Source: Halorarum salinum (GTDB lineage Archaea > Halobacteriota > Halobacteria > Halobacteriales > Haloferacaceae). Taken from it: a DNA stretch of 64,000 nucleotides. This document shows, piece after piece, positions 1-64,000 of this stretch; position 1 is the stretch's first letter, and each line of letters begins with the position of its first letter. The notes under the pieces were generated by a model that was not told the origin of the DNA, ran no database searches, and saw only the letters and a list, made by a program, of their open reading frames with translations. The position numbers were made by a program, and so were the translations under genes. Location: contig NZ_CP058579.1 of assembly GCF_013402875.1 (NCBI RefSeq), positions 1,240,001-1,304,000 of the forward strand, in the 5' to 3' direction.

Positions 1-360
1 CACCCGACAGTGCCCCTCCAGCCGGGAATCGTCGTCGCCGTCCCCTTGCGTTTTCGGCGAGTGTTGAGTGACGAAACTTTATGAGGGCAGAAAGTTCGGC
101 TATATCGGCCAAGGGCCGCCGTGTGGTACCGAGTTCTGATTGAGTAACTCCGAAATTTCAGAGATTCACACCGAACGGCACCTACAAAAGATCCGGTAGG
201 CGACCAGAAGCTCAACGTTCACCTCGCTCCGGAGTGACCTAGGATCGAAGCCGAGAGGAATGAGACATTCACAGAAGTCCCTTAGAAGGACGCTTTGCGC
301 GGAGGTACAAAATTCAGTTAAATAACAATAATATCGACATCCTACCATAATTCGAGCCAG
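1..360. other. left-edge region without a recognised gene
   Basis: No convincing coding frame is visible. The first ~130 bases are GC-rich like the chromosome core and the sequence becomes AT-rich to the right, so a composition boundary lies inside this stretch. A TTTATG element near 80-85 could be a promoter box for something outside the window, but no start codon follows at a suitable distance. The only open frame (minus strand, 166-348) has a non-acidic, cysteine-rich translation unlike haloarchaeal proteins. Confidence 0.4.
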
Positions 361-410
361 TTATATTCTTATATAGTTATGTAAATAACATTTATTTATT
401 ATATACTTAT
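361..410 (+). promoter_or_regulatory. AT-rich promoter of the serine protease gene
   Basis: Fifty bases of almost pure A/T directly precede the ATG at 411. TATA-like elements lie around 385-396, about 20-26 bp before the start, which fits a leaderless haloarchaeal transcript. The composition is far more AT-rich than other promoters in the window. Confidence 0.55.
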
Positions 411-1505
411 ATGGAAGATTGGATGTCCAGAGATCCACAAGTCAGCCGACGTAAGTACGTGAAATCAATGGGCGCAGGGGCCACCGTGTTCGGCCTCGAT
501 AGGTTTTCATTCACGCCCAAAATTACAATCCCTCTTCTCAGATCAAAGCAAGGAGTCGTTGAAGAAGAGGAAGTCCCCCGAGCGTGGTGGCAGCATGTTC
601 AAACATCAAAGAGGGTAGTGGAAAAGGTTAGAGAACAATACAGCGGCGTTAAAGGATTCAAAAGCGCCTATCGGACAATTTCGGACGAGCGAATCAAAGG
701 CTACCGAAAGAAGAAAATAGCTATTGAAATTGACACAGAAGAAGCTCCAAATATTCCACTTGGATCCGACACGCCGAACGGTCCATTCCCTGAGGAAGTT
801 AATGGAATTGGAGTTGAAACGAGAGAAAATCTCAATCGTACAGCGTCCGCATGCAAGAACGTAGGACACTTCGACCCAATTCCGGGTGGCACGGGTATAT
901 TCAACCAACAAGGGTTGAAGGCAACTGCATGCTGTAAAGTCACGTATAATGGTTCTCCCCGTCTATTAACTGTCTCCCATATGACTCTCTGTAGAAAGGA
1001 ACCAGTTTACCAAGATAGTGACGAGCAGCGGCAGATAGGGTCAATCGACAACCTATCGGCATCCCAGGATTGGGCAACAATCGACCTAAACTCAGATTAC
1101 GATCTGGATAATACTATCCGACTCCCGAGTGGCACTGAGTACCCGGTTAACGGGTGGATTACAGAGGGAGGGGTTGAAACGTATGCATCAAATGGGAGAG
1201 AATTTCTTAAGGTTGGATCCGAGACCGGAAGAACGAAGAACTCGATCTTGAACCACTATGCTCCCTTTGATGATGATTGCTCAAACTACGAAAAAGGAAT
1301 CGACATGCGAAACAATGGTGCCAATGGCGATTCAGGCGGGCCTATCTTCCTCCTCACCGACAACAACACCGCGTTCATTCTCGCCATCAACCAATACAAT
1401 GGCGGTGGTACTGTTGATATCGGTTGTTCTGGGATAGCTGAGAAAAACTACAGTGGTGGAATCGCAGCTTGGTATCTCCAAAATAATACACCAATCAGCT
1501 TCTGA
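411..1505 (+). CDS. Tat-exported trypsin-like serine protease (S1 fold)
   Basis: A 364-residue protein with a Tat-like signal (SRRKYVKSMG at residues 12-21), so probably exported folded to the cell surface or medium. The C-terminal half has the order of a chymotrypsin-type catalytic triad: VSH (His190), DWATIDL (Asp220) and GDSGGP (Ser308). The GDSGGP motif is diagnostic of the S1/trypsin-like fold. Residues 45-145 form a charged pro-region-like segment without a known domain. Cysteines at 148, 174, 175, 194, 290 and 339 could form disulfides. The ATG at 423 is an alternative start. Codon use and GC are clearly lower than in the neighbours, suggesting recent acquisition. Substrate unknown. 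Confidence 0.8.
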   Translation: MEDWMSRDPQVSRRKYVKSMGAGATVFGLDRFSFTPKITIPLLRSKQGVVEEEEVPRAWWQHVQTSKRVVEKVREQYSGVKGFKSAYRTISDERIKGYRKKKIAIEIDTEEAPNIPLGSDTPNGPFPEEVNGIGVETRENLNRTASACKNVGHFDPIPGGTGIFNQQGLKATACCKVTYNGSPRLLTVSHMTLCRKEPVYQDSDEQRQIGSIDNLSASQDWATIDLNSDYDLDNTIRLPSGTEYPVNGWITEGGVETYASNGREFLKVGSETGRTKNSILNHYAPFDDDCSNYEKGIDMRNNGANGDSGGPIFLLTDNNTAFILAINQYNGGGTVDIGCSGIAEKNYSGGIAAWYLQNNTPISF

Positions 1506-1586
1506 CTGGGGGTGACCGGCACCCAATCTCTAGAGTCAGTTGGGACTGCATACTTTTGTTCATTCAATTCGTTATTCAGAACAGGT

Positions 1587-2045
1587 ATGCGTATAAAACA
1601 GATTCTCCTCGGATGTAATTGGCATCGATCAATATCTTTTCTTCTCTATGCCTTACTCGTTGCAGCCGCTACTCGATTGGTGAGTACCCTATTCAGTGAC
1701 GAGATTTGGGCTGTATCTCCACTTAATCGACTCGACGTACCCGCTGTTGTGTTTGCATATGACGGTTTTGTTCCGTGGTTTGCGCTGCTCAGTGCAGTCG
1801 CACTTGTCGCATACGCAAATGACGGGTGGCTGATTAGCGTTGGTATCGCTGCATGTGGACTCTATGCCGCATCGATCGGTGGTAACTACTTTTTACATCC
1901 GCAATCTCAGGCACTAGTGATTCTGGGGGCAGTGATTTTCGTCGTGGATGCCGCCGTCAAGTTCGGCACGATTGGATACCTCTTTGGGAAGACAGCACGG
2001 TCTCTCAGAGCAGCGTTCCGTCGTTCGAACCGGGAACTGGCTTGA
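1587..2045 (+). CDS. small multi-pass membrane protein, unknown function
   Basis: A 152-residue protein with about four hydrophobic segments (roughly residues 14-34, 55-80, 85-105 and 110-132) and a basic C-terminal tail. No family recognised. The ATG at 1587 (MRIKQILLG) is preferred; the frame stays open back to 1512 but the extra 25 residues are not membrane-like and would begin just after the protease stop. It follows the protease on the same strand and shares its low GC, so both probably belong to the same acquired segment. A role tied to the protease is possible but unsupported. Confidence 0.55.
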   Translation: MRIKQILLGCNWHRSISFLLYALLVAAATRLVSTLFSDEIWAVSPLNRLDVPAVVFAYDGFVPWFALLSAVALVAYANDGWLISVGIAACGLYAASIGGNYFLHPQSQALVILGAVIFVVDAAVKFGTIGYLFGKTARSLRAAFRRSNRELA

Positions 2046-2118
2046 CTGCTCTAGATCTGCCCGCGCGGGGGTAGCGATGGAAGTCCGTCCGCGACGACCG
2101 CCCGAACACGCACTGGGC

Positions 2119-2237
2119 GGGACTGAAAGGGGCCGCGGCTCTCGACGAACCCCGAACCCGTAAGCACCGCAGGCGAGCACAGCGAGCCGAGGAGCGCAGC
2201 GTGGTTCGCGGGAGCCGAGAGTCGCGGGGGCTTTCGA
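2119..2237 (-). repeat. dispersed hairpin element, copy 1 (minus orientation)
   Basis: Read on the minus strand it begins with CGAAAGCCCCCGCG and ends with GGCCCCTTTCAGTCCC, the two conserved ends of the family. Inside the ends are imperfect inverted arms (CTCTCGG...CGAACC against GGTTCG...CGAGAG). The central part reads GCTGCGCTCCTCGG...CCTGCGGTGCTT on the minus strand. It lies between the accessory membrane gene and hisS. Related copies are listed at 15160, 15933, 22294, 22530, 29121, 31986, 38442 and 60752. Confidence 0.75.
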
Positions 2238-2337
2238 GGCAGTCGAAGCAACGATGGAACTGACTTCGGTGCGGGAGGGAGCGGTGGCTTTCGAGAACGT
2301 CGTAGTACCCCGAACGAAGAAACCGAAGAACCACGAC

Positions 2338-2344
2338 CTTAAAC
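2338..2344 (+). promoter_or_regulatory. hisS TATA-like box
   Basis: CTTAAAC lies about 26 bp upstream of the hisS ATG at 2369, the usual spacing for leaderless haloarchaeal transcripts. Confidence 0.5.
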
Positions 2345-2368
2345 CACGCCACGCGAATACTTCGACCC

Positions 2369-3685
2369 ATGCCCACGTACGAGCGCCTGAAGGGGTTCCG
2401 CGACTTCTACCCCCCCGAGATGGCGGCCCGACGGGAGGTCATCGACGTCGTCGAGGACGCCGCCCGGCGGTATGGCTTCCGGGAGATCGAGACGCCGCGG
2501 CTCGAGCGGGCCGAGATGTGGACCGACAAGAGCGGCGACGACATCGTCGACGAGCTGTACGCCTTCGAGGACCACGGCGGCCGGCACGTCACCCTCGCCC
2601 CGGAGCTGACTCCCACGGTCGCGCGGATGTACGCCGCGAAGGCCCAGGAGCTCTCGAAACCCGTGAAGTGGGTTTCGACCCGACCGTTCTGGCGCTACGA
2701 GCAGGTCCAGCAGGGGCGCTTCAGGGAGTTCTACCAGACGAACGTCGACGTCTTCGGCTCCAGCGAACCCGAGGCCGACGCCGAGGTGCTCGCCGTCGCG
2801 GCCGACGCGCTCACCGGCCTGGGGCTCACGGCGGACGACTTCGAGTTCCGCGTCTCCCACCGCGACATCCTCGGGAGCCTCCTCCGCTCGTTCGACGCCG
2901 ATGTGGACGTGACCGACGCCATCCGCGCGGTCGACAAGTCCGAGAAGGTCGACGAGGACGAGTACCTCGACCTGCTGTACGACGCCGGGCTGGCGTACGA
3001 CCAGGCCCGCGAGTTCGACGCGCTGCTGGACGTGACCGACCCGGCGAACCTCGACGAACTCACCGACTTCGCGCCCGACGCCGAGGGGCTGGCGGACGCG
3101 GTCGAGAACCTGCAGGCGGTGCTCGCGGCGGCCGACGACTTCGGCGCCGGCGAGCACTGCGACCTCTCGCTGCGGACCGCCCGCGGGCTGGACTACTACA
3201 CCGGCGCCGTCTTCGAGTGCTTCGACTCGACGGGCGAGGTGTCCCGCTCGGTGTTCGGCGGCGGGCGCTACGATGACCTCATCGAGGAGTTCGGCGGCCA
3301 GCCCACCCCAGCGGTCGGCGTCGCGCCCGGCTACGCGCCGCTGACGCTCCTGCTCGAACGCGCCGGCGTCATGCCGGACGCGGAGCTGTCGACCGACTAC
3401 TACGTCCTCCGCGTCGGCGACACCCGGGACGTCGCGGCGCGGGTCGCCCGCGACCTGCGCGCGAAGGGGCACGTCGTGGAGTCGGACCTCGCCGGCCGGA
3501 GCTTCGGCGCCCAGATGGGCTACGCCGACTCGGTGAACGCCGAGACGGTCGTCATCGTGGGCGAGCAGGACCTCGCCGACGGGAACGTGACGGTGAAGGA
3601 CATGCGCTCGGGCGACCAGACGACCGCGCCCGTGGACGAGTTCCCCGGCGAGCGCGACCGGCCGACGTACGACGACTTCGCGTAG
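2369..3685 (+). CDS. hisS: histidyl-tRNA synthetase
   Basis: A 438-residue class II aminoacyl-tRNA synthetase that charges tRNA-His. The N-terminus has the typical GFRDFYP (residues 9-15). Motif 2 is seen as RPFWRYEQVQQGRFREF (about 105-121), the histidine-specific segment as ARGLDYYTG (about 272-280), and motif 3 as GGGRYDDL near 297. The last ~100 residues form the anticodon-binding domain (YVLRVG onward). The length is normal for the family. It stands alone, with the hairpin element upstream and a phosphoesterase gene with its own promoter downstream. Confidence 0.97.
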   Translation: MPTYERLKGFRDFYPPEMAARREVIDVVEDAARRYGFREIETPRLERAEMWTDKSGDDIVDELYAFEDHGGRHVTLAPELTPTVARMYAAKAQELSKPVKWVSTRPFWRYEQVQQGRFREFYQTNVDVFGSSEPEADAEVLAVAADALTGLGLTADDFEFRVSHRDILGSLLRSFDADVDVTDAIRAVDKSEKVDEDEYLDLLYDAGLAYDQAREFDALLDVTDPANLDELTDFAPDAEGLADAVENLQAVLAAADDFGAGEHCDLSLRTARGLDYYTGAVFECFDSTGEVSRSVFGGGRYDDLIEEFGGQPTPAVGVAPGYAPLTLLLERAGVMPDAELSTDYYVLRVGDTRDVAARVARDLRAKGHVVESDLAGRSFGAQMGYADSVNAETVVIVGEQDLADGNVTVKDMRSGDQTTAPVDEFPGERDRPTYDDFA

Positions 3686-3734
3686 TCGAGGCGCCGGTCC
3701 GTCGGCCCGGCGGTTCGGGAACTCCTCCGCCAGC

Positions 3735-3740
3735 TTTTAT
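3735..3740 (+). promoter_or_regulatory. TATA-like box of the metallophosphoesterase gene
   Basis: TTTTAT centred 27 bp upstream of the ATG at 3764. Confidence 0.5.
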
Positions 3741-3763
3741 TCGTCGTCCGACATCCGGGCCGT

Positions 3764-4300
3764 ATGGAGGTCGCAATTCTCTCCGACATGCACGTCCCCG
3801 AGCAGGCCCGGGTGCTCCCGGACGCGTTCCGCGAGCGCGTTCGAGGGGCCGACCACGTCGTCCACGCCGGGGACTTCGGCTCGGCCGAGGCGCTCGCCGA
3901 CGTGCGCGCGCTCAACCCGGATCTGACCGCCGTGTACGGGAACGCCGACCTGCACGACGTCGACCTGCCCGCGGTCGCGTCGGTCGACGCGGGCGGCGTG
4001 ACGTTCGTCGTCGTCCACGGCATCGTCAACCCCGTCGAGCGGGCGGTGTCCGGATCCGAGGGAGTCGTCATGGGGCGTGACGACTGGCTCGACGCGATCG
4101 CCGACACGACTCGGGCGAGAGCGGACGAGCCGCTGGTCGGGGTCGGCGGCCACAGCCACGAGGTCGAGGACGAGGTCCACGACGGCGTTCGGGTGCTGAA
4201 CCCGGGGTCGGCGACGGGGGTCGGCAGGGCCGACGGCGCCACGATGATGACGGCGGCGGTCGCCGACGGCGACGTCGACGTGACGGTCCACGAGGCCTGA
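3764..4300 (+). CDS. YfcE/MJ0936-type metallophosphoesterase
   Basis: A 178-residue calcineurin-like phosphoesterase. The metal-binding set is complete: Asp8-x-His10, Gly36-Asp37, Gly59-Asn60, His85, and Gly129-His130-Ser-His132. Small archaeal members of this family are phosphodiesterases of unclear natural substrate. The start at 3764 gives the typical beta-strand MEVAILSDMH. It is probably monocistronic, because hisS ends about 80 bp upstream and the next gene has its own promoter box. Confidence 0.9.
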   Translation: MEVAILSDMHVPEQARVLPDAFRERVRGADHVVHAGDFGSAEALADVRALNPDLTAVYGNADLHDVDLPAVASVDAGGVTFVVVHGIVNPVERAVSGSEGVVMGRDDWLDAIADTTRARADEPLVGVGGHSHEVEDEVHDGVRVLNPGSATGVGRADGATMMTAAVADGDVDVTVHEA

Positions 4301-4357
4301 GCGGGACGGACCCGCGCCGTCCCGGCGTCGACTCGCCGGGTCGTGTCACGGTAGAAG

Positions 4358-4366
4358 GCTTATGCC
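4358..4366 (+). promoter_or_regulatory. TATA-like box of the PQQ-propeller gene
   Basis: GCTTATGCC lies about 25 bp upstream of the ATG at 4388, consistent with a leaderless transcript. Confidence 0.45.
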
Positions 4367-4387
4367 GGACGCGACACGGCCTCCCCC

Positions 4388-5761
4388 ATGGTCTCCCGCA
4401 GGAACGCCCTCGCGCTGGCCGGCGCGGCCCTCCTCCCGGTCGCCGGCTGCACCGACGGAACGGGCGGTAGCGCCACGCCGACCGGATCGCCGAACTCGTC
4501 CCCGTCGCCGGAACCGGGTCCGGGCGACCCGCCCGGCGGGTCGTCGACGCCGGCGGACCTCCCCGACTGGGAGTCCGACTGGACGCGCTCGGTCGAGGGG
4601 GAACACGTCCTCGGACTCGACGTCCGCGAGGGGACCGTCTACGCCTCGCTCTCCTCGGAGGGCGGCCCGAACGCCGTCGCCGCGCTGGATCCGACCGACG
4701 GGACGGAACTGTGGCACACGTCGACGCCGGGCGAACTAGAGGGGCGAACCTACGCGGAGTGGAACGACGGCGACGACCAGTGGGGCGTCACCGTCACCGA
4801 CGGGCGCGTGTTCGCGGTCACGGGCCACGCCGACCGCTACGAGTGGACCGCCCTCCGCGCGCTCGACCGGACGACCGGGGAGGTGGACTGGAGCCTGCGC
4901 CGCGACCGTTCGCTCGCGGTCCGCGGCGTTCACGACGGCGTGGTCTACGTCACGTCCCTGGAGTTCTTCGAGCCCGAACACTCCCACGACACGCCGGAGG
5001 CGCCGCTGCCGACCGACCTCCTTGCGGTGGACGCCGCCGACGGGACGGTCCGCTGGTCGCGCCCGTTCGCCGGCGTCGCGGACGTGGCCGTCTCCCCGGC
5101 GGGCGTCGTCGTCGCCGCGGGAACCGGGCTGACCTGCCTCGACCACGACGGCACCGGGCGGTTCGACGTCGACACCGGGACGGAGGGGACCGCCGTCGCG
5201 GCGACCGATGCCCGGGTGTTCCTCCTCGGTGAGGGCGGTCCGGCGGGCCGTCCCGTACGCGGGTACGCCCTCGACGGGACGCGCGAGTGGGGCGAGCGCC
5301 GGCGGGTCCGCGACGCGCTCCTCGACCCGGAGCGTGGACGGCTGTACGCCGGGGGCGACGTCACGCTCGCGCTGGAGGCCGACGGCTCGCTCGCCTGGCG
5401 CGCGGACGTCCACGGCGGTCACCCACTCCTCCTCGGCCCCGAGCGGGGGACGCTGTACACCCGCGGCGGCGGGGCGCGAACCGAGGCGTTCGGGCTCCCC
5501 GACGGCGCGCACCGCTGGTCGTTCGACCCGCGCGAGCGGTACGCGTGGCCGGTCGCCGCGAGCGCCGACGTCGCCGTCGTCGAGGGGTTCGCCGAGGGGC
5601 GGTCGCTGTACGCCGTCGACGCCGCCGCGGGCGAGGCGACCCGCCGTCGGTCGTTCGGCGACCTCGCGACCCTGTTCACGGTCGAGATCGCCGGGGGGTA
5701 CGCGCTGGTCGGCACCGGCGACGCATCGATCGTCGCGCTCCCGCTCGAACGCGTCGCCTAA
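4388..5761 (+). CDS. PQQ-like beta-propeller lipoprotein
   Basis: A 457-residue protein with a Tat lipoprotein signal: Arg-Arg at 4-5 (MVSRRNALALAG) and lipobox PVAGC with Cys21. A Ser/Thr/Pro-rich linker (residues 25-60) is followed by repeated blades of the kind VYA...LDPTDGTELW, ALDRTTGEVDW and AVDAADGTVRW, typical of the PQQ-binding-like (PQQ_2) propeller. It is therefore probably anchored outside the membrane. Haloarchaea carry many such proteins, mostly of unknown ligand, and true PQQ binding should not be assumed. The stop lies 25 bp before the truA start, so the two may be co-transcribed. Confidence 0.85.
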   Translation: MVSRRNALALAGAALLPVAGCTDGTGGSATPTGSPNSSPSPEPGPGDPPGGSSTPADLPDWESDWTRSVEGEHVLGLDVREGTVYASLSSEGGPNAVAALDPTDGTELWHTSTPGELEGRTYAEWNDGDDQWGVTVTDGRVFAVTGHADRYEWTALRALDRTTGEVDWSLRRDRSLAVRGVHDGVVYVTSLEFFEPEHSHDTPEAPLPTDLLAVDAADGTVRWSRPFAGVADVAVSPAGVVVAAGTGLTCLDHDGTGRFDVDTGTEGTAVAATDARVFLLGEGGPAGRPVRGYALDGTREWGERRRVRDALLDPERGRLYAGGDVTLALEADGSLAWRADVHGGHPLLLGPERGTLYTRGGGARTEAFGLPDGAHRWSFDPRERYAWPVAASADVAVVEGFAEGRSLYAVDAAAGEATRRRSFGDLATLFTVEIAGGYALVGTGDASIVALPLERVA

Positions 5762-5786
5762 GTCGGGCGGGCCCCTCGCGTCGCTC

Positions 5787-6629
5787 GTGCGCGCCTTCCG
5801 CGTCGCCTACGACGGCCGGCCGTTCTACGGCTTCCAGCGCCAGCCGGACGTGCCGACCGTCGAGGGGACGCTGTTCGACGGGCTCCGTGCGCTCGACGTG
5901 CTTGGCCCGGATGAACCGAAGCCGCCAGGCTACGCCGCCGCCGGCCGGACCGACGCGGGCGTCTCGGCGGTCGCCCAGACCCTCGCGTTCGACGCCCCCG
6001 ACTGGCTTGCGCCGCGCGCGTTCAACGCCGAACTCCCGGGGACCGTCCGCGTCCGGGCGAGCGCCGAGGCGCCCGACGGCTTCCACGCCACCCACGACGC
6101 CGTCCGGCGGGTCTACCGGTACCACCTCCACGCGCCGGCCTCCGGGACCGACGCGTCCCCCGGAACCGACGCGATGCTCGGCCGCGCGCGGGATGCCGCG
6201 GCGAGGCTCTCCGGCGAGCACGACTTCCACAACCTCACGACCGACGACGAGGGGACGGTCCGGGACCTGGAGTGTACGGTCGACCGGGACGGGGAGTTCC
6301 TCGTGGTGACCGCGGCGGCGGGCGGGTTCCCGCGGCACTTCGTCCGGAAGCTCGTGGCCGTCATCCACGGCGTGGCGACCGGCGAGGCGACGGGTGCGGA
6401 CGGGACCGACCGGCTGGACCGGGTGCTGAGCGACGAGTCGCTGGCCGACGAGGCGGGCGTGCCGGCCGCCCCGCCCGAACCCCTCGTCCTCGTCGGCGTG
6501 GACTACCCGGGGCTGACGTTCGAACCCGACCCCGTGGCGACGGCGACGCTCCGGGAGGTGTTCGCCGACCGCCGGCGCGACGGCCTCGTCCGGGCACGCG
6601 TCGCCGACGAGGTGCTGGACGGCGTCTGA
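5787..6629 (+). CDS. truA: tRNA pseudouridine synthase A (positions 38-40)
   Basis: A 280-residue TruA-family enzyme that isomerises uridine to pseudouridine in the anticodon stem-loop of tRNAs. The start is a GTG at 5787 giving MRAFRVAYDG, matching the family N-terminus; there is no in-frame ATG nearby, and the frame upstream of 5787 is antisense-like arginine-rich sequence. The catalytic motif AAGRTDAGVSA contains the nucleophilic Asp56. C-terminal GGFPRHFVRKLV is also typical. The frame starts 25 bp after the upstream lipoprotein gene. Confidence 0.93.
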   Translation: MRAFRVAYDGRPFYGFQRQPDVPTVEGTLFDGLRALDVLGPDEPKPPGYAAAGRTDAGVSAVAQTLAFDAPDWLAPRAFNAELPGTVRVRASAEAPDGFHATHDAVRRVYRYHLHAPASGTDASPGTDAMLGRARDAAARLSGEHDFHNLTTDDEGTVRDLECTVDRDGEFLVVTAAAGGFPRHFVRKLVAVIHGVATGEATGADGTDRLDRVLSDESLADEAGVPAAPPEPLVLVGVDYPGLTFEPDPVATATLREVFADRRRDGLVRARVADEVLDGV

Positions 6630-6671
6630 CCGGCGGCCGCGGCACGGCGCGGGCGGCCGCCCCCGCCCTCC

Positions 6672-8012
6672 TCAGTCCCAGCCCTCGGGCCACAGCCCGG
6701 CGGCCTTCATCCCGGGTTCGAACTCGGCCTCGCGGAACGCCGCCTCCAGGTCGTACTCGTCGAGCGCGGGCACCTCGACCGACTCCACGGCGAGTTCGCG
6801 GACCAGGAGGGCGGCGAGCACGCCGTGTTCCCGCACGTTCCGGTCGTCGACCTTGTCGCGCGTGTCGGCCGCGGTGTGGCCCCACCCCCTGCCCCGCTCG
6901 CCGCTGTCGGAGTGCAACTGCAGGGCGGGGACGCCGGCCCGCACGAACGGCCACTGGTCGGAGAACGGGTGCGGCTCCTCGCGGACCTCGATGGGGTGAC
7001 GCGTCGCCTCGCTCAGCCGACGTGCGACGCCCGCGGTCGCCGCGGAGGCGTGGCTCATCGCGACCAGGTCGCGGAACCGGCCCGCGCCGTCGAGGTTCAC
7101 CACCGCCTTCACCGAGTCGAAGTCTGTCCCGGCGGCGAGGTGTTCCGACCCCAGCAGGCCCGTCTCCTCGCAGCCGACGGCGGCGAACCGGACGCCGAGG
7201 TCGAGGTCCGTCGCGGCGAGGACCCGGGCGGCGACGAGCATCGTCGCGATCCCGCAGCCGTTGTCGAGCGCCCCCTCGGCGACGTCGTGGGCGTCGTAGT
7301 GGGCGAGCACGAGCACGGTCTCGTCGGTGTCCGGCCCGACCTGGCCCAGGACGTTGCGGCTTTCGCCGGGGACGGTCTCGGCCACGACGGTCAGTTCCAC
7401 CTCGCCGTCCGCCTCGGCGTACTCCGAGAGCCACGCGCCGGTCTCCTTGCTCACCCCGACCGCCGGGATGGACGCCTCCTCCCCGAACGTCAGCGACCCC
7501 GTCGGCGGGAGCTGGCCGGGGACGTGGTTGACGAAGACGAACCCGACCGCGCCCGCGTCGGCCGCGTAGCCGTACTTCTCCATCCGGTGGACGAACCGGC
7601 CGCCGGAGGGGGTCGTCGTGCTCGCGACGGCGACGCGCCCCTCGACGTCGACCTCGTCGATCTCCGCGGGAGTGCCGTAGCCGACGTCGACCAGTTCGCC
7701 CCGGACCGCGCCCGCGGGGCAGTACGGCAGCGCGACGGCCTCGAACGTCCGATCGTCGGGGGAGACGAGTTCCAGGTCGGTGTGGCCGCGCCGCCACTCG
7801 TTCACCTCGAAGGGCTGCTCGCGGACGCGGCGCAGGCCGGCGTCCCGGAACGCCTCGGCGACGAGTTCGGCCGCGCGGGCCTCCCCCTCGCTCCCGCCCA
7901 TCCGGTTCCCGATCGCGGTGAGGTCGGTGAGGAACTCCCAGGGCCGGTCGTCGAGCCACGCCCGTCCCACGGCGTCGGCGAGGTCGTCATCGAGCGAGAG
8001 CGCGTCGTCCAT
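6672..8012 (-). CDS. M28-family metallopeptidase (first of two paralogues)
   Basis: A 446-residue zinc aminopeptidase-like protein. Metal-site residues follow the M28 pattern: AHYDAHD (His238, Asp240) with ALDNG (Asp250), CEETG (Glu282-Glu283), VVNLDG (Asp308), and a late GRGWGHTAADT histidine. A PA-like insert lies around residues 95-200 before the catalytic half. No signal peptide is visible, so it is probably cytoplasmic. The ATG at 8012 is chosen because the frame upstream is arginine-rich; a T-run at 8038-8045 on the minus strand is a plausible TATA region. It is clearly related to the gene at 36990-38378. Confidence 0.88.
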   Translation of the reverse strand: MDDALSLDDDLADAVGRAWLDDRPWEFLTDLTAIGNRMGGSEGEARAAELVAEAFRDAGLRRVREQPFEVNEWRRGHTDLELVSPDDRTFEAVALPYCPAGAVRGELVDVGYGTPAEIDEVDVEGRVAVASTTTPSGGRFVHRMEKYGYAADAGAVGFVFVNHVPGQLPPTGSLTFGEEASIPAVGVSKETGAWLSEYAEADGEVELTVVAETVPGESRNVLGQVGPDTDETVLVLAHYDAHDVAEGALDNGCGIATMLVAARVLAATDLDLGVRFAAVGCEETGLLGSEHLAAGTDFDSVKAVVNLDGAGRFRDLVAMSHASAATAGVARRLSEATRHPIEVREEPHPFSDQWPFVRAGVPALQLHSDSGERGRGWGHTAADTRDKVDDRNVREHGVLAALLVRELAVESVEVPALDEYDLEAAFREAEFEPGMKAAGLWPEGWD

Positions 8013-8579
8013 GGGTGTCGAGTCGCCGAGCGCGGGCAAAAAATCCGGGGGTGACGTCCGTCTCGGCCCGGAGTCGGCGGCCGGTTCCGTCCGGGTCGGC
8101 GACCGGTACGATCCGGTTCGGGCTCGGCGCTCGCCCCGGACTCGTCGGTCGGGCCGGTCGCCATCGCCCCCGCCCGTCACGTTCTCGATGCGGTACCCGA
8201 CGACGAGCGCGCGGTCGAGCGGCGCATCGGCCCCGGCGGCGCAGCCACCTCCGGCCCCCTCCGGCTACGATCGTTCCCCGCCGCCGACCACCTCGTTCGC
8301 AGGACCGAATCATATTTAGTCTCGGTGGACGACAGGGAATTAGATGGATCTAATAATTGCATTCGAGGAGGAACGACCCGTCGCTCGGAGACGCTCCGCC
8401 CGCCGCACGCGACGGCGATCGGGCCCCCGCGGGCGACGGACGACTTCGCCGTTCCGGCCCGTGACGGCTCCGTCCGGGCCGGCGCGTTCGTCGCGGTCGC
8501 GATTCGGCCGTCCAACCGCGCCCAGTACCGGTCCGGCGGTCGCCCCGCCCCGACCCCGGGGAGCCAGCGGGGTAGCGGC
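8013..8579. other. intergenic region with promoters and a leader for the metal ABC operon
   Basis: This 567-bp region separates the divergent M28 gene and the metal transporter operon. It holds the M28 promoter near its left end, a TATA-like CATATTTAG at about 8311-8319, and the palindrome described separately. If transcription starts near 8340, the operon has an unusually long leader of about 240 nt. A 79-codon open frame in that leader (8344-8583) ends across the GTG of the next gene but encodes an arginine-rich, non-haloarchaeal peptide, so it is not called. Confidence 0.5.
8340..8353. promoter_or_regulatory. palindromic candidate operator of the metal importer
   Basis: TTAGAT-GG-ATCTAA is a perfect 6+6 inverted repeat with a 2-bp centre. 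It sits about 25 bp downstream of the TATA-like CATATTTAG (8311-8319), thus at the expected transcription start, in otherwise GC-rich DNA. The position suits repression by a metal-dependent regulator. The TTAG...CTAA ends recall DtxR/MntR-type operators; that assignment is inference. Confidence 0.5.
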
Positions 8580-9650
8580 GTGAGCGATGACCCACGCGGA
8601 CGGACGGACCCTCCGTTCTCGCGCCGCCGGGCGCTCGCGGCGGGCGGCAGTCTCGTCGCCGCCGGCGTCGCGGGCTGTCTCGGCGACGGCCGCGTCGGCG
8701 GCGCGTCGGGGACGACCGGAGACGACGGGCCCCTCGCGGTGGCCTCGTTCTTCAGCTTCTACGACTTCGCGCGGAGGATCGCCGGCGAGACGCCGCTCCG
8801 GGTGAAGAACCTGGTCCCGACCGGCCTCCACGGCCACGGCTGGGAACCGGACGCGAGCGTCACGCGGGAGATCATCGAGGCCGACGCGTTCGTCCACGTC
8901 GGCGAGGACTTCCAGCCGTGGGCCGACCGGGCGATCCGGACCCTCGAGGACGACGGCGTCGACACGCACCTGATCAACGTCCGCGAGGGCGTCGAACTCG
9001 TGTCGCTCGCGGCGAGCCTGGACCCCGACGAGGAGGGCGTGGGGGAGGGCCGCGGCAAGGACCCACACTTCTGGCTGGATCCCCGCCGCGCGAAGCAGTC
9101 CGTCGACAACATCACCGAGGGGTTCGTCGAACTCCTCCCCGAGCACGAGGGGACGTTCCGCGACAACGCCGCGGCGTACAAGACGGACGTGCTCGACCGC
9201 ATCGACGCGGACTACGAACGGATCTTCGAGGCGGCCGAGCGGGACGTGGTGCAACTGGCCGCGCACAACGCCTTCCAGTACGTCGGCGTCCGCTACGGCG
9301 TCCGGATGCGGCCGCTGGTCACCAACCTCGCGGCGAGCGGGGACGTCAAGCCGTCCGACGTCACCGACGCCAAGCGGGTGATCGACGAGAACGACATCGA
9401 GTACATCGGCGCGGGGGTGTTCGAGACGCGACGGCCGGCCCGGCAACTGATCGCGGAGACCGCGGTGGAGGCGTACTACCCGGTGACCCCGTACGCGGGC
9501 GTTCGCGAGGACTGGGTGGAGAACGACTGGGGGTACGAGGAGATCGCCTACAACGTCAACATGCCGACGTTCGAGGTCGTCCTCGGGAACGCACCCCCCG
9601 AGGAGGCCGGCCCGGAGGGCTGGGACGAGCAGTGGCGGAACTTCGAGTGA
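8580..9650 (+). CDS. metal ABC transporter substrate-binding lipoprotein (ZnuA/MntC family)
   Basis: A 356-residue periplasmic-type binding protein for Zn or Mn import. The GTG at 8580 places a Tat lipoprotein signal at the start (SRRRALAAGG, then AGVAGC), which strongly supports this start over the ATG at 8325. Metal-ligand segments of the cluster A-I family are visible: GLHGHGWEP, DPHFWLDP and AHNAFQY. There is no long His-rich loop, so Zn versus Mn cannot be decided. It is the first gene of an operon; the next gene starts 5 bp after the stop (or overlaps it if its GTG at 9647 is used). Confidence 0.9.
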   Translation: MSDDPRGRTDPPFSRRRALAAGGSLVAAGVAGCLGDGRVGGASGTTGDDGPLAVASFFSFYDFARRIAGETPLRVKNLVPTGLHGHGWEPDASVTREIIEADAFVHVGEDFQPWADRAIRTLEDDGVDTHLINVREGVELVSLAASLDPDEEGVGEGRGKDPHFWLDPRRAKQSVDNITEGFVELLPEHEGTFRDNAAAYKTDVLDRIDADYERIFEAAERDVVQLAAHNAFQYVGVRYGVRMRPLVTNLAASGDVKPSDVTDAKRVIDENDIEYIGAGVFETRRPARQLIAETAVEAYYPVTPYAGVREDWVENDWGYEEIAYNVNMPTFEVVLGNAPPEEAGPEGWDEQWRNFE

Positions 9651-9655
9651 CCGAG

Positions 9656-10504
9656 ATGAACGGAACCACCGACGGGGAGACGGCGGCGACGGAGAGCGGG
9701 ACCGGGAGGACCGAATCGGCCGGCGACGGCACGACGACCGGATCCGGGACGACCGGACCCGGCGCTCGGGGGCCGGTCATCGAACTGTCCGACGTCGACT
9801 TCGGCTACGCCGCGACGCCGGTCGTCGAGGACGTCTCGGTCCGGATCGACGCGGGGGAGTACGCCGCCGTCGTCGGCCCGAACGGGTCGGGGAAGTCGAC
9901 GCTGATGAAACTGATGCTCGGGCTCCTCCGTCCCGACGAGGGCCAGGCCCGGTTGTTCGGCGAGCCGGCCCACGAGTTCGACGACGGCGCGCGCGTCGGC
10001 TACGTCGCCCAGGAGGCGAGCGCCTCGAAGGAGATGCCGATCACGGTCCGCGAGGTCGTGAAGATGGGGCGGTTCCCGCACGTCGGCTTCGGTCGCCTCT
10101 CGGAGGGGGACTGGCGGATCGTCGATCGCGCCCTCGACGTGGTCGGGATGGCCGCGTTCGGGGACCGCCGCGTGACGCGGCTCTCGGGCGGCCAGCGGCA
10201 GCGGGCGTTCATCGCGCGGGCGCTCGCGAGCGAGGCGGACCTCCTCGTGCTCGACGAGCCGACGGTCGGCGTCGACGTCGAGTCGGTCGACGCGTTCTAC
10301 GACCTGCTGGACGCGCTCAACGCGGACGGGATCACGGTGCTCCTGATCGAACACGACCTCGGTGCGGTGACGGACCACGCCGACCGCGTCGTCTGTCTCA
10401 ACCGGGAGGTCTACTTCGACGGCCCCACGGCCGAGTTCGTCGAGAGCGACGCGCTCGGGCGGGCGTTCGGGACTGCCCGGACCGTCACGGGTGGTTCGTC
10501 GTGA
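9656..10504 (+). CDS. metal ABC transporter ATP-binding protein
   Basis: A 282-residue ATPase energising the importer. Walker A is GPNGSGKST, the signature LSGGQRQR, and Walker B LLVLDEP, followed by the H-loop histidine in LIEHDLG. About 35 residues at the N-terminus are a Gly/Thr/Glu-rich extension before the ABC domain begins at VIELSDVDF. The ATG at 9656 is used; an in-frame GTG at 9647 overlapping the stop of the binding-protein gene is also possible. The stop overlaps the start of the permease gene, indicating tight translational coupling. Confidence 0.92.
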   Translation: MNGTTDGETAATESGTGRTESAGDGTTTGSGTTGPGARGPVIELSDVDFGYAATPVVEDVSVRIDAGEYAAVVGPNGSGKSTLMKLMLGLLRPDEGQARLFGEPAHEFDDGARVGYVAQEASASKEMPITVREVVKMGRFPHVGFGRLSEGDWRIVDRALDVVGMAAFGDRRVTRLSGGQRQRAFIARALASEADLLVLDEPTVGVDVESVDAFYDLLDALNADGITVLLIEHDLGAVTDHADRVVCLNREVYFDGPTAEFVESDALGRAFGTARTVTGGSS

Positions 10505-11514
10505 CGGGGATCGCCGGCCGTCCGCTCCAGGCGAGCCCGCTCGACCAGCTTCTGGCGCCGCTGTACTGGGCTCTCTCGCTGTGGTCGGAGCTCATGTTCC
10601 GGGTCGCCGCGGTGACGGGCCTCGAACTGCTCCAGTACCCGTTCATGCACCGGGCGGTCCTCGTCGGACTCTGCATCGGGGTGATGGCCCCGCTCATCGG
10701 GACGTTCCTGGTCCACAGGCAGCTCGCGCTCATCGGCGACGCGCTCGCACACACCGCGTTCGCGGGGGTCGCGGTCGGCCTGTTCGTCAACGCCGTGCTG
10801 AACCTCGACGTCTCGCCGTACCTCTCCGCGGTCGTCGTCGCGGTGATCGCGGCGCTGTTCATCGAACTCATCTCCGAGCACACGGACGCCTACAACGACG
10901 TCTCGATGGCGATCGTCCTCTCGACGGGGTTCGCGCTCGGGACCGTCCTGATCAGCATCAACGCGGGCGGGCTCGCGGTCGGCATCAACCAGTACCTGTT
11001 CGGAAACCTCGCGACGGTGTCCGCGGAGAACGCCGCCATCCTGCTGGTCCTGTTCGGCGTCATCGTCGCGACGGTCGCGCTCACTCGAAACCAGCTGCTG
11101 TACGTCACCTTCGACGAGGTGGCGGCGGAGGTGTCGGGCATCCCGGTCAGCTGGTACAACCGCGTGATGGTGATGCTCACAGCGCTCGTGGTCGTCGGCG
11201 CGATGCAGATCATGGGCGTCATCCTCGTCGCCGCGATGCTCGTCGTCCCCGTCGCGGGGGCCTCGCAGGTGTCCCGGAGCTTCTCGGGGTCGCTGCTCAC
11301 GTCGGTCGTCCTGGCCGAACTGGCGGTGCTCCTCGGCATCGGCGTCTCCTACTACGCCGAGGCGACGGCGGGGGGCGTCATCGTCCTGGTCGCGGTCGCC
11401 ATCTACGTCGGCTGCGTCGGCCTCGGGAAACTGCGGGCGCGGACCGGGAGCGACGCTCCCGCGCCCGAGATGGGAGCCGTCGACGCCGACCGGTCCGGGG
11501 ACGCCTCCGACTGA
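10501..11514 (+). CDS. metal ABC transporter permease (ZnuB/MntB family)
   Basis: A 337-residue integral membrane protein of the ABC-3 family with about eight to nine hydrophobic segments. It forms the channel for the metal importer encoded by the two preceding genes. Typical stretches are ALIGDALAHTAFAGVA near the N-terminal third and MQIMGVILVAAMLVVP later. The start is a GTG at 10501, overlapping the TGA of the ATPase gene by four bases (GTGA), so it is the last gene of the operon. The C-terminal ~30 residues are an acidic tail. Confidence 0.92.
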   Translation: MTGIAGRPLQASPLDQLLAPLYWALSLWSELMFRVAAVTGLELLQYPFMHRAVLVGLCIGVMAPLIGTFLVHRQLALIGDALAHTAFAGVAVGLFVNAVLNLDVSPYLSAVVVAVIAALFIELISEHTDAYNDVSMAIVLSTGFALGTVLISINAGGLAVGINQYLFGNLATVSAENAAILLVLFGVIVATVALTRNQLLYVTFDEVAAEVSGIPVSWYNRVMVMLTALVVVGAMQIMGVILVAAMLVVPVAGASQVSRSFSGSLLTSVVLAELAVLLGIGVSYYAEATAGGVIVLVAVAIYVGCVGLGKLRARTGSDAPAPEMGAVDADRSGDASD

Positions 11515-11864
11515 CCGTCCGACAGAAACCGGGGCGGGAGAGCGCCGTCGAAATCCGGGGGTGCCATCGTGCCCCCGGCGGCCGCCGGCGATTTCGTATC
11601 GCCGCATGCGATTTACCGCCGGCGCTTGTCGTCCCGCGGGTCGTCGGTCCCGCACGAACGAACTCGGGCGAGGGGCCCGCGACGCCGACGCGGTTCGACG
11701 GTAGCCCGCCTCGACCGGGCGTCTGATCGCCGCCACGGAGACGTTCCGGCGGGCGCCCGGCGTCCGCCCACTCGTCGCCGGGAACCGGCAGCAGTGGCCG
11801 GGGTTCGGAACCCCGTCCGCCACGGTTAGACAAGACTTAGGGGTCGGGACGGGCACGTACGGCC
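11515..11864. other. intergenic region before pepF, no feature recognised
   Basis: This 350-bp GC-rich gap follows the metal transporter operon. No coding frame with haloarchaeal composition and no strong repeat is visible. ACAAGACTTAGG at about 11831-11842 could contain the pepF promoter box, 23-33 bp before its ATG. Confidence 0.4.
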
Positions 11865-13661
11865 ATGAGTTCGGTTCCCGAACGGTCCGACGTCGACGCG
11901 GACTACAAGTGGAGCGTCGGGTCCATATACGGCTCCGACGAGGAGTGGGAGGCGGCGTACGAGGCGGCCGAGGCCTCGCTCGAGGACGTCCGCGCCTACG
12001 AGGGGCGGACGACCGGGAGCGCGGCGACCCTCCGCGAACTGCTCGAGACGTACGAGGCGGTGATGCGCGAGGTGTCGACGGTCGTCCAGTACGCGAACCT
12101 CCGCTCGAACGAGGACACGCGCGACCAGGAGTGCCAGGCGATGGCCGCGAAGGCCGGGTCGCTCTCCTCGGAGGCGTCGAGCGCGGCGAGCTTCATCGAG
12201 CCGGAACTGCAGGAACTCGACCGCGACGACGTGGAGGCGCTCGTCGAGGAGGAGCCCGCGCTCGCGGAGTACGAACACTACTTCGACGACGTGCTGCGGA
12301 TGAAGCCGCACACGCGTTCGGCCGAAGTGGAGGAGCTTCTCGCGGACCTCTCCGAGGTCACTAACGCGCCGAGCGAGACGTACTCGATGCTCTCGGACGC
12401 AGACATGACGTTCCCGACCGTGGAGGGGCCCGACGGCGAGGGGGTCGAGATCTCGCAGGGCAACTTCACGACGCTGCTCCAGAAGCCGGACCGCGAGTTC
12501 CGCCGGCGGGTCCACGAGGCATTCTACGGGGAGTGGGCCGGCGTGCGGAACGCGGTCGGCACGACGCTCTCGAAGTCGGTGAAGAAGGACGTGAAGATGG
12601 CGGAGGCCCGCAACTACGAGACGGCCCGCGAGGCCGCGCTCGACGGCCCGAACGTCCCCGTCGAGGTGTACGACAACCTCGTGAACACGGTGCGGGACAA
12701 CCTCGACTCCCTCCAGCGGCACGCCGACCTGAAGCGCCGCGCGCTCGACGTGGACGACCTGGAGATGTGGGACCTCTACATGTCGCTGACGGGCGACGAG
12801 GGGCCCGAAATCCCCTACGAGCGGGCGAAGGACCTCGTCGTCGAGGCGGTCGAACCCCTCGGCGAACCGTACCGCGAGCGGATGGGCGAAGGGCTGGAGT
12901 CGCGCTGGGTCGACGTGTACGAGAACCGCGGCAAGCGCTCGGGTGCGTACTCGGCGGGCACCTACGACACCCAGCCGTTCATCATGATGAACTACCAGGA
13001 CGACGTCTCCTCGATGTTCACGCTCGCCCACGAACTGGGCCACTCGATGCACTCGGAACTGGCGAAGGACGCCCAGCCGTGGCAGTACGCGAACTACGAG
13101 ATCTTCGTCGCCGAGGTCGCCTCGACGGTGAACGAGACGCTGCTCACGAACCACCTGCTGGAGAACGCGGAGGACGACGAACTCCGGGTCCACGCGCTCG
13201 ACCAGTACCTCGAACGCTTCCGCTCGACGCTGTTCCGCCAGACGATGTTCGCCGCGTTCGAACTGGCGATCCACGAGCACGCGGAGGCCGGCGAGCCCCT
13301 GACGCCGGACGTCTTCGACCGACTGTACGGCGACCTGAAGGAGGAGTTCTACGCGAACGCGACCGTCGACGACCACGTCCGCCGCGAGTGGATGCGCATC
13401 CCGCACTTCTACTACAACTTCTACGTCTACCAGTACTCGACCGGCGTCTCGGCGGCGGCCGCCGTCGTCGAGCGCATCCGCGAGGAGGGCGAGTCCGCGG
13501 CCGCCGACTACCGGGCCGCGCTGGAACTCGGCGGCGCCGAGTACCCCATCGACGTGCTCGAGGTCGCCGGCATCGACATGACCTCCCCCGAGCCGATCGA
13601 GTCCGCGATCCGCGTGTACGACGAGTACCTCGACCGCGCGGAGGAGCTTCTGGACCTGTAG
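11865..13661 (+). CDS. pepF: oligoendopeptidase F (M3B metallopeptidase)
   Basis: A 598-residue cytoplasmic zinc peptidase that degrades short peptides. The zinc motif is AHELGHSMH, with His389, Glu390 and His393 and the downstream Glu in EIFVAEVAST. The N-terminal ~190 residues (TTGSAATLRELLETYE...) match the helical M3 N-terminal domain. Length is typical for PepF. It stands between the metal importer and panB and could process peptides released by the proteasome, which is inference from the neighbourhood. Confidence 0.94.
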   Translation: MSSVPERSDVDADYKWSVGSIYGSDEEWEAAYEAAEASLEDVRAYEGRTTGSAATLRELLETYEAVMREVSTVVQYANLRSNEDTRDQECQAMAAKAGSLSSEASSAASFIEPELQELDRDDVEALVEEEPALAEYEHYFDDVLRMKPHTRSAEVEELLADLSEVTNAPSETYSMLSDADMTFPTVEGPDGEGVEISQGNFTTLLQKPDREFRRRVHEAFYGEWAGVRNAVGTTLSKSVKKDVKMAEARNYETAREAALDGPNVPVEVYDNLVNTVRDNLDSLQRHADLKRRALDVDDLEMWDLYMSLTGDEGPEIPYERAKDLVVEAVEPLGEPYRERMGEGLESRWVDVYENRGKRSGAYSAGTYDTQPFIMMNYQDDVSSMFTLAHELGHSMHSELAKDAQPWQYANYEIFVAEVASTVNETLLTNHLLENAEDDELRVHALDQYLERFRSTLFRQTMFAAFELAIHEHAEAGEPLTPDVFDRLYGDLKEEFYANATVDDHVRREWMRIPHFYYNFYVYQYSTGVSAAAAVVERIREEGESAAADYRAALELGGAEYPIDVLEVAGIDMTSPEPIESAIRVYDEYLDRAEELLDL

Positions 13662-13876
13662 GCGCCGGGGCGTCGTCAGCCCCCGCGACCGCGATCCCGT
13701 ACCGCCCCCCGGGTCGAGTGCGGTCCGTCCAGTCCGCCCGCCCGACGGGAACGCGCGGATGGAGCCGCGAGTCGGAGACCGCCTCGACTCCGCCGGGAAG
13801 GACCGGCCGACGATCGTCCGAAAAAGCTCCCGAGACCCAAAGCCACATTAACGGCAAGGCCGAAACTCGGGCACGA

Positions 13877-15109
13877 ATGTCTCGGAGTCCGTCCCTCCCA
13901 GATCGCCCACGCCTCGACCTCGACCCGGACATGAGCGAGGCGGAGCGGCTGGAGGCACTGCGCCAGCACTTCGAGCGGCTCGTTCAGGTGAACGAGGAAC
14001 TCGACGATCGGCTCGAGAGCGCCGAATCGCGGGGGGACGACCTCCAGGGCGAGGTCGACGAGCTGAAGCGCCGAAACGAGGCGCTGAAGACCTCCTCGCT
14101 GTACGTCGCGACCGTCGAGGAGCTCACCGACGACGGCGCGGTCATCAAACAGCACGGCAACAACCAGGAGGTGCTCACCGAGGTCTCCTCCCGGCTGGAG
14201 GACGACCTCGAACCGGGCGATCGGGTCGCGATCAACGACTCGTTCAGCGTCCAGACGGTGCTCGACGACGAGACCGACGCGCGGGCACAGGCGATGGAGG
14301 TCGACGGATCGCCCGAGGTGACCTACGACGACATCGGCGGCATCGACGACCAGGTGCGCGAGGTGCGCGAGGCCGTCGAGGCGCCGCTCGTGAACGCGGA
14401 ACAGTTCGAGACGGTCGGCGTCGAACCGCCGAGCGGGGTGCTGCTGCACGGCCCGCCCGGCACGGGGAAGACGATGCTTGCGAAGGCGGTCGCCAACGAG
14501 ACGGACGCCACGTTCATCAAGATGGCCGGCTCCGAACTCGTCCGGAAGTTCATCGGCGAGGGCGCGCGACTGGTCCGGGACCTGTTCGAACTCGCCTCCG
14601 AGCGGGAACCGGCCGTCATCTTCGTCGACGAGATCGACGCCGTCGCGGCCAAGCGGACGGACTCGAAGACGTCCGGGGACGCCGAGGTCCAGCGGACGAT
14701 GATGCAGTTGCTCTCGGAGATGGACGGCTTCGACGAGCGCGGCGAGATCCGCATCATCGCCGCCACGAACCGCTTCGACATGCTCGACGAGGCGATCCTC
14801 CGGCCGGGCCGGTTCGACCGGCTCATCGAGGTGCCAAAGCCCGAGGCGGAGGGCCGCGAACGCGTCCTCGACATCCACACCGCCGACATGAGCGTCGCCG
14901 ACGACGTGGACTTCCGCGACCTGGCGGCCGAACTGGACGACTACTCGGGCGCCGACATCGCGGCGCTGTGTACCGAGGCGGGGATGTTCGCCATCCGCGA
15001 GGACCGGACGACGGTGACCCGCGAGGACTTCGAGAGCGCCCGCGAGAAGGTCGAGGCGGGCGACGAGGGCACGATCACCCACGACGGCTTCGGCGCGTAC
15101 CAGTACTGA
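13877..15109 (+). CDS. proteasome-activating nucleotidase (PanB type)
   Basis: A 410-residue AAA+ ATPase that unfolds substrates for the 20S proteasome. Order: N-terminal coiled coil (about 25-75), OB-like domain (VATVEELTDDGAVIKQHGNN), AAA domain with Walker A GPPGTGKT near 193-200 and Walker B VIFVDEID near 246-253, then the helical lid (SGADIAALCTEAGMFA). The start MSRSPSLPDRP resembles Haloferax PanB as remembered, supporting 13877 over the later ATG at 13931. The final residues are AYQY, so the penultimate residue is Gln rather than the Tyr of a canonical HbYX proteasome-docking tail. A clear hairpin terminator follows. Confidence 0.95.
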   Translation: MSRSPSLPDRPRLDLDPDMSEAERLEALRQHFERLVQVNEELDDRLESAESRGDDLQGEVDELKRRNEALKTSSLYVATVEELTDDGAVIKQHGNNQEVLTEVSSRLEDDLEPGDRVAINDSFSVQTVLDDETDARAQAMEVDGSPEVTYDDIGGIDDQVREVREAVEAPLVNAEQFETVGVEPPSGVLLHGPPGTGKTMLAKAVANETDATFIKMAGSELVRKFIGEGARLVRDLFELASEREPAVIFVDEIDAVAAKRTDSKTSGDAEVQRTMMQLLSEMDGFDERGEIRIIAATNRFDMLDEAILRPGRFDRLIEVPKPEAEGRERVLDIHTADMSVADDVDFRDLAAELDDYSGADIAALCTEAGMFAIREDRTTVTREDFESAREKVEAGDEGTITHDGFGAYQY

Positions 15110-15113
15110 AGGA

Positions 15114-15138
15114 GGCTTCTCTCCGAAGCCCGGTTTTT
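15114..15138 (+). terminator. hairpin terminator after panB
   Basis: GGCTTC (15114-15119) pairs perfectly with GAAGCC (15125-15130) around a 5-nt loop, followed by CGG and five T residues (15134-15138), starting 4 bp past the panB stop. Confidence 0.6.
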
Positions 15139-15159
15139 CGGCGTCAGACCCAAACAGCC

Positions 15160-15276
15160 GCGGTGGCGCGTGCCGACTGGCCTCCGTGCCAGCCGGACGC
15201 GCGCGAGGGATGAGCGAACTGGCGCGCCCTCGTGGCGCGCCGGACGAGAGCGAATCGGCTGGGGAGGCGCGTGGCG
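15160..15276 (-). repeat. second module of the dispersed element, stand-alone copy
   Basis: GCGGTGGCGCGTGCCG, GACGCGCGCGAGGGATGAG and ATCGGCTGGGGAGGC occur here in the same order as at 22520-22680. On the minus strand this corresponds to the CCTCCCCAGCC...CTCATCCCTCGCGCGCG module found downstream of the fixed 3' end in other copies. The fixed ends with GAAAGCCCC and CTTTCAGTCCC are absent, so it is a partial copy. Confidence 0.55.
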
Positions 15277-15389
15277 TATCACGCTCGGCAGTAGTGATCC
15301 ACCACTCGACCTCCGCGCAGACGATGGCGGCTCGAACACGCAAGCCTCGCTTTCGACACCCCTTTTCGCCCGGCCCGCCGCGTACCGAC

Positions 15390-15872
15390 ATGGACATCCA
15401 CGTCGCCGCCGGGACGGCCCGCGCCCCCACCGCGATGGCGGCCTACGACGCCGCGCTCGCGGACGCGAACCTCCACAACTACAACCTCGTGCCGGTGTCC
15501 TCGGTCGTCCCCGCGGACGCCGAGGTGCGCTCGGTCGAGCGCGCCCCCGACCTCGGCCCGGCCGGCAACCGCCTGACGGTCGTGCAGGCGCACGGAACCG
15601 CATCGCCCGCCGACGCCCGCGAGACCGAGCGGGTCGTCGCCGGCCTCGGCTGGGCGACCGGGCCGGGTCCGGGGCTGTTCTACGAGGCCGACGGCACGGA
15701 CGTCGACTCCGTCGAGCGGACGATCGGGGAGGGCCTCGCGACCGGGGCCGACCTCCGCGACTGGACGTTCGACGGGGAGGAGGTCCGCCTCGCGAGCGCC
15801 GCGACCAGCGAGGACGCCTACACCGCGGCGGTCGTCGTCGCGGCCTACGGGGAGAGCGAACCGATCGCGTGA
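15390..15872 (+). CDS. pdaD: pyruvoyl-dependent arginine decarboxylase
   Basis: A 160-residue proenzyme that converts arginine to agmatine, the start of archaeal polyamine and agmatidine synthesis. The self-cleavage site is VPVSSVVP with Ser37-Ser38; in the family the chain breaks between the two serines and the second becomes the pyruvoyl group. The conserved N-terminal VAAGTARAPTAMAAYDAAL and the GPGPGLFYEA segment also fit. The ATG at 15390 gives the typical start. It is flanked on both sides by copies of the dispersed hairpin element. Confidence 0.92.
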   Translation: MDIHVAAGTARAPTAMAAYDAALADANLHNYNLVPVSSVVPADAEVRSVERAPDLGPAGNRLTVVQAHGTASPADARETERVVAGLGWATGPGPGLFYEADGTDVDSVERTIGEGLATGADLRDWTFDGEEVRLASAATSEDAYTAAVVVAAYGESEPIA

Positions 15873-15932
15873 TCTCTCGGTGATTCCGGGACTTTCGAGC
15901 GAGATACGGCGGGGAAACGTGGGATAACGAAC

Positions 15933-16340
15933 TCGAAAGCCCCCGCGGGTGTCGGCTCGCGCGATACGGAAGACGGTCCTGCTCGCTCACTTTGCTCGCT
16001 GCGCTCGTCGGCTGCGACTTCCGATGTCGCCCTCACTGCGTTCGCGCGACCCTCGCTGCGCGCTTCGCGCTCCCTTCGGTCGCGCTCCAGTGCTTGCGTC
16101 GTCGGGGTTCGCCGAGAGCCACGGCCCCTTTCAGTCCCACACACCGCCGCCTCGCCCTCCCCAGCCTCCCGCGCTCCTCGCGTTCGCTCCCTCCGGTCGC
16201 TCACGCTGCGGTGTCCGCGGGCGACCCGCAAGTCGCCCGCGGGCTAGCGAGACCTTCGGTCTCGCCGTGCTCGTCCCTCGCGCGCGTCTACTCGCCCCGC
16301 GAGGGGGCTCGCGTCGCGCGCGCCGGCCGGTTGGCCCTCT
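15933..16340 (+). repeat. dispersed hairpin element, copy with both modules
   Basis: The 5' end CGAAAGCCCCCGCGGG is at about 15933 and the 3' end GGCCCCTTTCAGTCCCA at 16123-16139, giving a 208-bp first module whose centre is full of short inverted repeats. It continues into the second module: CCCTCCCCAGCC (about 16152), CTCGTCCCTCGCGCGCGTC (about 16270) and GGGGGCTCGCGTCGCGCGCG (about 16304). It fills the space between pdaD and the next gene. Confidence 0.7.
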
Positions 16341-16422
16341 CGAAGCACGTCCGCCGGAACACCGTCTTCGCCACCGCCGACGCCTTTATCCCGGCCAACC
16401 GCCTATCCCGGGCACATCTTCA

Positions 16423-16803
16423 ATGAACGGCAACAACCCGTACGCCGGTGCGCCGGGCGTCGTCGACGCCGGGCGGCCGGCGGAGGTGGACCTCAGCGCC
16501 GAGCAGAAGGACGCGCTCCGGCGCGCGGTCGCCGGAATCGTCTCCCGCACAGAGTCGTACCTGCCGGACGGCTACGCGGTCGGCTCCGAACTCTCCTACG
16601 GCGCCGAGGGCCCGCAGGCGACCGTCGCCGTGCGCCCGCCCGTCGGCCATCCCGTCAGCGCCGGGTTCACGCCGGATCTCGAGGAGCTGGAGGCGGGACT
16701 CGACCAGACGGACCGCGACGAGGTCGCGCGCGGGCTCGCCGCCAGCGCGGCCGCGCAGGTGATGAACGCCGTCGGCGACGACCTCGAACCGACGGCCCGC
16801 TGA
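16423..16803 (+). CDS. small conserved haloarchaeal protein (DUF5811-like)
   Basis: A 126-residue soluble acidic protein starting MNGNNPYAGAPGVVDAG. I recognise this start from a conserved haloarchaeal family that I recall as DUF5811; the family number is from memory. It contains an Asp/Glu-rich helical part (LSAEQKDALRRAVAGIVSRTESYLP written in the protein as one run of helices, residues 26-50) and a beta-rich middle. No catalytic motif is seen. A TTTAT box at about 16384-16388 lies some 35 bp before the ATG. Function unknown. Confidence 0.75.
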   Translation: MNGNNPYAGAPGVVDAGRPAEVDLSAEQKDALRRAVAGIVSRTESYLPDGYAVGSELSYGAEGPQATVAVRPPVGHPVSAGFTPDLEELEAGLDQTDRDEVARGLAASAAAQVMNAVGDDLEPTAR

Positions 16804-16810
16804 TCTCCGG

Positions 16811-17050
16811 CTAGTTCTCCGGCCGCGACCGCGGCCCGCCCGGCACTGCGACGAACAGCGCGTAGCCGACCAGCGACGCCGCGAGCGCCGACCCGATCGC
16901 CGCGCCGACGGCGAGCGGAACCGCGCCCGTCGTTCCGAGGAGCAGCCCCGACAGCACCAGCAACGGGATCCCGGCCAGCAGGAGGTCGTATCGCGTCGGC
17001 GATTCCGGAACGATGCCGATCTCGGCGCTCCCAGGGTCACGTACGCTCAT
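16811..17050 (-). CDS. small two-helix membrane protein
   Basis: A 79-residue protein with two hydrophobic segments (about residues 23-44 and 48-70) and charged ends (N-terminal MSVRDPGSAEIGIVPESP, C-terminal PRSRPEN). It converges with the gene at 16423 and ends 7 bp from its stop. No known family; similar small membrane proteins are common next to housekeeping genes in haloarchaea. It lies about 80 bp downstream of infB on the same strand, so it could be read from the infB transcript. Confidence 0.65.
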   Translation of the reverse strand: MSVRDPGSAEIGIVPESPTRYDLLLAGIPLLVLSGLLLGTTGAVPLAVGAAIGSALAASLVGYALFVAVPGGPRSRPEN

Positions 17051-17132
17051 CGTCGCTCACCGTGGTGAACTGACGGCGAGGCACCACAAATATCTTTCCG
17101 AAACCCGGGTACGGGAGTCCGAATCGGAGCCG

Positions 17133-18941
17133 CTACTTCCCCCAGAACGGGTCGGACTTCCGGCGCGTGTTGAGGTAGGCGTTCAGCGTCTCCAGTTCGT
17201 CGGCCGGGATGTCCTCGGAGAGCTCGTGTTCGAGGATCTTCGCGTGCTTCTCGGGGAGTTCGATCCACAGCTCGTCGCCCTCCTCGATCTGCCGGCCGAC
17301 CGTCGGCCCGTCGATGGCGACTGAGACGCGCTCGCCGGCTCGGGCCTCGTCCACGTCGTCGCCCTGGTGCTGGATGCCCGAGAGCTGCCCGACGCGCGTG
17401 GGCTCGTTCCCGTCGAACTTCGCGACGTTCCGGTTGTTCTGGAGCGTCCCCGAGACGACCTCGACGCCGACGACGGCGGGGTCGTTCTGCCGGAACGTGT
17501 GGTCCTGCAGGATGCGGAACCGCGCCGGGCGGACGATGCGGTCGAGCACCGTCTCCTGCTGGGCCCGCTCCAGTTCCGCGACGTGCTCCTCGTACTCCTC
17601 GACGAGCTGATAGATGACGTCGTCCGAGAACAGGCGGACCTCGCTGCTCTCCAGTTCGCGCTCGGCGTTCGAGAGGGTGTCCACGTTGAACCCGAGGATC
17701 ACCCGGTACTTCTCCTCGTTGGCGGTCTCGGCGACCGCGACGTCCCGGGGCGCGACGTCGCCGACCTCCGCGCGGAGGATCGGGATCTCGGCCTCCGCCA
17801 GCGCGTTCGCCATCGCCTCGAGGCTCCCGAGCGTGTCGGCCTTGACGACGACGCCGTCCTCGGCGGTCTCGACCTCGATCTCGGCCAGTTCCTCGCGCAC
17901 CTCCGCGACGACCTCGTCGACGTCGCGGTCGCGGACGACCCGGACCGGGGCGCCGGCCATCGCCTCGTCGAGGTCCGGCGCGGCGATCTTCACGCCGGCC
18001 GCTGCCGCGACCTCCTCGACCGTCTCGAAGCGCTTCTCGGCGCGGATCTCGGCGTTCGGGCGCGGCTGGAGGAGCGCGCGGACCTCCGTGACGATCGGCT
18101 CGTTCTGGCCGCCGACGACGATCGTCTCGCCGATCCGGATGACGCCGTCGTACAGCACGACGTCGAGCGTCGCGCCGAAGCCGCGCTCCTCCTTCACCTC
18201 GAGGACGGTCCCCTTGCCGGGCCCCGTCGCGTCCACGGCCATCTCCCCTTTCAGGTAGCGCTGTGAGAGGCCCATGAGCACGGTCAGGAGGTCGGGGACG
18301 CCCTCGCCGGTCATCGCCGACAGCGGGACGACGCCGACGTTCTTCTGGAAGTCCTGCACCCGCCAGTAGAAGTCCGCGGAGAAGCCCGCGTCCGAGAGGT
18401 CGCCGACGAGTTCGTAGAGGTTCTCGTTCAGCCGCGACTCGGCGCGGTCGGACTGGGCCTCGAGCGACTGCTGGATGGGGACGTCCTCCTGGGGGTTCCA
18501 TCCGGGCGTCGTGTCGATCTTGTTCGCGGCGACGACGAACGGCGTGCCCGTCCGCCGGAGGATGTCGATCGCCTCCTCGGTCTGGGGCTGGAAGCCGTCG
18601 TTCACGTCGACGACGAGGACGGCGATGTCGGCGAGCGCGCCGCCCCGCGCGCGAAGCGTCGAGAACGAGTGGTGCCCCGGCGTGTCGATGAACAGCAGGC
18701 CGGGGAGGTCGAAGTCCGAGGGGTCGACGAGCGCGCCGGCCATCTCCGAGACGGTCTCCAGCGGCACGGCCGTCGCGCCGATGTGCTGGGTGATGGCGCC
18801 CGCCTCCCCCTCCTGGACGGCGGAGCCGCGGATGCGGTCGAGCAGCGTCGTCTTCCCGTGGTCGACGTGGCCCAGCACGGCCACGATGGGCGTGCGGAGT
18901 GCGTCTCCGTCCGTGTTCGCGTCGGCGTTGGTGTCTGACAT
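17133..18941 (-). CDS. infB: translation initiation factor IF-2 (aIF5B)
   Basis: A 602-residue GTPase that promotes ribosomal subunit joining. The G1 motif is GHVDHGKT (residues 24-31), followed by the switch region (GAITQHIGA), G3 DTPGH and G4 NKID. The domain order after the G domain (EVKEERGFGATLDVVLYDG, then the second beta-barrel and C-terminal helix) is that of archaeal/eukaryotic IF5B. Length about 600 is normal for archaea. The start MSDTNADAN lies at the beginning of an acidic stretch typical for halophiles. Confidence 0.96.
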   Translation of the reverse strand: MSDTNADANTDGDALRTPIVAVLGHVDHGKTTLLDRIRGSAVQEGEAGAITQHIGATAVPLETVSEMAGALVDPSDFDLPGLLFIDTPGHHSFSTLRARGGALADIAVLVVDVNDGFQPQTEEAIDILRRTGTPFVVAANKIDTTPGWNPQEDVPIQQSLEAQSDRAESRLNENLYELVGDLSDAGFSADFYWRVQDFQKNVGVVPLSAMTGEGVPDLLTVLMGLSQRYLKGEMAVDATGPGKGTVLEVKEERGFGATLDVVLYDGVIRIGETIVVGGQNEPIVTEVRALLQPRPNAEIRAEKRFETVEEVAAAAGVKIAAPDLDEAMAGAPVRVVRDRDVDEVVAEVREELAEIEVETAEDGVVVKADTLGSLEAMANALAEAEIPILRAEVGDVAPRDVAVAETANEEKYRVILGFNVDTLSNAERELESSEVRLFSDDVIYQLVEEYEEHVAELERAQQETVLDRIVRPARFRILQDHTFRQNDPAVVGVEVVSGTLQNNRNVAKFDGNEPTRVGQLSGIQHQGDDVDEARAGERVSVAIDGPTVGRQIEEGDELWIELPEKHAKILEHELSEDIPADELETLNAYLNTRRKSDPFWGK

Positions 18942-19213
18942 GGCGGAATCCCCGAAGAACGGTCGTTGGTCGAACCTGTCCCGGCGTGGTCGTAAGGGCT
19001 TCGAATCGGCGGGACGCGACCGCTCGCCGGCGCGAGCGGCGCTCCCCCGGCGGTGGCTCCCTCAGACCGCCGGTGGGGGCCGGCAGCGTGTTCTCCGATT
19101 CGCGCCGCAGTCCGGCGATTTCACCCGCCGTCGGCGGTCGCTTGCGTCGTCGGGTTCCGCCCTCGTCCCCGTCGCCGACCTTCGTCGGTCCCCCGTCAGA
19201 CGCCGTCGTGGCG

Positions 19214-19219
19214 TTTATA
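19214..19219 (+). promoter_or_regulatory. TATA-like box of the PRC-barrel/nob1 pair
   Basis: TTTATA centred about 27 bp upstream of the ATG at 19244. Confidence 0.55.
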
Positions 19220-19243
19220 CTGGTTCACCCAGATGGGCGAGGT

Positions 19244-19492
19244 ATGGCAGACATCCTCGCCGAGAACCTCTCGGGCAAGGCCGTCATGGGCTCGGACGGG
19301 ACCGAATTCGGCATGCTGTACAACATCACGATGGACCTGAAGACGGGGTCGCTCTCGGACCTGCTGGTCACCCCCAACGAGGACCTTCCCCCGGGGCGCA
19401 TCCCGTTCGACCGGGACGAGGCGGGTCGCATCCACGTCCCCGTCGGGGCGGTCCAGGCGGTGAAAGACTACATCGTCGTGAACACGTCGTAG
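19244..19492 (+). CDS. PRC-barrel domain protein
   Basis: An 82-residue single-domain protein. The sequence ADILAENLSGKAVMGSDGTEFG, described here as strands at residues 2-23, plus the segment VPVGAVQAVKDYIVV, is the PRC-barrel pattern known from RimM and archaeal stand-alone proteins. In archaea these are often linked to RNA or ribosome processes. The stop is one base from the nob1 start, so the two genes form an operon, supporting a role in ribosome maturation (inference). Confidence 0.85.
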   Translation: MADILAENLSGKAVMGSDGTEFGMLYNITMDLKTGSLSDLLVTPNEDLPPGRIPFDRDEAGRIHVPVGAVQAVKDYIVVNTS

Positions 19493-19493
19493 G

Positions 19494-19952
19494 ATGCGAG
19501 TACTGGACTCCTCGGCGTTCATCCACGAGTACCACACCGACGAGCCGACGGCGTCGATCCCGATGGTCCAGGAGGAGCTGGAGGGCGAGCACGCCTTCCG
19601 GTTCGACGCGATGGAGGGCGCCGGGATGCACATCCACGTTCCCGACGCCCAGACGGTCGATCAGGTCCGTCGCGCCTCGGGCGAGACGGGCGACGCGGGG
19701 GAGCTCTCGGAGACCGACACGCGCCTGCTCGCGGCCGCGTTCGAACTCGACGCGACGCTCGTCACCGACGACTACGCCATGCAGAACGTCGCCGACAAGC
19801 TCGGGGTGGACGTCGAGGTCATCGCCCGCGAGGGGATCTCGGAGCGGCGCGACTGGACGTTCCAGTGTGCCGGCTGCGGCCGCGAGTTCGACGAGGACCA
19901 GGAGCGGTGCCCGGTGTGCGGGAGCGACCTCTCCCGGAAGAACCCCGCCTGA
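19494..19952 (+). CDS. nob1: rRNA maturation endonuclease Nob1
   Basis: A 152-residue PIN-domain nuclease with a C-terminal zinc ribbon that processes the 3' end of 16S rRNA. Acidic PIN residues include Asp5 (MRVLDSSAFI), Glu28 or neighbours and Asp92-Asp93 (VTDDYAMQN). The zinc ribbon uses Cys125, Cys128, Cys139 and Cys142 (CAGC and CPVC). It is co-directional with the PRC-barrel gene with a one-base gap. Confidence 0.92.
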   Translation: MRVLDSSAFIHEYHTDEPTASIPMVQEELEGEHAFRFDAMEGAGMHIHVPDAQTVDQVRRASGETGDAGELSETDTRLLAAAFELDATLVTDDYAMQNVADKLGVDVEVIAREGISERRDWTFQCAGCGREFDEDQERCPVCGSDLSRKNPA

Positions 19953-20030
19953 CCCTCCGAATCGAACCGCAGTCGGGCGATCTCGGTCGCCGCCGCGCGT
20001 CCGGCCGAAACCTCCGTGCGACCGACCTCA

Positions 20031-20918
20031 TCAGACGAACCCGGTCGCGTCGGCGTACTGCACGAGGTACAGCACCGCGTTGTACAGGCCGTGGGTCACC
20101 GCCGGCACCGTCAGGTTCCCCGTGGCCTCGTAGAGGTAGCCGAGCGGGAGCGCGAGCAGCGTGGCGACGAGCACGTAGGCCGTCTGTTCCACGATCGTTC
20201 CCGTGCCGGCGACGAAGTGGAGCGACCCGAACAGGAACGCGGCGAGGCCGATGGCCGGCGGCGCCGACAGCGCCTTCCGGAGCTCCCCCTGGACGACGCC
20301 GCGGAACACCAGTTCCTCGGCGGGGCCGACGAGGAGGATCGACACGGCGACCATGTAGAGGAAGTAGCGCGGCGCGTCCTGTCCGGGCGTGAGCGCCCGG
20401 TTCGTCGCGACCCCGATCCCGACCGCCTGGAGGACGAGCACGAGGGCGAACTGGGCGAGGACCAGTCCGCCTGCGGCCACGGGAACGAGGCCGGCCTCGT
20501 GCCGGGTCGGCCGACGGAGGGACACGAGGTCGCGGTCGTTCGCGTAGGCGAGGAAGACGACCATCGCGAGCGCGAAGCCGACGAACTGGCCGGCGCTCCG
20601 GACCGCCACGAACTCGGGCGACTCCGGCGCGACGCCGAGCGCCAGCCCCAGGCGCCCGGCCCACGGGGCGAGCGCGGCGCCGGCGACGAGCGCCGCGACC
20701 ACCGCCAGGAGCGACTGCCCGAGTCGGAGCGCGACGCTGTCGTCGGGTCGGGTCCCGCCCCGGAACCCGTCCTCGACGCCGTCGCCGCGTTCGACGGCGA
20801 CGGTCCCGCCCTCGCTCCCGCGGTCATCGTCCCCGACGTCGCCGCCATCCCCGACGCCGCCGTCGTCCCTAACGTCGTCACCGTCCCCGACGTCGCCGCC
20901 GTCGTCCGCCCCACCCAT
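20031..20918 (-). CDS. CPBP-family intramembrane metalloprotease (first of two)
   Basis: A 295-residue membrane protein. The first ~55 residues are an Asp/Gly-rich soluble extension; then six to eight hydrophobic segments follow. The CPBP/Abi signature is complete: GPAEELVFRG (EExxxR), a histidine in GSLHFVAG and one in VTHGLYNA. Family members include Rce1-like prenyl-protein peptidases, but archaeal substrates are unknown. The ATG overlaps the pgi stop by one base (TGATG), so it is translationally coupled to pgi. Confidence 0.88.
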   Translation of the reverse strand: MGGADDGGDVGDGDDVRDDGGVGDGGDVGDDDRGSEGGTVAVERGDGVEDGFRGGTRPDDSVALRLGQSLLAVVAALVAGAALAPWAGRLGLALGVAPESPEFVAVRSAGQFVGFALAMVVFLAYANDRDLVSLRRPTRHEAGLVPVAAGGLVLAQFALVLVLQAVGIGVATNRALTPGQDAPRYFLYMVAVSILLVGPAEELVFRGVVQGELRKALSAPPAIGLAAFLFGSLHFVAGTGTIVEQTAYVLVATLLALPLGYLYEATGNLTVPAVTHGLYNAVLYLVQYADATGFV

Positions 20919-22201
20919 CACTCGACCTCCAGCCGGCGCTTCCCCCTGACCGCCTCGGCCTCCTCGAACTCGCCGCCCCCGAGCAGCCCTCGGGCGGCCT
21001 TCTTCCCCCACTCGACCGCGGGCTGTGTGAACGTCGAGACGTCCGCCAGTTCGCCGTACACCACGCAGGCGGCCTCCATCGCGTACAGCAACTCCCCCAG
21101 CCCGCGCTCGTCCACGCGGTCGATCTCCAGGCGGACGTTCTCCCGGCCGGCGGCCGCGAGGCTCGCCTCGGTCGCGCGGAACTCCGCGTCGAGCAGGTCG
21201 CCGAGCGTCGAGCCGCCGAGGTACTCGAGCCCGGACAGGTCCGTCTCCGGGATGCCGGTGTCGGGCGATTCCAGCGGTCGGACGAGCGTGACGAGCTTGT
21301 CCGCGGGTCCGGCGCGGTAGAGCTGGAGCTGGGAGTGCTGGTCGGTCGCGCCGAGCGCCCGCGCGGGGGTCTGCCCGCGACCGTCCTTCCCGAGCGACTC
21401 GGCCCACAGCTGGGCGTACCACTCGGCGAACCGCTCCAGCGACTCGGCGTACGGCATCATCGCGTTCACGGCCGCGCCGCGCTCGCCGAGCGCGTACGAG
21501 ACCGCGCCGTAGGCGTACCCCGGGGAGTCGTACAGCGACCCGGAGAGCTTCCCTGCCTCGCTCGCGGCACCCGCGAGCAGTTCGTCCAGGTCGTGGCCCG
21601 CGACCGCGGCGGCGAACAGCCCGACCGTCGAGAGCGCCGAGAACCGGCCCGGGACCCCGTCCGGCACGTCGAGCGCGGGCAGGTCGTGCGTCTCGGCCAT
21701 CGAGCGGAGGTTCCCCTCCGGGCCGGTGGTGACGACGGTTCGCTCGGTCCAGTCGACGCCGGCCGACTCCATCGCCTCGCGGACGACGAGGAAGTTCGCC
21801 AGCGTCTCGGCGGTCGTGCCCGAGCGGGAGACGACGTTGACGACAGTCTCCGAGAGGTCGAGGTCGGCGACGAGGTCGCGGACCCACGCCGGGTCGACGT
21901 TGTCGAGGTAGCGGGCGTCCACCGGGGAGTCGAGCGCGTCGGTGACGGTTGCCGCGCCCAGGGCGCTCCCGCCGATGCCCACGGTGAGCACCGTCTCCGG
22001 GTCGAAGCCGGCGGCCGCGCGGCGGATCGGCTCGGGGTCGCACGTCTCGGGCAGGCTCAGCGCGGCGTAGCCGTGCTCCGATTCCCGACGCCCGCCGGCG
22101 ATCCGCTCGTGGGCGTCGGCGACGCGCTCGTCGAGGTCGTCGAGGGCCGCGCGGTCGAGGCCGAGGGCGCCGTCCAGCGCGTTCCCGATGTCCGCCTTCA
22201 T
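20918..22201 (-). CDS. pgi: glucose-6-phosphate isomerase
   Basis: A 427-residue PGI-superfamily enzyme interconverting glucose-6-phosphate and fructose-6-phosphate. Sugar-phosphate binding motifs are seen: GIGGSALGA, VVSRSGTTAETL, and the catalytic Glu/His/Lys segments (GKDGRGQTPARALGATDQHSQ region written here only as motif positions about 290-310; final QPAVEWGKKAA). The length is close to that of other haloarchaeal PGI proteins. The start ATG at 22201 gives MKADIGNALD. It is the first gene of a pair with the CPBP protease; upstream is the repeat cluster. Confidence 0.93.
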   Translation of the reverse strand: MKADIGNALDGALGLDRAALDDLDERVADAHERIAGGRRESEHGYAALSLPETCDPEPIRRAAAGFDPETVLTVGIGGSALGAATVTDALDSPVDARYLDNVDPAWVRDLVADLDLSETVVNVVSRSGTTAETLANFLVVREAMESAGVDWTERTVVTTGPEGNLRSMAETHDLPALDVPDGVPGRFSALSTVGLFAAAVAGHDLDELLAGAASEAGKLSGSLYDSPGYAYGAVSYALGERGAAVNAMMPYAESLERFAEWYAQLWAESLGKDGRGQTPARALGATDQHSQLQLYRAGPADKLVTLVRPLESPDTGIPETDLSGLEYLGGSTLGDLLDAEFRATEASLAAAGRENVRLEIDRVDERGLGELLYAMEAACVVYGELADVSTFTQPAVEWGKKAARGLLGGGEFEEAEAVRGKRRLEVE

Positions 22202-22293
22202 GCTCGTGTTGCCGTGCCGGGGGCCGAAAACGGTTACTGCCTGATTCTGGGTGTTCGGCTTCGCGACTAGTGCTGTCCTCGCAGCACAGTTCC

Positions 22294-22520
22294 CGAAAGC
22301 CCCCGCGGCTGTCGGCTCGTCGGTTGGTCCGGTCGTCGCGGCACGGTCCTCGAAAGTCCCCGCGGCCCCTTTCAGTCCCACCCGACCGCACAGCGCCTCA
22401 CCCTCCCCAGCCTCCTGCGCTCCTCGGTTCACTCGCTCCGCTCGTTCACCTGCGGTGCTCGTCCCTCGCACGAGCGGCCGCGCTCCGCTTGGCCGCCGCG
22501 CGCCGCGTGGACCGGTCAGT
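22294..22520 (+). repeat. dispersed element, plus-oriented half of an inverted pair
   Basis: A 5' end (CGAAAGCCCCCGCGGCTG) is at 22294. A second 5'-like end at 22351 is fused directly to the 3' end (CGAAAGTCCCCGCGG then CCCCTTTCAGTCCC), leaving a near-palindrome with no loop. Module 2 follows: CTCACCCTCCCCAGCC (about 22401), CTCGTCCCTCGCACGAG (about 22458), then CGGCCGCGCTCCGCTTGGCC. Confidence 0.7.
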
Positions 22521-22529
22521 GCGGTGGCG

Positions 22530-22757
22530 CGTGCCGGCGGGCCTCCGGTCACGCGAGCGAGCCTGCGAGCGAGGGTGACCTCACGGGACCGCAGGTCCCG
22601 GGTAGTGCCCGCCGGACGCGCGCGAGGGATGAGACGCGCAGCGACCGCAGGGAGCGAGCATCGCAATCGGCTGGGGAGGCCGAGAGCCGCGGGGGCTTTC
22701 CGGGACTTCTCCACGATTACCGAACCGGCCCCCCGGCCGACGGCTGCGGGGGCTTTC
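22530..22757 (-). repeat. dispersed element, minus-oriented half of an inverted pair
   Basis: Module 2 in minus orientation (GACGCGCGCGAGGGATGAG at about 22614, ATCGGCTGGGGAGGC at about 22668) runs into the inverted 5' end GCCGCGGGGGCTTTC (22686-22700). A further inverted 5' end, GGCTGCGGGGGCTTTCG, is at 22742-22758. With the copy at 22294 this forms a head-to-head arrangement of about 460 bp between pgi and the next gene. Confidence 0.65.
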
Positions 22758-22853
22758 GCGGTCGTCACTGCGGTATGCGCTGCACCAACCGTTCCAAACG
22801 ACCCGACGACGGATGACGGGGCCCTTAACAGCCGCCGCCCCCAATCCGCGACA

Positions 22854-23420
22854 ATGGCACCGGAGGCGGGTACCGGAGATACCCCGAAAAAACGGGACGA
22901 GCACACGTACCGGGGCGTGTTCGGCGCGTTCCCGTACGCCTTCCGCGCGAGCGACTCCTGGCTGTTCCGGAGCTACGTCGTCGTCGGCGGGGTCGCGGCG
23001 CTCCTGCTCACGGTCATCTTCGCGCTCGCGCTGGTCCGCCTGTTCGGGGCGACCGCCCGGGCCCGCTTCTCGGTCGTCCGGGCGTTCTTCTTCCTCGTCG
23101 GCCTCGCGGCCGTCGCGCCGACCGTCGCGCCGGTGCTGCTCGTCGCCCGGACGCGCCGTCGCGAGGTTCCTCGACGGCCGGGCTACGAGGCGGGACTCGC
23201 GCTCGCGGGCTACCTCTTTCTCGCCTCGCTGTACCTCGGGCTGGTCGCGGCGATGCCCGAGACGTTCGTCCTCGACGGCGAGACGGTCATCAGACCCCCG
23301 CCCTCCGGCCCCCTCGCGCCGGCGGTGGCGTTCCTCTACGCGCTCCCGCAGGCCGTCGGGGCGTCGATCCCGGCGCTCGGCGCCGCGCTCGTCGCGCTCG
23401 CCCACTGGCTCCGTCGGTGA
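22854..23420 (+). CDS. conserved four-helix membrane protein, unknown function
   Basis: A 188-residue protein with a short charged N-terminus (MAPEAGTGDTPKKRDEH) and about four hydrophobic segments (roughly 42-65, 75-97, 112-132 and 157-185). Motif-like FGAFPYAFRASDSWLFRSY precedes the first helix. No enzymatic motif is seen and no family is recognised. A CCTTAAC element about 30 bp before the ATG is a plausible promoter box. It is followed in the same direction by a conserved soluble protein gene after a 127-bp gap. Confidence 0.7.
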   Translation: MAPEAGTGDTPKKRDEHTYRGVFGAFPYAFRASDSWLFRSYVVVGGVAALLLTVIFALALVRLFGATARARFSVVRAFFFLVGLAAVAPTVAPVLLVARTRRREVPRRPGYEAGLALAGYLFLASLYLGLVAAMPETFVLDGETVIRPPPSGPLAPAVAFLYALPQAVGASIPALGAALVALAHWLRR

Positions 23421-23547
23421 GGGTGGCGCCGCCGACCGAGCGGCCCCCCTCGTCCCCACCTGCCCCCGCAGCACCCCGCGAGGCGGGCCGACCGGCGCGC
23501 CCGGACGGGAGCGAAACCCCGAAACCCTCCAGGCGCGTAGCGCGGCC

Positions 23548-24096
23548 ATGACCGACCGCGACCTCGACGTCGACGCGCTCGAACGCGCGCTCGCGGGCCA
23601 GGCGACCGACGCCGCGCCGACGGGCGACTCCGACGAGAAGGACGGGACGTTCCTCGTCACCCACGCCGAGGCGGACTCGGCGGTGTTGCGCGACGTCGAC
23701 TCAGGGCAGGTACACGCGCTCTCCTCGAACCCGGGCCTCGAGGCCGGAGAGGCCGTCGAGGGGACGCTCGCGCCCGACCCGCCGATGAACGTCTCCTGGC
23801 AGGTCGTCGAGGTGGGCGAGCGTCACGAACTCTCGCTCTCCGAGAGCGACGAACCGGCGACCGGACACGCCCTCGAGGTCGCCGCCGAGCAGGACGTCGG
23901 CGAACTCACGCGCGTCGAACGCGCCGGGACGGGCGAACTCCACGTCGTCTCCGTCCCCGAGGGGGAGACCGAGGACGCCGTCACGGACGTGCTGGAGGAC
24001 CGGGACGCGACGCTCGCCCGCGCGGCCCGACTCGGCGTCCGCCGCGTCGAGGTCAGATCCGCCCCCGGCGTCGTCGTGGTGCGGTACCTTCCGTAG
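23548..24096 (+). CDS. conserved haloarchaeal protein (DUF5812-like)
   Basis: A 182-residue acidic protein with an N-terminal extension followed by GTFLVTHAEADSAVLRDV, a pattern I associate with the haloarchaeal family DUF5812 (number from memory). The middle part (SWQVVEVGERHELSL) suggests a small beta-barrel, and the C-terminal half ends RVEVRSAPGVVVVRYLP. An AUG inside (near LVTHAEADS) does not exist, so the N-terminal extension is kept. Function unknown; no membrane segment. Confidence 0.75.
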   Translation: MTDRDLDVDALERALAGQATDAAPTGDSDEKDGTFLVTHAEADSAVLRDVDSGQVHALSSNPGLEAGEAVEGTLAPDPPMNVSWQVVEVGERHELSLSESDEPATGHALEVAAEQDVGELTRVERAGTGELHVVSVPEGETEDAVTDVLEDRDATLARAARLGVRRVEVRSAPGVVVVRYLP

Positions 24097-24212
24097 CGTC
24101 GCGACACGAGGAACCGATAGCAGGCGAACGGAATCGGAGCCGTCGACTCGTCCGCCCGAGTGCCGTTACACTCGTCGTCCCGCTCGCCGCTTTTCCCGAA
24201 TCGTGATCGTCG

Positions 24213-24451
24213 CTACAGCCCCTGGAGCGGGTTCTTCCGTCGTCCGAGTTCGAAGGTCTTCCGGACCGAGCGTCTCTCTGCCCTCGACGCCCGCCACCCT
24301 CGACGCTCTCCACCCGAAGCCGCGCGACGATGCCGCCACAGCGGCCGACGTCGTACTGCAGTTCGACCGCGTCGCCGACCGCGGCCCGCTCGAGTTCCCC
24401 GCGGACGAACTCGTGGAACCCTTCGCTCTCGATCCGTCTCGCTCCGGTCGC
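24213..24451 (-). pseudogene. decayed small gene, possibly related to the adjacent gene
   Basis: On the minus strand a stretch reads ...GFHEFVRGELERAAVGDAV, then VELQYDVGRCGG and ARLRVESVEGGG, with clear coding character and no usable start codon after the upstream stop at 24452-24454. After VESVEGGG this frame turns arginine-rich, while another frame becomes protein-like (VEGRETLGPEDL... or SVRKTFELGRRKNPL ending at a stop at 24213-24215). This fits a frameshifted remnant. The neighbouring intact gene contains VDVGCCGN and FRVESLEGGG at matching spacing, so the two may be relatives. Both assignments are from reading only. Confidence 0.35.
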
Positions 24452-24548
24452 TCAGACCGGACCGGTAGGGGAGTCGGGCACGTCGTGCCGCGTCGGCCTC
24501 CGCGAGGGTCGTCGCCGTCCGGCGTATGGACGTCCGCCGTTCAGTCGC

Positions 24549-24860
24549 TCATCGCGGTCCCCCCGCGCTCTGGACCCGCCAGCCGCCCTCGACGTCCTCC
24601 TCGCGCGTGACCAGTTCGATCTCGGTCCCCTCGTCGACTCGTCCGCCACCCTCCAGGGACTCGACGCGGAAGGTCAGGTCCAGCGAGTTCCCGCAACACC
24701 CCACGTCGACGAACTCCTCGCGCTCGTCGCCGACGGCGGGTGCGTCGAACACGCGCCGGAGGTAGCCCCGATACCGGTCGGTCCCGATCTGGTCGCGCCC
24801 CCACTCCGAGAGCCCGCTCGGGTACGAGAGCACGAGCCTCGTGGCCGTTCCGTCGGTCAT
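24549..24860 (-). CDS. small conserved hypothetical protein
   Basis: A 103-residue acidic protein: MTDGTATRLVLSYPSGLSEW at the start, then GRDQIGTDRYRGYLRRVF, a twin-cysteine VDVGCCGN, and VESLEGGG near the C-terminal third. The ATG at 24860 is chosen; a second in-frame start at 24887 adds only nine residues. No enzymatic family is recognised. It is isolated between a decayed gene and an AT-rich intergenic region. Confidence 0.6.
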   Translation of the reverse strand: MTDGTATRLVLSYPSGLSEWGRDQIGTDRYRGYLRRVFDAPAVGDEREEFVDVGCCGNSLDLTFRVESLEGGGRVDEGTEIELVTREEDVEGGWRVQSAGGPR

Positions 24861-25388
24861 GCTCGACCGTTCGAGCGCGAGCCACATCGACCTGTCGCCG
24901 GCGGGCCCGAACGCCGCGGGAACTCCCGGACCGAGACGACGCCCGATCCGCGGATTTCGAGCGTCTCGAACGCGCCCTCGGGTATATAAGGGGACGAATG
25001 AGCAATAGTAATGAACCTCATGATGCTATATCGAATCCAGGCGAGGGCGGACGCCGCCGAATTAATCTAGTTATAACATATGAAATAAAGTCTGAGAGAG
25101 CATATTAGATGTATAGGGGTTGTTTGAGGCTCTAAAATCCGCGTAATTGGCTCGGCAGCCGTCGATCGTAACGTAACGCTCCTCGGCCGAAACGGAAACC
25201 GGAGCGCACCCGGAACGGCGAACGATGGGGGCGGCCGCGACGCGGCCGTCCTGCGAGGTGAGCCGCTCGACTCGACGACGCTCTCACACCGGAACCCGAC
25301 TGCGGAGCGATCCGGCCTCTCACCGCCCGACGAACCGCCGTCCTCGAACATAAGAAGGCTTATTCGGCGTGCGGGGGGAGACGGCTGC
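24861..25388. other. intergenic region with a short AT-rich island before secF
   Basis: Between 24983 and about 25135 the sequence turns sharply AT-rich, starting with TATATAAG (24983-24990) and containing TTAATCTAGTTATAACATAT (about 25062-25081). A 36-codon frame (24998-25108, MSNSNEPHDAISNPG...) and a 19-codon frame (25011-25070) lie in it, but neither can be supported as a gene. The rest is GC-rich up to the secF promoter. The island may be a fragment of foreign DNA. Confidence 0.45.
25359..25364 (+). promoter_or_regulatory. TATA-like box of secF-secD
   Basis: CTTATT lies 25-30 bp upstream of the secF ATG at 25389; a second similar CATAAG is at 25349-25354. Confidence 0.5.
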
Positions 25389-26258
25389 ATGGCTCGATTC
25401 GAGGTACCGGAGGTCGATTACACCCGGTACACGAACCGACAACTCGCGGCGGTTCCCCTCGCCGTGCTCGTGGCGGCCCTCCTCGTCATCGGCGGGTTCT
25501 ACGCGGCGACCGGCGCGCCGGTGAACCCGGGGGTGGAGTTCACGGGCGGGACGGAGCTCCGCGTCGCCGTCGACGGGGAGAACCCCGACGCACAGATCCA
25601 GTCTGCCTTCTCCGCGGAACCGAACAGCATCCAGCACGTCCAGGGGAGCGACGTGGTCATCGTGACGTTCAAGGAGGCCGACGCCTCCACCGACGAACTC
25701 GAGACGCAGGCCGAGCAAGCGGGCTTCGACGTCCGATCCGTGAGCTCCATCTCCCCGAGCTTCGGCGCGGACACCCAGGGGCTCGCGCTCGTCGGCATCG
25801 TCGTCGCGTTCGCCGGCATGGCGGCGCTCGTGTTCGCCATGTTCCGGACGTTCGTCCCGAGCATCGCCGTGGTGATCTCGGCGTTCTCGGACATCGTCAT
25901 CCCGCTCGCGCTGATGAACCTGTTCGGCATCGAACTCACGCTCGGGACGGTCGCGGCGCTCCTGATGCTCATCGGCTACTCCGTCGACTCGGACATCCTG
26001 CTGAACGACCACGTCCTGCGCCGCTCGGGCGGCTTCTACGAGTCGACCCACCGGGCGATGCGGACCGGCGTGACGATGACGCTCACCTCGCTGGCCGCGA
26101 TGGCCGTGATGGCGATCACCGCGACGCTGTTCGGCATCGGCCTGCTCTCGAGCATCGGCACCATCCTCGTGTTCGGGCTGGCCGCCGACCTGATGAACAC
26201 CTACATGCTGAACCTCAGCCTGCTCCGCTGGTACAAGTACGAGGGGGTGGCGCGATGA
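25389..26258 (+). CDS. secF: protein-export membrane protein SecF
   Basis: A 289-residue RND-superfamily membrane protein that with SecD assists Sec-dependent export. One N-terminal helix (about 20-42), an extracytoplasmic domain with the GVEFTGGTELRV signature, and a C-terminal block of five helices (from about residue 137) containing the conserved YSVDSDILLNDHVL are seen. The order secF then secD is usual in archaea. The TGA overlaps the secD ATG by four bases (ATGA), so the genes are coupled. Confidence 0.95.
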   Translation: MARFEVPEVDYTRYTNRQLAAVPLAVLVAALLVIGGFYAATGAPVNPGVEFTGGTELRVAVDGENPDAQIQSAFSAEPNSIQHVQGSDVVIVTFKEADASTDELETQAEQAGFDVRSVSSISPSFGADTQGLALVGIVVAFAGMAALVFAMFRTFVPSIAVVISAFSDIVIPLALMNLFGIELTLGTVAALLMLIGYSVDSDILLNDHVLRRSGGFYESTHRAMRTGVTMTLTSLAAMAVMAITATLFGIGLLSSIGTILVFGLAADLMNTYMLNLSLLRWYKYEGVAR

Positions 26259-27811
26259 GCGTGCTCGACTCCCTGCGGGACAACTGGCGGGTCGCCCTGC
26301 TGGTCGTCGTGCTCGTGCTCTCTGCGACGTTCCTCTTCGCGCCCGGCTTCGGCGATCAGGGCCCCGCCGCGGCGGACACGGCGACGAACCTGAAGTACGG
26401 CCTCGACCTCTCGGGCGGCACGCGCGTCCGCGCGCCGGTCGACGGCATCACCGCGACGGAGGTGGAGTTCGGCGACGAGAGCCTCTCGAACGTCGAACTC
26501 ACGGTCGCGCGGAACCTGGATGGCACCGACTCCAGCGACGTGATCGCCCGGCAGACGGGCCCGACGACCGGCACCGTCGAGGTCGTCGACCGGAACGTCA
26601 CCCGGGAGCAACTGTCGGGGGCGCTCGACGAGGCCGGCTACGCGCACGGCGACGTGAACGACGGCGTCACCGACGCGACGCTGGAGGAGACGGTCCGCGT
26701 GCTCGAATCGAAGATCAACGAGGCCGGGCTCTCGGGCGGGAGCGTCACCACGACGACGACCACCACCGGCGAGGACTTCATCCTCGTGCAGGTGCCCAAC
26801 CAGGACCGCTCGGAGGTGCTCGACCTCGTCACCTCCCGCGGGAGCGTGAGCGTCGTCGCCTACCACCCGACCGAGAACGAGTCGGACGGGTACACGAACA
26901 CGACGGTCATCCGCCAGGAGGACTTCCAGCGCATCGGCGGCGCTCAGCAGGGTGACCAGGGTCCCGGCCCACACGTCCAGGTGGCCGTAAAGGACAGCGA
27001 GGCCAACCGCGTCCAGCAGACGTTCGTGGAGACCGGCGTCGCGGGGGAGGGCGGCACCACCTGCACGTACGAGTCCGACCCGGGGAGCACCCAGCCGTGC
27101 ATCCTCGTCGTCCGCGACGGGGCCGTCGTCTCCTCGTTCGGGATGGACGGGGACCTCGCGGGGTCGATGCGGAGCGGCGAGTGGGCCGAGAACCCGACGT
27201 TCATCCTCGTGACGGGGAACTTCTCGGACGCCCAGCAGGTCGCGGTCGACCTCCGCGCGGGGGCGCTCCCGGCGCCGCTCGCGGTGGACCAGGGGACGAC
27301 CACCTCCATCACCGCCGCGCAGGGTGAGACGTTCCGGACCGACTCGCTCATCATCGGCGTCATCGCCGTTCTCACCGTGAGCGTGGTCGTGTTCTTCCGG
27401 TACGGCGACCCGCAGGTCGCCGCGCCGATGGTCGTCACCGCGCTCTCGGAGGTCGTCGCGCTGCTCGGGTTCGCGGCGCTCATCCAGTACCCGCTGGATC
27501 TCGCGGTCATCGCGGGCTTCATCGCGGTCATCGGGACCGGGGTCGACGACCTCGTCATCATCGCCGACGAGGTGATGAGCGAGGGCGACGTGAACTCCCG
27601 GCGGGTGTTCCAGTCGCGCTTCCGCAAGGCGTTCTGGGTCATCGGCGCGGCCGCCGCGACGACCATCGTCGCGATGTCGCCGCTCGCGGTGCTCTCGCTC
27701 GGGGACCTCCAGGGCTTCGCCATCTTCACCATCCTCGGCGTGCTCGTCGGCGTGCTCATCACCCGCCCGGCCTACGGCGACATCCTCCGGGCGCTGATGA
27801 CGGACCGCTGA
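26255..27811 (+). CDS. secD: protein-export membrane protein SecD
   Basis: A 518-residue partner of SecF. N-terminal helix (about 12-32), the conserved YGLDLSGGTRVR motif, a long P1-type extracytoplasmic domain with a Ser/Thr-rich stretch (SVTTTTTTTG), and a five-helix C-terminal block (from about 365) with the GTGVDDLVIIADEV signature. It lacks bacterial-type fusion with SecF. A palindrome with a T-run follows the stop. Confidence 0.95.
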   Translation: MSVLDSLRDNWRVALLVVVLVLSATFLFAPGFGDQGPAAADTATNLKYGLDLSGGTRVRAPVDGITATEVEFGDESLSNVELTVARNLDGTDSSDVIARQTGPTTGTVEVVDRNVTREQLSGALDEAGYAHGDVNDGVTDATLEETVRVLESKINEAGLSGGSVTTTTTTTGEDFILVQVPNQDRSEVLDLVTSRGSVSVVAYHPTENESDGYTNTTVIRQEDFQRIGGAQQGDQGPGPHVQVAVKDSEANRVQQTFVETGVAGEGGTTCTYESDPGSTQPCILVVRDGAVVSSFGMDGDLAGSMRSGEWAENPTFILVTGNFSDAQQVAVDLRAGALPAPLAVDQGTTTSITAAQGETFRTDSLIIGVIAVLTVSVVVFFRYGDPQVAAPMVVTALSEVVALLGFAALIQYPLDLAVIAGFIAVIGTGVDDLVIIADEVMSEGDVNSRRVFQSRFRKAFWVIGAAAATTIVAMSPLAVLSLGDLQGFAIFTILGVLVGVLITRPAYGDILRALMTDR

Positions 27812-27841
27812 CCGGGAACGGTGTCCCTCTCCCGGCCTTCC

Positions 27842-27862
27842 CGTCGAGGGTTTTTCTCGACG
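27842..27862 (+). terminator. hairpin with T-run after secD
   Basis: CGTCGAG (27842-27848) and CTCGACG (27856-27862) are perfect inverted arms; the loop contains five T residues (27851-27855). It begins 31 bp after the secD stop. Confidence 0.5.
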
Positions 27863-28037
27863 TAATCGCCGGACTGGAGCCGGAATCGGAGCTTCGAAGC
27901 TCGCGGCCCCGTGTGAGCGTTCCCGGTCGAAACGGACGGCTGCTTCTTCCCCCGCGCCGTGCGAGATCGGAATACGCTAAGAACCGGGACGACGTGGATT
28001 CGAAACGTCACGCCTGCGTTCTACCTGCCCGTTCGGG

Positions 28038-28697
28038 TCAGAACTCCCCCAGCGCGGACTGCTCGGCGGCCGCCAGCACGTCGGCGCACGTCGCCCACGA
28101 GCGGCGGGCACAGTCCGGCAGGTCGCCCTCCTCGCGCACGTACTTCCGGAGGAACTCCCGCGTCGTCGGGTCCGAGGGGTAGCCGCTGCCGACCTCGCCG
28201 TACGCGGCGTACTCCTCGGCGATGCCGGCCACCAGCCGGTCGCGCTCCACCTTCGCGAGGACGCTGGCGGCCGCGACGATCGGGTACGACTCGTCGGCGC
28301 CGTGTTCCGCGGCGACGGCGAGGTCGACGCCTGGCTCCGTCCCGGCGACGCCCTCACCGACGCGACGGGCGAAGCGCGCCTCGCTCACGTCGCCGGCGTC
28401 GACGATCGCCTCGTCCCCCTCGGCCGCGACCGCCGCGAGCGCCTCGGCCTGCCCGGCCACCGTGAGCGAGTTCATGTCGGTCCCGGGGTCGTCGATGCGG
28501 GAGGTCGTCACCACCGCGAGGCCGACGTCGACGTCGGGGTGCCCGCGGAGGCGGGCGTCGAGTTCCTCCCGGCGCGCGGGCGCGAGTCGCTTCGAGTCGT
28601 CGACGCCGTCGGGAATGGCCGCCTCGGGCGCGCGGACCGCGGCCGCGACCATCGGGCCGAGCACGGGCCCCTTGCCTGCCTCGTCGGCGCCGAGCAT
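28038..28697 (-). CDS. rnhB: ribonuclease HII
   Basis: A 219-residue RNase H2 that removes RNA from RNA-DNA hybrids. The active-site start GADEAGKGPVLGP gives Asp4 and Glu5 (Lys10 where bacterial enzymes usually have Arg); further catalytic acids lie in VDAGDVSE and EHGADESYPIVAAAS. The C-terminal SGYPSDPTTREFL is typical for archaeal enzymes. A CTTAG element about 27 bp upstream of the ATG (minus strand) is a plausible promoter. Confidence 0.93.
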   Translation of the reverse strand: MLGADEAGKGPVLGPMVAAAVRAPEAAIPDGVDDSKRLAPARREELDARLRGHPDVDVGLAVVTTSRIDDPGTDMNSLTVAGQAEALAAVAAEGDEAIVDAGDVSEARFARRVGEGVAGTEPGVDLAVAAEHGADESYPIVAAASVLAKVERDRLVAGIAEEYAAYGEVGSGYPSDPTTREFLRKYVREEGDLPDCARRSWATCADVLAAAEQSALGEF

Positions 28698-28792
28698 GGA
28701 GGGTGGGTGGGGCAGCGACGACTAAGCAGTTGTCATGCGGTCGCGGCGGTCGTTGGGGAAAAAGGGTCGGGTCTGGCGGGGTGACGGTCCGG

Positions 28793-28954
28793 TCAGTCGT
28801 CCGCCGGCGGCGTCGGGACGTCCGGCCGGTCGCGCTCCTCGTCGGTTTCGCCGATTTCCTCCTCGAGTTCCGCCGGTTCCTCGGTCGGTTCCTCCGCCTC
28901 GTCGAGCCGTTCACGGATCTCCTCCCACTCCGCGAGTTCCCTGTGGTGGCACAT
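28793..28954 (-). CDS. very acidic 53-residue protein
   Basis: The ATG at 28954 gives MCHHRELAEWEEIRERL followed by Glu/Pro-rich sequence to PTPPADD. The Cys-His-His start and the WEEIRERL helix recur in small haloarchaeal proteins I have seen, so the gene is probably real. The frame extends to 29005, but those extra residues are not haloarchaeal in character. Function unknown; Cys2, His3 and His4 could bind metal. Confidence 0.55.
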   Translation of the reverse strand: MCHHRELAEWEEIRERLDEAEEPTEEPAELEEEIGETDEERDRPDVPTPPADD

Positions 28955-29120
28955 GGTATCGCCCCACGCAGTGTTGGCGCGTGAGAGTGAAAAACCGTCG
29001 GTCACCTCTAGGCTCGATTGCCAGTTTCGGCGACGTCCGTGGGGGGTGACCGACGGGATGGCTACGGAAACCTCCGTGCTCCTCGGTTCCGAGTCAGTCG
29101 ATTCGTCTCCGAACAGTTCC

Positions 29121-29685
29121 CGAAAGCCCCCGCAGGTGTCGACTCCCGCGACCCACGCTGCGCTCCTCGCGCTCCCTCCGGTCGCGCTTGCGGTGCTTGC
29201 TACGGGAGACGGTCCTGCTCGCTACGCTGTGCGGGCTGCGACTCCCGAGGTTCGCCTCGCGGTTCGAGGGAGCGAAGCTCCCTCGTCATCACGAAAATCG
29301 AGATTTTCGAACGACTCCGCTCGCCTCACCGGGGTCGGGGTTCGTCGCCACCCGCGGTCCCTTTCAGTCCCACCCACCGCACCTCGTCCTCCCGTACCTC
29401 GGAGCGCGCTCCGCGGAACCGCACGAAACTCTCCGATCTTCGGCAGCGGGCGAGAGCTTCGCTCTCGTGGCCTCAGCGAATCTCCGATTCGCGGAGTGAC
29501 GAGACGGCGGTGCCGTCTCGAACCATCACCCTCGCTCGCAGGCTCGCTCGCGTGACCAGCCTCCTGCGATGCTCGCGTCCGTTCCCTCCGGTCACTCCCG
29601 CTGTGCTTCTCGTCCCTCGCGCGCGCGTCGACTCAGCCCCACCAGGGGGCTCGCGTCGCGCGTCGGCGCCGGTTGGACGGTCTCG
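29121..29685 (+). repeat. dispersed hairpin element, long copy with both modules
   Basis: 5' end CGAAAGCCCCCGCAGG at 29121, 3' end GGTCCCTTTCAGTCCCA at 29356-29372. Arms GGTGTCGACTCCCGCGACCC and GGGGTTCGTCGCCACCCGC (29331-29354) are imperfectly complementary. The centre carries additional internal hairpins. Module 2 is seen further right: CAGCCTCCTGCGATGCTCG (about 29558), CTCGTCCCTCGCGCGCGCGTC (29608 on, quoted in part) and GGGGGCTCGCGTCGCGCG (about 29645). Confidence 0.7.
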
Positions 29686-29749
29686 CCTCTCCAGCGGTCG
29701 GGAACACCGGCGTGAAAACGGTCGCGCCGGTCGTCCGAGCCGACCCTGC

Positions 29750-31033
29750 TCAGTCCAGGAAGAACGCCTCGTCCTCGAACGGCTCGTCCTCGCCCTCGAC
29801 GGCCAGCACGTCCAGCGCCGTCACCGTCGCCGAGACGCCGAGCAGGCCCGCGAGGCTCGGCTCCGTCCGCCCCTCGTCGCCCGAGATCAGCTCCTTGATG
29901 TAGAGCCCGCCCTCGCCGTGGACCTCGACGGCGGCGTGCCGGGGGTCGGCCAGTTCGCCCTCGACGTCGTGGACGGTCCGGGTGCGCGTCTTGGCGGCCC
30001 GGCGGTGGTCCACCCGGTTCGGGGTGTACTGTTCGACGGTCGTGCCCTCCAGCGCCCCGACGGCTTCGGTCAGGTCGGCGGCGGTCACGTCCCCGCCGAA
30101 CTCCACCTCGGCCCGGTAGCGCTTGCTCGCGTCGAGTCGCTTCACGCGCTCGACCATCCCGTGAGTGCAGAGCCTGAGCCCCTCGACCTCGACCTTCCCG
30201 TCGGCGAAGGCGTTGATGTCGGCCTCCAGCCGTTCGACGTCGACGTCGCGGCGCCGGGGCTCCTCCACCTCGATCACGAACGGGCGGCCGGTGCCGAGCA
30301 TCAGCGCGTCCACGTCCTCGCGGCCGGCGCCGTGGAAGACCGAGTCCACGCCGTCCATGACGTCCTCCACGACCGGCGCGGTGAGTTGCTGGACGCTCTC
30401 GGGGTAGAGGTAGCCCGTCCCGTCGCACGTGGGGCACGGGTCCGCGCCGTCGCGACCCGATCCCCGGCAGTCCGAGCAGGGCCACTCGGTCTGGGGGATG
30501 TCCCGCTCCAGCTTCCGGTAGCGACCGTAGACGAACGCCGAGTTGACCGTCGCCTCGACGCGGTTCTCGTCGAGGTCGAGCAGGAACTGCACGTCCGGGC
30601 GGCCGAACTCCACCTCCGCGCCGGTCAGTCGCCCGAACCGCTTGCCGACCTCGCGGTTGTACTCCTTGCGCAGCGGCTCGCCCGCGTCCGGTTCGAGTCC
30701 GGCGTCCTCCCGGAGCAGGACCTCGTTCTCCTCGACGAGCGGCGGCACGCGCGTGCCGACCTGGTAGGTGTCGAACTCGACCCCCTCGACGGCCTCGACG
30801 GCGCGCTCGGCCCACTCGTCGAACCGGGCGGTCGCGCCCTCGCACACCCAGCAGTCGTGGGGGTCGCCGGGGTCGAAGTCCTCGTCGTCCGCCAGCGCGG
30901 CCGCGACCCGGAGCCCGCGGCCCCGCTCGCCGTTGCCGAGGCCGAACGAACGGTCGGCGAAGGGGCGCCCGAGGCAGTTGTCACAGAGCGGCCCGGTCGC
31001 GAGCAGGGCGCGGGCCGACGGGAGAACGTCCAT
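29750..31033 (-). CDS. pus10: tRNA pseudouridine(54/55) synthase Pus10
   Basis: A 427-residue archaeal enzyme that makes pseudouridine at tRNA positions 54 and 55. An N-terminal THUMP-containing part has zinc-binding cysteines (CDNC at 18-21 and CWVC further on) and a second pair CSDC/CPTC, as in the family. The catalytic domain follows with RPFVIEVEEPRRRD and the GEGGLYIKELISGD stretch near the C-terminus. Its product at position 54 is the substrate of TrmY encoded at 44095. It stands alone, with a long repeat downstream. Confidence 0.93.
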   Translation of the reverse strand: MDVLPSARALLATGPLCDNCLGRPFADRSFGLGNGERGRGLRVAAALADDEDFDPGDPHDCWVCEGATARFDEWAERAVEAVEGVEFDTYQVGTRVPPLVEENEVLLREDAGLEPDAGEPLRKEYNREVGKRFGRLTGAEVEFGRPDVQFLLDLDENRVEATVNSAFVYGRYRKLERDIPQTEWPCSDCRGSGRDGADPCPTCDGTGYLYPESVQQLTAPVVEDVMDGVDSVFHGAGREDVDALMLGTGRPFVIEVEEPRRRDVDVERLEADINAFADGKVEVEGLRLCTHGMVERVKRLDASKRYRAEVEFGGDVTAADLTEAVGALEGTTVEQYTPNRVDHRRAAKTRTRTVHDVEGELADPRHAAVEVHGEGGLYIKELISGDEGRTEPSLAGLLGVSATVTALDVLAVEGEDEPFEDEAFFLD

Positions 31034-31159
31034 GCTCCTCCCTGCTCGCGGCGGCCACTAGCGTCTTTCGTTTGGAGGGCCGGGAGGGCGGTTCGGGGGC
31101 GATGGAGGGGGTTGGAGGGCCGGTCAGCCGGTCGACCCGCGTCAGCGGGGGACCGCGGC

Positions 31160-31498
31160 TCAGACGGCGTCGGCGGCGGCGCCGTCGCCGGGATCGGGGG
31201 GCACGCCGCGCGTCGCCTCGACGGTCACCGCCGAGACGCCGAAGGCGTCCTCGAAGCCGGCGGCGAGCGCCGACGGCTCGTCGGGGAGGTCGGCGTCCAG
31301 CGCGAGCGTGACCTCCACCTCGACGGTGAGGTCGTTCAGCCCGGGCTGGAGGCCGCGGAGCTCCATGGACTCGACGGCGCGGACGCCGTCGAGGCGGCGG
31401 AGCTTCGTCTCGACGCCCGCGGCGAGGTCGCCGGGGGCGGCACGGGACACCGCGACTGTCATGCTGGCATCGGCCAGTCGGGCCAGTTGGACCGACAT
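31160..31498 (-). CDS. conserved small protein of unknown function
   Basis: A 112-residue acidic protein starting MSVQLARLADASMTVAVSRA. The pattern of alternating hydrophobic strands (MTVAVSRA, LTVEVEVTLAL, VSAVTVEATRG) and helices suggests a ferredoxin-like alpha/beta fold. An internal ATG at 31462 is an alternative start. It is about 125 bp upstream of pus10 on the same strand and could be transcribed with it. No specific family recognised. Confidence 0.5.
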   Translation of the reverse strand: MSVQLARLADASMTVAVSRAAPGDLAAGVETKLRRLDGVRAVESMELRGLQPGLNDLTVEVEVTLALDADLPDEPSALAAGFEDAFGVSAVTVEATRGVPPDPGDGAAADAV

Positions 31499-31983
31499 AG
31501 GCTCCCTGCGCGGGTCGAACGCGCGCTCGGCCACTCCGCGACGCGGTACACGGGGTGCACCACGGGCGGTTCCGTGGGAGTGGCCGCGGGAACGTCGGCG
31601 TCGCCGGACGGGAACCCGAACGGTAGGAAGGACAGGAGAGTCCGCCTCCGTTCGGGCGAGCGCCCGAAGCGTCGTCGCGTTCACGCGGCGATGGAGGCGG
31701 ACCGTACGTCGAACCGGAGTCCGGACGCGTTCCCCTTCGGATTCGCCATCGGGGATGCGGACCGCCACCCACCATAGCCGGCACTGGTCGCGTGAGCGAG
31801 CGTGCCGGTGGTGGTAGTGGCGATCATCGGAGTCCGGCCGACTTGCGTCGGTACCTGCTTCGTTCGTGTGTGCTCACTTAACGGTTCTCCCGCCATGTGG
31901 TGGTGTGGCATGGGATGGTCGGCGTCTCAGGAGAGTTGGTCAATGCTGGGTCCACCAGGGGCCGGAATGTGGGGATACGATCG
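31499..31983. other. intergenic region, no feature recognised
   Basis: About 485 bp between the small gene and the next dispersed element. A minus-strand frame (31681-31911) contains MPHHHMAGEPLSEHTRTK but its composition is not acidic and no family is seen. GTGCCGGTGG and nearby inverted bits at 31765-31812 (GCCGGCAC / GTGCCGG) make a possible hairpin. Nothing else could be supported. Confidence 0.35.
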
Positions 31984-31985
31984 CT

Positions 31986-32330
31986 TCGAAGGCCTCCGCG
32001 GCTGTCAACTCGGTGGTTGATTCAGTCGCTGCGGAACAGATGTCGAAAGCCCCCGCGGTGCTGGACTCGGGCGGCCGGCTGCGCTCCTCGGCTCGCTCCC
32101 GTCGGTCGCTCGCCTGCGGTGCTTGACCGCCCGGCCGTCGTCCAGCACCACGGCCCCTTTCAGTCCCATCCACGCCTCACCCTCCCCAACCGGCGAGGCC
32201 CCTCCCTTCGGTCGGGACCTCGCCTCACCTCGGAGCGAGCCCCTCGGAACTCACCCTCGCTGCGCTCGCGTGAGCCTCGCACGAGCGGCCGCGCTCCGCT
32301 TGGCCGCCGCGCGCCACGGGGATTCGTCGC
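31986..32330 (+). repeat. dispersed hairpin element with strong arms
   Basis: A degenerate 5' end (CGAAGGCCTCCGCGGCTG) at 31986 is followed by a good one at 32044 (CGAAAGCCCCCGCGG). The 3' end GGCCCCTTTCAGTCCCA is at 32152-32168. Arms GGTGCTGGAC (32058-32067) and GTCCAGCACC (32140-32149) are perfectly complementary. The centre reads GCTGCGCTCCTCGG...CGCCTGCGGTGCTT. Module 2 follows: CTCACCCTCCCCAACC, then GCCTCGCACGAGCGGCCGCG. Confidence 0.75.
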
Positions 32331-32400
32331 ACGTCGACCGAAGCAGCCCCCGAACCGCCGAGGAGAACGACTTTGTGTCCGCTCCCTGTCCCGGTTCCGT

Positions 32401-32607
32401 ATGGGCGAGTCCGCCCTCCAGGACCGCCTCGCCCGCATCGAGCGACGACAGCGCATCCTCCTCGTCCTGCTCGTCGTCCCGTACTTCGTCGGCCTCGGGG
32501 AGGTGCTCGACTACTGGGTCGCCGGCGTCCTCGGGGCCGCGTGCGCCCTCGTCGTGCTCGTCGTGGGCGTCCGCCGCCGCAGACGGACCCCGGCGGCGGG
32601 GCGGTAA
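32401..32607 (+). CDS. small two-helix membrane protein
   Basis: A 68-residue protein with a charged N-terminus (MGESALQDRLARIERRQR), two hydrophobic helices (about 20-36 and 40-58) and a basic tail RRRRRTPAAGR. Such DUF-type proteins are frequent in haloarchaea. A TTTGTG element about 30 bp upstream may be its promoter box. It is followed by the amidohydrolase gene after 89 bp. Confidence 0.6.
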   Translation: MGESALQDRLARIERRQRILLVLLVVPYFVGLGEVLDYWVAGVLGAACALVVLVVGVRRRRRTPAAGR

Positions 32608-32696
32608 TCGGAACTCGGCTCCCGCACGACCCGGAGCGGACGGCCCACCCTGTTTCGAACCGAAAGGGTTTGGGAACCTCCTGCGAACCCACGCCC

Positions 32697-33896
32697 ATGA
32701 GTGACGCGCTCGTGGTGCGGGGCGGCACCGTCCACACGCAGACCGAACGGGGGACGATCGAGGGGGACGTGCTCGTCGAGGACGGCGTGATCGCCGCCGT
32801 CGGCGACGTCGAGGCGCCCGACGGCACAGAGGTGATCGACGCCGAGGGGATGGAGGTCACGCCGGGGCTCGTCGACGCCCACAGCCACGCCGGGATGGCC
32901 GAGTGGGGCGAACCCGAGGACGGCGACTTCAACGAGGGGACCAGCGCGACGACGCCCCACGTGAACGCGCTCGACGGGTTCCACCCGCGCGACGAGGAAC
33001 TGAAGCACGCGTTCCGGAACGGCGTGACGACCGTCTCCTCGCGGATGGGCTCCGGCAACGTCATCGGGGGAATCATCTGCTCGATGAAGACGTACGGGCG
33101 CACCGCCGACGGGATGCTCGTCCGCGAGGACGGCATGAAGGCCGCGATGGGCGAGAACCCCAAGCGCTTCCACGGCGAGCGGGAGGGGCGCCAGCCCTCG
33201 ACCCGTCCCGGCGTCGCCGCCACCCTCCGCGAGTCGCTCATGGAGGCGGAGGACTACCTCGCCCGGAGGGAGCACGCCGAGGCCGAGGGCGAACCGTTCG
33301 AGCGCGACCTCGGGATGGAGAACCTCTCGCGCGTGCTCACGGGCGACCTGCCCCTGCGCGTGCACGCCCACCGCGCGGACGACATCGTGACGGTGTTCCG
33401 CATCGCCGACGAGTTCGGCGTCGAGGAGCTCTCCATCGAGCACGCGACCGAGGGCCACGCCGTCGCCGACGAGTTCGTCGAGCGCGACGTCCCGGCGATC
33501 GTCGGCCCGTCGCTCTCGTCGGCCTCGAAGTACGAACTCCGGAACATCACCTTCGAGACGCCCGCCATCCTCCACGAGGAGGGCGTGACCGTCGCCATCC
33601 AGACCGACGCGCCCGTTCTCCCGCAAAAGCACCTCGACGTCTGCGTCGGCCTCGCGGTCCGGGCGGGGCTCCCCGAGGAGGTCGCGCTGGACGTGGTGAC
33701 GACGAACCCCGCCGAGATCCTCGGCATCGAGGACCGCGTCGGCTCGCTCGCGGAGGACACCGACGCCGACCTGGTCGTCTGGGACGGCCCGTTCCACCGC
33801 TTCGAGACGCGGAGCCGGCACGTCGTCGTCGAGGGCCGGCACGTGTTCGACCGGGAGGCCGACAGCGTCGACCCGCGCGAGGCGTACGAGTGGTAG
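32697..33896 (+). CDS. amidohydrolase-superfamily metal-dependent hydrolase
   Basis: A 399-residue protein of the imidazolonepropionase-like branch. The composite N-terminal beta-sandwich (VVRGGTVHTQTERGTIEGDV, about residues 5-24) leads into the barrel. Metal-ligand motifs are DAHSHAG (HxH), VHAHRADD, IEHATEGH and the late QTDAPVLP (Asp). The C-terminal GSLAEDTDADLVVWDG is typical of the family. No signal peptide, so cytoplasmic. The substrate cannot be read from sequence. Confidence 0.88.
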   Translation: MSDALVVRGGTVHTQTERGTIEGDVLVEDGVIAAVGDVEAPDGTEVIDAEGMEVTPGLVDAHSHAGMAEWGEPEDGDFNEGTSATTPHVNALDGFHPRDEELKHAFRNGVTTVSSRMGSGNVIGGIICSMKTYGRTADGMLVREDGMKAAMGENPKRFHGEREGRQPSTRPGVAATLRESLMEAEDYLARREHAEAEGEPFERDLGMENLSRVLTGDLPLRVHAHRADDIVTVFRIADEFGVEELSIEHATEGHAVADEFVERDVPAIVGPSLSSASKYELRNITFETPAILHEEGVTVAIQTDAPVLPQKHLDVCVGLAVRAGLPEEVALDVVTTNPAEILGIEDRVGSLAEDTDADLVVWDGPFHRFETRSRHVVVEGRHVFDREADSVDPREAYEW

Positions 33897-34070
33897 AACC
33901 GCTCCGGCCCGGTCGGTCGAAACGGGCGGCATCGCGGCCACCCGTCCGTTCCGCGGAGCGGCCGGCCTCGCTCCCTCGATCCGGCGCCGGCTTGGTTTAA
34001 CGACGGGTCGCGCGTACGCAGTGGCTTTTTGGTGGTGTGTGAACATCTCGCACCAGGCGGTTCCCCAACC

Positions 34071-35240
34071 ATGAGTTCCCAAACGCCGATCCGGGTCCTG
34101 CACGTCGACGACGACCCCGCGTTCGCCGACCTCGTCGCCATCTCCCTCGAACGGGCGGACGACCGAATCGAGGTCGTGACGGCCCACGACGCGGCCGAGG
34201 GCCTGGAACGGCTCGCCGCCGCCGACGTCGAGTGCGTCGTCAGCGACTTCGACATGCCCGGAACGGACGGCCTGGCGTTCCTCGACTCGGTCCGCGAGGA
34301 GCATCCCTCGCTCCCGTTCATCCTCTTCACGGGCAAGGGGAGCGAGGAGATCGCGAGCAGGGCCGTCTCGGCCGGCGTCACCGACTACCTCCAGAAGCGC
34401 GGCGGATCCGAGCAGTACGCCGTGCTCGCGAACCGCGTCCGGAACGCCGTCGCCCGCCACCGCGCCGAACGGCAGGCCGACCGGGGGTTCCGGGCGCTCG
34501 AGACGGCCCGCGAGGGGATCGGCATCCTCGACGATGACGGCCACTTCACGTACGTGAACGAGGCGTACGCGAACGTCGTGGGCTACGAGCGCGAGGAACT
34601 CGTGGGCGAACACTTGGAGCTGCTGTACCCCCCGGACGGGGCCGAGGTCGTGTACGAGGAGATCCTGCCGACCGTCCCCACGACCGGCAGGTGGACGGGC
34701 GAGACCGAGTACGTGTGCGAGGACGGCGAGCGGGTGCTCGTGGACCACGCGCTCTCGATCTGTGAGGACGGCAGCATCATCTGTCTCGTCGAGGGTCTCG
34801 CGGAACCGGACGAACGCCACGGGCGGATCGTCCGGGACGACCACCTCTTCGACCGGATCGTCGACGCGTTCGAGGACGCGGTGTTCGTGCTCGACGAGGG
34901 CGGCGACGTCCACCGGACGAACGAGGCGGCCGCGACGGTGTCCGGGTACGACCGCGCCGAACTGGAGGCGACGCGGATCTACCAGCTCGTGCACGAGGCG
35001 GACTGGGGGCCCCTCGAACGGGCCGTCGAGACGGCGTTCGGGACGGGGGAGGCGACGCTCGACGTCGATCTCGTCACGAACGACGGTGTGACCGTCCCCC
35101 ACGAGTTCCGCCTGCGGCGACTGGACGGGGAGGCGAACGGCGAAGCGGGCGTGGTCGTGGTCGGCCGCGACGTGGGCAGGTCGCGGTGCCGGGTCGCACG
35201 CGCCGAGGGGGCGACGGACACCCCGAACCGCGGCGGGTGA
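34071..35240 (+). CDS. response regulator receiver with two PAS domains and no output kinase
   Basis: A 389-residue protein. The receiver (about 1-125) has the acidic pair in HVDDDP, phospho-acceptor Asp59 in VVSDFDMPG, Thr in FTGKG and Lys in LQKRGG. Two PAS domains follow (about 140-255 and 262-375: ILDDDGHFTYVNEAYANVVG and VFVLDEGGDVHRTNEAAATV). In many haloarchaeal relatives such modules lead into a HisKA/HATPase kinase, which is absent here; the protein ends shortly after the second PAS. The ATG at 34071 (MSSQTPIRVL) is chosen; the frame extends upstream to 34029. Confidence 0.85.
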   Translation: MSSQTPIRVLHVDDDPAFADLVAISLERADDRIEVVTAHDAAEGLERLAAADVECVVSDFDMPGTDGLAFLDSVREEHPSLPFILFTGKGSEEIASRAVSAGVTDYLQKRGGSEQYAVLANRVRNAVARHRAERQADRGFRALETAREGIGILDDDGHFTYVNEAYANVVGYEREELVGEHLELLYPPDGAEVVYEEILPTVPTTGRWTGETEYVCEDGERVLVDHALSICEDGSIICLVEGLAEPDERHGRIVRDDHLFDRIVDAFEDAVFVLDEGGDVHRTNEAAATVSGYDRAELEATRIYQLVHEADWGPLERAVETAFGTGEATLDVDLVTNDGVTVPHEFRLRRLDGEANGEAGVVVVGRDVGRSRCRVARAEGATDTPNRGG

Positions 35241-35384
35241 CCGGAGGTCCCCTCCCCCGCGCCGACCGTCGACGGCGGGGGGTTCCCTGCCCGCCGGTGC
35301 GTCGCCTCGTCCGACCCCGTCTTCGGCCTCGCGAACGCTTCCCGGCGGGGAAGCGCGGTCGAACGGGAACCCGCGAGCGGGACG

Positions 35385-35460
35385 GGATTCGGCGTCGGGA
35401 CTCGGAAGCCGGATCAGCGTCGGGACTCGGAAGCCGGATCGGCGTCGGAACTCGGGAACC
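35385..35460. repeat. three tandem ~25-bp repeats
   Basis: Three consecutive units GGATnnGCGTCGGrACTCGGrAnCC (25-26 bp each) end at 35460, with a fourth partial start GGAACCGGG. Most changes are single bases. It lies between the receiver/PAS gene and the convergent winged-helix gene. No spacer-like unique sequence is present, so it is not CRISPR. Confidence 0.7.
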
Positions 35461-35485
35461 GGAACCGGGTTCGCCGACCCCCTCG

Positions 35486-35755
35486 TCACTCCAGTCCAAG
35501 CGTCGAGCGCCCCGCCTGCGGGTCGGATTCGGGACAGTCGATGGCCGCCTCGCCGGCCGCTGTGATCCGGTAGACGGTCTCGCCCGAGACGGCCTCCACC
35601 AGCCCCCGGTCGACCAGCACCGAGATGCGCCGCTCGACGAGCGGGATGTGGGCGCCGGTATTGCCCGCGACGAGCGCGGGGTAGTCGGCGCCGGACTCCC
35701 GCAGGTAGCCGAGGACGCGTCTGTCCGTGTCGGTCAGCGTACCGGGCTCCGGCAT
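35486..35755 (-). CDS. winged helix-turn-helix protein
   Basis: An 89-residue small DNA-binding protein: LTDTDRRVLGYLRESGADYPALVAGNTGAHIPLVERRISVLVDRGLVEAVSGETVYRIT in order gives helix 1, helix-turn-helix and wing (described as residues 7-67). This architecture is common among haloarchaeal transcription regulators. It converges with the receiver/PAS gene. The C-terminal DPQAGRSTLGLE is an acidic tail. Target unknown. Confidence 0.75.
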   Translation of the reverse strand: MPEPGTLTDTDRRVLGYLRESGADYPALVAGNTGAHIPLVERRISVLVDRGLVEAVSGETVYRITAAGEAAIDCPESDPQAGRSTLGLE

Positions 35756-35930
35756 CTATTGCGTCATTCGATAGCATACCACATGAAAGTAGCGGCCCCA
35801 CGTGACGCCGTGACATGGGTCCGGCCGGTCGCGGGAACGCCCCGCCCGGCGGGTCCTGACGGGACGGCTGCCGACCGTTCGGTGCCGTCTGGTCGAGGCG
35901 TCGCCGCGGAGCCGGGCGGTCCGGAGGGGG

Positions 35931-36854
35931 TTACGACCGGCCCCGGAGTTCGTCCCGGAACCCCTCGCTCTGGTGGTCGAGGTGGTCGAGCCGCGGTCCC
36001 AGCAGTTCGCGGGCGAACGTGACGAGCGGGTTCGACTCGCCGCGACCGACCATCGCCGTCTCCGTCCGTTCGCCGTCGGTCCCGGCCGTCGGCCCGTCGT
36101 CGGAGGCCGTCGCGGTCTCCCCGACCGGGGCCGCCGCGGGTTCGCCGTCGGCGTCCGCCCCATCCAGGAGTCCGAGGACGATGGCCTCCCGGTCCGCGAA
36201 GACGAGCCGGTCGACCCGCGGGTACGCCGAGGGGTCGTTCGCCCAGTCGAGTTGCGGCTCCCAGACGGTCGCCCCGGGGAGGTTCGCACGGAAGAACTCG
36301 CGGACGGCCGGGTCGCCGGAGCCGACGCAGAACCGAACCCCTCGCTCGATGGCGTTTCTCGCCTGCGGGAGACAGCCCTGGTCGAGCAGGTCGTCGGAGG
36401 CGTAGATGAGGAACAGTTCCTCCTCGGCCTCGTCGGCGAGCCGTCGGGCGTACCGATACACGTCCTCCCTCCCCTCGAGGACTCCGACCCCCTCCTCGTC
36501 GGATCGACGGCCGGGCCGGAACCGGGCCAGCGCCTCGTCCACCATCCCGCAGTCGAACCACTCGGCCTCGACGTCCGGGTAGCCGCACACGTCGACGGTC
36601 CGCTCGTCGCGGTCGTACTCCACCAGGCCGGCGTCCGCGAGCTTCGGCAGGCGATGGTGGTGCAGCGAGACGAGCGTGCGTTCGGTCTCCCGTTCGTACT
36701 CGGACGCGTCGAGCAGTGGGGCCTCGCCCGTCACGAGCCGGTCCGCCAGTTCGGTCGCGTGGAGCGGTCCCTCCGCCTCCCACAGGACCGTCAGGATCGC
36801 CCGGTACCCCGCGTCGGCGAGGAGCCCCAGAACTTCGTCCCCGTGCGATACCAT
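35931..36854 (-). CDS. transcriptional regulator: N-terminal wHTH plus PLD-like sensor domain
   Basis: A 307-residue protein from the ATG at 36854 (MVSHGDEVLGLL); an in-frame start at 36869 adds five residues. Residues about 10-100 form a winged helix (YRAILTVLWEAEGPLHATEL, then LHHHRLPKLADAGLVEYD), typical of the haloarchaeal DUF7344-like domain. The middle (ELFLIYASDDLLDQGC...AIERGVRFCVG) resembles the phospholipase-D-like sensor part of TrmB-type regulators. It is divergent from the second M28 peptidase gene, which it may control (inference). Confidence 0.75.
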   Translation of the reverse strand: MVSHGDEVLGLLADAGYRAILTVLWEAEGPLHATELADRLVTGEAPLLDASEYERETERTLVSLHHHRLPKLADAGLVEYDRDERTVDVCGYPDVEAEWFDCGMVDEALARFRPGRRSDEEGVGVLEGREDVYRYARRLADEAEEELFLIYASDDLLDQGCLPQARNAIERGVRFCVGSGDPAVREFFRANLPGATVWEPQLDWANDPSAYPRVDRLVFADREAIVLGLLDGADADGEPAAAPVGETATASDDGPTAGTDGERTETAMVGRGESNPLVTFARELLGPRLDHLDHQSEGFRDELRGRS

Positions 36855-36989
36855 GACATAAGTTAACATCTACCGGATGAAAAGTGTGCCCCGATAGTTT
36901 CTACCGATCCTCGCCCGAAACGGCCGATGCGGTCGAGTCGGTCCGTGGACCACCGCGACCCGGAGGCTATTGTCCGTGCGAGCGAACCC

Positions 36990-38378
36990 ATGGACATGCA
37001 CCTGCCCGACGCCGTCGTCGGCGACGCACAGACCAGCGCGTTCGCGTGGGACACGCTCACCGACCTCGTCGACGTCGGCAACCGCATGGCCGGTCAGGAG
37101 GGCGAGCGGCGCGGCGCCGAGGTCGTCCGCGAGGCGTTCGCCGAGGCGGGTCTGCGCGACCCGCACCTCGAGGAGTTCGAGATCCCCGGCTGGTGGCGGG
37201 GCAGTTCGTCCCTCGAGATCCACGAACCGCACGAGCGGGTCCACGACGGCCAGCAGGACGTGCTCGCGCTGCCGGGCAGCCCCTCGGGCGGGGCGACCGG
37301 CCGCGTGGTGGACGTCGGCGACGGCACCTACGAGGAGTTCGAGGCGAACGCGGACGAGCTGGAGGGTGCGGTCGCGCTCGCCTCCTCGAACACCCCCGAG
37401 GACGCCGACCGCTGGATCCACCGGATGGAGAAGTACGTCAACGCCGCCGACCGCGGCGCCGTCGCGTTCCTGTTCCGCAACCACGTCGAGGGGTCGGTGC
37501 CCCCGACCGGCGAGGTGGGCTACCACGAGCGCCCCGGGCCGATCCCGGCGCTGGGCGTCTCCCGCGAGGCGGGCGCCCGCCTCGCCCGCTACGCGGAGGA
37601 GGGCTGCGAGGTGACCGTCTCGGTGGACTGCCGGAACGAGCCGACCACCTCGCGGAACGTCGTCGCGGACGTGGACCCGCGCGGTCCGGAGGGCCGCGGC
37701 GGAGCCGACGAGACCGTCGAAGCCGAGGAGATGGTCCTGCTCACAGCCCACGTCGACGCTCACGACGTGAGCGACGGCGCGAACGACAACGGCGCCGGCT
37801 CGGCCCTGGTCGCGGAGGTCGGGCGGCTGCTGACGGACGTACACCTGGACACGCGCGTGCGATGCATCACGTTCGGCTCCGAGGAGATCGGCCTCTGGGG
37901 CGCCTACCACGCCGCCGAGACGCTGGACCTCGACTCGGTGAAGTGCGTCGTGAACCTCGACGGCGCCTGCTCCAGCCGGTCGCTCCGGGTCGGCTCGAAC
38001 GGCTTCGAGTCGGTGGAGGCCGTGTTCGAGGAGGTCACCGACGACATGGACGCCCCGCTCGCGACCGACGACACGATCTCCCCGCACGGCGACCAGTGGG
38101 CGTTCGTCCAGGAGGGCGTCCCGGCGGTGATGACCTCGACGGTCTCGGAGTCGTCGGGTCGCGGCTGGGGGCACACCCACGCCGACACGCTCGACAAACT
38201 CGACTCGCGGGACCTCCGCGACGTCGCCGTCCTCGTCGCGGAGGCCGTCGCCAGGCTCGCGAGCGACGACGTGGAGACGCCACGCCGGAGCCGCGCGTCG
38301 ATGGCCGAGTCCATCGACGACGGGTACGTCCAGGAGCTGAAGATGGGCGGGCGCTGGCCGTACGACGATCCGGAGTAG
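36990..38378 (+). CDS. M28-family metallopeptidase (second paralogue)
   Basis: A 462-residue protein parallel in layout to the gene at 6672-8012. Metal-site pattern: TAHVDAHDVSDGANDN, GSEEIGLWGAYHAAE, VVNLDGAC and GRGWGHTHADT. Both also share NRMxGxEGE near the start and the RWIHRMEKY / RFVHRMEKY segment, so duplication is clear. The ATG at 36990 (MDMHLPDAVV) is preferred over the upstream in-frame start at 36927. No signal peptide. Peptide substrate unknown. Confidence 0.88.
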   Translation: MDMHLPDAVVGDAQTSAFAWDTLTDLVDVGNRMAGQEGERRGAEVVREAFAEAGLRDPHLEEFEIPGWWRGSSSLEIHEPHERVHDGQQDVLALPGSPSGGATGRVVDVGDGTYEEFEANADELEGAVALASSNTPEDADRWIHRMEKYVNAADRGAVAFLFRNHVEGSVPPTGEVGYHERPGPIPALGVSREAGARLARYAEEGCEVTVSVDCRNEPTTSRNVVADVDPRGPEGRGGADETVEAEEMVLLTAHVDAHDVSDGANDNGAGSALVAEVGRLLTDVHLDTRVRCITFGSEEIGLWGAYHAAETLDLDSVKCVVNLDGACSSRSLRVGSNGFESVEAVFEEVTDDMDAPLATDDTISPHGDQWAFVQEGVPAVMTSTVSESSGRGWGHTHADTLDKLDSRDLRDVAVLVAEAVARLASDDVETPRRSRASMAESIDDGYVQELKMGGRWPYDDPE

Positions 38379-38441
38379 GCCACTCGTTTGGCCGTGCTCC
38401 GGTCGTCGGGACGGCGTGACTCGGATCCGAAACCGTGACCT

Positions 38442-38566
38442 CGAAAGCCCCCGCGGCTCCGCGGGAAGCACGGCGAAGCAAGCACCGCAGGCGAGCGAAC
38501 GGAGTGAGCGAGCCGAGGAGCACAGCGAGACGCGCGACCGCGGAGCCGCGGCCCCTTTCAGTCCCG
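38442..38566 (+). repeat. dispersed hairpin element with inverted centre
   Basis: 5' end CGAAAGCCCCCGCGG at 38442, 3' end GGCCCCTTTCAGTCCC at 38550-38565. The arms CCGCGGCTCCGCGG (38451-38464) and CCGCGGAGCCGCGG (38538-38551) are a perfect 14-nt inverted repeat. The centre reads AAGCACCGCAGGCGAGCG...CCGAGGAGCACAGCG, which is the reverse complement, relative to the ends, of the centre in the copies at 2119 and 31986. Confidence 0.8.
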
Positions 38567-38679
38567 CCCGTGACGGTTCCGGGCGAGCCGCCGCCGGCTG
38601 TGTCGCCGGTCGCCGTCGGCCGCGGATGCGGCCGTTCACGCGGACATCCGGCCGGTCGTCGCCGATCGGTGGCGGGGAG

Positions 38680-41028
38680 TCACTCGCTCCCGCCGTCGGT
38701 GGCTGCCGCGTCGCCCGACCCGGATCCGCCCGCCACGTCGCCGCCCACCCACTCCATCTCGCCGTCGTCGAGGTCCCCGTCGACGGCTCCGTCCCCCGTC
38801 GCCCCGGCGCCCTCGTCCACGTCCGTCTCGAACTGCGCGAGCGCGCCGTCCAGCTCCATCGCCTGCTCCGCGAGGTCGTCGGCGACGCCGACGACCTCCC
38901 CCAGCGAGGCGGTCTGCCGTTCGGCGGCCGCGGCGACGCCGTCGGCCTCCCTGGCGGTCTCCCCTGCGGCCGACCGGACGTCGTCCATCATCGCGGCGAC
39001 CTCCTCGGCGCTCTCGGCCTGGTCGTCGGTCGCGCCGTCGATGTCCTGCATCCCGGCGTTCGCCTCCTCCACGAGATCGGCGACCGAGCGGAGCGCGTCC
39101 GCGGCCGTCTCGACGGTCTCGGCGCCCTCGCCGAGCCGCTCCCGGGCGCCCCGCATGTCGTCGGCGGTCGTCTCGGTCTGGGTCCGGATGCTGGCGAGCT
39201 GGGTCTCGATCTCCTCGGCCCGGTCCTGGGCCTCGGTCGCGAGCGACTTCACCTCCTCCGCGACGACCGCGAACCCCTCGCTCCCCTCGCCCGCGCGGGC
39301 CGCCTCGATGTTGGCGTTGAGCGCGAGCAGGTTCGTCCGGTCCGCGATCTGCGAGACCGCCTCCGTGACCTCGCCGACCGCCTCCATCCGCTCGACGAGC
39401 GTCTCCACCTCCGCGACCGCGTCCTCGGCGCGCGTCTCGACGTCCTCGACGACCTCGACGGCGTCCTCGGCGGCCCGGCGGCCCTCGCGGGCCTCGGCGG
39501 CGGTCTCCTCGGCGGTCGCGGCGACGCCGCCGGCGGTGGAGGCGACCTCCTCCACGGTCGCGGAGACGGTGTTCATCTCGTCGGCCGCCTCGCCCAGCCG
39601 TTCCCGCTGGTCGGCGGTGTCGGAGCTCACCTCGGTCATCGACTCGGCGACCTCGCTGCTCACCTGCCCGACCTCGGTCGCGCTCCGCGCGAGGTCGTCG
39701 CTGGCGCCCCGCACCGAGTCCGCGAACGCCTGCACCTCGGCGAGGGTGTCCTCGAGCTCCGCGAGCACTTCGTTCAGCTCGGTCCCGAGCCGTCGGATCG
39801 CCTCGGCGTCGCTCCCGGGGTCGACGCGGGCCGTGAGGTCGCCGTCCGCGACGCGGCCGATGACCGCGCCGTAGTGGGCGGTCTTCTCCTCCAGGTGCGA
39901 GGAGAGGTGTTCGGCCTCCCGCTTCGCGGCCAGCGCGTCCTCCTCGGCGCGCTCGGCGGCCTCGATCCGTTCCCGGAGCCCGACCCGCATCGCGTCGAAC
40001 CCCCGGTAGAGGTCGCCAAGTTCGTCCCGCCGGTCGCTGTCGATCTCGCGGTCGAGTTCGCCCGCCTCCAGGTCGCTGGCCGTCGCCGTCAGGTCACGGA
40101 GCGCGAGCACGGTCGGCCGCTCGACGACGAGCGCGAACCCGACCAGCAGGACGCCGACTGCCGCGAGCAGTCCGAGCACGCGGAGCCCGACCGCGTCCGC
40201 GAGGCCGAACAGGGTCGACGGCGGCGCCGACGAGACCATCGCCCAGTTCGCCCCGTCGACGCCGCGGTGGGCGACGACCGCGCGCCCGTCGCTCCCGGAC
40301 CGGCCCGCCTCGAGGGTCGCCGCCCCGGCGGTCCCGTTCAGACCGGCGACGACGGCGGGCGAGTCGACGCCCGCGCCCTCGACGTGCTGGGTGCCGACCG
40401 CCTCGGGCGACTCGGTGTCGAGCACCACGACGCCGTTCGCGTCGACGACGCGCGTCCGCGACCCGGGCACCATCGTCTCCAGTTCCGCCGCGATGGCGGT
40501 GGCGTTGAGTTCGGTGACGAGCGTGCCGCCGGTGTTCGTCCGGGTGAACAGCACCCAGGACCGGTGTCCGTCGCGTTCGACGTACTGGATCCCCGCGTTC
40601 GCGTCCTCGGGCGGTTCGAGGCCGACGTCGGCGAGTTTCTTCCCGGTCAGTCCGTCGCCGGAGGTGGCGGATATCTCGCCGCCGTACCGGGCGTAGTGGA
40701 CCGCCCTGACGCGGTCGCTGCCGAGGGCCCGGCTGGTGAGCACCGACTGCATGCGCCACTGCCGCTCCTCGCCGTCGGTCGTCGACGTCGAGACGCGGGA
40801 GAGTTCGCTCGCGGTCGTGTCGGCCGAGCGATCGACGTCGGCGAGGACGGTCTCCAGCACGCTCGCCTGCATGTTCGCCTGGCCCGCGAGGCCGTCCCGC
40901 TGTTCGCTGCGGACCTGGTCGGTGACGTCGGCGTAGACGGCCGCCCCCACGATCCCGCCGACCAGCAGGACGGCGGCGACCCCGAGGACCACCTTGGCGG
41001 TGTAGCTCCGACGCGGGTCGACGTTCAT
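38680..41028 (-). CDS. methyl-accepting chemotaxis transducer
   Basis: A 782-residue halobacterial transducer. TM1 is at about 12-32, an extracytoplasmic Cache-like sensor (about 35-275) contains WVLFTRTNTGGTLVTEL, and TM2 is at about 280-305. One HAMP follows TM2 and a second HAMP-like segment (GRVADGDLTARVDPGS) lies near 395. The signalling domain holds the hairpin tip DRTNLLALNANIEAARAGEG and FAVVAEEVKSLA. Acidic Gly/Asp-rich C-terminus. It signals to CheA/CheW; ligand unknown. The Gln/Glu pairs suitable for methylation flank the tip. Confidence 0.92.
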   Translation of the reverse strand: MNVDPRRSYTAKVVLGVAAVLLVGGIVGAAVYADVTDQVRSEQRDGLAGQANMQASVLETVLADVDRSADTTASELSRVSTSTTDGEERQWRMQSVLTSRALGSDRVRAVHYARYGGEISATSGDGLTGKKLADVGLEPPEDANAGIQYVERDGHRSWVLFTRTNTGGTLVTELNATAIAAELETMVPGSRTRVVDANGVVVLDTESPEAVGTQHVEGAGVDSPAVVAGLNGTAGAATLEAGRSGSDGRAVVAHRGVDGANWAMVSSAPPSTLFGLADAVGLRVLGLLAAVGVLLVGFALVVERPTVLALRDLTATASDLEAGELDREIDSDRRDELGDLYRGFDAMRVGLRERIEAAERAEEDALAAKREAEHLSSHLEEKTAHYGAVIGRVADGDLTARVDPGSDAEAIRRLGTELNEVLAELEDTLAEVQAFADSVRGASDDLARSATEVGQVSSEVAESMTEVSSDTADQRERLGEAADEMNTVSATVEEVASTAGGVAATAEETAAEAREGRRAAEDAVEVVEDVETRAEDAVAEVETLVERMEAVGEVTEAVSQIADRTNLLALNANIEAARAGEGSEGFAVVAEEVKSLATEAQDRAEEIETQLASIRTQTETTADDMRGARERLGEGAETVETAADALRSVADLVEEANAGMQDIDGATDDQAESAEEVAAMMDDVRSAAGETAREADGVAAAAERQTASLGEVVGVADDLAEQAMELDGALAQFETDVDEGAGATGDGAVDGDLDDGEMEWVGGDVAGGSGSGDAAATDGGSE

Positions 41029-41553
41029 CCGTGAACCCCGCGGCGCGCGTTCGGCCGGGGGACGTCCGGCGCTCGTCGTTCCCGCCCGCGTCGTTCCCGT
41101 CGTGCTCGTCGTGTCTGGCTCATCTGTGGTTCCGCGCTGCCCGCCGAGTACGGGGACGACCGGCGGGTCGGCGACTACCTGATGGAGGTCCGGTCCGACG
41201 TTTTACGTTACCGGACAAATTATCAGATCCGATGACTCGCCGGCCGCGCGACGGCGGACCCCCGGCCGACGTCCCCCGGCGCTCGACGGCCGCCGGCGAC
41301 GTGACGGAGCCAGCCGGCGTCGCGTCGACGCCGATCCGAGCGCCGCTCGATAACGATTTATGGTAACGTAGGAATCTATTTCTAAGGGTGGGATAATTTT
41401 CTACTGGGTCCGAACAGTGGTCGAAGAACGAACGAAAACCGAGAAAAGGAACTCGAACGTCCAATTACGTGGGTTCGCGGACGTCCGGTACCGACCCCGC
41501 ACGGCGTCCCGGCCGGTCGGGAACCGGCCGGCCGCCACCGGCGGGGAGCGGGC
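41029..41553. other. divergent intergenic region with a repeated GGTAACGTA motif
   Basis: This 525-bp region separates the transducer gene (minus) and the RCK gene (plus). GGTAACGTA occurs at 41204-41212 on the minus strand and at 41362-41370 on the plus strand, each pointing toward its gene, and both are in AT-rich surroundings (ACAAATTATC; GATTTATGG, TAATTTTC at about 41393-41400). It may hold two related promoters or binding sites. No coding frame could be supported. Confidence 0.45.
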
Positions 41554-42309
41554 GTGAGCGTGCCGAGCCGCCTCGTCGAGGCGGTCGTCCGGCGGACGCT
41601 GCTCCGTCGGCTGTTGCGGCCGCTGGTCGCGTTCGTGGCCGTCGTCGCCGCGGGCGTCGCGGGGTTCGGCGCGCTCGCGAGCGTCGGCGCCGTGGACGCG
41701 CTGTTCTGGCTGCTCGACCCGACGAGCATCGAACTCCACTTTCGCGAGCACGAGGGGCCGGAGACGCTCGTGAAGGCGTACGCGCTGATCGTGCTCAGCG
41801 GGCTCGTCGTGGCCGGGCTGTGGACGGGCGAGACGGTGTTCTCGGCGGCGTTCGGCGGGCGGATACGGGAGGAACTCGAACACATGCGAACGGAACAGCG
41901 GATCGAGGAGCTGGACCGGCACGTGATCGTCTGCGGCTACGGCACCTTCGGCGGGACCGTCGCCTCGCGGCTCAGCGAGAACGGCCGCGAGGTCGTCGTC
42001 GTGGAGCGCCGGACCGAGGGGTTCGAGCGGGCGCTCGCGGACGGGCTGCTCGCCGTCGAGGGGGACGCCAGGCGTGGGGAGGTGCTCGCCGACGCCGGCG
42101 TCGAACGGGCGACCACGGTCGTCGCCGCCATCGACGACACGAGCGCGAACGTCCAGATCGCGGTCGCGTCGAGCAACCTCGTGCCGACGGTGAGGCTCGT
42201 CGTCCGCGCGGGCGACGAGATGGACGAGGCGCTCGCCCGGCGGGTCGGCGCCGACGAGGTGGTCGTTCCCGAGGTCGTGAGCGCCGAGCACGTGTCCGCG
42301 GACATCTAG
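41554..42309 (+). CDS. membrane protein with TrkA-N/RCK NAD-binding domain, pore motif missing
   Basis: A 251-residue protein from the GTG at 41554. Two hydrophobic helices (about 22-47 and 75-97) flank a short loop; then an RCK N-terminal Rossmann domain begins at HVIVCGYGTFGGTVASRL (GxGxxG) and ends near residue 250. This is the layout of two-TM potassium channels, but the loop between the helices (DPTSIELHFREHEGPE) lacks a TVGYGD-like selectivity filter. It could be a regulatory subunit or degenerate channel. It is followed closely by the gamma-glutamyltransferase gene, which has its own promoter box. Confidence 0.75.
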   Translation: MSVPSRLVEAVVRRTLLRRLLRPLVAFVAVVAAGVAGFGALASVGAVDALFWLLDPTSIELHFREHEGPETLVKAYALIVLSGLVVAGLWTGETVFSAAFGGRIREELEHMRTEQRIEELDRHVIVCGYGTFGGTVASRLSENGREVVVVERRTEGFERALADGLLAVEGDARRGEVLADAGVERATTVVAAIDDTSANVQIAVASSNLVPTVRLVVRAGDEMDEALARRVGADEVVVPEVVSAEHVSADI

Positions 42310-42325
42310 CCGCGTTCGGTGGTGA

Positions 42326-42333
42326 CTTTTACG
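42326..42333 (+). promoter_or_regulatory. TATA-like box of the gamma-glutamyltransferase gene
   Basis: CTTTTACG lies about 25 bp upstream of the ATG at 42355, between the stop of the RCK gene and that start. Confidence 0.45.
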
Positions 42334-42354
42334 CGGCGGCTCCCACGGCCACGT

Positions 42355-43977
42355 ATGCGCGAACCAGACCTCGACCGCTTCGCCTCCCGCCGCTCGACCG
42401 TGTACGGCCAGCGGGGCGTCGTCGCCACCAGCCAGCCGCTCGCCTCGCAGGCGGGCATCTCGGTGCTCGAGGACGGCGGCAACGCCTTCGACGCCGCGGT
42501 GGCCACGGCGGCCGCGCTGAACGTCGTCGAGCCCACCTCGACGGGGCTCGGCGGCGACGTGTTCGCGCTGTACCGCACGGCCGACGGCGAGGTGGGGGCG
42601 ATGCGCTCCTGTGGCCCGGCACCTGCGGGCGCGACGATCGGGAACGTGCGCGAGGCCGTGGCCGAGGAGGAGGGCGTCGACCCGGCCGATGCGGAGATGC
42701 CCGAAACCGGCGCACACGCCGTGACCGTCCCGGGAACCGCCCGCGGCTGGGAGCTCACCGCGGAGACGTTCGGGGAGAAGTCGCTCGGCGAGTTGCTCCG
42801 GCCGGCCGTCCGCTACGCGACCGAGGGCTACCCCGTCTCGGAGGTCGTCGCGGCCCAGTGGCAGCACGGGGAGGAGCTGTTCGAGTCCGACCACGCCCGG
42901 GAGGCGTTCCTCTTCGACGGCGAGGCGCCGTCGACGGGCCGGACCGTCACGCTCCCGAAGCTCGGCGCGACGATGGAGCGCATCGCCGAGGAGGGCGCCG
43001 ACGTGGTGTACGAGGGCGAGATCGGCGAGGCGATCGCGGCGGAGGTCCGGCGGGCCGGCGGCTTCATGACGACCGACGACCTGGCCGGCTTCGAGCCCGA
43101 GTTCCTGGACCCCGTCTCCACGACGTACGACGGCGTCGAGGTGTTCGAACTCCCGCCGAACAACCAGGGGCTCGTCGCGCTGGAGGCGCTGAACGTCGCG
43201 GAGGAGCTGGGCGCCGGCGAGCACGACCTCGACTCGCCCGAACGGGTCCACTACTTCTCGGAGGCGCTGAAGCTCGCGTTCCACGACGGCCACCGCTACA
43301 TCACCGACCCCGAGTTCGAGGACCACCCGCCGCTCGCCTCGAAGGGGTGGGCCCGGAAGCGCGCGGCGGCGGTCGGCGAGACGGCCAACCACGACGTCAC
43401 CTTCGGCGTCCCCGGCGCGAACGCGGAGGACGCGGACACGGTCCTGCTCTGCGTCGCCGACGACGAGGGGAACGTCGTCTCCTACATCAACTCCCGGTTC
43501 GCCGGCTTCGGCTCCGGGCTGGTCGCGGGCGACACCGGCATCGCGCTCCAGAACCGCGGCTCGTCGTTCTCGCTCGACCCGGAGCACCCGAACAGCCTCG
43601 AACCGGGCAAGCGCCCGTTCCACACGCTCATCCCCGCGCTGGCGAGGTTCGACGAGGACGACTGGGCGGCCTTCGGCGTGATGGGCGGCTACATGCAGCC
43701 GCAGGGCCACCTCCAGGTGATCTCGAACGTCGTCGACTACGACCTCCCGCTGCAGGCGGCGCTCGACCGGCCGCGGTGGCGCTACCGCGAGGACGGCAGC
43801 CTCGCGCTGGAGCCCCACTTCGACTCGAACGTCGCGGCGAAGCTCGCCCGGAAGGGCCACGACGTGCGGACGCTCCCCTCGGGGCAGTTCGGCGGCGCAC
43901 AGATCGTCCGGAACGAGAAGGGGACGCTCTCGGCGGCGACCGAGCCCCGGAAGGACGGCAACGCGCAGGGCTACTGA
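42355..43977 (+). CDS. gamma-glutamyltransferase family protein
   Basis: A 540-residue N-terminal-nucleophile hydrolase that in the family transfers or hydrolyses gamma-glutamyl groups. Conserved parts: GVVATSQPLASQAG and GGNAFDAAVATAAALNVVEP near the start, GLGGDVFAL, and the small-subunit start near Thr362 in ADTVLLCVAD, the likely autoprocessing nucleophile. The C-terminal half keeps FGVMGGYMQPQGHLQ. No signal peptide is visible, unlike many bacterial enzymes. Haloarchaea use gamma-glutamylcysteine as a thiol, which could be the substrate; this is inference. Confidence 0.9.
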   Translation: MREPDLDRFASRRSTVYGQRGVVATSQPLASQAGISVLEDGGNAFDAAVATAAALNVVEPTSTGLGGDVFALYRTADGEVGAMRSCGPAPAGATIGNVREAVAEEEGVDPADAEMPETGAHAVTVPGTARGWELTAETFGEKSLGELLRPAVRYATEGYPVSEVVAAQWQHGEELFESDHAREAFLFDGEAPSTGRTVTLPKLGATMERIAEEGADVVYEGEIGEAIAAEVRRAGGFMTTDDLAGFEPEFLDPVSTTYDGVEVFELPPNNQGLVALEALNVAEELGAGEHDLDSPERVHYFSEALKLAFHDGHRYITDPEFEDHPPLASKGWARKRAAAVGETANHDVTFGVPGANAEDADTVLLCVADDEGNVVSYINSRFAGFGSGLVAGDTGIALQNRGSSFSLDPEHPNSLEPGKRPFHTLIPALARFDEDDWAAFGVMGGYMQPQGHLQVISNVVDYDLPLQAALDRPRWRYREDGSLALEPHFDSNVAAKLARKGHDVRTLPSGQFGGAQIVRNEKGTLSAATEPRKDGNAQGY

Positions 43978-44094
43978 GCCGGCGTCGACCGGGGGCCGAC
44001 GGTCGACGTTCCTCACGGGTGCGGCGCTCGCCTCCGCTCCCCGCGCCCGGCGGCGGGTCGGCGGGCATAAGGCGCCGCGGCACCCCGTGGCGGT

Positions 44095-44685
44095 ATGCGA
44101 CAGTTCGTCGTCTGCGGCCACGAGGCCCCAACGACCCCCGACTTCCCGCTCGAGGACCTGCCGGGCGCGGCGGGGAGGCTCGACCTCCTCGCGCGGTGCG
44201 TGAACGCCGGGCTGTTCCTCTCGCACGGCATCCGCGAGGACAGCCGGGTCCACCTCGTCCTGCGGGACGAGTACGTCGTCAGGTTCGACGGCGCGACCGC
44301 GCGCGGGCTGCACCCGGACGAGCGGAGCACGGCCGCGCGGGTCCGCCAGGCGCTCGAAGTCCGGGAGGAAGCCATCGGTCACATGCCCGCGGAGGTCGCC
44401 CCCGGGGTGGAGCTGTACCGGATGGGCCTCGCGGAGACGCTCGACGCGCTCGCCGGCACGCTCGTCCAGCTCCACGAGGACGGGGAACCGGCCGCCGAGC
44501 ACGACCCGCCGGCGGACCCGATCTTCGTGCTCTCGGACCACTCGGACTTCACCGACGCCGAAGCGGAGTCGCTGGCCGACCGCGTGGACGCCAGGCTCCG
44601 GGTCGGCCCGGAGGCGATCCACGCGGACCACGCCATCGCGGTGACGCACAACTACCTCGACACCGACGGCTACACGTCGTACTGA
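44095..44685 (+). CDS. trmY: tRNA (pseudouridine54-N1)-methyltransferase
   Basis: A 196-residue SPOUT methyltransferase that converts pseudouridine-54 to N1-methylpseudouridine in archaeal tRNAs. The start [19 protein letters not shown] and the C-terminal knot segment [16 protein letters not shown] and [12 protein letters not shown] are characteristic. Its substrate is produced by Pus10 (gene at 29750). A CATAAGG element about 28 bp before the ATG is the likely promoter. The tRNA-Pro gene lies 77 bp downstream. Confidence 0.93.
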
Positions 44686-44731
44686 GGCGTCGCGATGGCG
44701 TGAGCGCCTGAGGGCGGCCCTTTCGGAAGCG

Positions 44732-44736
44732 TTAAA
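44732..44736 (+). promoter_or_regulatory. tRNA-Pro TATA-like box
   Basis: TTAAA lies 27-31 bp upstream of the first tRNA base at 44763. Confidence 0.55.
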
Positions 44737-44762
44737 GGAGCGCGCGGCCACCCTCGAAACGC

Positions 44763-44835
44763 GGGCCGGTGGGGTAGCTTGGTATCCTTCGGCCTTCGGG
44801 TGGCCGTAACCTCAGTTCGAATCTGAGCCGGCCCA
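44763..44835 (+). tRNA. tRNA-Pro (anticodon CGG)
   Basis: Seventy-three bases fold into a standard cloverleaf: acceptor GGGCCGG/CCGGCCC, anticodon stem CGGCC/GGCCG with loop TTCGGGT (anticodon CGG, reads CCG), T arm CTCAG-TTCGAAT-CTGAG, and discriminator A. No 3' CCA is encoded. A short T-run (TTTT) follows directly. The lower-GC island begins soon after its 3' end. Confidence 0.95.
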
Positions 44836-45029
44836 TTTTCACCCCACTTCGCAACGACGAGCGACGGCGAGTCGTCCGCGTGAGTGCCGACCGCGACCTC
44901 GAACGCGCGCTAACCGTTCGACGGTCTCGTCGATGGACCATTTGATTTCACTCGACTGTGCACGTGATAGCCGCTAAGAAGAACCTGCGAGTGTATGAAT
45001 CGACTCTTTCCGCGTCGACTCCGTGACGG

Positions 45030-45524
45030 CTACTTCTCGAGCGGTTCGATTTCGTCACCGGGACGAATCGTCCCACTTTCGATGACGTCCGCCCGAAGCC
45101 CACCCCGATGGGCCAGGGCGTCCAGGACGTCCTTCCCGGTGATGTCCTGAAGATACCCACAGGGTTCACAGAGCCGATCACCCCGACAGACGGCTTCACC
45201 GACACGGAATCGCTTGCCGACGAGATGGTTGAGGGCGGTATCCCGGGTGACGATGTTTCGCCTATGTTCGCCGGGAGCGAGTTCGATGTCTGCCTCGCGG
45301 TCGATTGCGTCGATGGCTTCTCGCTCGATAAGCGTCAGATCGTAGCCATCGTGGCGCTCCTCGTTCGGCCCCCACGTGACGAAGGTCCCGGTTTCGATTT
45401 CGCGAAAGTATCTGTCGCCCCGAAGGCCGCTTCCAGCGACGGCCTCGACTTCACTGCGTTCGTTCATTTCGACCTCGGCTTCGGGAGCAGTGAAGATGCG
45501 TTCGGCGATTCCGACTCCAGTCAT
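45030..45524 (-). CDS. MOSC-domain protein
   Basis: A 164-residue single-domain protein of the MOSC (molybdenum cofactor sulfurase C-terminal) fold. Typical elements are VAGSGLRGDRYF near residue 30, LTLIEREAIDAI, the GEHRRNIVTRD strand, and CEPCGYL with the conserved cysteine. Family members bind or transfer sulfur or molybdenum cofactor; some act as stand-alone reductases. The ATG at 45524 is preferred to a GTG six bases upstream. It is the first gene of the lower-GC island after tRNA-Pro, divided from it by a gap of about 190 bp. Confidence 0.85.
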   Translation of the reverse strand: MTGVGIAERIFTAPEAEVEMNERSEVEAVAGSGLRGDRYFREIETGTFVTWGPNEERHDGYDLTLIEREAIDAIDREADIELAPGEHRRNIVTRDTALNHLVGKRFRVGEAVCRGDRLCEPCGYLQDITGKDVLDALAHRGGLRADVIESGTIRPGDEIEPLEK

Positions 45525-45551
45525 ACTCACAGAGAGTTAGTGCAAAAGCAA

Positions 45552-45689
45552 ATGTCTTTGGTGTACTATGTTCCCAATGGGGCGATTATGATGGACCATA
45601 TCCGAATAATAGTGGAAAAGTTGGATGAAATCCAAGTTGAGAAGGGATATATTCGCGCCTCAGCCGGACGTCTCGTGGGCAATATTTGA
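45552..45689 (+). CDS. possible 45-residue protein
   Basis: An ATG at 45552 opens MSLVYYVPNGAIMMDHIRII followed by VEKLDEIQVEKGYIRASAG and a stop at 45689, just before the first cassette repeat. The sequence has amphipathic helix character and AT-rich codons. It is too short to judge; it could equally be the leader of nothing. Divergent from the MOSC gene. Confidence 0.25.
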   Translation: MSLVYYVPNGAIMMDHIRIIVEKLDEIQVEKGYIRASAGRLVGNI

Positions 45690-45690
45690 A

Positions 45691-45840
45691 CCGTACTTAG
45701 CGATCGTGTCTCACGTGAATGTGGACCGTCGGATGTCCGACAAGGAGTGAATCCCGGACAATATGGTCCCAGCCGGCAGGAGGGACTGGTGTTATCACTC
45801 TGAAATTCATCTCCGGTCAAAAGTGAGCGCTACAGCCGCT
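45691..45840 (+). repeat. island repeat, copy 1 (full)
   Basis: Starts CCGTACTTAGCGATCGTG. Nested inverted arms: GGACC (45723-45727) with GGTCC (45765-45769), and GTCCG (45735-45739) with CGGAC (45755-45759). A second half (GAGGGACTGGTGTTATCAC ... GTGAGCGCTACAG) continues to about 45840. Other copies at 46293, 46877 and 47604. Confidence 0.75.
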
Positions 45841-45871
45841 AATTGGGTCTGCGCACCCAGCGATTTGGCAT

Positions 45872-46219
45872 CTACTGCGTTTCGGCCTGCGTTCTGCTCT
45901 GGAATCGGCTCCCAGCGAAATACAGACTCATGAGTACGACTCCGATTACGAGCCCGATCGTGAGACTAACCGAAAGCCACTCACGGGGGGAAACTGCGAT
46001 TGGCCGGGGTTTCAGCGCCCGGAAGTACAAGTACTGCAGTTCCTGCGAGAACACGTGGGGGACGAGGAAACTACCGAAACTGCCCCCACCACAGGCGAGT
46101 GCCCGTCCGAGGCGACTGGGTACTGGCATTCCTCGCCGCGCACAGTCCAGATACACGAGACCCGCTACACCTCCCCCGGCAACGAGTCCAGTTCCGAGCA
46201 GGATTTCGAGGAGGCTCAT
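45872..46219 (-). CDS. small membrane protein in the repeat island
   Basis: A 115-residue protein from the ATG at 46219 (MSLLEILLGTGLVAGGGVAG); the frame extends upstream but those residues are hydrophilic and non-conserved in style. Three hydrophobic segments: about 4-22, 42-58 and 82-102. A MPVPSRLGRALACGGG loop separates the first two. No family recognised. It lies exactly between island repeats 1 and 2. Confidence 0.5.
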   Translation of the reverse strand: MSLLEILLGTGLVAGGGVAGLVYLDCARRGMPVPSRLGRALACGGGSFGSFLVPHVFSQELQYLYFRALKPRPIAVSPREWLSVSLTIGLVIGVVLMSLYFAGSRFQSRTQAETQ

Positions 46220-46292
46220 ACTGTCGGCGTCTGCTCGCAGACTGTCTCCGTGCGCATATGAATGCACTCCATTCGAATGGTTCGTGGTTCAT

Positions 46293-46415
46293 CTGTACGT
46301 AGCGATCCCCTCCCGCCGAACTGTGGACCGTCGGGCGTCCGAGAAGGAGTGCAATCCCGGACGATATGGTCCCAACCGAGTTCGATTCTGATCGAGAGCG
46401 CTCGCAACAGCGGCG
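46293..46415 (+). repeat. island repeat, copy 2 (shortened tail)
   Basis: Starts CTGTACGTAGCGATCCCC. Arms: GGACC (46325-46329) with GGTCC (46368-46372) and GTCCG (46337-46341) with CGGAC (46358-46362). The tail GAGAGCGCTCGCAACAG matches copy 1 but the GAGGGACT segment is missing. Confidence 0.75.
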
Positions 46416-46465
46416 ATGTGAGCCTGCGAGCTTCTCGTTGAACCACTAAAACTCACGTGTCACGG

Positions 46466-46840
46466 TTACCGGACGACCTCCGTGAATTCGATGGCGTCCC
46501 CCGAGATACGGACCGAGAGTCCGACTGCATCAGAATCAGAAGGAGTCCACTCGTACGTCTCTTCCGGTCCGTTCTCTACGGAGACGCGAATCAAGAACGG
46601 TTCCTCCCGCTTAATCGGGTTTCCGTAACTAACTGAGTCGTCCGTGGGAATCGTTTTCGTATCAGACAACACCGTCTCTCCGGTAGTAACTCGCGTGACG
46701 GTAGTCGTCACGACGATGTCTCGCCCCATCCGGTTAGAGTACGCCAGGTCCGAGAGACCACCCCAGAGACTCCCTGAGACGGAGACGAGAGTCGGCCCGG
46801 AAAGCTGGAGGACCGTACGACGGGATGGAGGGCTGAACAT
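46466..46840 (-). CDS. small Tat-exported beta-sandwich protein
   Basis: A 124-residue protein with a signal (MFSPPSRRTVLQLSGPTLV) carrying Arg-Arg and a hydrophobic stretch. The remainder is beta-rich: DIVVTTTVTRVTTGETVLSD, EEPFLIRVSVENGP, VGLSVRISGDAIEF. This resembles the small secreted Ig-like proteins that are numerous in haloarchaea. A CATTTATCG element about 27 bp upstream (minus strand, about 46867) suits a leaderless promoter. It may be distantly related to the protein at 47103. Function unknown. Confidence 0.6.
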   Translation of the reverse strand: MFSPPSRRTVLQLSGPTLVSVSGSLWGGLSDLAYSNRMGRDIVVTTTVTRVTTGETVLSDTKTIPTDDSVSYGNPIKREEPFLIRVSVENGPEETYEWTPSDSDAVGLSVRISGDAIEFTEVVR

Positions 46841-46876
46841 ACTCCACGGATGACAGTCTATCGATAAATGCTTCCC

Positions 46877-47019
46877 CTGTACTTGCCGATCCCCTCACCT
46901 GACCGTGACCGCTGAACGTCCGGGAACCGGTAGAGTCCGGACGAAACAGGTCCCAGCAACGAGAGGGACTACTGTTGTCCTCACGAAGCTTCGTTTCTGG
47001 CCGAGAAGGTGCGCGACAG
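46877..47019 (+). repeat. island repeat, copy 3 (full, more diverged)
   Basis: Starts CTGTACTTGCCGATCCCC. Arms: GTGACC (46905-46910) with GGTCCC (46949-46954), GTCCGG (46918-46923) with CCGGAC (46937-46942). GAGAGGGACTACTGTTGTC and GAGAAGGTGCGCGACAG match the second half of copy 1. Confidence 0.7.
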
Positions 47020-47102
47020 TTCCTCCGTAGATCAGCAAATCAGCAAGGTAAACAGAAGTTGTATCACGAAAGGACTTTGCGATTCGCCTGCTCCTGCGGA
47101 GC

Positions 47103-47555
47103 ATGAAGCGGCGAGGGATCGTCAGTGCACTCCCCGTCGGGATCCTCGGGTCGAGCGCCGGGCGTCTTTCGCGAGCGAGAGAAGCAACCGCGTGTGCCCC
47201 GCCGTCACGGTTCGGCGTCCTCATCGAGAACCACAGAGGGGGCCCGCAATCCGTGTCGGTGGAGATCGAGACCGGGTTGCTTGGGCGGAACGTGTTCTCC
47301 AAAACGTTCGAAGTTCCTGCAGCGACGGATGCTCAGGGACACACCTATCATCCGGAAGTCGCCCACGTAGCAAACGTCCTCACTGATCTCCGTTCACACG
47401 TCGTATCCGTACTCCACGGCGGTGAGACGGCCACGCATTCGTGGCGGGTAACCTGCAACCACCTCTATATTCGCATCGACGAGGAAGGACACGCATCCCC
47501 GGCCTATAGCACGCTGTCCCCTGATCGGTGGGAGCGTATCACCAGCGAGCGTTGA
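47103..47555 (+). CDS. small exported protein, Ig-like beta-sandwich
   Basis: A 150-residue protein with a Tat-like start (MKRRGIVSALPVGILGSSAG) and a beta-rich body: FGVLIENHRGGPQSVSVEIE, FSKTFEVPAA, HVVSVLHGGETATHSWRVTC and LYIRIDEEG. The order enters the pattern of haloarchaeal surface proteins with an IENxxxxxxSVxVxI beginning. A GACTTTGCG element about 28 bp before the ATG is a likely promoter. It lies between island repeats 3 and 4. Function unknown. Confidence 0.6.
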   Translation: MKRRGIVSALPVGILGSSAGRLSRAREATACAPPSRFGVLIENHRGGPQSVSVEIETGLLGRNVFSKTFEVPAATDAQGHTYHPEVAHVANVLTDLRSHVVSVLHGGETATHSWRVTCNHLYIRIDEEGHASPAYSTLSPDRWERITSER

Positions 47556-47603
47556 TCATACAACGGCGTACCTCCATCAGGAAACTTCGACGGTCCCTAT
47601 CCT

Positions 47604-47644
47604 CTGCATTTAGCAATCACATCTCACCTGACTGTGGACCGCAT
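47604..47644 (+). repeat. island repeat, truncated copy 4
   Basis: CTGCATTTAGCAATCACATC and CTCACCTGACTGTGGACCG match the first ~40 bases of copies 1-3. The match stops at about 47644, where GC-rich core-like sequence resumes, so this is probably the right boundary of the island. Confidence 0.65.
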
Positions 47645-47876
47645 GGAAGGGGACAAGTTCCGCGGCGAGCACGAACCGCTCGGCCCGACCGCGGACTGGG
47701 AGCGGGCGATCCTCCGGGACCACATGCTCCGGGGCGTCAGGACCGCGCGGTTCGACGTCCGCGGGATCGATGAGCCGGACGAGGTCGACACGGACGGCCC
47801 TCGACGATGGGGGACCATCACGAACTCGAACCCGCGTCCGCGTCGACCGGCCCGTTCCCGCACGCCGGGACGGTGA
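47643..47876 (+). pseudogene. possible gene remnant at the island boundary
   Basis: From the ATG at 47643 a 77-codon frame reads MEGDKFRGEHEPLGPTADWE then RAILRDHMLRGVRTARFDVR, which looks like haloarchaeal coding sequence. After about residue 57 it becomes arginine/proline-rich and overlaps the end of the convergent histidine kinase gene. It may be a fragment of a gene cut by the island repeat. No family recognised. Confidence 0.3.
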
Positions 47877-48987
47877 ACGAGAAGGTCGAACCGTCGCCGG
47901 GGGTGGACTCGACCCGAATGCGCCCGCCGTGGCGCTCGACGATCCGCTGACAGAGCGCCAGCCCGATCCCCGAACCCGAGTACTCGTCGACCGCGTGGAG
48001 CCGGCGGAAGATCTCGAAGATCCGCGTCTGATCGGCCGGGTCGATGCCGATCCCCTCGTCCCGAACCGAGATCTCCCACTCCGACCCCTGCCGCTCGGCG
48101 GAAACGTCGACGCGGGGCCGCTCGTCGGAGTACTCGATCGCGTTGCTCAACAGGTTCTGGAGGAGCTGCCGGAGCTGGGTCGCGTCGCCGCGGACGCGGG
48201 GGAGTGGCCCGGCCGTGATCTCGGCGTCGCGCTCCTCGATCATCACCTGGAGGTCCGCGAGTGCGTCCTCGAGGACCGCCTCGAGGTCGACTGGCTCGAA
48301 CGGGTTGCCCTTCGTCTCGACGCGCGAGTACGCGAGCAGGCCGTCGATCATGTTCCGCATGCGGTCGGCGCCGTCGACGGCGAACCCGACGAACTCCCGG
48401 CCGTCCTCGTCGAGCTCGTCCCCGTACCGGCCCTCGATCAACTGGAGGTAGCTCGACACCATCCGCAGGGGCTCCCGCAGGTCGTGGGAGGCGGCGTACG
48501 CGAACTGTTCGAGCCGCTCGTTGGACGCCTCCACCTGTTGGATCGCTCGCTCGAGTTCCGTTCGCGTCGCCGTCAGCTCCTCGTTCCGCCTCGTCACTTC
48601 CCGCTCGCGGGTCGCGGCCCGGGCGTCGTGAACGCCGATGCCGAGGCCCGCGATCGACCCGAGCGCCAGCGCGATCGCCCGAAGCCAGTAGGTGAAGGGG
48701 TTGGAAACCCCCGGGTGAACGCTGCGCAGGACGAGGAAGACGAACAGCACCCCCACCCCGCCGAGACACCAGAACACGATCCGCGGGTAGAACTCGGGAT
48801 CGATCTCGCTGTGCGACAGCCACCTCCCGACCGACAGGACCAGCACGCCGGAGAAGCCGATCAGGGCGAACTCGACGAACGGCTCCACCATCGCTCCCTC
48901 CCTGACTATCCTCTCGATCGTGTGTCCGGCCGCGACTGCCACGATCAGGAGGCCCAGCCACGACAGGCGACGGGACCAGCGGGGCAT
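47818..48987 (-). CDS. membrane-bound sensor histidine kinase
   Basis: A 389-residue kinase from the ATG at 48987 (MPRWSRRLSW). Four hydrophobic helices occupy about residues 8-115, followed by a coiled-coil linker (REVTRRNEELTATRTELERA, about 130-150). The HisKA domain has the phospho-acceptor His in AASHDLREPLR. The HATPase domain shows the N box (LLQNLLSNAIEYS), G1 (VRDEGIGID) and G2 (GSGIGLALCQ). No separate sensor domain exists, so it probably senses through the membrane part. No cognate regulator is adjacent. Confidence 0.9.
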   Translation of the reverse strand: MPRWSRRLSWLGLLIVAVAAGHTIERIVREGAMVEPFVEFALIGFSGVLVLSVGRWLSHSEIDPEFYPRIVFWCLGGVGVLFVFLVLRSVHPGVSNPFTYWLRAIALALGSIAGLGIGVHDARAATREREVTRRNEELTATRTELERAIQQVEASNERLEQFAYAASHDLREPLRMVSSYLQLIEGRYGDELDEDGREFVGFAVDGADRMRNMIDGLLAYSRVETKGNPFEPVDLEAVLEDALADLQVMIEERDAEITAGPLPRVRGDATQLRQLLQNLLSNAIEYSDERPRVDVSAERQGSEWEISVRDEGIGIDPADQTRIFEIFRRLHAVDEYSGSGIGLALCQRIVERHGGRIRVESTPGDGSTFSFTVPACGNGPVDADAGSSS

Positions 48988-49152
48988 TGTCGTGGCTCGT
49001 GCCGCGACCGTAATTAGCCGAGCGGATGCGTTCACCGACGTAGCTGTCTGGTGTATCGACCGTCCGCGTCGAAACTCCCGGGCGCCGACGCGACGGAGCC
49101 ACGAAGGGCGTGTCGTCTCCGGCGGAGCGTCGGCCCGCCCGGCGCCCGACGC

Positions 49153-49560
49153 TCACGTGATCGCGCCGTGCAGCCAGGCTTTCCAGAACCAGTCGGCCGG
49201 CATCGGCCAGCCGAAGGCGTGTTCTATCGCGTCGTCGAGCGCGAGGAGCACGCCGACGATGGCAACGCCGCGCCAGCCGAACAGCGGGTAGTCGCGCCAG
49301 AACGGCCCGAACAGGGGAACCGACAGCGCGACGACGAGCAGCGTCAGCGTGAGCACCGCGCCCGCCGCTGCGTAGTGTTGCCAGACGAGCGCGAACGCGA
49401 ACGTCGCGCCGAACAACGCCGCCAGCAGCAGCCAGGACTCCGAGCGTCGAGCGTCGTCCCACAGGACGAGCAGCGCGACCAGCGTCACCAGCACGCCGAT
49501 GTAGACGTGGTGTGGCGCCCAGGTCGTCCCGTCCGGGATCGCGTGATGGGGGAACTGCAT
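49153..49560 (-). CDS. four-helix membrane protein, unknown function
   Basis: A 135-residue protein from the ATG at 49560 (MQFPHHAIPDGTTWAPHHVYIG). Four hydrophobic segments lie at about 18-34, 42-62, 65-85 and 95-113. His-rich ends (HHAIPDG, HH, DDAIEHAFGWPMP) are seen. It is a type common in haloarchaea but with no known function. The frame is open upstream to 49668 with less convincing sequence. Confidence 0.6.
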   Translation of the reverse strand: MQFPHHAIPDGTTWAPHHVYIGVLVTLVALLVLWDDARRSESWLLLAALFGATFAFALVWQHYAAAGAVLTLTLLVVALSVPLFGPFWRDYPLFGWRGVAIVGVLLALDDAIEHAFGWPMPADWFWKAWLHGAIT

Positions 49561-50057
49561 GTCGTGTTCGTGGTTCGGTGGCCCGGCGGGTTCCGTCTGA
49601 CAGTCGCTCGCACGGGCGTCCCCCACGTCGATCCCTGCGTGGTCACTGGCGTCGATCGACGTCACCACGTCGTCGACGACCTCGAACCGGTCGCGGTCGA
49701 GTTCCAGTTCATACGTATGGGGCCCGAGTTAATGGCTTTATTCGTCGGTCCGGTCGCGGGACCCGGGTCGCGTGGGGACCACGTCGGGCCGGATCAGTCC
49801 GGTCGGATCGGAACGATCGAGTCGAACCCGCTCGGGAGGTCCGGAGTCGCGACGGACGGCTCGACGGGAGGTTGCGGAGGCGACGAGCGGGCCACCGAGG
49901 ACGGCGAGCCGCACGCCGAAGGCGACGAACGGACCGCCGAGGGCGACGACGGTCGGCACGCCACATCCGGTGTCGGTCGGAACGAACCTGCTACCGGCCG
50001 GTCAAGACGCAACGTTTGACCACGTCTATCCGTTCATGTACGACGACCGCGCACCCG
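49561..50057. other. intergenic region, no gene supported
   Basis: About 500 bp of mixed sequence. Several overlapping frames are open on both strands, but all give arginine- or glycine-rich translations without family features. A short AT-rich GAGTTAATGGCTTTATTCG (about 49726-49744) could be promoter material. Otherwise nothing is recognised. Confidence 0.35.
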
Positions 50058-50234
50058 ATGGCGATGGGGGGTGACCCGAACTCTGGCGGCGACCCCGACG
50101 ACCTCGCGCGGTGCACTGACTGCGGCCACGTGTACCCCGTACAGCGACTGGACGACGGAACGTTGCGCCCCATCGGCATCGAGGGAGTCTGCCGGTGCGG
50201 GAACGACGAGTTCCGACGGCTGCGCCGGGAGTGA
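50058..50234 (+). CDS. small zinc-ribbon protein
   Basis: A 58-residue protein from the ATG at 50058 (MAMGGDPNSGGDPDDLARC); the ATG two codons later is equally possible. Cys19-x-x-Cys22 and Cys45-x-Cys47 make a likely zinc site with a short loop in between (VYPVQRLDDGTLRPIGIEGV). Small zinc-ribbon proteins of this kind are conserved in haloarchaea. No partner can be inferred. Confidence 0.65.
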   Translation: MAMGGDPNSGGDPDDLARCTDCGHVYPVQRLDDGTLRPIGIEGVCRCGNDEFRRLRRE

Positions 50235-50286
50235 GTGCCGGCCGTCGTCGGAGAAGGGAAGTCGACCCGGGAACGCGGCGTTCGGG

Positions 50287-51207
50287 TCAGTCGACCTCGA
50301 CGTCGGAGACGTCCCGGGACCCGTTGCTGTTCTCGGCACGCACCACGGTGGGGCACTCCTCGACGTTCGCCCGGAGCCTGAACTCGCCCGTGCTGCCGTC
50401 GCCCTGCTCTATCGCCGTCGTCCCGAGCAGTTCGTCCGTGTTGTGGTCGTAGACGCTGATCGACCCGTCCGGCGTGCTGGACTCGCCGCGGACCTCCAGT
50501 TCGCCGTCGTCGTCGTCACACTCGGCCCGCGTGATGCTCGTCGACGGCTGTCCGTCGGTCTCGCCCTCCTCGACGACGAGGGTGTGGGCGTAGAGGACGC
50601 CGTCGTCGCCGTAGTAGCCCTCGACCTCCGCGAGGCTCCCCTCGGGGACGGTGCTGACGTCGACGGTGAACCCCGCCTCGACGACCGCGCTGAACGGCAA
50701 CCGGGGGTCCTGCGCGGTGCGGATCACGGTGTCCTGGACCGCGAACGTCCCCTCGTTGATGGCGTCCTCGTTGGATCCGTTCGTCTCGGTGGTGTTCTCG
50801 GTCACCGCGCCCACGATCACGTTCTCGGCCGGTTCGACGAACAGGGTGTCGGCGGTCACGACCCCGCCCGTGTCCATCGTCGTCCCGACGGGGGCGGCGG
50901 TCCCGCCGAGGAACCCCGGCGTCGACCCCCGGCCGGGGAACGGGTCGCCCGCGAGGTCACCGATCATCAGGTCGGCCGTGGGCGAACTCATCGAGGCGTC
51001 GGAGACGTCGACGGCGATCCCCATGACGTCGATCGTGCCGGCCGCCTCGTCGACGCCCTCGAGCGGCCCCTCGAGCTCGGCGTCGATGGCCTCCTGGGCG
51101 CTGACGGTTCCGGTCCCGACGGCGCCCACGGCGGCGCTCCCGCCGAGCAGCTTGAGGAACGTTCGTTTGTCGGCTTCCGGCACCTGAAATTCATCTGTTA
51201 CCTTCAT
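50287..51207 (-). CDS. exported acidic protein with Tat-like signal
   Basis: A 306-residue protein from the ATG at 51207 (MKVTDEFQVPEADKRTFLKL). The signal has Lys-Arg before a hydrophobic stretch (LLGGSAAVGAVGTGTVSA) and a likely AxA cleavage site. The mature part is beta-rich: ATGTIDVMGIAVDV-like strands (written as AAGTIDVMGIAVDV), FTVDVSTVPEGSLAEVEGYY (described as strands near 190-215), and ELEVRGESSTPDGSISVYD. The repeated pattern of value plus short beta strands recalls DUF5666/OB-like proteins. Function unknown. Confidence 0.6.
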   Translation of the reverse strand: MKVTDEFQVPEADKRTFLKLLGGSAAVGAVGTGTVSAQEAIDAELEGPLEGVDEAAGTIDVMGIAVDVSDASMSSPTADLMIGDLAGDPFPGRGSTPGFLGGTAAPVGTTMDTGGVVTADTLFVEPAENVIVGAVTENTTETNGSNEDAINEGTFAVQDTVIRTAQDPRLPFSAVVEAGFTVDVSTVPEGSLAEVEGYYGDDGVLYAHTLVVEEGETDGQPSTSITRAECDDDDGELEVRGESSTPDGSISVYDHNTDELLGTTAIEQGDGSTGEFRLRANVEECPTVVRAENSNGSRDVSDVEVD

Positions 51208-51496
51208 CGCGATCACACGTCCGGAACGTACCTGGTTAGTAATTGGTCAGTTAACTTCCGGACGGCCCTCGACGGACCGGTCCCGCCGCCCCGGCGGTCG
51301 GGTTCGCCGGCGTCGAAACCGGAGAAGCAGCGCCGTGCTCCGCGCGCGCGGACAGCTGCCGACCAGTTACGTACGGGAAAGCCACACGTAGCCGTCGTCC
51401 TGACCCGTCGACGACCGAAACGGTGGCGATAGGCGATTGATAAACGTCGTAACACGGTGCAGGATTGATGCCGGACGGCGTCCAACGCTTCCTCCC

Positions 51497-52699
51497 GTGA
51501 GCGAGGACCGCGAGACGGGGAGAGTCCTGCTGCCGGCACCGCTCAGTCCCATGAGCAGCTACCCCTGCCTGCGCTCGCTCGCCACCCGCGGTATCGACAC
51601 GTTGCTCGCCTCCGAGCACGAGCACCCGCCGGTGTACGCCTCCCGGTTCCGCGACGAGACGGCCCGCCTCCCACGCCCTCGCGAGGACCTCGTCGCCTAC
51701 AAGGACGCGCTCGTCGGCCTCGCGGCCCGGCCCGACGTGTGTACCGTCGTCCCGATGCGCGAGGAGGACGCGTACGTCCTCTCCCGGTACGCCGACGAGT
51801 TCGAGCGGTACGTCGACCTCGTCGTCCCCCCGATGGGGACGCTCAGGGCCGTCCACGACCGGATGCTGCTGGCCGAGGCCGCGGAACGCGCCGGCGTGCC
51901 GATCCCGGAGACGCGCCCGCTCGACGAGGCGGACGACTGGGACGGCCGGTACGTCGTCAAGTCGCGGTACAACCTCCTCACCGACGAGTACGTGGAGTCG
52001 TTCCCGTCCGGGCGGGCCGACACCGCGAAGGACGTCACGCACGTCCGACCCGGCGAGACGCCGGGCGTCGAGGCGCTCGTCGAGGGGATGTACCACGTTC
52101 CGATCGTCCAGGAGTTCGTGCCGACGGACGGCGAGTACATGTTCGCGGGGCTGTACGACCACGGCGAGCCGCTGGCGACGTTCCAGCACCGCCAGATCAG
52201 GGGCGACTCCTACGTCGGCGGGGGCGGGGTGTACCGCAAGTCGGTGTACGTCCGGGAGCTGGAGGAGGCCGCCCGGGCGCTGCTCTCGGAACTGGACTGG
52301 CACGGGCTCGCCTGCATCGAGTACATGCGCCACGCCGAGACGGGCGAGTTCGTGCTCACGGAGGTCAACCCGCGGATGTGGCAGTCGCTCCCCTCGACGG
52401 TCCACGCCGGCGCCGACTTCCCGTACTACTACTGGCAACGGGCGACCGGTCGGGCCGACGAGATCGACCCGAGCTACGAGCTCGGGCGGGGGACCCACTC
52501 GCCGAACGGGGAGGTCAGCTACCTCGTGAGCGTCCTCCGGGACGACTCCCCCCACGTCGAGCGGCCGGGGCTCCTCGGGACGCTCCGGGAGCAGTTCCGG
52601 TCGATGTACCGACAGCCCTACTTCGATTACACCCACCCTGACGACCTCGGGGTGTTCGTCCGCGGCTTCCAGCAGCTGGTCTCCAACCGACTGAAGTAG
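51497..52699 (+). CDS. ATP-grasp-fold carboxylate ligase
   Basis: A 400-residue protein from the GTG at 51497, giving SEDRETGRVLLPAPLSPMSS; this start places the first Rossmann strand properly. The ATP-grasp domain has RYVVKSRYNLL (Lys), VPIVQEFVPTDGEYMFAGL, and the metal-ligand segment GEFVLTEVNPRMWQS. Relatives in haloarchaea are annotated as carboxylate-amine ligases or as enzymes for surface glycan or peptide modification. No adjacent acceptor gene is recognised, so the substrate is unknown. Confidence 0.82.
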   Translation: MSEDRETGRVLLPAPLSPMSSYPCLRSLATRGIDTLLASEHEHPPVYASRFRDETARLPRPREDLVAYKDALVGLAARPDVCTVVPMREEDAYVLSRYADEFERYVDLVVPPMGTLRAVHDRMLLAEAAERAGVPIPETRPLDEADDWDGRYVVKSRYNLLTDEYVESFPSGRADTAKDVTHVRPGETPGVEALVEGMYHVPIVQEFVPTDGEYMFAGLYDHGEPLATFQHRQIRGDSYVGGGGVYRKSVYVRELEEAARALLSELDWHGLACIEYMRHAETGEFVLTEVNPRMWQSLPSTVHAGADFPYYYWQRATGRADEIDPSYELGRGTHSPNGEVSYLVSVLRDDSPHVERPGLLGTLREQFRSMYRQPYFDYTHPDDLGVFVRGFQQLVSNRLK

Positions 52700-52901
52700 C
52701 CGGCGGGTCGGTCGTCGGTTCAGCCGCCGTCGATGCGCCGGTCGTCGATTCGGCCGCTATCGATTCGGCCCTCTCGGTTCGAGGCATCCTCGATTCGGTC
52801 GCCGGCCGTCGGGCACCGGTTACCGGGTGGCGTCCACTTTCAGTTCCACCGTCCGCCTCCGGCTCACCCCTTTCCCCTCCTCGCCCGACGGTGGGAACAC
52901 C

Positions 52902-53267
52902 ATGCCGGAAACGACCGATCACGGCACGTTCACGCACCTCGAGGGCGAACTCGCGTGGACCATCGCGGAGCACAGATCGCCGACCGACGCCGTCGCCATG
53001 ACGGAACGGCTCCTCGACCGGGACGATGGTCCCTTCGAGTTGCTCGGCCTCGTCGACGGCTGCGAGCGCGCGGTGTACTGGGCGCACCTGACCCGGACCG
53101 CCGTCCGGGCCGCCTTCGACGCCGACGGCGTCGACCGGTTCGAGGAACCCGGCGACTCCGACGGGCCGCGCCGCAAGGGCGAGTACCTCCAGCGGGAGGC
53201 GGTGACCGGCTGGGACTGGGTCCACCCGCGGCACCGGTGGTGTACCGCCGAGGGGCGCCGACGCTGA
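52902..53267 (+). CDS. conserved hypothetical protein
   Basis: A 121-residue soluble acidic protein starting MPETTDHGTFTHLEGELAW. It contains a helix-rich middle (SPTDAVAMTERLLDRDDG, VYWAHLTRTAVRAAFDADG) and Trp-rich end (GWDWVHPRHRW). No family recognised. Composition is typical of haloarchaeal coding sequence, and no alternative frame competes. It is followed by the P-loop kinase gene after 114 bp. Confidence 0.5.
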   Translation: MPETTDHGTFTHLEGELAWTIAEHRSPTDAVAMTERLLDRDDGPFELLGLVDGCERAVYWAHLTRTAVRAAFDADGVDRFEEPGDSDGPRRKGEYLQREAVTGWDWVHPRHRWCTAEGRRR

Positions 53268-53381
53268 CCGGCCCCGCTCGGCCCTCCGGCGTCCGCCCTC
53301 GTGTACTCGTCCCGAACCGACCGGACGCGAAAACGCAACCACCATTACCCCACCCGAACAGCATCCATCCGAACCTGACCG

Positions 53382-53882
53382 ATGTCCCGAAGGGAACGGC
53401 TCGTGGTGGTGTGTGGGTTGCCGGGCGCGGGGAAGACGACGGTCGCCGAGGAGATCGCCGACCGGACCGACGGGGAACTGCTCCGGACCGACGTGGTCCG
53501 CAAGGACGTCGTCCCGGACCCCGACTACACCGAGGCGGAGACCCGCCGGGTGTACGGGGAACTGTTCGACCGGGCCGCCCGGGCCGTGACCGCGCGCGGG
53601 GCGGCCGTGCTCGACGGGACCTTCCGCGAGGAACGCTACCGGCGGAAGGCCCGCGAGACGGCAGCCGACCTCGGCGCGACGTTCGACCTCGTCAAGGTCG
53701 AGTGCAGCGAGGAGGTCGTCCGCGAGCGCATCGCCGCCCGCGAGGACGACGCGAGCGACGCGGACTTCGCGGTCCACGAACTGCTCCGCGAGGAGTTCGA
53801 GGCGGTCGAGGCCGCCGACCTCACGGTGGACAACTCCGGGGCCCTGCCCGAGACCCGCCAGCAGGTGGACGCCCGGTACTGA
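53382..53882 (+). CDS. P-loop kinase (AAA_33 / zeta-toxin-like)
   Basis: A 166-residue small kinase. Walker A is GLPGAGKT at about 12-19 (VVVCGLPGAGKTTVAEEI). An acidic Walker-B-like segment (VLDGTFREERYR) and a lid arginine region (RERIAAREDD) follow. Relatives phosphorylate small molecules, nucleotides or sugars; some resemble zeta toxin. No antitoxin-like partner is adjacent, so a toxin role is not suggested. A CATTAC element is about 35 bp upstream. Confidence 0.82.
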   Translation: MSRRERLVVVCGLPGAGKTTVAEEIADRTDGELLRTDVVRKDVVPDPDYTEAETRRVYGELFDRAARAVTARGAAVLDGTFREERYRRKARETAADLGATFDLVKVECSEEVVRERIAAREDDASDADFAVHELLREEFEAVEAADLTVDNSGALPETRQQVDARY

Positions 53883-54201
53883 CGCCGCGGATCGACGACG
53901 GACGTCCCCGATTCCCTCGCGATTTCTCCCCCTGACGCCGGCACGAGCGTTCAGCGACTGCCTTCCACGACGTCCGTCGAGGAACCTTCGCCGAGGACCG
54001 TCGAGGAACCTCCGGCGACGGTTCCACCATGAGAATACAGGGGCCGGCGGCAAGCGCGTCCGGCCCGTGGTGTCACCCCGCTCGTGAGGGACCGACGATG
54101 ATCCGGAGACAGACGCTCGGCGCCGTCGACGGCGGAGCACAGCGACGCCCGGGACGAACGCAAGCCGGCGGGTCCGGTCCGGGAACCGGGGGCGCGCATC
54201 C
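53883..54201. other. intergenic region with a short direct repeat
   Basis: About 320 bp. CGTCGAGGAACCT occurs at about 53971 and again at about 54000. No coding frame or promoter of the usual type could be supported; the following gene starts with a GTG. Confidence 0.4.
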
Positions 54202-55218
54202 GTGACCGTCGAGCTAAAACCGCTCGAGGAGCAGGTGGTCGTGATCACCGGCGCGTCGTCCGGCATCGGCCTGGCGACCGCGCGGATGGCCGCCGAGCGC
54301 GGCGCGCGCGTGGTGCTCGTCGCGCGCAGCGAGGGCGCGCTGGCGGAACTGGCCGACGAGATCGCGGCGAACGGCGGCGACGCGACGTACGTCGTCGCCG
54401 ACGTGAGCGACCGGGACGACGTCCGCGAGGTCGCGCGGGTGGCCCGGGAGACGTACGGCGGGTTCGACACCTGGGTCAACGTCGCGGGCGTCTTCCTCTA
54501 CGGCACCCTCGAGGAGACCCCCGTCGAGGACATGCGCGAGCAGTTCGACACCAACGTCTGGGGGCTCCTGTACGGCTCACTCGAGGCGGCCGACCACCTG
54601 CGGGAGCGGGGCGGCGCGATACTCAACGTCGGCAGCGTCGCGTCCGACCGCGCCTTGCCCCTGCAAGGCAGCTACTCGGCCTCCAAGCACGCCGTCAAGG
54701 CGTTCACCGACGCCCTGCGCATGGAACTGGAGGAGGAGGGTGCGCCCGTCTCGGTCACGCTCGTCAAGCCGAGCGCGATCGACACCCCGTATCCGGCGCA
54801 CGCGAAGAACTACATGGACCGGGAGGCGCGCCTCCCGCCGCCGCTCTACGCCCCCGAGACGGTGGCGCGCGCCGTCCTCCACGCCGCGGAACGTCCCGAG
54901 CGGGACGTGTTCGTCGGGGCGGGCGGCGCGGGCCTGTCGGTGTTCGGCCGCGTCGCGTCGGGGGTGATGGACACGGTCATGGAGCGGCTGTTCTTCGGCC
55001 TCCAGCGGACGGACCGCGAGGCCGGCCCGCTGGAGCGGAACGGCCTCGACGACCCCGCGGGCGACCTCGAGGAGCGGGGCGACTACGACGGGCCGGTCGC
55101 CGGAACGAGCCTCTACACGAGGCTCGTCCAGCGTCGGCCGTCGGCCGGGGTCGCCGCGGCCGCGCTCGGCGCCGCCGCGGCCGCCCTGTACGCCTGGCGG
55201 CGGGCGACGCGCCGCTGA
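54202..55218 (+). CDS. short-chain dehydrogenase with C-terminal membrane anchor
   Basis: A 338-residue SDR. Cofactor motif TGASSGIG at about 16-23, NVAGVFLYG, catalytic Ser in VGSVAS and Tyr158/Lys162 in YSASK. The Arg after the second beta-strand (VARSEG) suggests NADP preference. After the ~250-residue SDR domain there is an extra tail with a hydrophobic stretch (AGVAAAALGAAAAALYAW) near the end, probably a membrane anchor. The start is a GTG at 54202. Substrate unknown. Confidence 0.88.
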   Translation: MTVELKPLEEQVVVITGASSGIGLATARMAAERGARVVLVARSEGALAELADEIAANGGDATYVVADVSDRDDVREVARVARETYGGFDTWVNVAGVFLYGTLEETPVEDMREQFDTNVWGLLYGSLEAADHLRERGGAILNVGSVASDRALPLQGSYSASKHAVKAFTDALRMELEEEGAPVSVTLVKPSAIDTPYPAHAKNYMDREARLPPPLYAPETVARAVLHAAERPERDVFVGAGGAGLSVFGRVASGVMDTVMERLFFGLQRTDREAGPLERNGLDDPAGDLEERGDYDGPVAGTSLYTRLVQRRPSAGVAAAALGAAAAALYAWRRATRR

Positions 55219-55322
55219 GCGTGCCGACGGACGCAACCGAGCACGGCGTGCGGTGGGGCGGAGACGGGGACGGCCGCCGGCGAGACACAAAGCGTATCGT
55301 CCGTGGCCGTCACGCCGTCCGC

Positions 55323-55925
55323 ATGCCAGGCGCACGCGTCGCGAGCGGCGAGCGGATCACGCTCCGGACGGTCGAGAGCGAGGACGTCCCGTTCCTCCAG
55401 CGGGCCTTCGCCAACCCCGGGATCCGGTACCCGATCGGCAACCCCGTCAGGAACCGGGAGGGGATCGACGTGGCGGACGACGACGCGGGGAGCGACGACT
55501 TCCTCGTCTGCCTCGACGGCGTCGACGCGGGACCGGGTCGTCCCGACGAGGACGACGTGCGGCGCCTCGGCGCGGTCCACGTCGCGGACGCCGACTGGCG
55601 GCGCCCGGATCTGGGCTACTGGCTCGTCCCGGAGGTCCACGGCGAGGGCCACGGGTCGGAGGCCGTCTCGCTCCTCGTCGACCACGTCTTCCGGACGTAC
55701 GACCACCCCGCCGTCGGCGCGGTGGCCTACGACCACCCCGCCGTCGGCGCGGTGGCCTACGACTTCAACGATGCCTCCCGCGGCCTGCTGGAGTCGCTCG
55801 GGTTCGCGGAGGAGGGGCGGATCCGCAAGGACCGGTTCGTCGACGGCGAGTACGTCGACACGGTGCAGTACGGGCTCCTCCGCCGGGAGTGGCGCGAACG
55901 GGAGGACTCGGTCACGTCCCGCTGA
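55323..55925 (+). CDS. GNAT N-acetyltransferase with internal 10-residue duplication
   Basis: A 200-residue RimJ/RimL-type acetyltransferase. The acetyl-CoA part is GYWLVPEVHGEGHGSEAVSL. The C-terminal SRGLLESLGFAEEGRIRKDR is typical. DHPAVGAVAY is present twice in tandem (encoded by 55701-55730 and 55731-55760), giving an unusual insertion just before the motif YDFNDASRGLLESL. The ATG at 55323 (MPGARVASGE) is preferred over the upstream in-frame start at 55221. Substrate unknown. Confidence 0.85.
   Translation: MPGARVASGERITLRTVESEDVPFLQRAFANPGIRYPIGNPVRNREGIDVADDDAGSDDFLVCLDGVDAGPGRPDEDDVRRLGAVHVADADWRRPDLGYWLVPEVHGEGHGSEAVSLLVDHVFRTYDHPAVGAVAYDHPAVGAVAYDFNDASRGLLESLGFAEEGRIRKDRFVDGEYVDTVQYGLLRREWREREDSVTSR
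55701..55760 (+). repeat. perfect 30-bp tandem duplication inside the GNAT gene
   Basis: Two identical 30-bp units (GACCACCCCGCCGTCGGCGC and following ten bases) lie head to tail. The reading frame is kept, adding ten residues. Confidence 0.9.
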
Positions 55926-55980
55926 TCCCCCGACGGCCGCCCGCCGCCGGGCGTCCGAGACGGGCGCTCCGGCTATTTCA

Positions 55981-57666
55981 TCAGCGCACCGCCACGTCGA
56001 GGATCGCGTGCGTGCCGTCCTCGACGGCGCCGAGAGCGCGTTCGACGGCGGCCTCGAGTTCCGCGGGCTCGGACACCCGCTCGCCGTGACAGCCCCACCC
56101 CTCGGCGAGCGCGGCGTAGTCGGTGCCGGGGTCGAAGCGCGTGAACTCGGACGGATCGAACCCGACCTCGTCGTACTGGTCGGCGATCGCGTCCGAGACG
56201 GCGGCCCACCCCTCGTTGTTGTAGACGACGGTGAGGTGCGGCAGGTCGTACGCCTCGGTCATCTGGACGGCGGCGAGCGGGTTCCCGAGGACGAAGGAGC
56301 CGTCGCCGACCACACCGACCACCGTCGCGTCCGGGCGCGCGAGCGCGACTCCCGCCGCGGCCCCGAGGCCCCAGCCCAGTCCGCTCGAACAGTACGAGTA
56401 GTAGGTACCCGGCTTCGTGCGGGTGCAGTGGCGCAGCACCGAGGGCGTGTTCGTCACGGTCTCGTCGACGACGATCGCGTCGTCGTCGAGCGCCTCCCCG
56501 AGCGCGTGCGAGAGGAGGTCGGGCGTGATCCGGTCGGCGTCCGCGGCGTCGGGGACGGCGTCGCGCCGTCGCTCGTGGCGGGCGAGGCCGCGCTCGCCGA
56601 ACCGGTCCGCCCGGTCGGCGCCGTCCGCGGGGTCGAACGCCTCCGTCAGGTCCGCGAGCGCGGATTGCGCGTCCGCGCGCACCCGGAGGTCCGCGTGGAA
56701 GTCCCACATCGGGTACATCGGCTTCTCCGGGTCCGCGTCGACGTGGACGACGGTCGCGTCCGCCCGCGGGCTGGCGCGTTTGGGGACCCACGGGACGTCA
56801 CAGTCCACGACCAGGAGCAGGTCGGCCTCGTCGAGGTGGGGTTCGGCGCCGAACCCGAAGTGGAGGGGGTGGTCGCGGGGGAAGTTCAGGTCGAACGCGG
56901 GCGCGGTCTCGACGACGGGAACGCCGACGGTCTCGGCGAACGACTCCAGCACCGGCACGGCGGCCTCCTCGCGACCGAGGTAGCTCGTGACGACGAGCGG
57001 GTGCTCGGCCTCCGCGAGCAGATCCGCGAGTCTCCGGCGCGTCCCGGCGTCGAGCGTGGCCGGCTCGGTCGCCGTGGTCCGGTTCGGTGTCGGCGCCGGC
57101 GCCTCCCGCCGGAGCACCTCCCGGGGGAGCGTCAGGTAGGTCGGGCCGGCCGGGTCCGCCGTGGCGACGTCGAGGCCGCGGTCGACGACGCCGTCGACGT
57201 TCTCCGCCGCCTCGAGTTCGTACTCCCACTTGGTGTACTCGCGGACGATCCCGTGCTGGTCGGCGACGTCCTGGTACCAGTGGACGAAGATGCTGCGCGA
57301 CCCCGGCGTCTCGCCGTCGGTGGTCAGCGGCGTCCGCCCCGCCACGACCAGCAGCGGGACCCGCGAGCGGGCGGCGTTGTGCAGGCTCGCCCCGAGGTTC
57401 GCCGTGCCGACGTCGACGTGGACGAGGACGACGCCCGGGTCCCCGGTCGCCTGTGCGTACCCGTGTGCGGCGCTGGCCGCGACCATCTCGTGGGGCGCGA
57501 GGATCGGGGTCGGCGCGCCGTCCTCGGCGAACCCCCTGATCAGCGTCGGGTGGTCGGTGCCGAAGGTCGCGAAGACGTACTCGACGCCCCGCTCCCCGAG
57601 CCGCTCGACGAGGCGTTCGCCGACCTCCCGGCCGCCCTCGTCGCTCGGGTCGCCCCCCTCGCTCAT
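55981..57666 (-). CDS. thiamine-diphosphate-dependent enzyme (acetolactate synthase-like)
   Basis: A 561-residue protein of the large ThDP family. The N-terminal domain has VFATFGTDHPTL and the catalytic Glu in APHEMVAASAAHGYA. The central domain has the GAEPHLDEADLLLVVDCDVPW region, described by position (about 270-300). The C-terminal ThDP-binding motif is GDGSF...NNEGW. It is not ilvB-like in operon context (no small subunit gene), so it may be a decarboxylase or sulfoacetaldehyde/benzoylformate-type enzyme. The start ATG at 57666 gives MSEGGDPSDE. Confidence 0.85.
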   Translation of the reverse strand: MSEGGDPSDEGGREVGERLVERLGERGVEYVFATFGTDHPTLIRGFAEDGAPTPILAPHEMVAASAAHGYAQATGDPGVVLVHVDVGTANLGASLHNAARSRVPLLVVAGRTPLTTDGETPGSRSIFVHWYQDVADQHGIVREYTKWEYELEAAENVDGVVDRGLDVATADPAGPTYLTLPREVLRREAPAPTPNRTTATEPATLDAGTRRRLADLLAEAEHPLVVTSYLGREEAAVPVLESFAETVGVPVVETAPAFDLNFPRDHPLHFGFGAEPHLDEADLLLVVDCDVPWVPKRASPRADATVVHVDADPEKPMYPMWDFHADLRVRADAQSALADLTEAFDPADGADRADRFGERGLARHERRRDAVPDAADADRITPDLLSHALGEALDDDAIVVDETVTNTPSVLRHCTRTKPGTYYSYCSSGLGWGLGAAAGVALARPDATVVGVVGDGSFVLGNPLAAVQMTEAYDLPHLTVVYNNEGWAAVSDAIADQYDEVGFDPSEFTRFDPGTDYAALAEGWGCHGERVSEPAELEAAVERALGAVEDGTHAILDVAVR

Positions 57667-57803
57667 GTCGCCACCCCGTCCGTGTCGGCCGAACTCGCCG
57701 TCATGGGCCGAACGAGGGGGCGAGCGGATTTATATCTGGCCGGGGTCGCGCCGACCACCGGGGCCGCGCCGGCGCCGACGTCCGGGGCCGCCCCGATGCC
57801 GAA

Positions 57804-57810
57804 AGCTTTT
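57804..57810 (+). promoter_or_regulatory. TATA-like box of the arylsulfotransferase-like gene
   Basis: AGCTTTT lies about 23-29 bp upstream of the ATG at 57833. Confidence 0.45.
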
Positions 57811-57832
57811 GCCGAAACCGCCGTTCCTCACG

Positions 57833-59164
57833 ATGATGACCGGAGACCGCGGGTCGCACCTGGTCCTCGCCGGCGTCCTGCTGTTCGTGCTCACCGTGGG
57901 GGTGAGCGGCGCGCTCGCGCCCGACCGGGCCGGGACGACCGCCGCGCCCGACGGCGAGACGCGCGCGACGCTCGTCGGCTCACAGGGGGGCGGACCCGGC
58001 TGGCACGAACACGGGAGCATCTACCTGCTGAACGGGAGCGACGTGGAGTGGCGCGAGGACAGCGCGGACAGCTACTTCGACGTCCAGCGGCTCGAGGACG
58101 GCACCGTTCTCGCGGGGTTCATGCACTCCGGCTACGAGGAGTGCGGCGAGTACGAGTCGCCGTGCACGCGGACGGGAATCCGCATCGTCGACCCCGACGC
58201 GGAGGGCGGGCCCGAGGTGGTCGAGGAGTACAGCTTCCCCGTCCGGTCCCAGTCGAACAGCGAGATCCACGACGCCGAGCCGCTCCCCGACGGCGGCTAC
58301 GCCATGACCGACATGGACCGCGAGCGGATCCTGATCGTCGAGGACGACGAGGTGGTCTGGCAGTGGAACGCCTCGGAGCTGTACGACGAACCCGACGACC
58401 CCACCCGGACCGACTGGCTCCACATCAACGACGTCGACCGGATCGGCGAGGACCGCTTCCTCGTCTCGGTCCGGAACGCCAACCAGCTCGTGATCGTCGA
58501 GCGGACCGACGACGGCGGGAGCGAGGTCGTCGAGATCGTCAACGAGGACACGGGCGGGAGCGACGCCTCCTGTACCAAGAACGGTCAGCTCCGCGACGCC
58601 GACGGCGACGGCGACGTGCGCTGTGGCGACCCGTCGGTCCTGAACCACCAGCACAACCCGCAGTGGCTGGGCGACGGCGCCGTCCTGGTCGCGGACTCGG
58701 ACAACGACCGCGTGGTCGAACTCCACCGGAACGCGGAGGGCGACTGGGAGCCCGTCTGGGTGCTCGAGAGCGCCGAGGGAATGGACCTCCGCTGGCCCCG
58801 TGACGCCGACCGCCTGCCCAACGGGAACACGGTCGTCACGGACACGCTCAACAAGCGCGTCTTCGAGGTCGACGAGAACGGTACCGTGGTCTGGAGCGTC
58901 GAGACCGAGCGCATCCCGTACGAGGCCGACCGCGAACCCCGCGAGCTGACCGGCGGCGTGACCGCCGACCTGCCCCGGTATGACGGCGACGGGACGCACG
59001 TCGCGGGCTCCGGGAGCGTCCCCGTCCTCTCGACGCTCGTCGTCGGCCTGCGGGCGGTCGCGCCCTGGGCGCCCGTCTGGTTCGCCGAGACGCAGATCGG
59101 GCTCACGCTCGTCTCGCTCGCGCTCGCGCTCGGCGGCGGGGTCGTCCACGTTCGGTCGGATTGA
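57833..59164 (+). CDS. exported arylsulfotransferase-like propeller protein
   Basis: A 443-residue protein with an N-terminal signal or membrane helix (about 9-28) and a C-terminal helix (about 418-436). In between is a six-bladed-propeller type sequence: SYFDVQRLEDGTVLAGF, SEIHDAEPLPDGGYAMTDMD, EVVWQWNASELYD, DWLHINDVDRI, LNHQHNPQWLGDGAVLVADS and PRDADRLPNGNTVVTDTLN. These are the features of the ASST (arylsulfotransferase) family in archaea, where substrate is unknown. The ATG at 57836 is an alternative start. It is divergent from the ThDP enzyme gene. Confidence 0.82.
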   Translation: MMTGDRGSHLVLAGVLLFVLTVGVSGALAPDRAGTTAAPDGETRATLVGSQGGGPGWHEHGSIYLLNGSDVEWREDSADSYFDVQRLEDGTVLAGFMHSGYEECGEYESPCTRTGIRIVDPDAEGGPEVVEEYSFPVRSQSNSEIHDAEPLPDGGYAMTDMDRERILIVEDDEVVWQWNASELYDEPDDPTRTDWLHINDVDRIGEDRFLVSVRNANQLVIVERTDDGGSEVVEIVNEDTGGSDASCTKNGQLRDADGDGDVRCGDPSVLNHQHNPQWLGDGAVLVADSDNDRVVELHRNAEGDWEPVWVLESAEGMDLRWPRDADRLPNGNTVVTDTLNKRVFEVDENGTVVWSVETERIPYEADREPRELTGGVTADLPRYDGDGTHVAGSGSVPVLSTLVVGLRAVAPWAPVWFAETQIGLTLVSLALALGGGVVHVRSD

Positions 59165-59267
59165 CCCCGGCGTCCGGGTGAGTTGACCGCGACGGCCGGT
59201 CGGACCGACGGACGCGGGGTGCGGGCCGAAGGGGTCGATTTTTCCCGCCCGCCGCCAACCGCCGGAC

Positions 59268-59858
59268 ATGAACGCGGACGACCTCGCCTGGGAGACGGTC
59301 GACTCCGGCGTGGACTACACCTGTCCGGGGTTCGACGTCCGCCGTGACGACGTGCGGCTCCCGGACGGCACCGAGACCGACTTCCACTACGTCGACGAAC
59401 CGCCCGCGGTCGTCGTGCTCCCGTTCACCCCCGACGGCGACGTGGTGCTGGTCGAGGAGTGGCGCCAGGCGGTCGGCCGGGTGAACCGCGGGCTCCCCGC
59501 GGGGACCGTCGAGGACGGCGACGACGCGGACCTGGAGGCCGCCGCCCGGCGGGAGCTCCGCGAGGAGACCGGACACGAGGCCGACTCGCTCTCCCACCTC
59601 GTCACGGTCGAACCGGAGAACGGAATCGCCAACTCGGTCCACCACCACTTCCTCGCCCGCGGCTGCCGCCCGACGGCCGAGCAGGACCTCGACTTCAACG
59701 AGAGCATCCGCCCGGTCGTCGCCGACTACGACGAGTTCAGGGCGGCCGTCTTCGGCGGCGAGGTACGCGACGGGCGGGCCGTCCTCGCGGTCTCGCGGTA
59801 CGAGGCCGAACACGGGTCCGGCGTGACCGGCGCGGATGGCCTCGCTGGCGACGAGTAA
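59268..59858 (+). CDS. NUDIX hydrolase (ADP-ribose pyrophosphatase-like)
   Basis: A 196-residue protein. The Nudix box is GTVEDGDDADLEAAARRELR followed by EETG, with Asp replacing the first Glu of the box. The upstream strand VVVLPFTPDGDVVLVEEWR and downstream PENGIANSVHHHFLARG fit ADP-ribose pyrophosphatase-like members. The substrate is a nucleoside diphosphate derivative by family; which one is not known. It is followed after 42 bp by the second CPBP protease gene. Confidence 0.88.
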   Translation: MNADDLAWETVDSGVDYTCPGFDVRRDDVRLPDGTETDFHYVDEPPAVVVLPFTPDGDVVLVEEWRQAVGRVNRGLPAGTVEDGDDADLEAAARRELREETGHEADSLSHLVTVEPENGIANSVHHHFLARGCRPTAEQDLDFNESIRPVVADYDEFRAAVFGGEVRDGRAVLAVSRYEAEHGSGVTGADGLAGDE

Positions 59859-59900
59859 TCGAGTGACAAGCGTCTTGGTCCGCCCGTTCGATGCCCCCGT

Positions 59901-60683
59901 ATGGTCACGCTCTCCCCCCGCTCCCGGGCGTTCGCCGTCGGATACGGGCTCGGGATAACCGGCGTCGTCCTCGCGCTCCTGTTGACGCTCCCGGCCGTGC
60001 TCATGCTCTCGCTCGCGGGCACCGCGTCGACGGTCGCCCTCCTCCTCGTCAGCTTCGTCTTCGGACAGTACCTCCCGTTCATGGGCTTCCCGCTCCTGTA
60101 TCTCCGGCGCTGGCGGGGGATGGGCTGGGCCGACGTCCGGGAGTACCTCGGCGTCCGCGTCCCGACGATCCGGGAACTCGGCGTCGTCGTCGCGGGCTTC
60201 TTCGCGGTGCTGGGGCTGGCGTTCGGCACCATCCTCTTGGTCACGCAGGTGTTCGAGCTCACGCCCGCGCAGAACTCCACGGCCGAACTCGCGATGGACG
60301 CCCCCCGGGTCATCCCGCTGCTTATCGCCGCCTCCCTCCTCGTCATCGGGCCGTGCGAGGAGACGCTGTTCCGTGGCGGGGTCCAGAACCGGCTTCGCGA
60401 GTCGTTCTCCGCGCCCGTCGCCATCACCCTGGCGGCGGTGCTGTTCGCCGCGATCCACGTCACCGCGCTCACCGGCGGGCTCGAGGCCCGCGCGGTCACC
60501 ATCGGCATCCTGCTCGTCCCCAGCTTCGTCTTCGGCGCCGCCTACGAGTACACCGGCAACCTCGTCGTCCCGGCGCTCATCCACGGGATCTGGAACGCGT
60601 TCCTCTTCACCAGCCTGTACGTCTCGCTGAGGTTCGGGCCCGAGGGCGGCGCCGGGGCCGTGCTGCTCCCGCTGTTCGGCTGA
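59901..60683 (+). CDS. CPBP-family intramembrane metalloprotease (second of two)
   Basis: A 260-residue membrane protein with about seven hydrophobic segments. The signature is GPCEETLFRG (EExxxR), AAIHVTALTG (His) and LIHGIWNAFL (His). It is related in family to the gene at 20031 but without the acidic N-terminal extension. It probably forms a two-gene unit with the NUDIX gene. Substrate unknown. Confidence 0.88.
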   Translation: MVTLSPRSRAFAVGYGLGITGVVLALLLTLPAVLMLSLAGTASTVALLLVSFVFGQYLPFMGFPLLYLRRWRGMGWADVREYLGVRVPTIRELGVVVAGFFAVLGLAFGTILLVTQVFELTPAQNSTAELAMDAPRVIPLLIAASLLVIGPCEETLFRGGVQNRLRESFSAPVAITLAAVLFAAIHVTALTGGLEARAVTIGILLVPSFVFGAAYEYTGNLVVPALIHGIWNAFLFTSLYVSLRFGPEGGAGAVLLPLFG

Positions 60684-60751
60684 TCCGGTCCGGTTCCGTC
60701 GGGGACGTTCGGAGTAGCATGGATTGGTGAGTAACGCCAGGCGGACGCCTT

Positions 60752-60780
60752 CGAAAGCCCCCGCGGGTGTCGACTCTCGC
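60752..60780 (+). repeat. lone 5' end of the dispersed element
   Basis: CGAAAGCCCCCGCGGGTG followed by TCGACTCTCGCG. No matching 3' end (CTTTCAGTCCC) is found before tgtA, so this is a partial copy in the 340-bp gap between the CPBP and tgtA genes. Confidence 0.6.
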
Positions 60781-61026
60781 GCCACGTGGTCGTCCCGGTG
60801 CGACGTCGAACGCCGTCGACACCTCCCGAGGGTTCAAGTACCGGAACGGAACCAGACCGTCGCGTGACGTGACCGTCGTCGCGCGGCGTCTCGCGGTTGT
60901 GCGACACGGCGCCGCGCGCTCGGCGTCGACCGCCGCCGTCGACGCACCCCGTGTCGCCTGTCAGCCCGAACGGCGCGGACGCCGCCGAACGCAACCCTTA
61001 CCGACGGGCCGGCGGAACTCCCGGCC

Positions 61027-62523
61027 ATGCGCGACAACTTCGAGGTCCGCGACCAGGACGCCGCGGGCCGACTCGGGGAGCTGACCGTCCCCCGGGCGGG
61101 GGTCACCGTCGAGACGCCCGCGCTCCTCCCGGTCGTCAACCCGAACCTCCTCACCGTCGAACCCGCGCGCCTGGAGTCGGAGTTCGGCGCGGAGATCCTC
61201 ATCACCAACTCCTACATCGTCCGCAACGACGACGACCTCCGCGAACGGGCCGAGCGCGAGGGGCTCCACGAGATGCTCGGCTTCGAGGGCGCCATCATGA
61301 CCGACTCGGGGAGCTTCCAGCTCGCCGAGTACGGCGAGATCGACACGACGACCCGCGAGATACTCGCATTCCAGCGCGAGATCGGGAGCGACGTCGGCAC
61401 GCCCGTCGACGTCCCGACGCCGCCGGACGCCTCCCGCGAGCGGGCCGAGGCCGACCTGGAGACGACGGCCGAGGCGCTCGCCGACGCAGCGACCGTCGAC
61501 GTCGGCGACATGCTGGTGAACGCCCCGGTCCAGGGCGCCACCTACCCCGACCTCCGCGAGCGCGCCGGCCGCGAGGCCGCCGCGACCGACTTCGACGTGT
61601 TCCCGGTCGGCGCGGTGGTGCCGATGCTGAACGCCTACCGCTACGACGACATGGTGGACGCCGTCGCCGCGGCCAAGCGCGGTCTCGACGCGGACTGCCC
61701 GGTCCACCTGTTCGGCGCCGGCCACCCGATGATGTTCGCGCTGGCGGTCGCGCTCGGCTGCGACCTCTTCGACTCGGCGGCGTACGCCCTCTACGCCCGC
61801 GACGGCCGCTACCTCACGGTGTCCGGAACCGAACACCTGGACGACCTCGAGTACCTCCCGTGTTCGTGCCCCATCTGCCACGAGTACGACCCCGCCGGGC
61901 TGCGTGCGGCGGACGGCGACGAGCGGGAGCGCCTGCTCGCGGAACACAACCTCCACGTCACGTTCGAGGAGATGCGCCGCGTGAAGGGGGCGATCCGCGA
62001 CGGCGACCTGCTCGAACTCGTCGAGCAGCGCGCCCGGTCACACCCGGCGATGCTCGACGGCTACCGCGCGCTGCTGGACCACGCCCCCCAACTGGAGCGC
62101 GAGGACCACGCGAGCAAGGGGACGTTCTTCGCCGTCTCCCACGAGTCGGCGCGGCGACCCGAGGTGCGCCGCCACCAGGACCGGCTGGACAGGCTGGCCG
62201 TCCCCGACCGCCTGCTCCTCTCGGAGTACGGCGCGCCCTCGGGCCACGGGTACGACGAGGTGTGGCGGGTCGTCCCGCCGTTCGGCCCGTTCCCCCGCGC
62301 GCTCTCGGAGACGTACCCGCTCACCGCGGAGACGCCCGACCGGACCGACGCGGCAGCCGAGCGGGCCGCCGCGGAGGGGGTGGCCGCGCTGGTCGCCGCG
62401 AACCCGGACGCCGACGTCACACTGGCGCACGACGGCTGGCACGGCGACGCGCTCGCGCTCGTTCCGACGTCCGTGACGCTGGAGGACCTCTCCGCGCTGG
62501 GCGAGCGTAACGAAAGCCCCTAA
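61027..62523 (+). CDS. tgtA: tRNA-guanine(15) transglycosylase (archaeosine)
   Basis: A 498-residue enzyme that exchanges guanine-15 in archaeal tRNAs for preQ0, the first tRNA-bound step of archaeosine synthesis. Catalytic acid Asp93 lies in IMTDSGSFQ and the second conserved Asp in [13 protein letters not shown]. The zinc site is [10 protein letters not shown] plus the histidine in AEHNLH. The length corresponds to TgtA without the C-terminal PUA part, as in many haloarchaea. The stop is 24 bp before arcS, so the two genes form an operon. Confidence 0.95.
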
Positions 62524-62547
62524 CCCGTCCATCGCGCACGGCCGGGC

Positions 62548-64000
62548 ATGACCGACTACTTCGAGATCCACGAGCGGGACGGCGCCGCCCGACTCGGGGA
62601 GCTCCGGCTCTCCTCGCCGGTGACCACTCCGGCCCTGGTGGACGGGGAGGCGGAGCGCGCCGCCGGGGACGGGACGGGGACGCGCGTCCCGCTCCGCGAC
62701 GCGGGCTCGCTCTGGGGCGCCGACCGCGAGGTGCCCGAGGGGGACTCCGACGCCCTGACGGTGCTTCCCCACCGGGCGTTCCCCGCGGGCACGCGCGACC
62801 CGGTCGTGGAGTCGTTCGCCGTCGAGTACCCCGACGTCGACGCGCCGACCGCGGCCGTCGTCAAGAGCGACGCGGCGGGGGCGGCCGGCGCCGCCGGGGC
62901 GCCGGTGGACGCATACGTCCTCGCGGACGCGCAGGGGTTCGTCGGCCACGCCTCGGCGTTCGTCGACGCCGTGATCGCCGTGCGCGAGGCCGTTCCTGCT
63001 GACACCGCGCTGTATCTCTCGGGAGTGGCGACGCCGGCCAACGCCGCGACGCTGGCGTACGCGGGCGTCGACCTGCTCGACGCGAAGCGGGCGCGGATCA
63101 AGGGGTCACAGGGGAAGTATCTCGCGACCGACGACGAACGCTTCCTCGAGGACCTCGAGGAGCTACCGTGCTCGTGTCCGGCGTGCCAGGTGCCGCGCGA
63201 GGAGTTCGACCGGCTCGACTGCGAGGAGCACAACGTGAACGTGCTTGCAGGCGAACTCCGCCGGGTCCGCCAGCGGATCCAGGAGGGCCGCCTGCGCGAC
63301 TACGTCGAGGGGCAGGCGCGCCACGAGCAGTGGCTCACCGCGACGTTCCGCGAACTGGACGGGCAGTACGGCTACCTGGAGGAGCGGACGCCGCTCGTCC
63401 GGGATTCCGAGCTGACGGCGGCGACGGAGGACACCCTCCGGCGGGTGGAGATCCAGCGGTTCGCCGAGCGCGTCACCGGGCGGTACGTGAACCGCTTCCG
63501 GAACCCGCTGGTGCTGGTGCCGTGCTCGGCGACGAAGCCGTACTCCGAGAGCCAGAGCCACGCGCAGTTCCACGACGCCGTCCAGTACCGGGCGCACCTC
63601 GCGTCGATGACCTCGCCCATCGGGGTCGTGCCGCAGGAACTCGAACTCACCTACCCCGCACAGCACTACGACACCGTGGTGACCGGGCGGTGGAGCGAGG
63701 ACGAGAAGGAGTTCGTGGCCGCGGTGCTCGGCCGGTACCTCGAGCGGAACGAGTACCCGCGCGTGATCGCGCACGTCCCCGACGAGGGCTACCGCGACAT
63801 CTGCGAGCGCGTCGAGGCCGACGTCGACGTCCCGTTCGAGTACACCGTCGAGGAGCACCCGACGACGACCGACTCGATCTCGAACCTGATGTCGACGCTC
63901 GAGGGCGAGTTGAAGTACGGCAAGCGCGAGCGCCAGCACAACACGGTCCGCGCGCTGGCCGACTACATGCTCGGCGACGGGGCCGGCGACGACCTGTTCG
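62548..64000 (+). CDS. arcS: archaeosine synthase subunit alpha (partial at window end)
   Basis: The frame opens at the ATG 62548 (MTDYFEIHERDGAARLGEL) and stays open to the window end, at least 484 residues. The N-terminal part is Tgt-like with zinc cysteines LPCSCPACQ and the EEHNVNV histidine. The later FRNPLVLVPCSATKPYSESQ is the signature segment of ArcS, which adds an amino group or lysine to preQ0 in tRNA to make archaeosine. The end (a C-terminal PUA domain is usual) is outside the window. It follows tgtA, whose product it uses. Confidence 0.93.
   Translation, partial: MTDYFEIHERDGAARLGELRLSSPVTTPALVDGEAERAAGDGTGTRVPLRDAGSLWGADREVPEGDSDALTVLPHRAFPAGTRDPVVESFAVEYPDVDAPTAAVVKSDAAGAAGAAGAPVDAYVLADAQGFVGHASAFVDAVIAVREAVPADTALYLSGVATPANAATLAYAGVDLLDAKRARIKGSQGKYLATDDERFLEDLEELPCSCPACQVPREEFDRLDCEEHNVNVLAGELRRVRQRIQEGRLRDYVEGQARHEQWLTATFRELDGQYGYLEERTPLVRDSELTAATEDTLRRVEIQRFAERVTGRYVNRFRNPLVLVPCSATKPYSESQSHAQFHDAVQYRAHLASMTSPIGVVPQELELTYPAQHYDTVVTGRWSEDEKEFVAAVLGRYLERNEYPRVIAHVPDEGYRDICERVEADVDVPFEYTVEEHPTTTDSISNLMSTLEGELKYGKRERQHNTVRALADYMLGDGAGDDLF

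Follow-up and report, generated by a model that had tools for sequence, protein, structure and literature searches.

Reversed interior in one copy of an apparently undescribed intergenic hairpin repeat of Halorarum salinum and other haloarchaea

Between a gene for an M28 peptidase (36990-38378, +) and one for a chemotaxis receptor (38680-41028, -), Halorarum salinum carries a short hairpin-forming sequence (38443-38565) whose centre appears to be turned around with respect to its ends. All positions are those of the window, i.e., the whole stretch of 64,000 nucleotides that was analyzed. The question raised by this locus is whether the interior has been inverted between the arms of the hairpin, as the original prediction proposed, and by what process. 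The sequence turned out to be a member of a multi-copy family of intergenic hairpin repeats present in this genome (4.26 Mb in two contigs) and in the class Halobacteria. As argued below, it is a real inversion, of a kind with a known mechanism, in what is apparently an undescribed repeat family.

The copy reads, in order, GAAAG, CCCC, a 14-nt arm, a 73-nt interior, the complementary arm, CCCC, and TTTCAGTCCC. Folding as a single strand brings GAAAG onto CTTTC, leaves the C runs opposite each other unpaired, and closes the loop with the 14-bp arms (Table 1). The arms had been described as a perfect inverted repeat, and CCGCGGCTCCGCGG and CCGCGGAGCCGCGG are indeed exact reverse complements; the reversed reading of the centre with the ends in plus orientation, AAGCACCGCAGGCGAG ... 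CCGAGGAGC, also proved correct. As for the two copies with which it had been compared, the one starting at 2119 is a genuine copy on the minus strand, but the one placed at 31986 is not where it was thought to be, since its hairpin lies at 32043-32167 and 31986 is a second left end. Tandem left ends exactly 57 bp apart are found at 22293/22350, 31986/32043, and, on the minus strand, 22744/22687; this 57-bp left-end unit (ACAGTTCCCGAAAGCCCCCGCGGCTGTCGGCTC...CGTCGCGGC) is an extra module upstream of the hairpin. Other copies have hairpins nested in their bodies (L123 1378-1535, L263, 15933-16138, and 29120-29371), with sequences such as TCGTTCGA...CGAACCACG or TACGGAAGACGGTCC...CTCACC.

Table 1. 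Parts of copy 38443-38565 and other members of the family in the 64-kb window
Feature	Position	Strand	Remarks
Left constant end GAAAGCCCCC	38443..38452	+	GAAAG pairs with CTTTC at 38555-38559; CCCC runs opposite, unpaired
Left arm CCGCGGCTCCGCGG of the inverted repeat	38451..38464	+	Covarying helix 2
Inverted interior	38465..38537	-	Reverse complement matches F-orientation copies, best 83% (G001 L069)
Centre motif AAGCACCGCAGGCGAG; F copies read CTCGCCTGCGGTGCTT	38480..38495	-	Conserved motif
Centre motif CCGAGGAGC; F copies read GCTCCTCGG	38513..38521	-	Conserved motif
Right arm CCGCGGAGCCGCGG	38538..38551	+	Exact reverse complement of CCGCGGCTCCGCGG, covarying
Right constant end CCCCTTTCAGTCCC	38552..38565	+	Kept at the syntenic G001 locus without hairpin
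F-orientation copy	2119..2237	-	Same element as 38443-38565
F-type copy extended by nested hairpin	15933..16138	+	
Hairpin-less (solo) copy	22350..22379	+	Second left end at 22293; mirrored left ends at 22687-22759 (-)
Copy extended by nested hairpins	29120..29371	+	Right end with 1 mismatch (TCCCTTTCAGTCCC)
F-orientation copy	32043..32167	+	Additional left end 57 bp upstream, at 31986
Left end with degenerate arm	60751..60766	+	Right end not found

All members follow the same plan: the ends GAAAGCCCC ... CCCCTTTCAGTCCC are constant, the arms covary and are particular to each copy, and the centre is asymmetric. The right end CCCCTTTCAGTCCC has 63 exact matches in the genome against none for the reversed control, and the number of copies, which counts such exact matches only, is hence at least 63. 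The 18-mer GCGGCCCCTTTCAGTCCC occurs 40, 48, and 21 times in three genomes of the genus, and it was found in 73 of 391 Halobacteria genomes, belonging to 29 of the 86 genera sampled (0 matches for the control). The copies read out have in common the ends and the centre TGCGCTCCTCG ... TGCGGTGCTTG, with differing arms, and the family as a whole diverges widely (mean column identity, 76%). None of the 115 copies with enough context lies inside an ORF as predicted by a simple codon-usage caller, and the neighboring genes are arranged in tandem in 63 cases, divergently in 30, and convergently in 17. A transcription terminator or 3'-UTR element, an idea prompted by a few convergent cases, was discarded because these 115 copies occupy tandem, divergent, and convergent gaps alike. 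A known structured RNA was also rejected, as a search of the 64-kb window against Rfam gave no family at gathering score, and so was a virus-borne element, as the viral contigs searched for GCGGCCCCTTTCAGTCCC gave no match. The sequence GGGACTGAAAG has a certain look of a CRISPR repeat, an impression that we set aside since the adjoining sequence varies between copies.

The family is modular. In Halorussus (L141, L143, L184, L228, L230, L234, and L240), the same ends enclose an unrelated hairpin body (GGTCGCTCAGCGACATAT...ATAGnGGTCGCTGAGACGAC), so that the constant ends seem to persist while the body is exchanged. Two elements can point at one another with their right ends, on either side of a middle of 200-350 bp, giving a composite of ~500-600 bp with inverted ends, such as L012 (1380-1960) and, in the H. 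salinum genome (G000), the pairs 265943/266261, 1225307/1225581, 3815070/3815271, and 3841241/3841469; at the L012 locus of the congener G002, the middle of the composite is present alone. A second conserved module (ACCGCACCTCACCCTCCCCAGCCTCCTGCGCTCCTCG...TGCGGTGCTCGTCCCTCGC), with the same centre motif inside another hairpin, follows most right ends on their 3' side (e.g., L026 from 1515). L007, L019, L037, L041, L047, L048, and L051 have an alternative conserved right flank, CCCGCCCCGTGGGACGGTCGGGTGAGCGTCG, with a small hairpin of its own whose sequence varies. The left end of L007 and L031 is GAAAGGGGCC and not GAAAGCCCCC, as if it had been copied from the right end, with which the whole element then forms a perfect palindrome. 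About 30 copies are solo, i.e., without a hairpin, and their ends meet at CGCGG or CCGG, as slippage between these repeats would leave them. Congeneric species also differ by gain or loss of the element: both congeners are empty at the L035 locus, where their intergenic sequence is too diverged for the junction to be seen, and the L053 locus has no hairpin in G002.

The orientation of the interior relative to the ends was scored in 171 copies from many haloarchaea, of which 165 have it in the common orientation (F) and 6 in the reverse one (R). The R copies are confined to H. salinum (38 F and 5 R, with 38443-38565 among the latter) and G002 (17 F and 1 R, named L120), against 41 F and 0 R in the other congener, G001, and 69 F and 0 R in the rest of the haloarchaea. 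An exact-pattern search of 34 genomes detected R-type interiors only in H. salinum (three) and G002 (one), and F-type interiors in 23 genomes. For each R copy, the reverse-complemented interior gave the better fit to all of the 112 F copies compared; the interior of 38443-38565 has a mean identity to them of 69% when reversed versus 54% as it stands. All 40 sampled F controls preferred their own orientation, and a near-palindromic middle does not account for the reversed centre. The flip takes in the entire interior as far as the arms, because the asymmetric segments adjacent to the arms turn together with the centre in the alignments. Perfect arms of 13-14 bp are found in four of the six R copies, those of L012 and L035 being interrupted; when we looked for longer arms in R than in F copies, there was no separation (P = 0.29).

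Inversion is thus well supported as a reading of the family and of the interior in 38443-38565: the original claim of an inversion between the arms holds in that the whole interior is reversed as a unit, with five more R copies, but not as regards a flip in place at this particular locus. In G002 the locus is split, and at the syntenic locus of G001 only the right end, AGCCGCGGCCCCTTTCAGTCCC, remains. The flip at 38443-38565 is unpolarised, since the only syntenic relative keeps the right end alone, and an in-place inversion there is presumed.

Other loci are more complete. The original prediction would have been refuted by a single fixed orientation at each locus among relatives, but 2 of the 14 comparable syntenic pairs in congeneric species differ. 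One of them joins C1 ~773.0-773.3 kb of G000 and C1 ~2457.7-2457.8 kb of G002 (L120), with both flanking genes syntenic (84-91% identity); the copy is F in G000 and R in G002, and CCATCG arms and subtype are common to both. L120 is 81% identical to its G000 orthologue when reverse-complemented versus 61% as is, the best value among the 112 F copies, and here a spacer is reverse-complemented between unchanged arms at an orthologous locus. G001 has a solo copy at the corresponding right flank. With the arms trimmed, however, the G000 orthologue ranks 4th and not 1st among F copies, and G002 has an F paralogue, L123, which also has CCATCG arms and the very same outer segments as L120. L120 may therefore have come from ectopic exchange, and a flip may generally arise by such exchange with another copy instead of in place. 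The other discordant pair is at the L037- locus: G000 has an R copy there, G002 an F copy whose body is different, and G001 a solo copy. The remaining 12 pairs with hairpins in both genomes are F/F, five of them resting on one flank only.

A change in one arm is almost always matched by a compensating change in the other. Over 64 F copies, the covariation score is 0.335, versus 0.111 when shuffled and at most 0.112 when slid, and 93.4% of the cells are paired (80.1% shuffled), with two-sided changes at 17 pairs. Helix 1 (columns 1-5/119-123, GAAAG/CTTTC) is paired in 99.4%, and in the outer arm (columns 12-22) 130 cells have changed on both sides and 9 on one side. Arm homogenisation, a signature of template switching, is thereby present in the family. 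Template switching between short inverted repeats is known to homogenise arms and invert spacers (PMC8604942) and to generate compensatory stem changes in a single step (PMC8794818), and in plastid genomes it is common for a loop to be inverted between short arms (PMC6824564). The spacers inverted by template switching in yeast measure 2-5 bp (PMC8604942), far below the ~73-bp spacer of 38443-38565. Considering that arm homogenisation and spacer inversion coincide here, and that both are described consequences of template switching, we favor this process and regard it as probable (roughly 0.62) that the flip is a rare replication accident, with the template switched at the inverted arms. A hairpin or cruciform would stall the replication fork, and the polymerase would then switch template at the arms, copy the interior off the other strand, and switch back, leaving the spacer turned. 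The same kind of event would copy one arm onto the other and so keep the arms complementary while their sequence drifts, and slippage between CGCGG/CCGG repeats at the base of the hairpin would delete it, leaving a solo copy. The predominance of F across many genera means that flips either happen seldom or are selected against. The flip seems to be without function.

Template switching is presumably the agent, and the same outcome would follow from RadA-type recombination between the arms. Indeed, inversion of the interior in place by homologous recombination between the arms (RadA/Hjc or RecA-independent), or by cruciform resolution, would make use of the perfect 13-14-bp arms found in most R copies, but it does not account for the copies with interrupted arms, crossing over alone leaves the homogenised arms unexplained, and at 12-14 bp the arms offer very little length to classical homologous recombination; we consider it unlikely. 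Rather unlikely too is that ectopic gene conversion, or a hairpin cassette reinserted into the constant ends, supplied a body of opposite orientation without any in-place inversion. Hairpin bodies do differ at syntenic loci (L037-/L107), Halorussus has the same ends with unrelated bodies, G002 has an F paralogue (L123) with the arms of L120, and the SMR-A repeats of Haloquadratum insert into palindromes (PMC3119063). Nevertheless, L120 and its syntenic partner have the same arms and subtype, both of which an exchange would have had to preserve, and free insertion predicts approximately equal orientations and not the 165:6 observed. A more speculative and doubtful view is that the constant ends are recognised by a haloarchaeal enzyme able to move or copy hairpin DNA with nearly any body sequence and without IS605 machinery, the flips being by-products; it stems from the fact that the same ends enclose different bodies in this genus and in Halorussus.

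An invertible segment with flanking inverted repeats, always intergenic (0/115 in ORFs) and found in all gene arrangements, divergent promoter regions included, could suggest a regulatory or phase-variation switch turned by a site-specific recombinase. We find this very improbable, since the orientation is almost fixed across the class, the arms that would serve as recombination sites vary from copy to copy, and no recombinase is adjacent, the neighbors of 38443-38565 being the peptidase and receptor genes. A frequently flipping switch is contradicted by the counts themselves, with 0 R in the 41 copies of G001 and in the 69 of other haloarchaea. Least credible is an assembly error: palindromes may be misassembled, but R copies appear in two independent genomes, with unique flanks, at loci where F is the rule.

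The nearest described elements are PATEs and SMR-A, whose architecture the hairpin family resembles. PATEs, the palindrome-associated transposable elements of Haloquadratum walsbyi and other haloarchaea (PMC3119063, PMC10544981), are likewise non-coding, multi-copy, and haloarchaeal, with near-terminal palindromes and core-deleted "terminal-only" short forms. However, their ends resemble IS605-type transposons, whereas this genome has no profile match to TnpA (PF01797) or TnpB (PF01385), with Haloferax volcanii controls positive, and we saw no transposon bearing these constant ends; the absence of both proteins led us to reject mobilisation by a resident IS200/IS605/RAYT enzyme. PATEs also lack terminal inverted repeats by definition, from which the composites appear to depart with their inverted ends; in L012, two palindromic ends facing each other make up an inverted-repeat composite, and the boundaries given to a single element are provisional. 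For the lack of target duplication that marks PATE insertion, the L035 locus was compared with its empty counterparts in the congeners, whose sequence has diverged too far to show the junction. SMR-A of Haloquadratum is ~110 bp long, has prominent inverted terminal repeats and dozens of copies per genome, and occurs within the palindromic ends of larger elements (PMC3119063). The hairpin body (~100 bp, with covarying arms) agrees with this in size and terminal repeats, but SMR-A copies within a type are commonly >95% identical (PMC3119063), in contrast to the widely varying arms and bodies found here. The 30 solo ends, the right-arm remnants of G001, and the CGCGG/CCGG junctions fit deletion as well as an SMR-A-like insertion. 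REP/BIME and other bacterial stem-loop repeats (PMC2267715) are also intergenic, folded, and modular, with tens to hundreds of copies, the likeness considered being one of architecture; no Y1 (RAYT) transposase was found in this genome. The small stem-loop inversions of plastids (PMC6824564) and the spacer inversions of yeast (PMC8604942) share a loop inverted between short perfect arms and two forms distributed between relatives; they differ from the present family, in which the spacer of ~73 bp lies in a dispersed repeat, so that many loci can be compared within one genome. We found no description of this repeat in open-access papers (the search covered few subscription journals), and the family is apparently unnamed.

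The surprise is a moderate one: a widespread and probably undescribed haloarchaeal repeat brings a known mutational mechanism into unusually clear view. The hairpin family amounts to a natural experiment, in which flips, deletions, and arm homogenisation are recorded together in dozens of copies per genome and in three congeners. Which agent spreads the repeat, given that no IS605 machinery was detected, and why its ends are kept in 29 of the 86 genera sampled can now be tested. Strong stem covariation, which is usually taken to prove a functional RNA, can come from a repeat that changes as in template switching at the DNA level.
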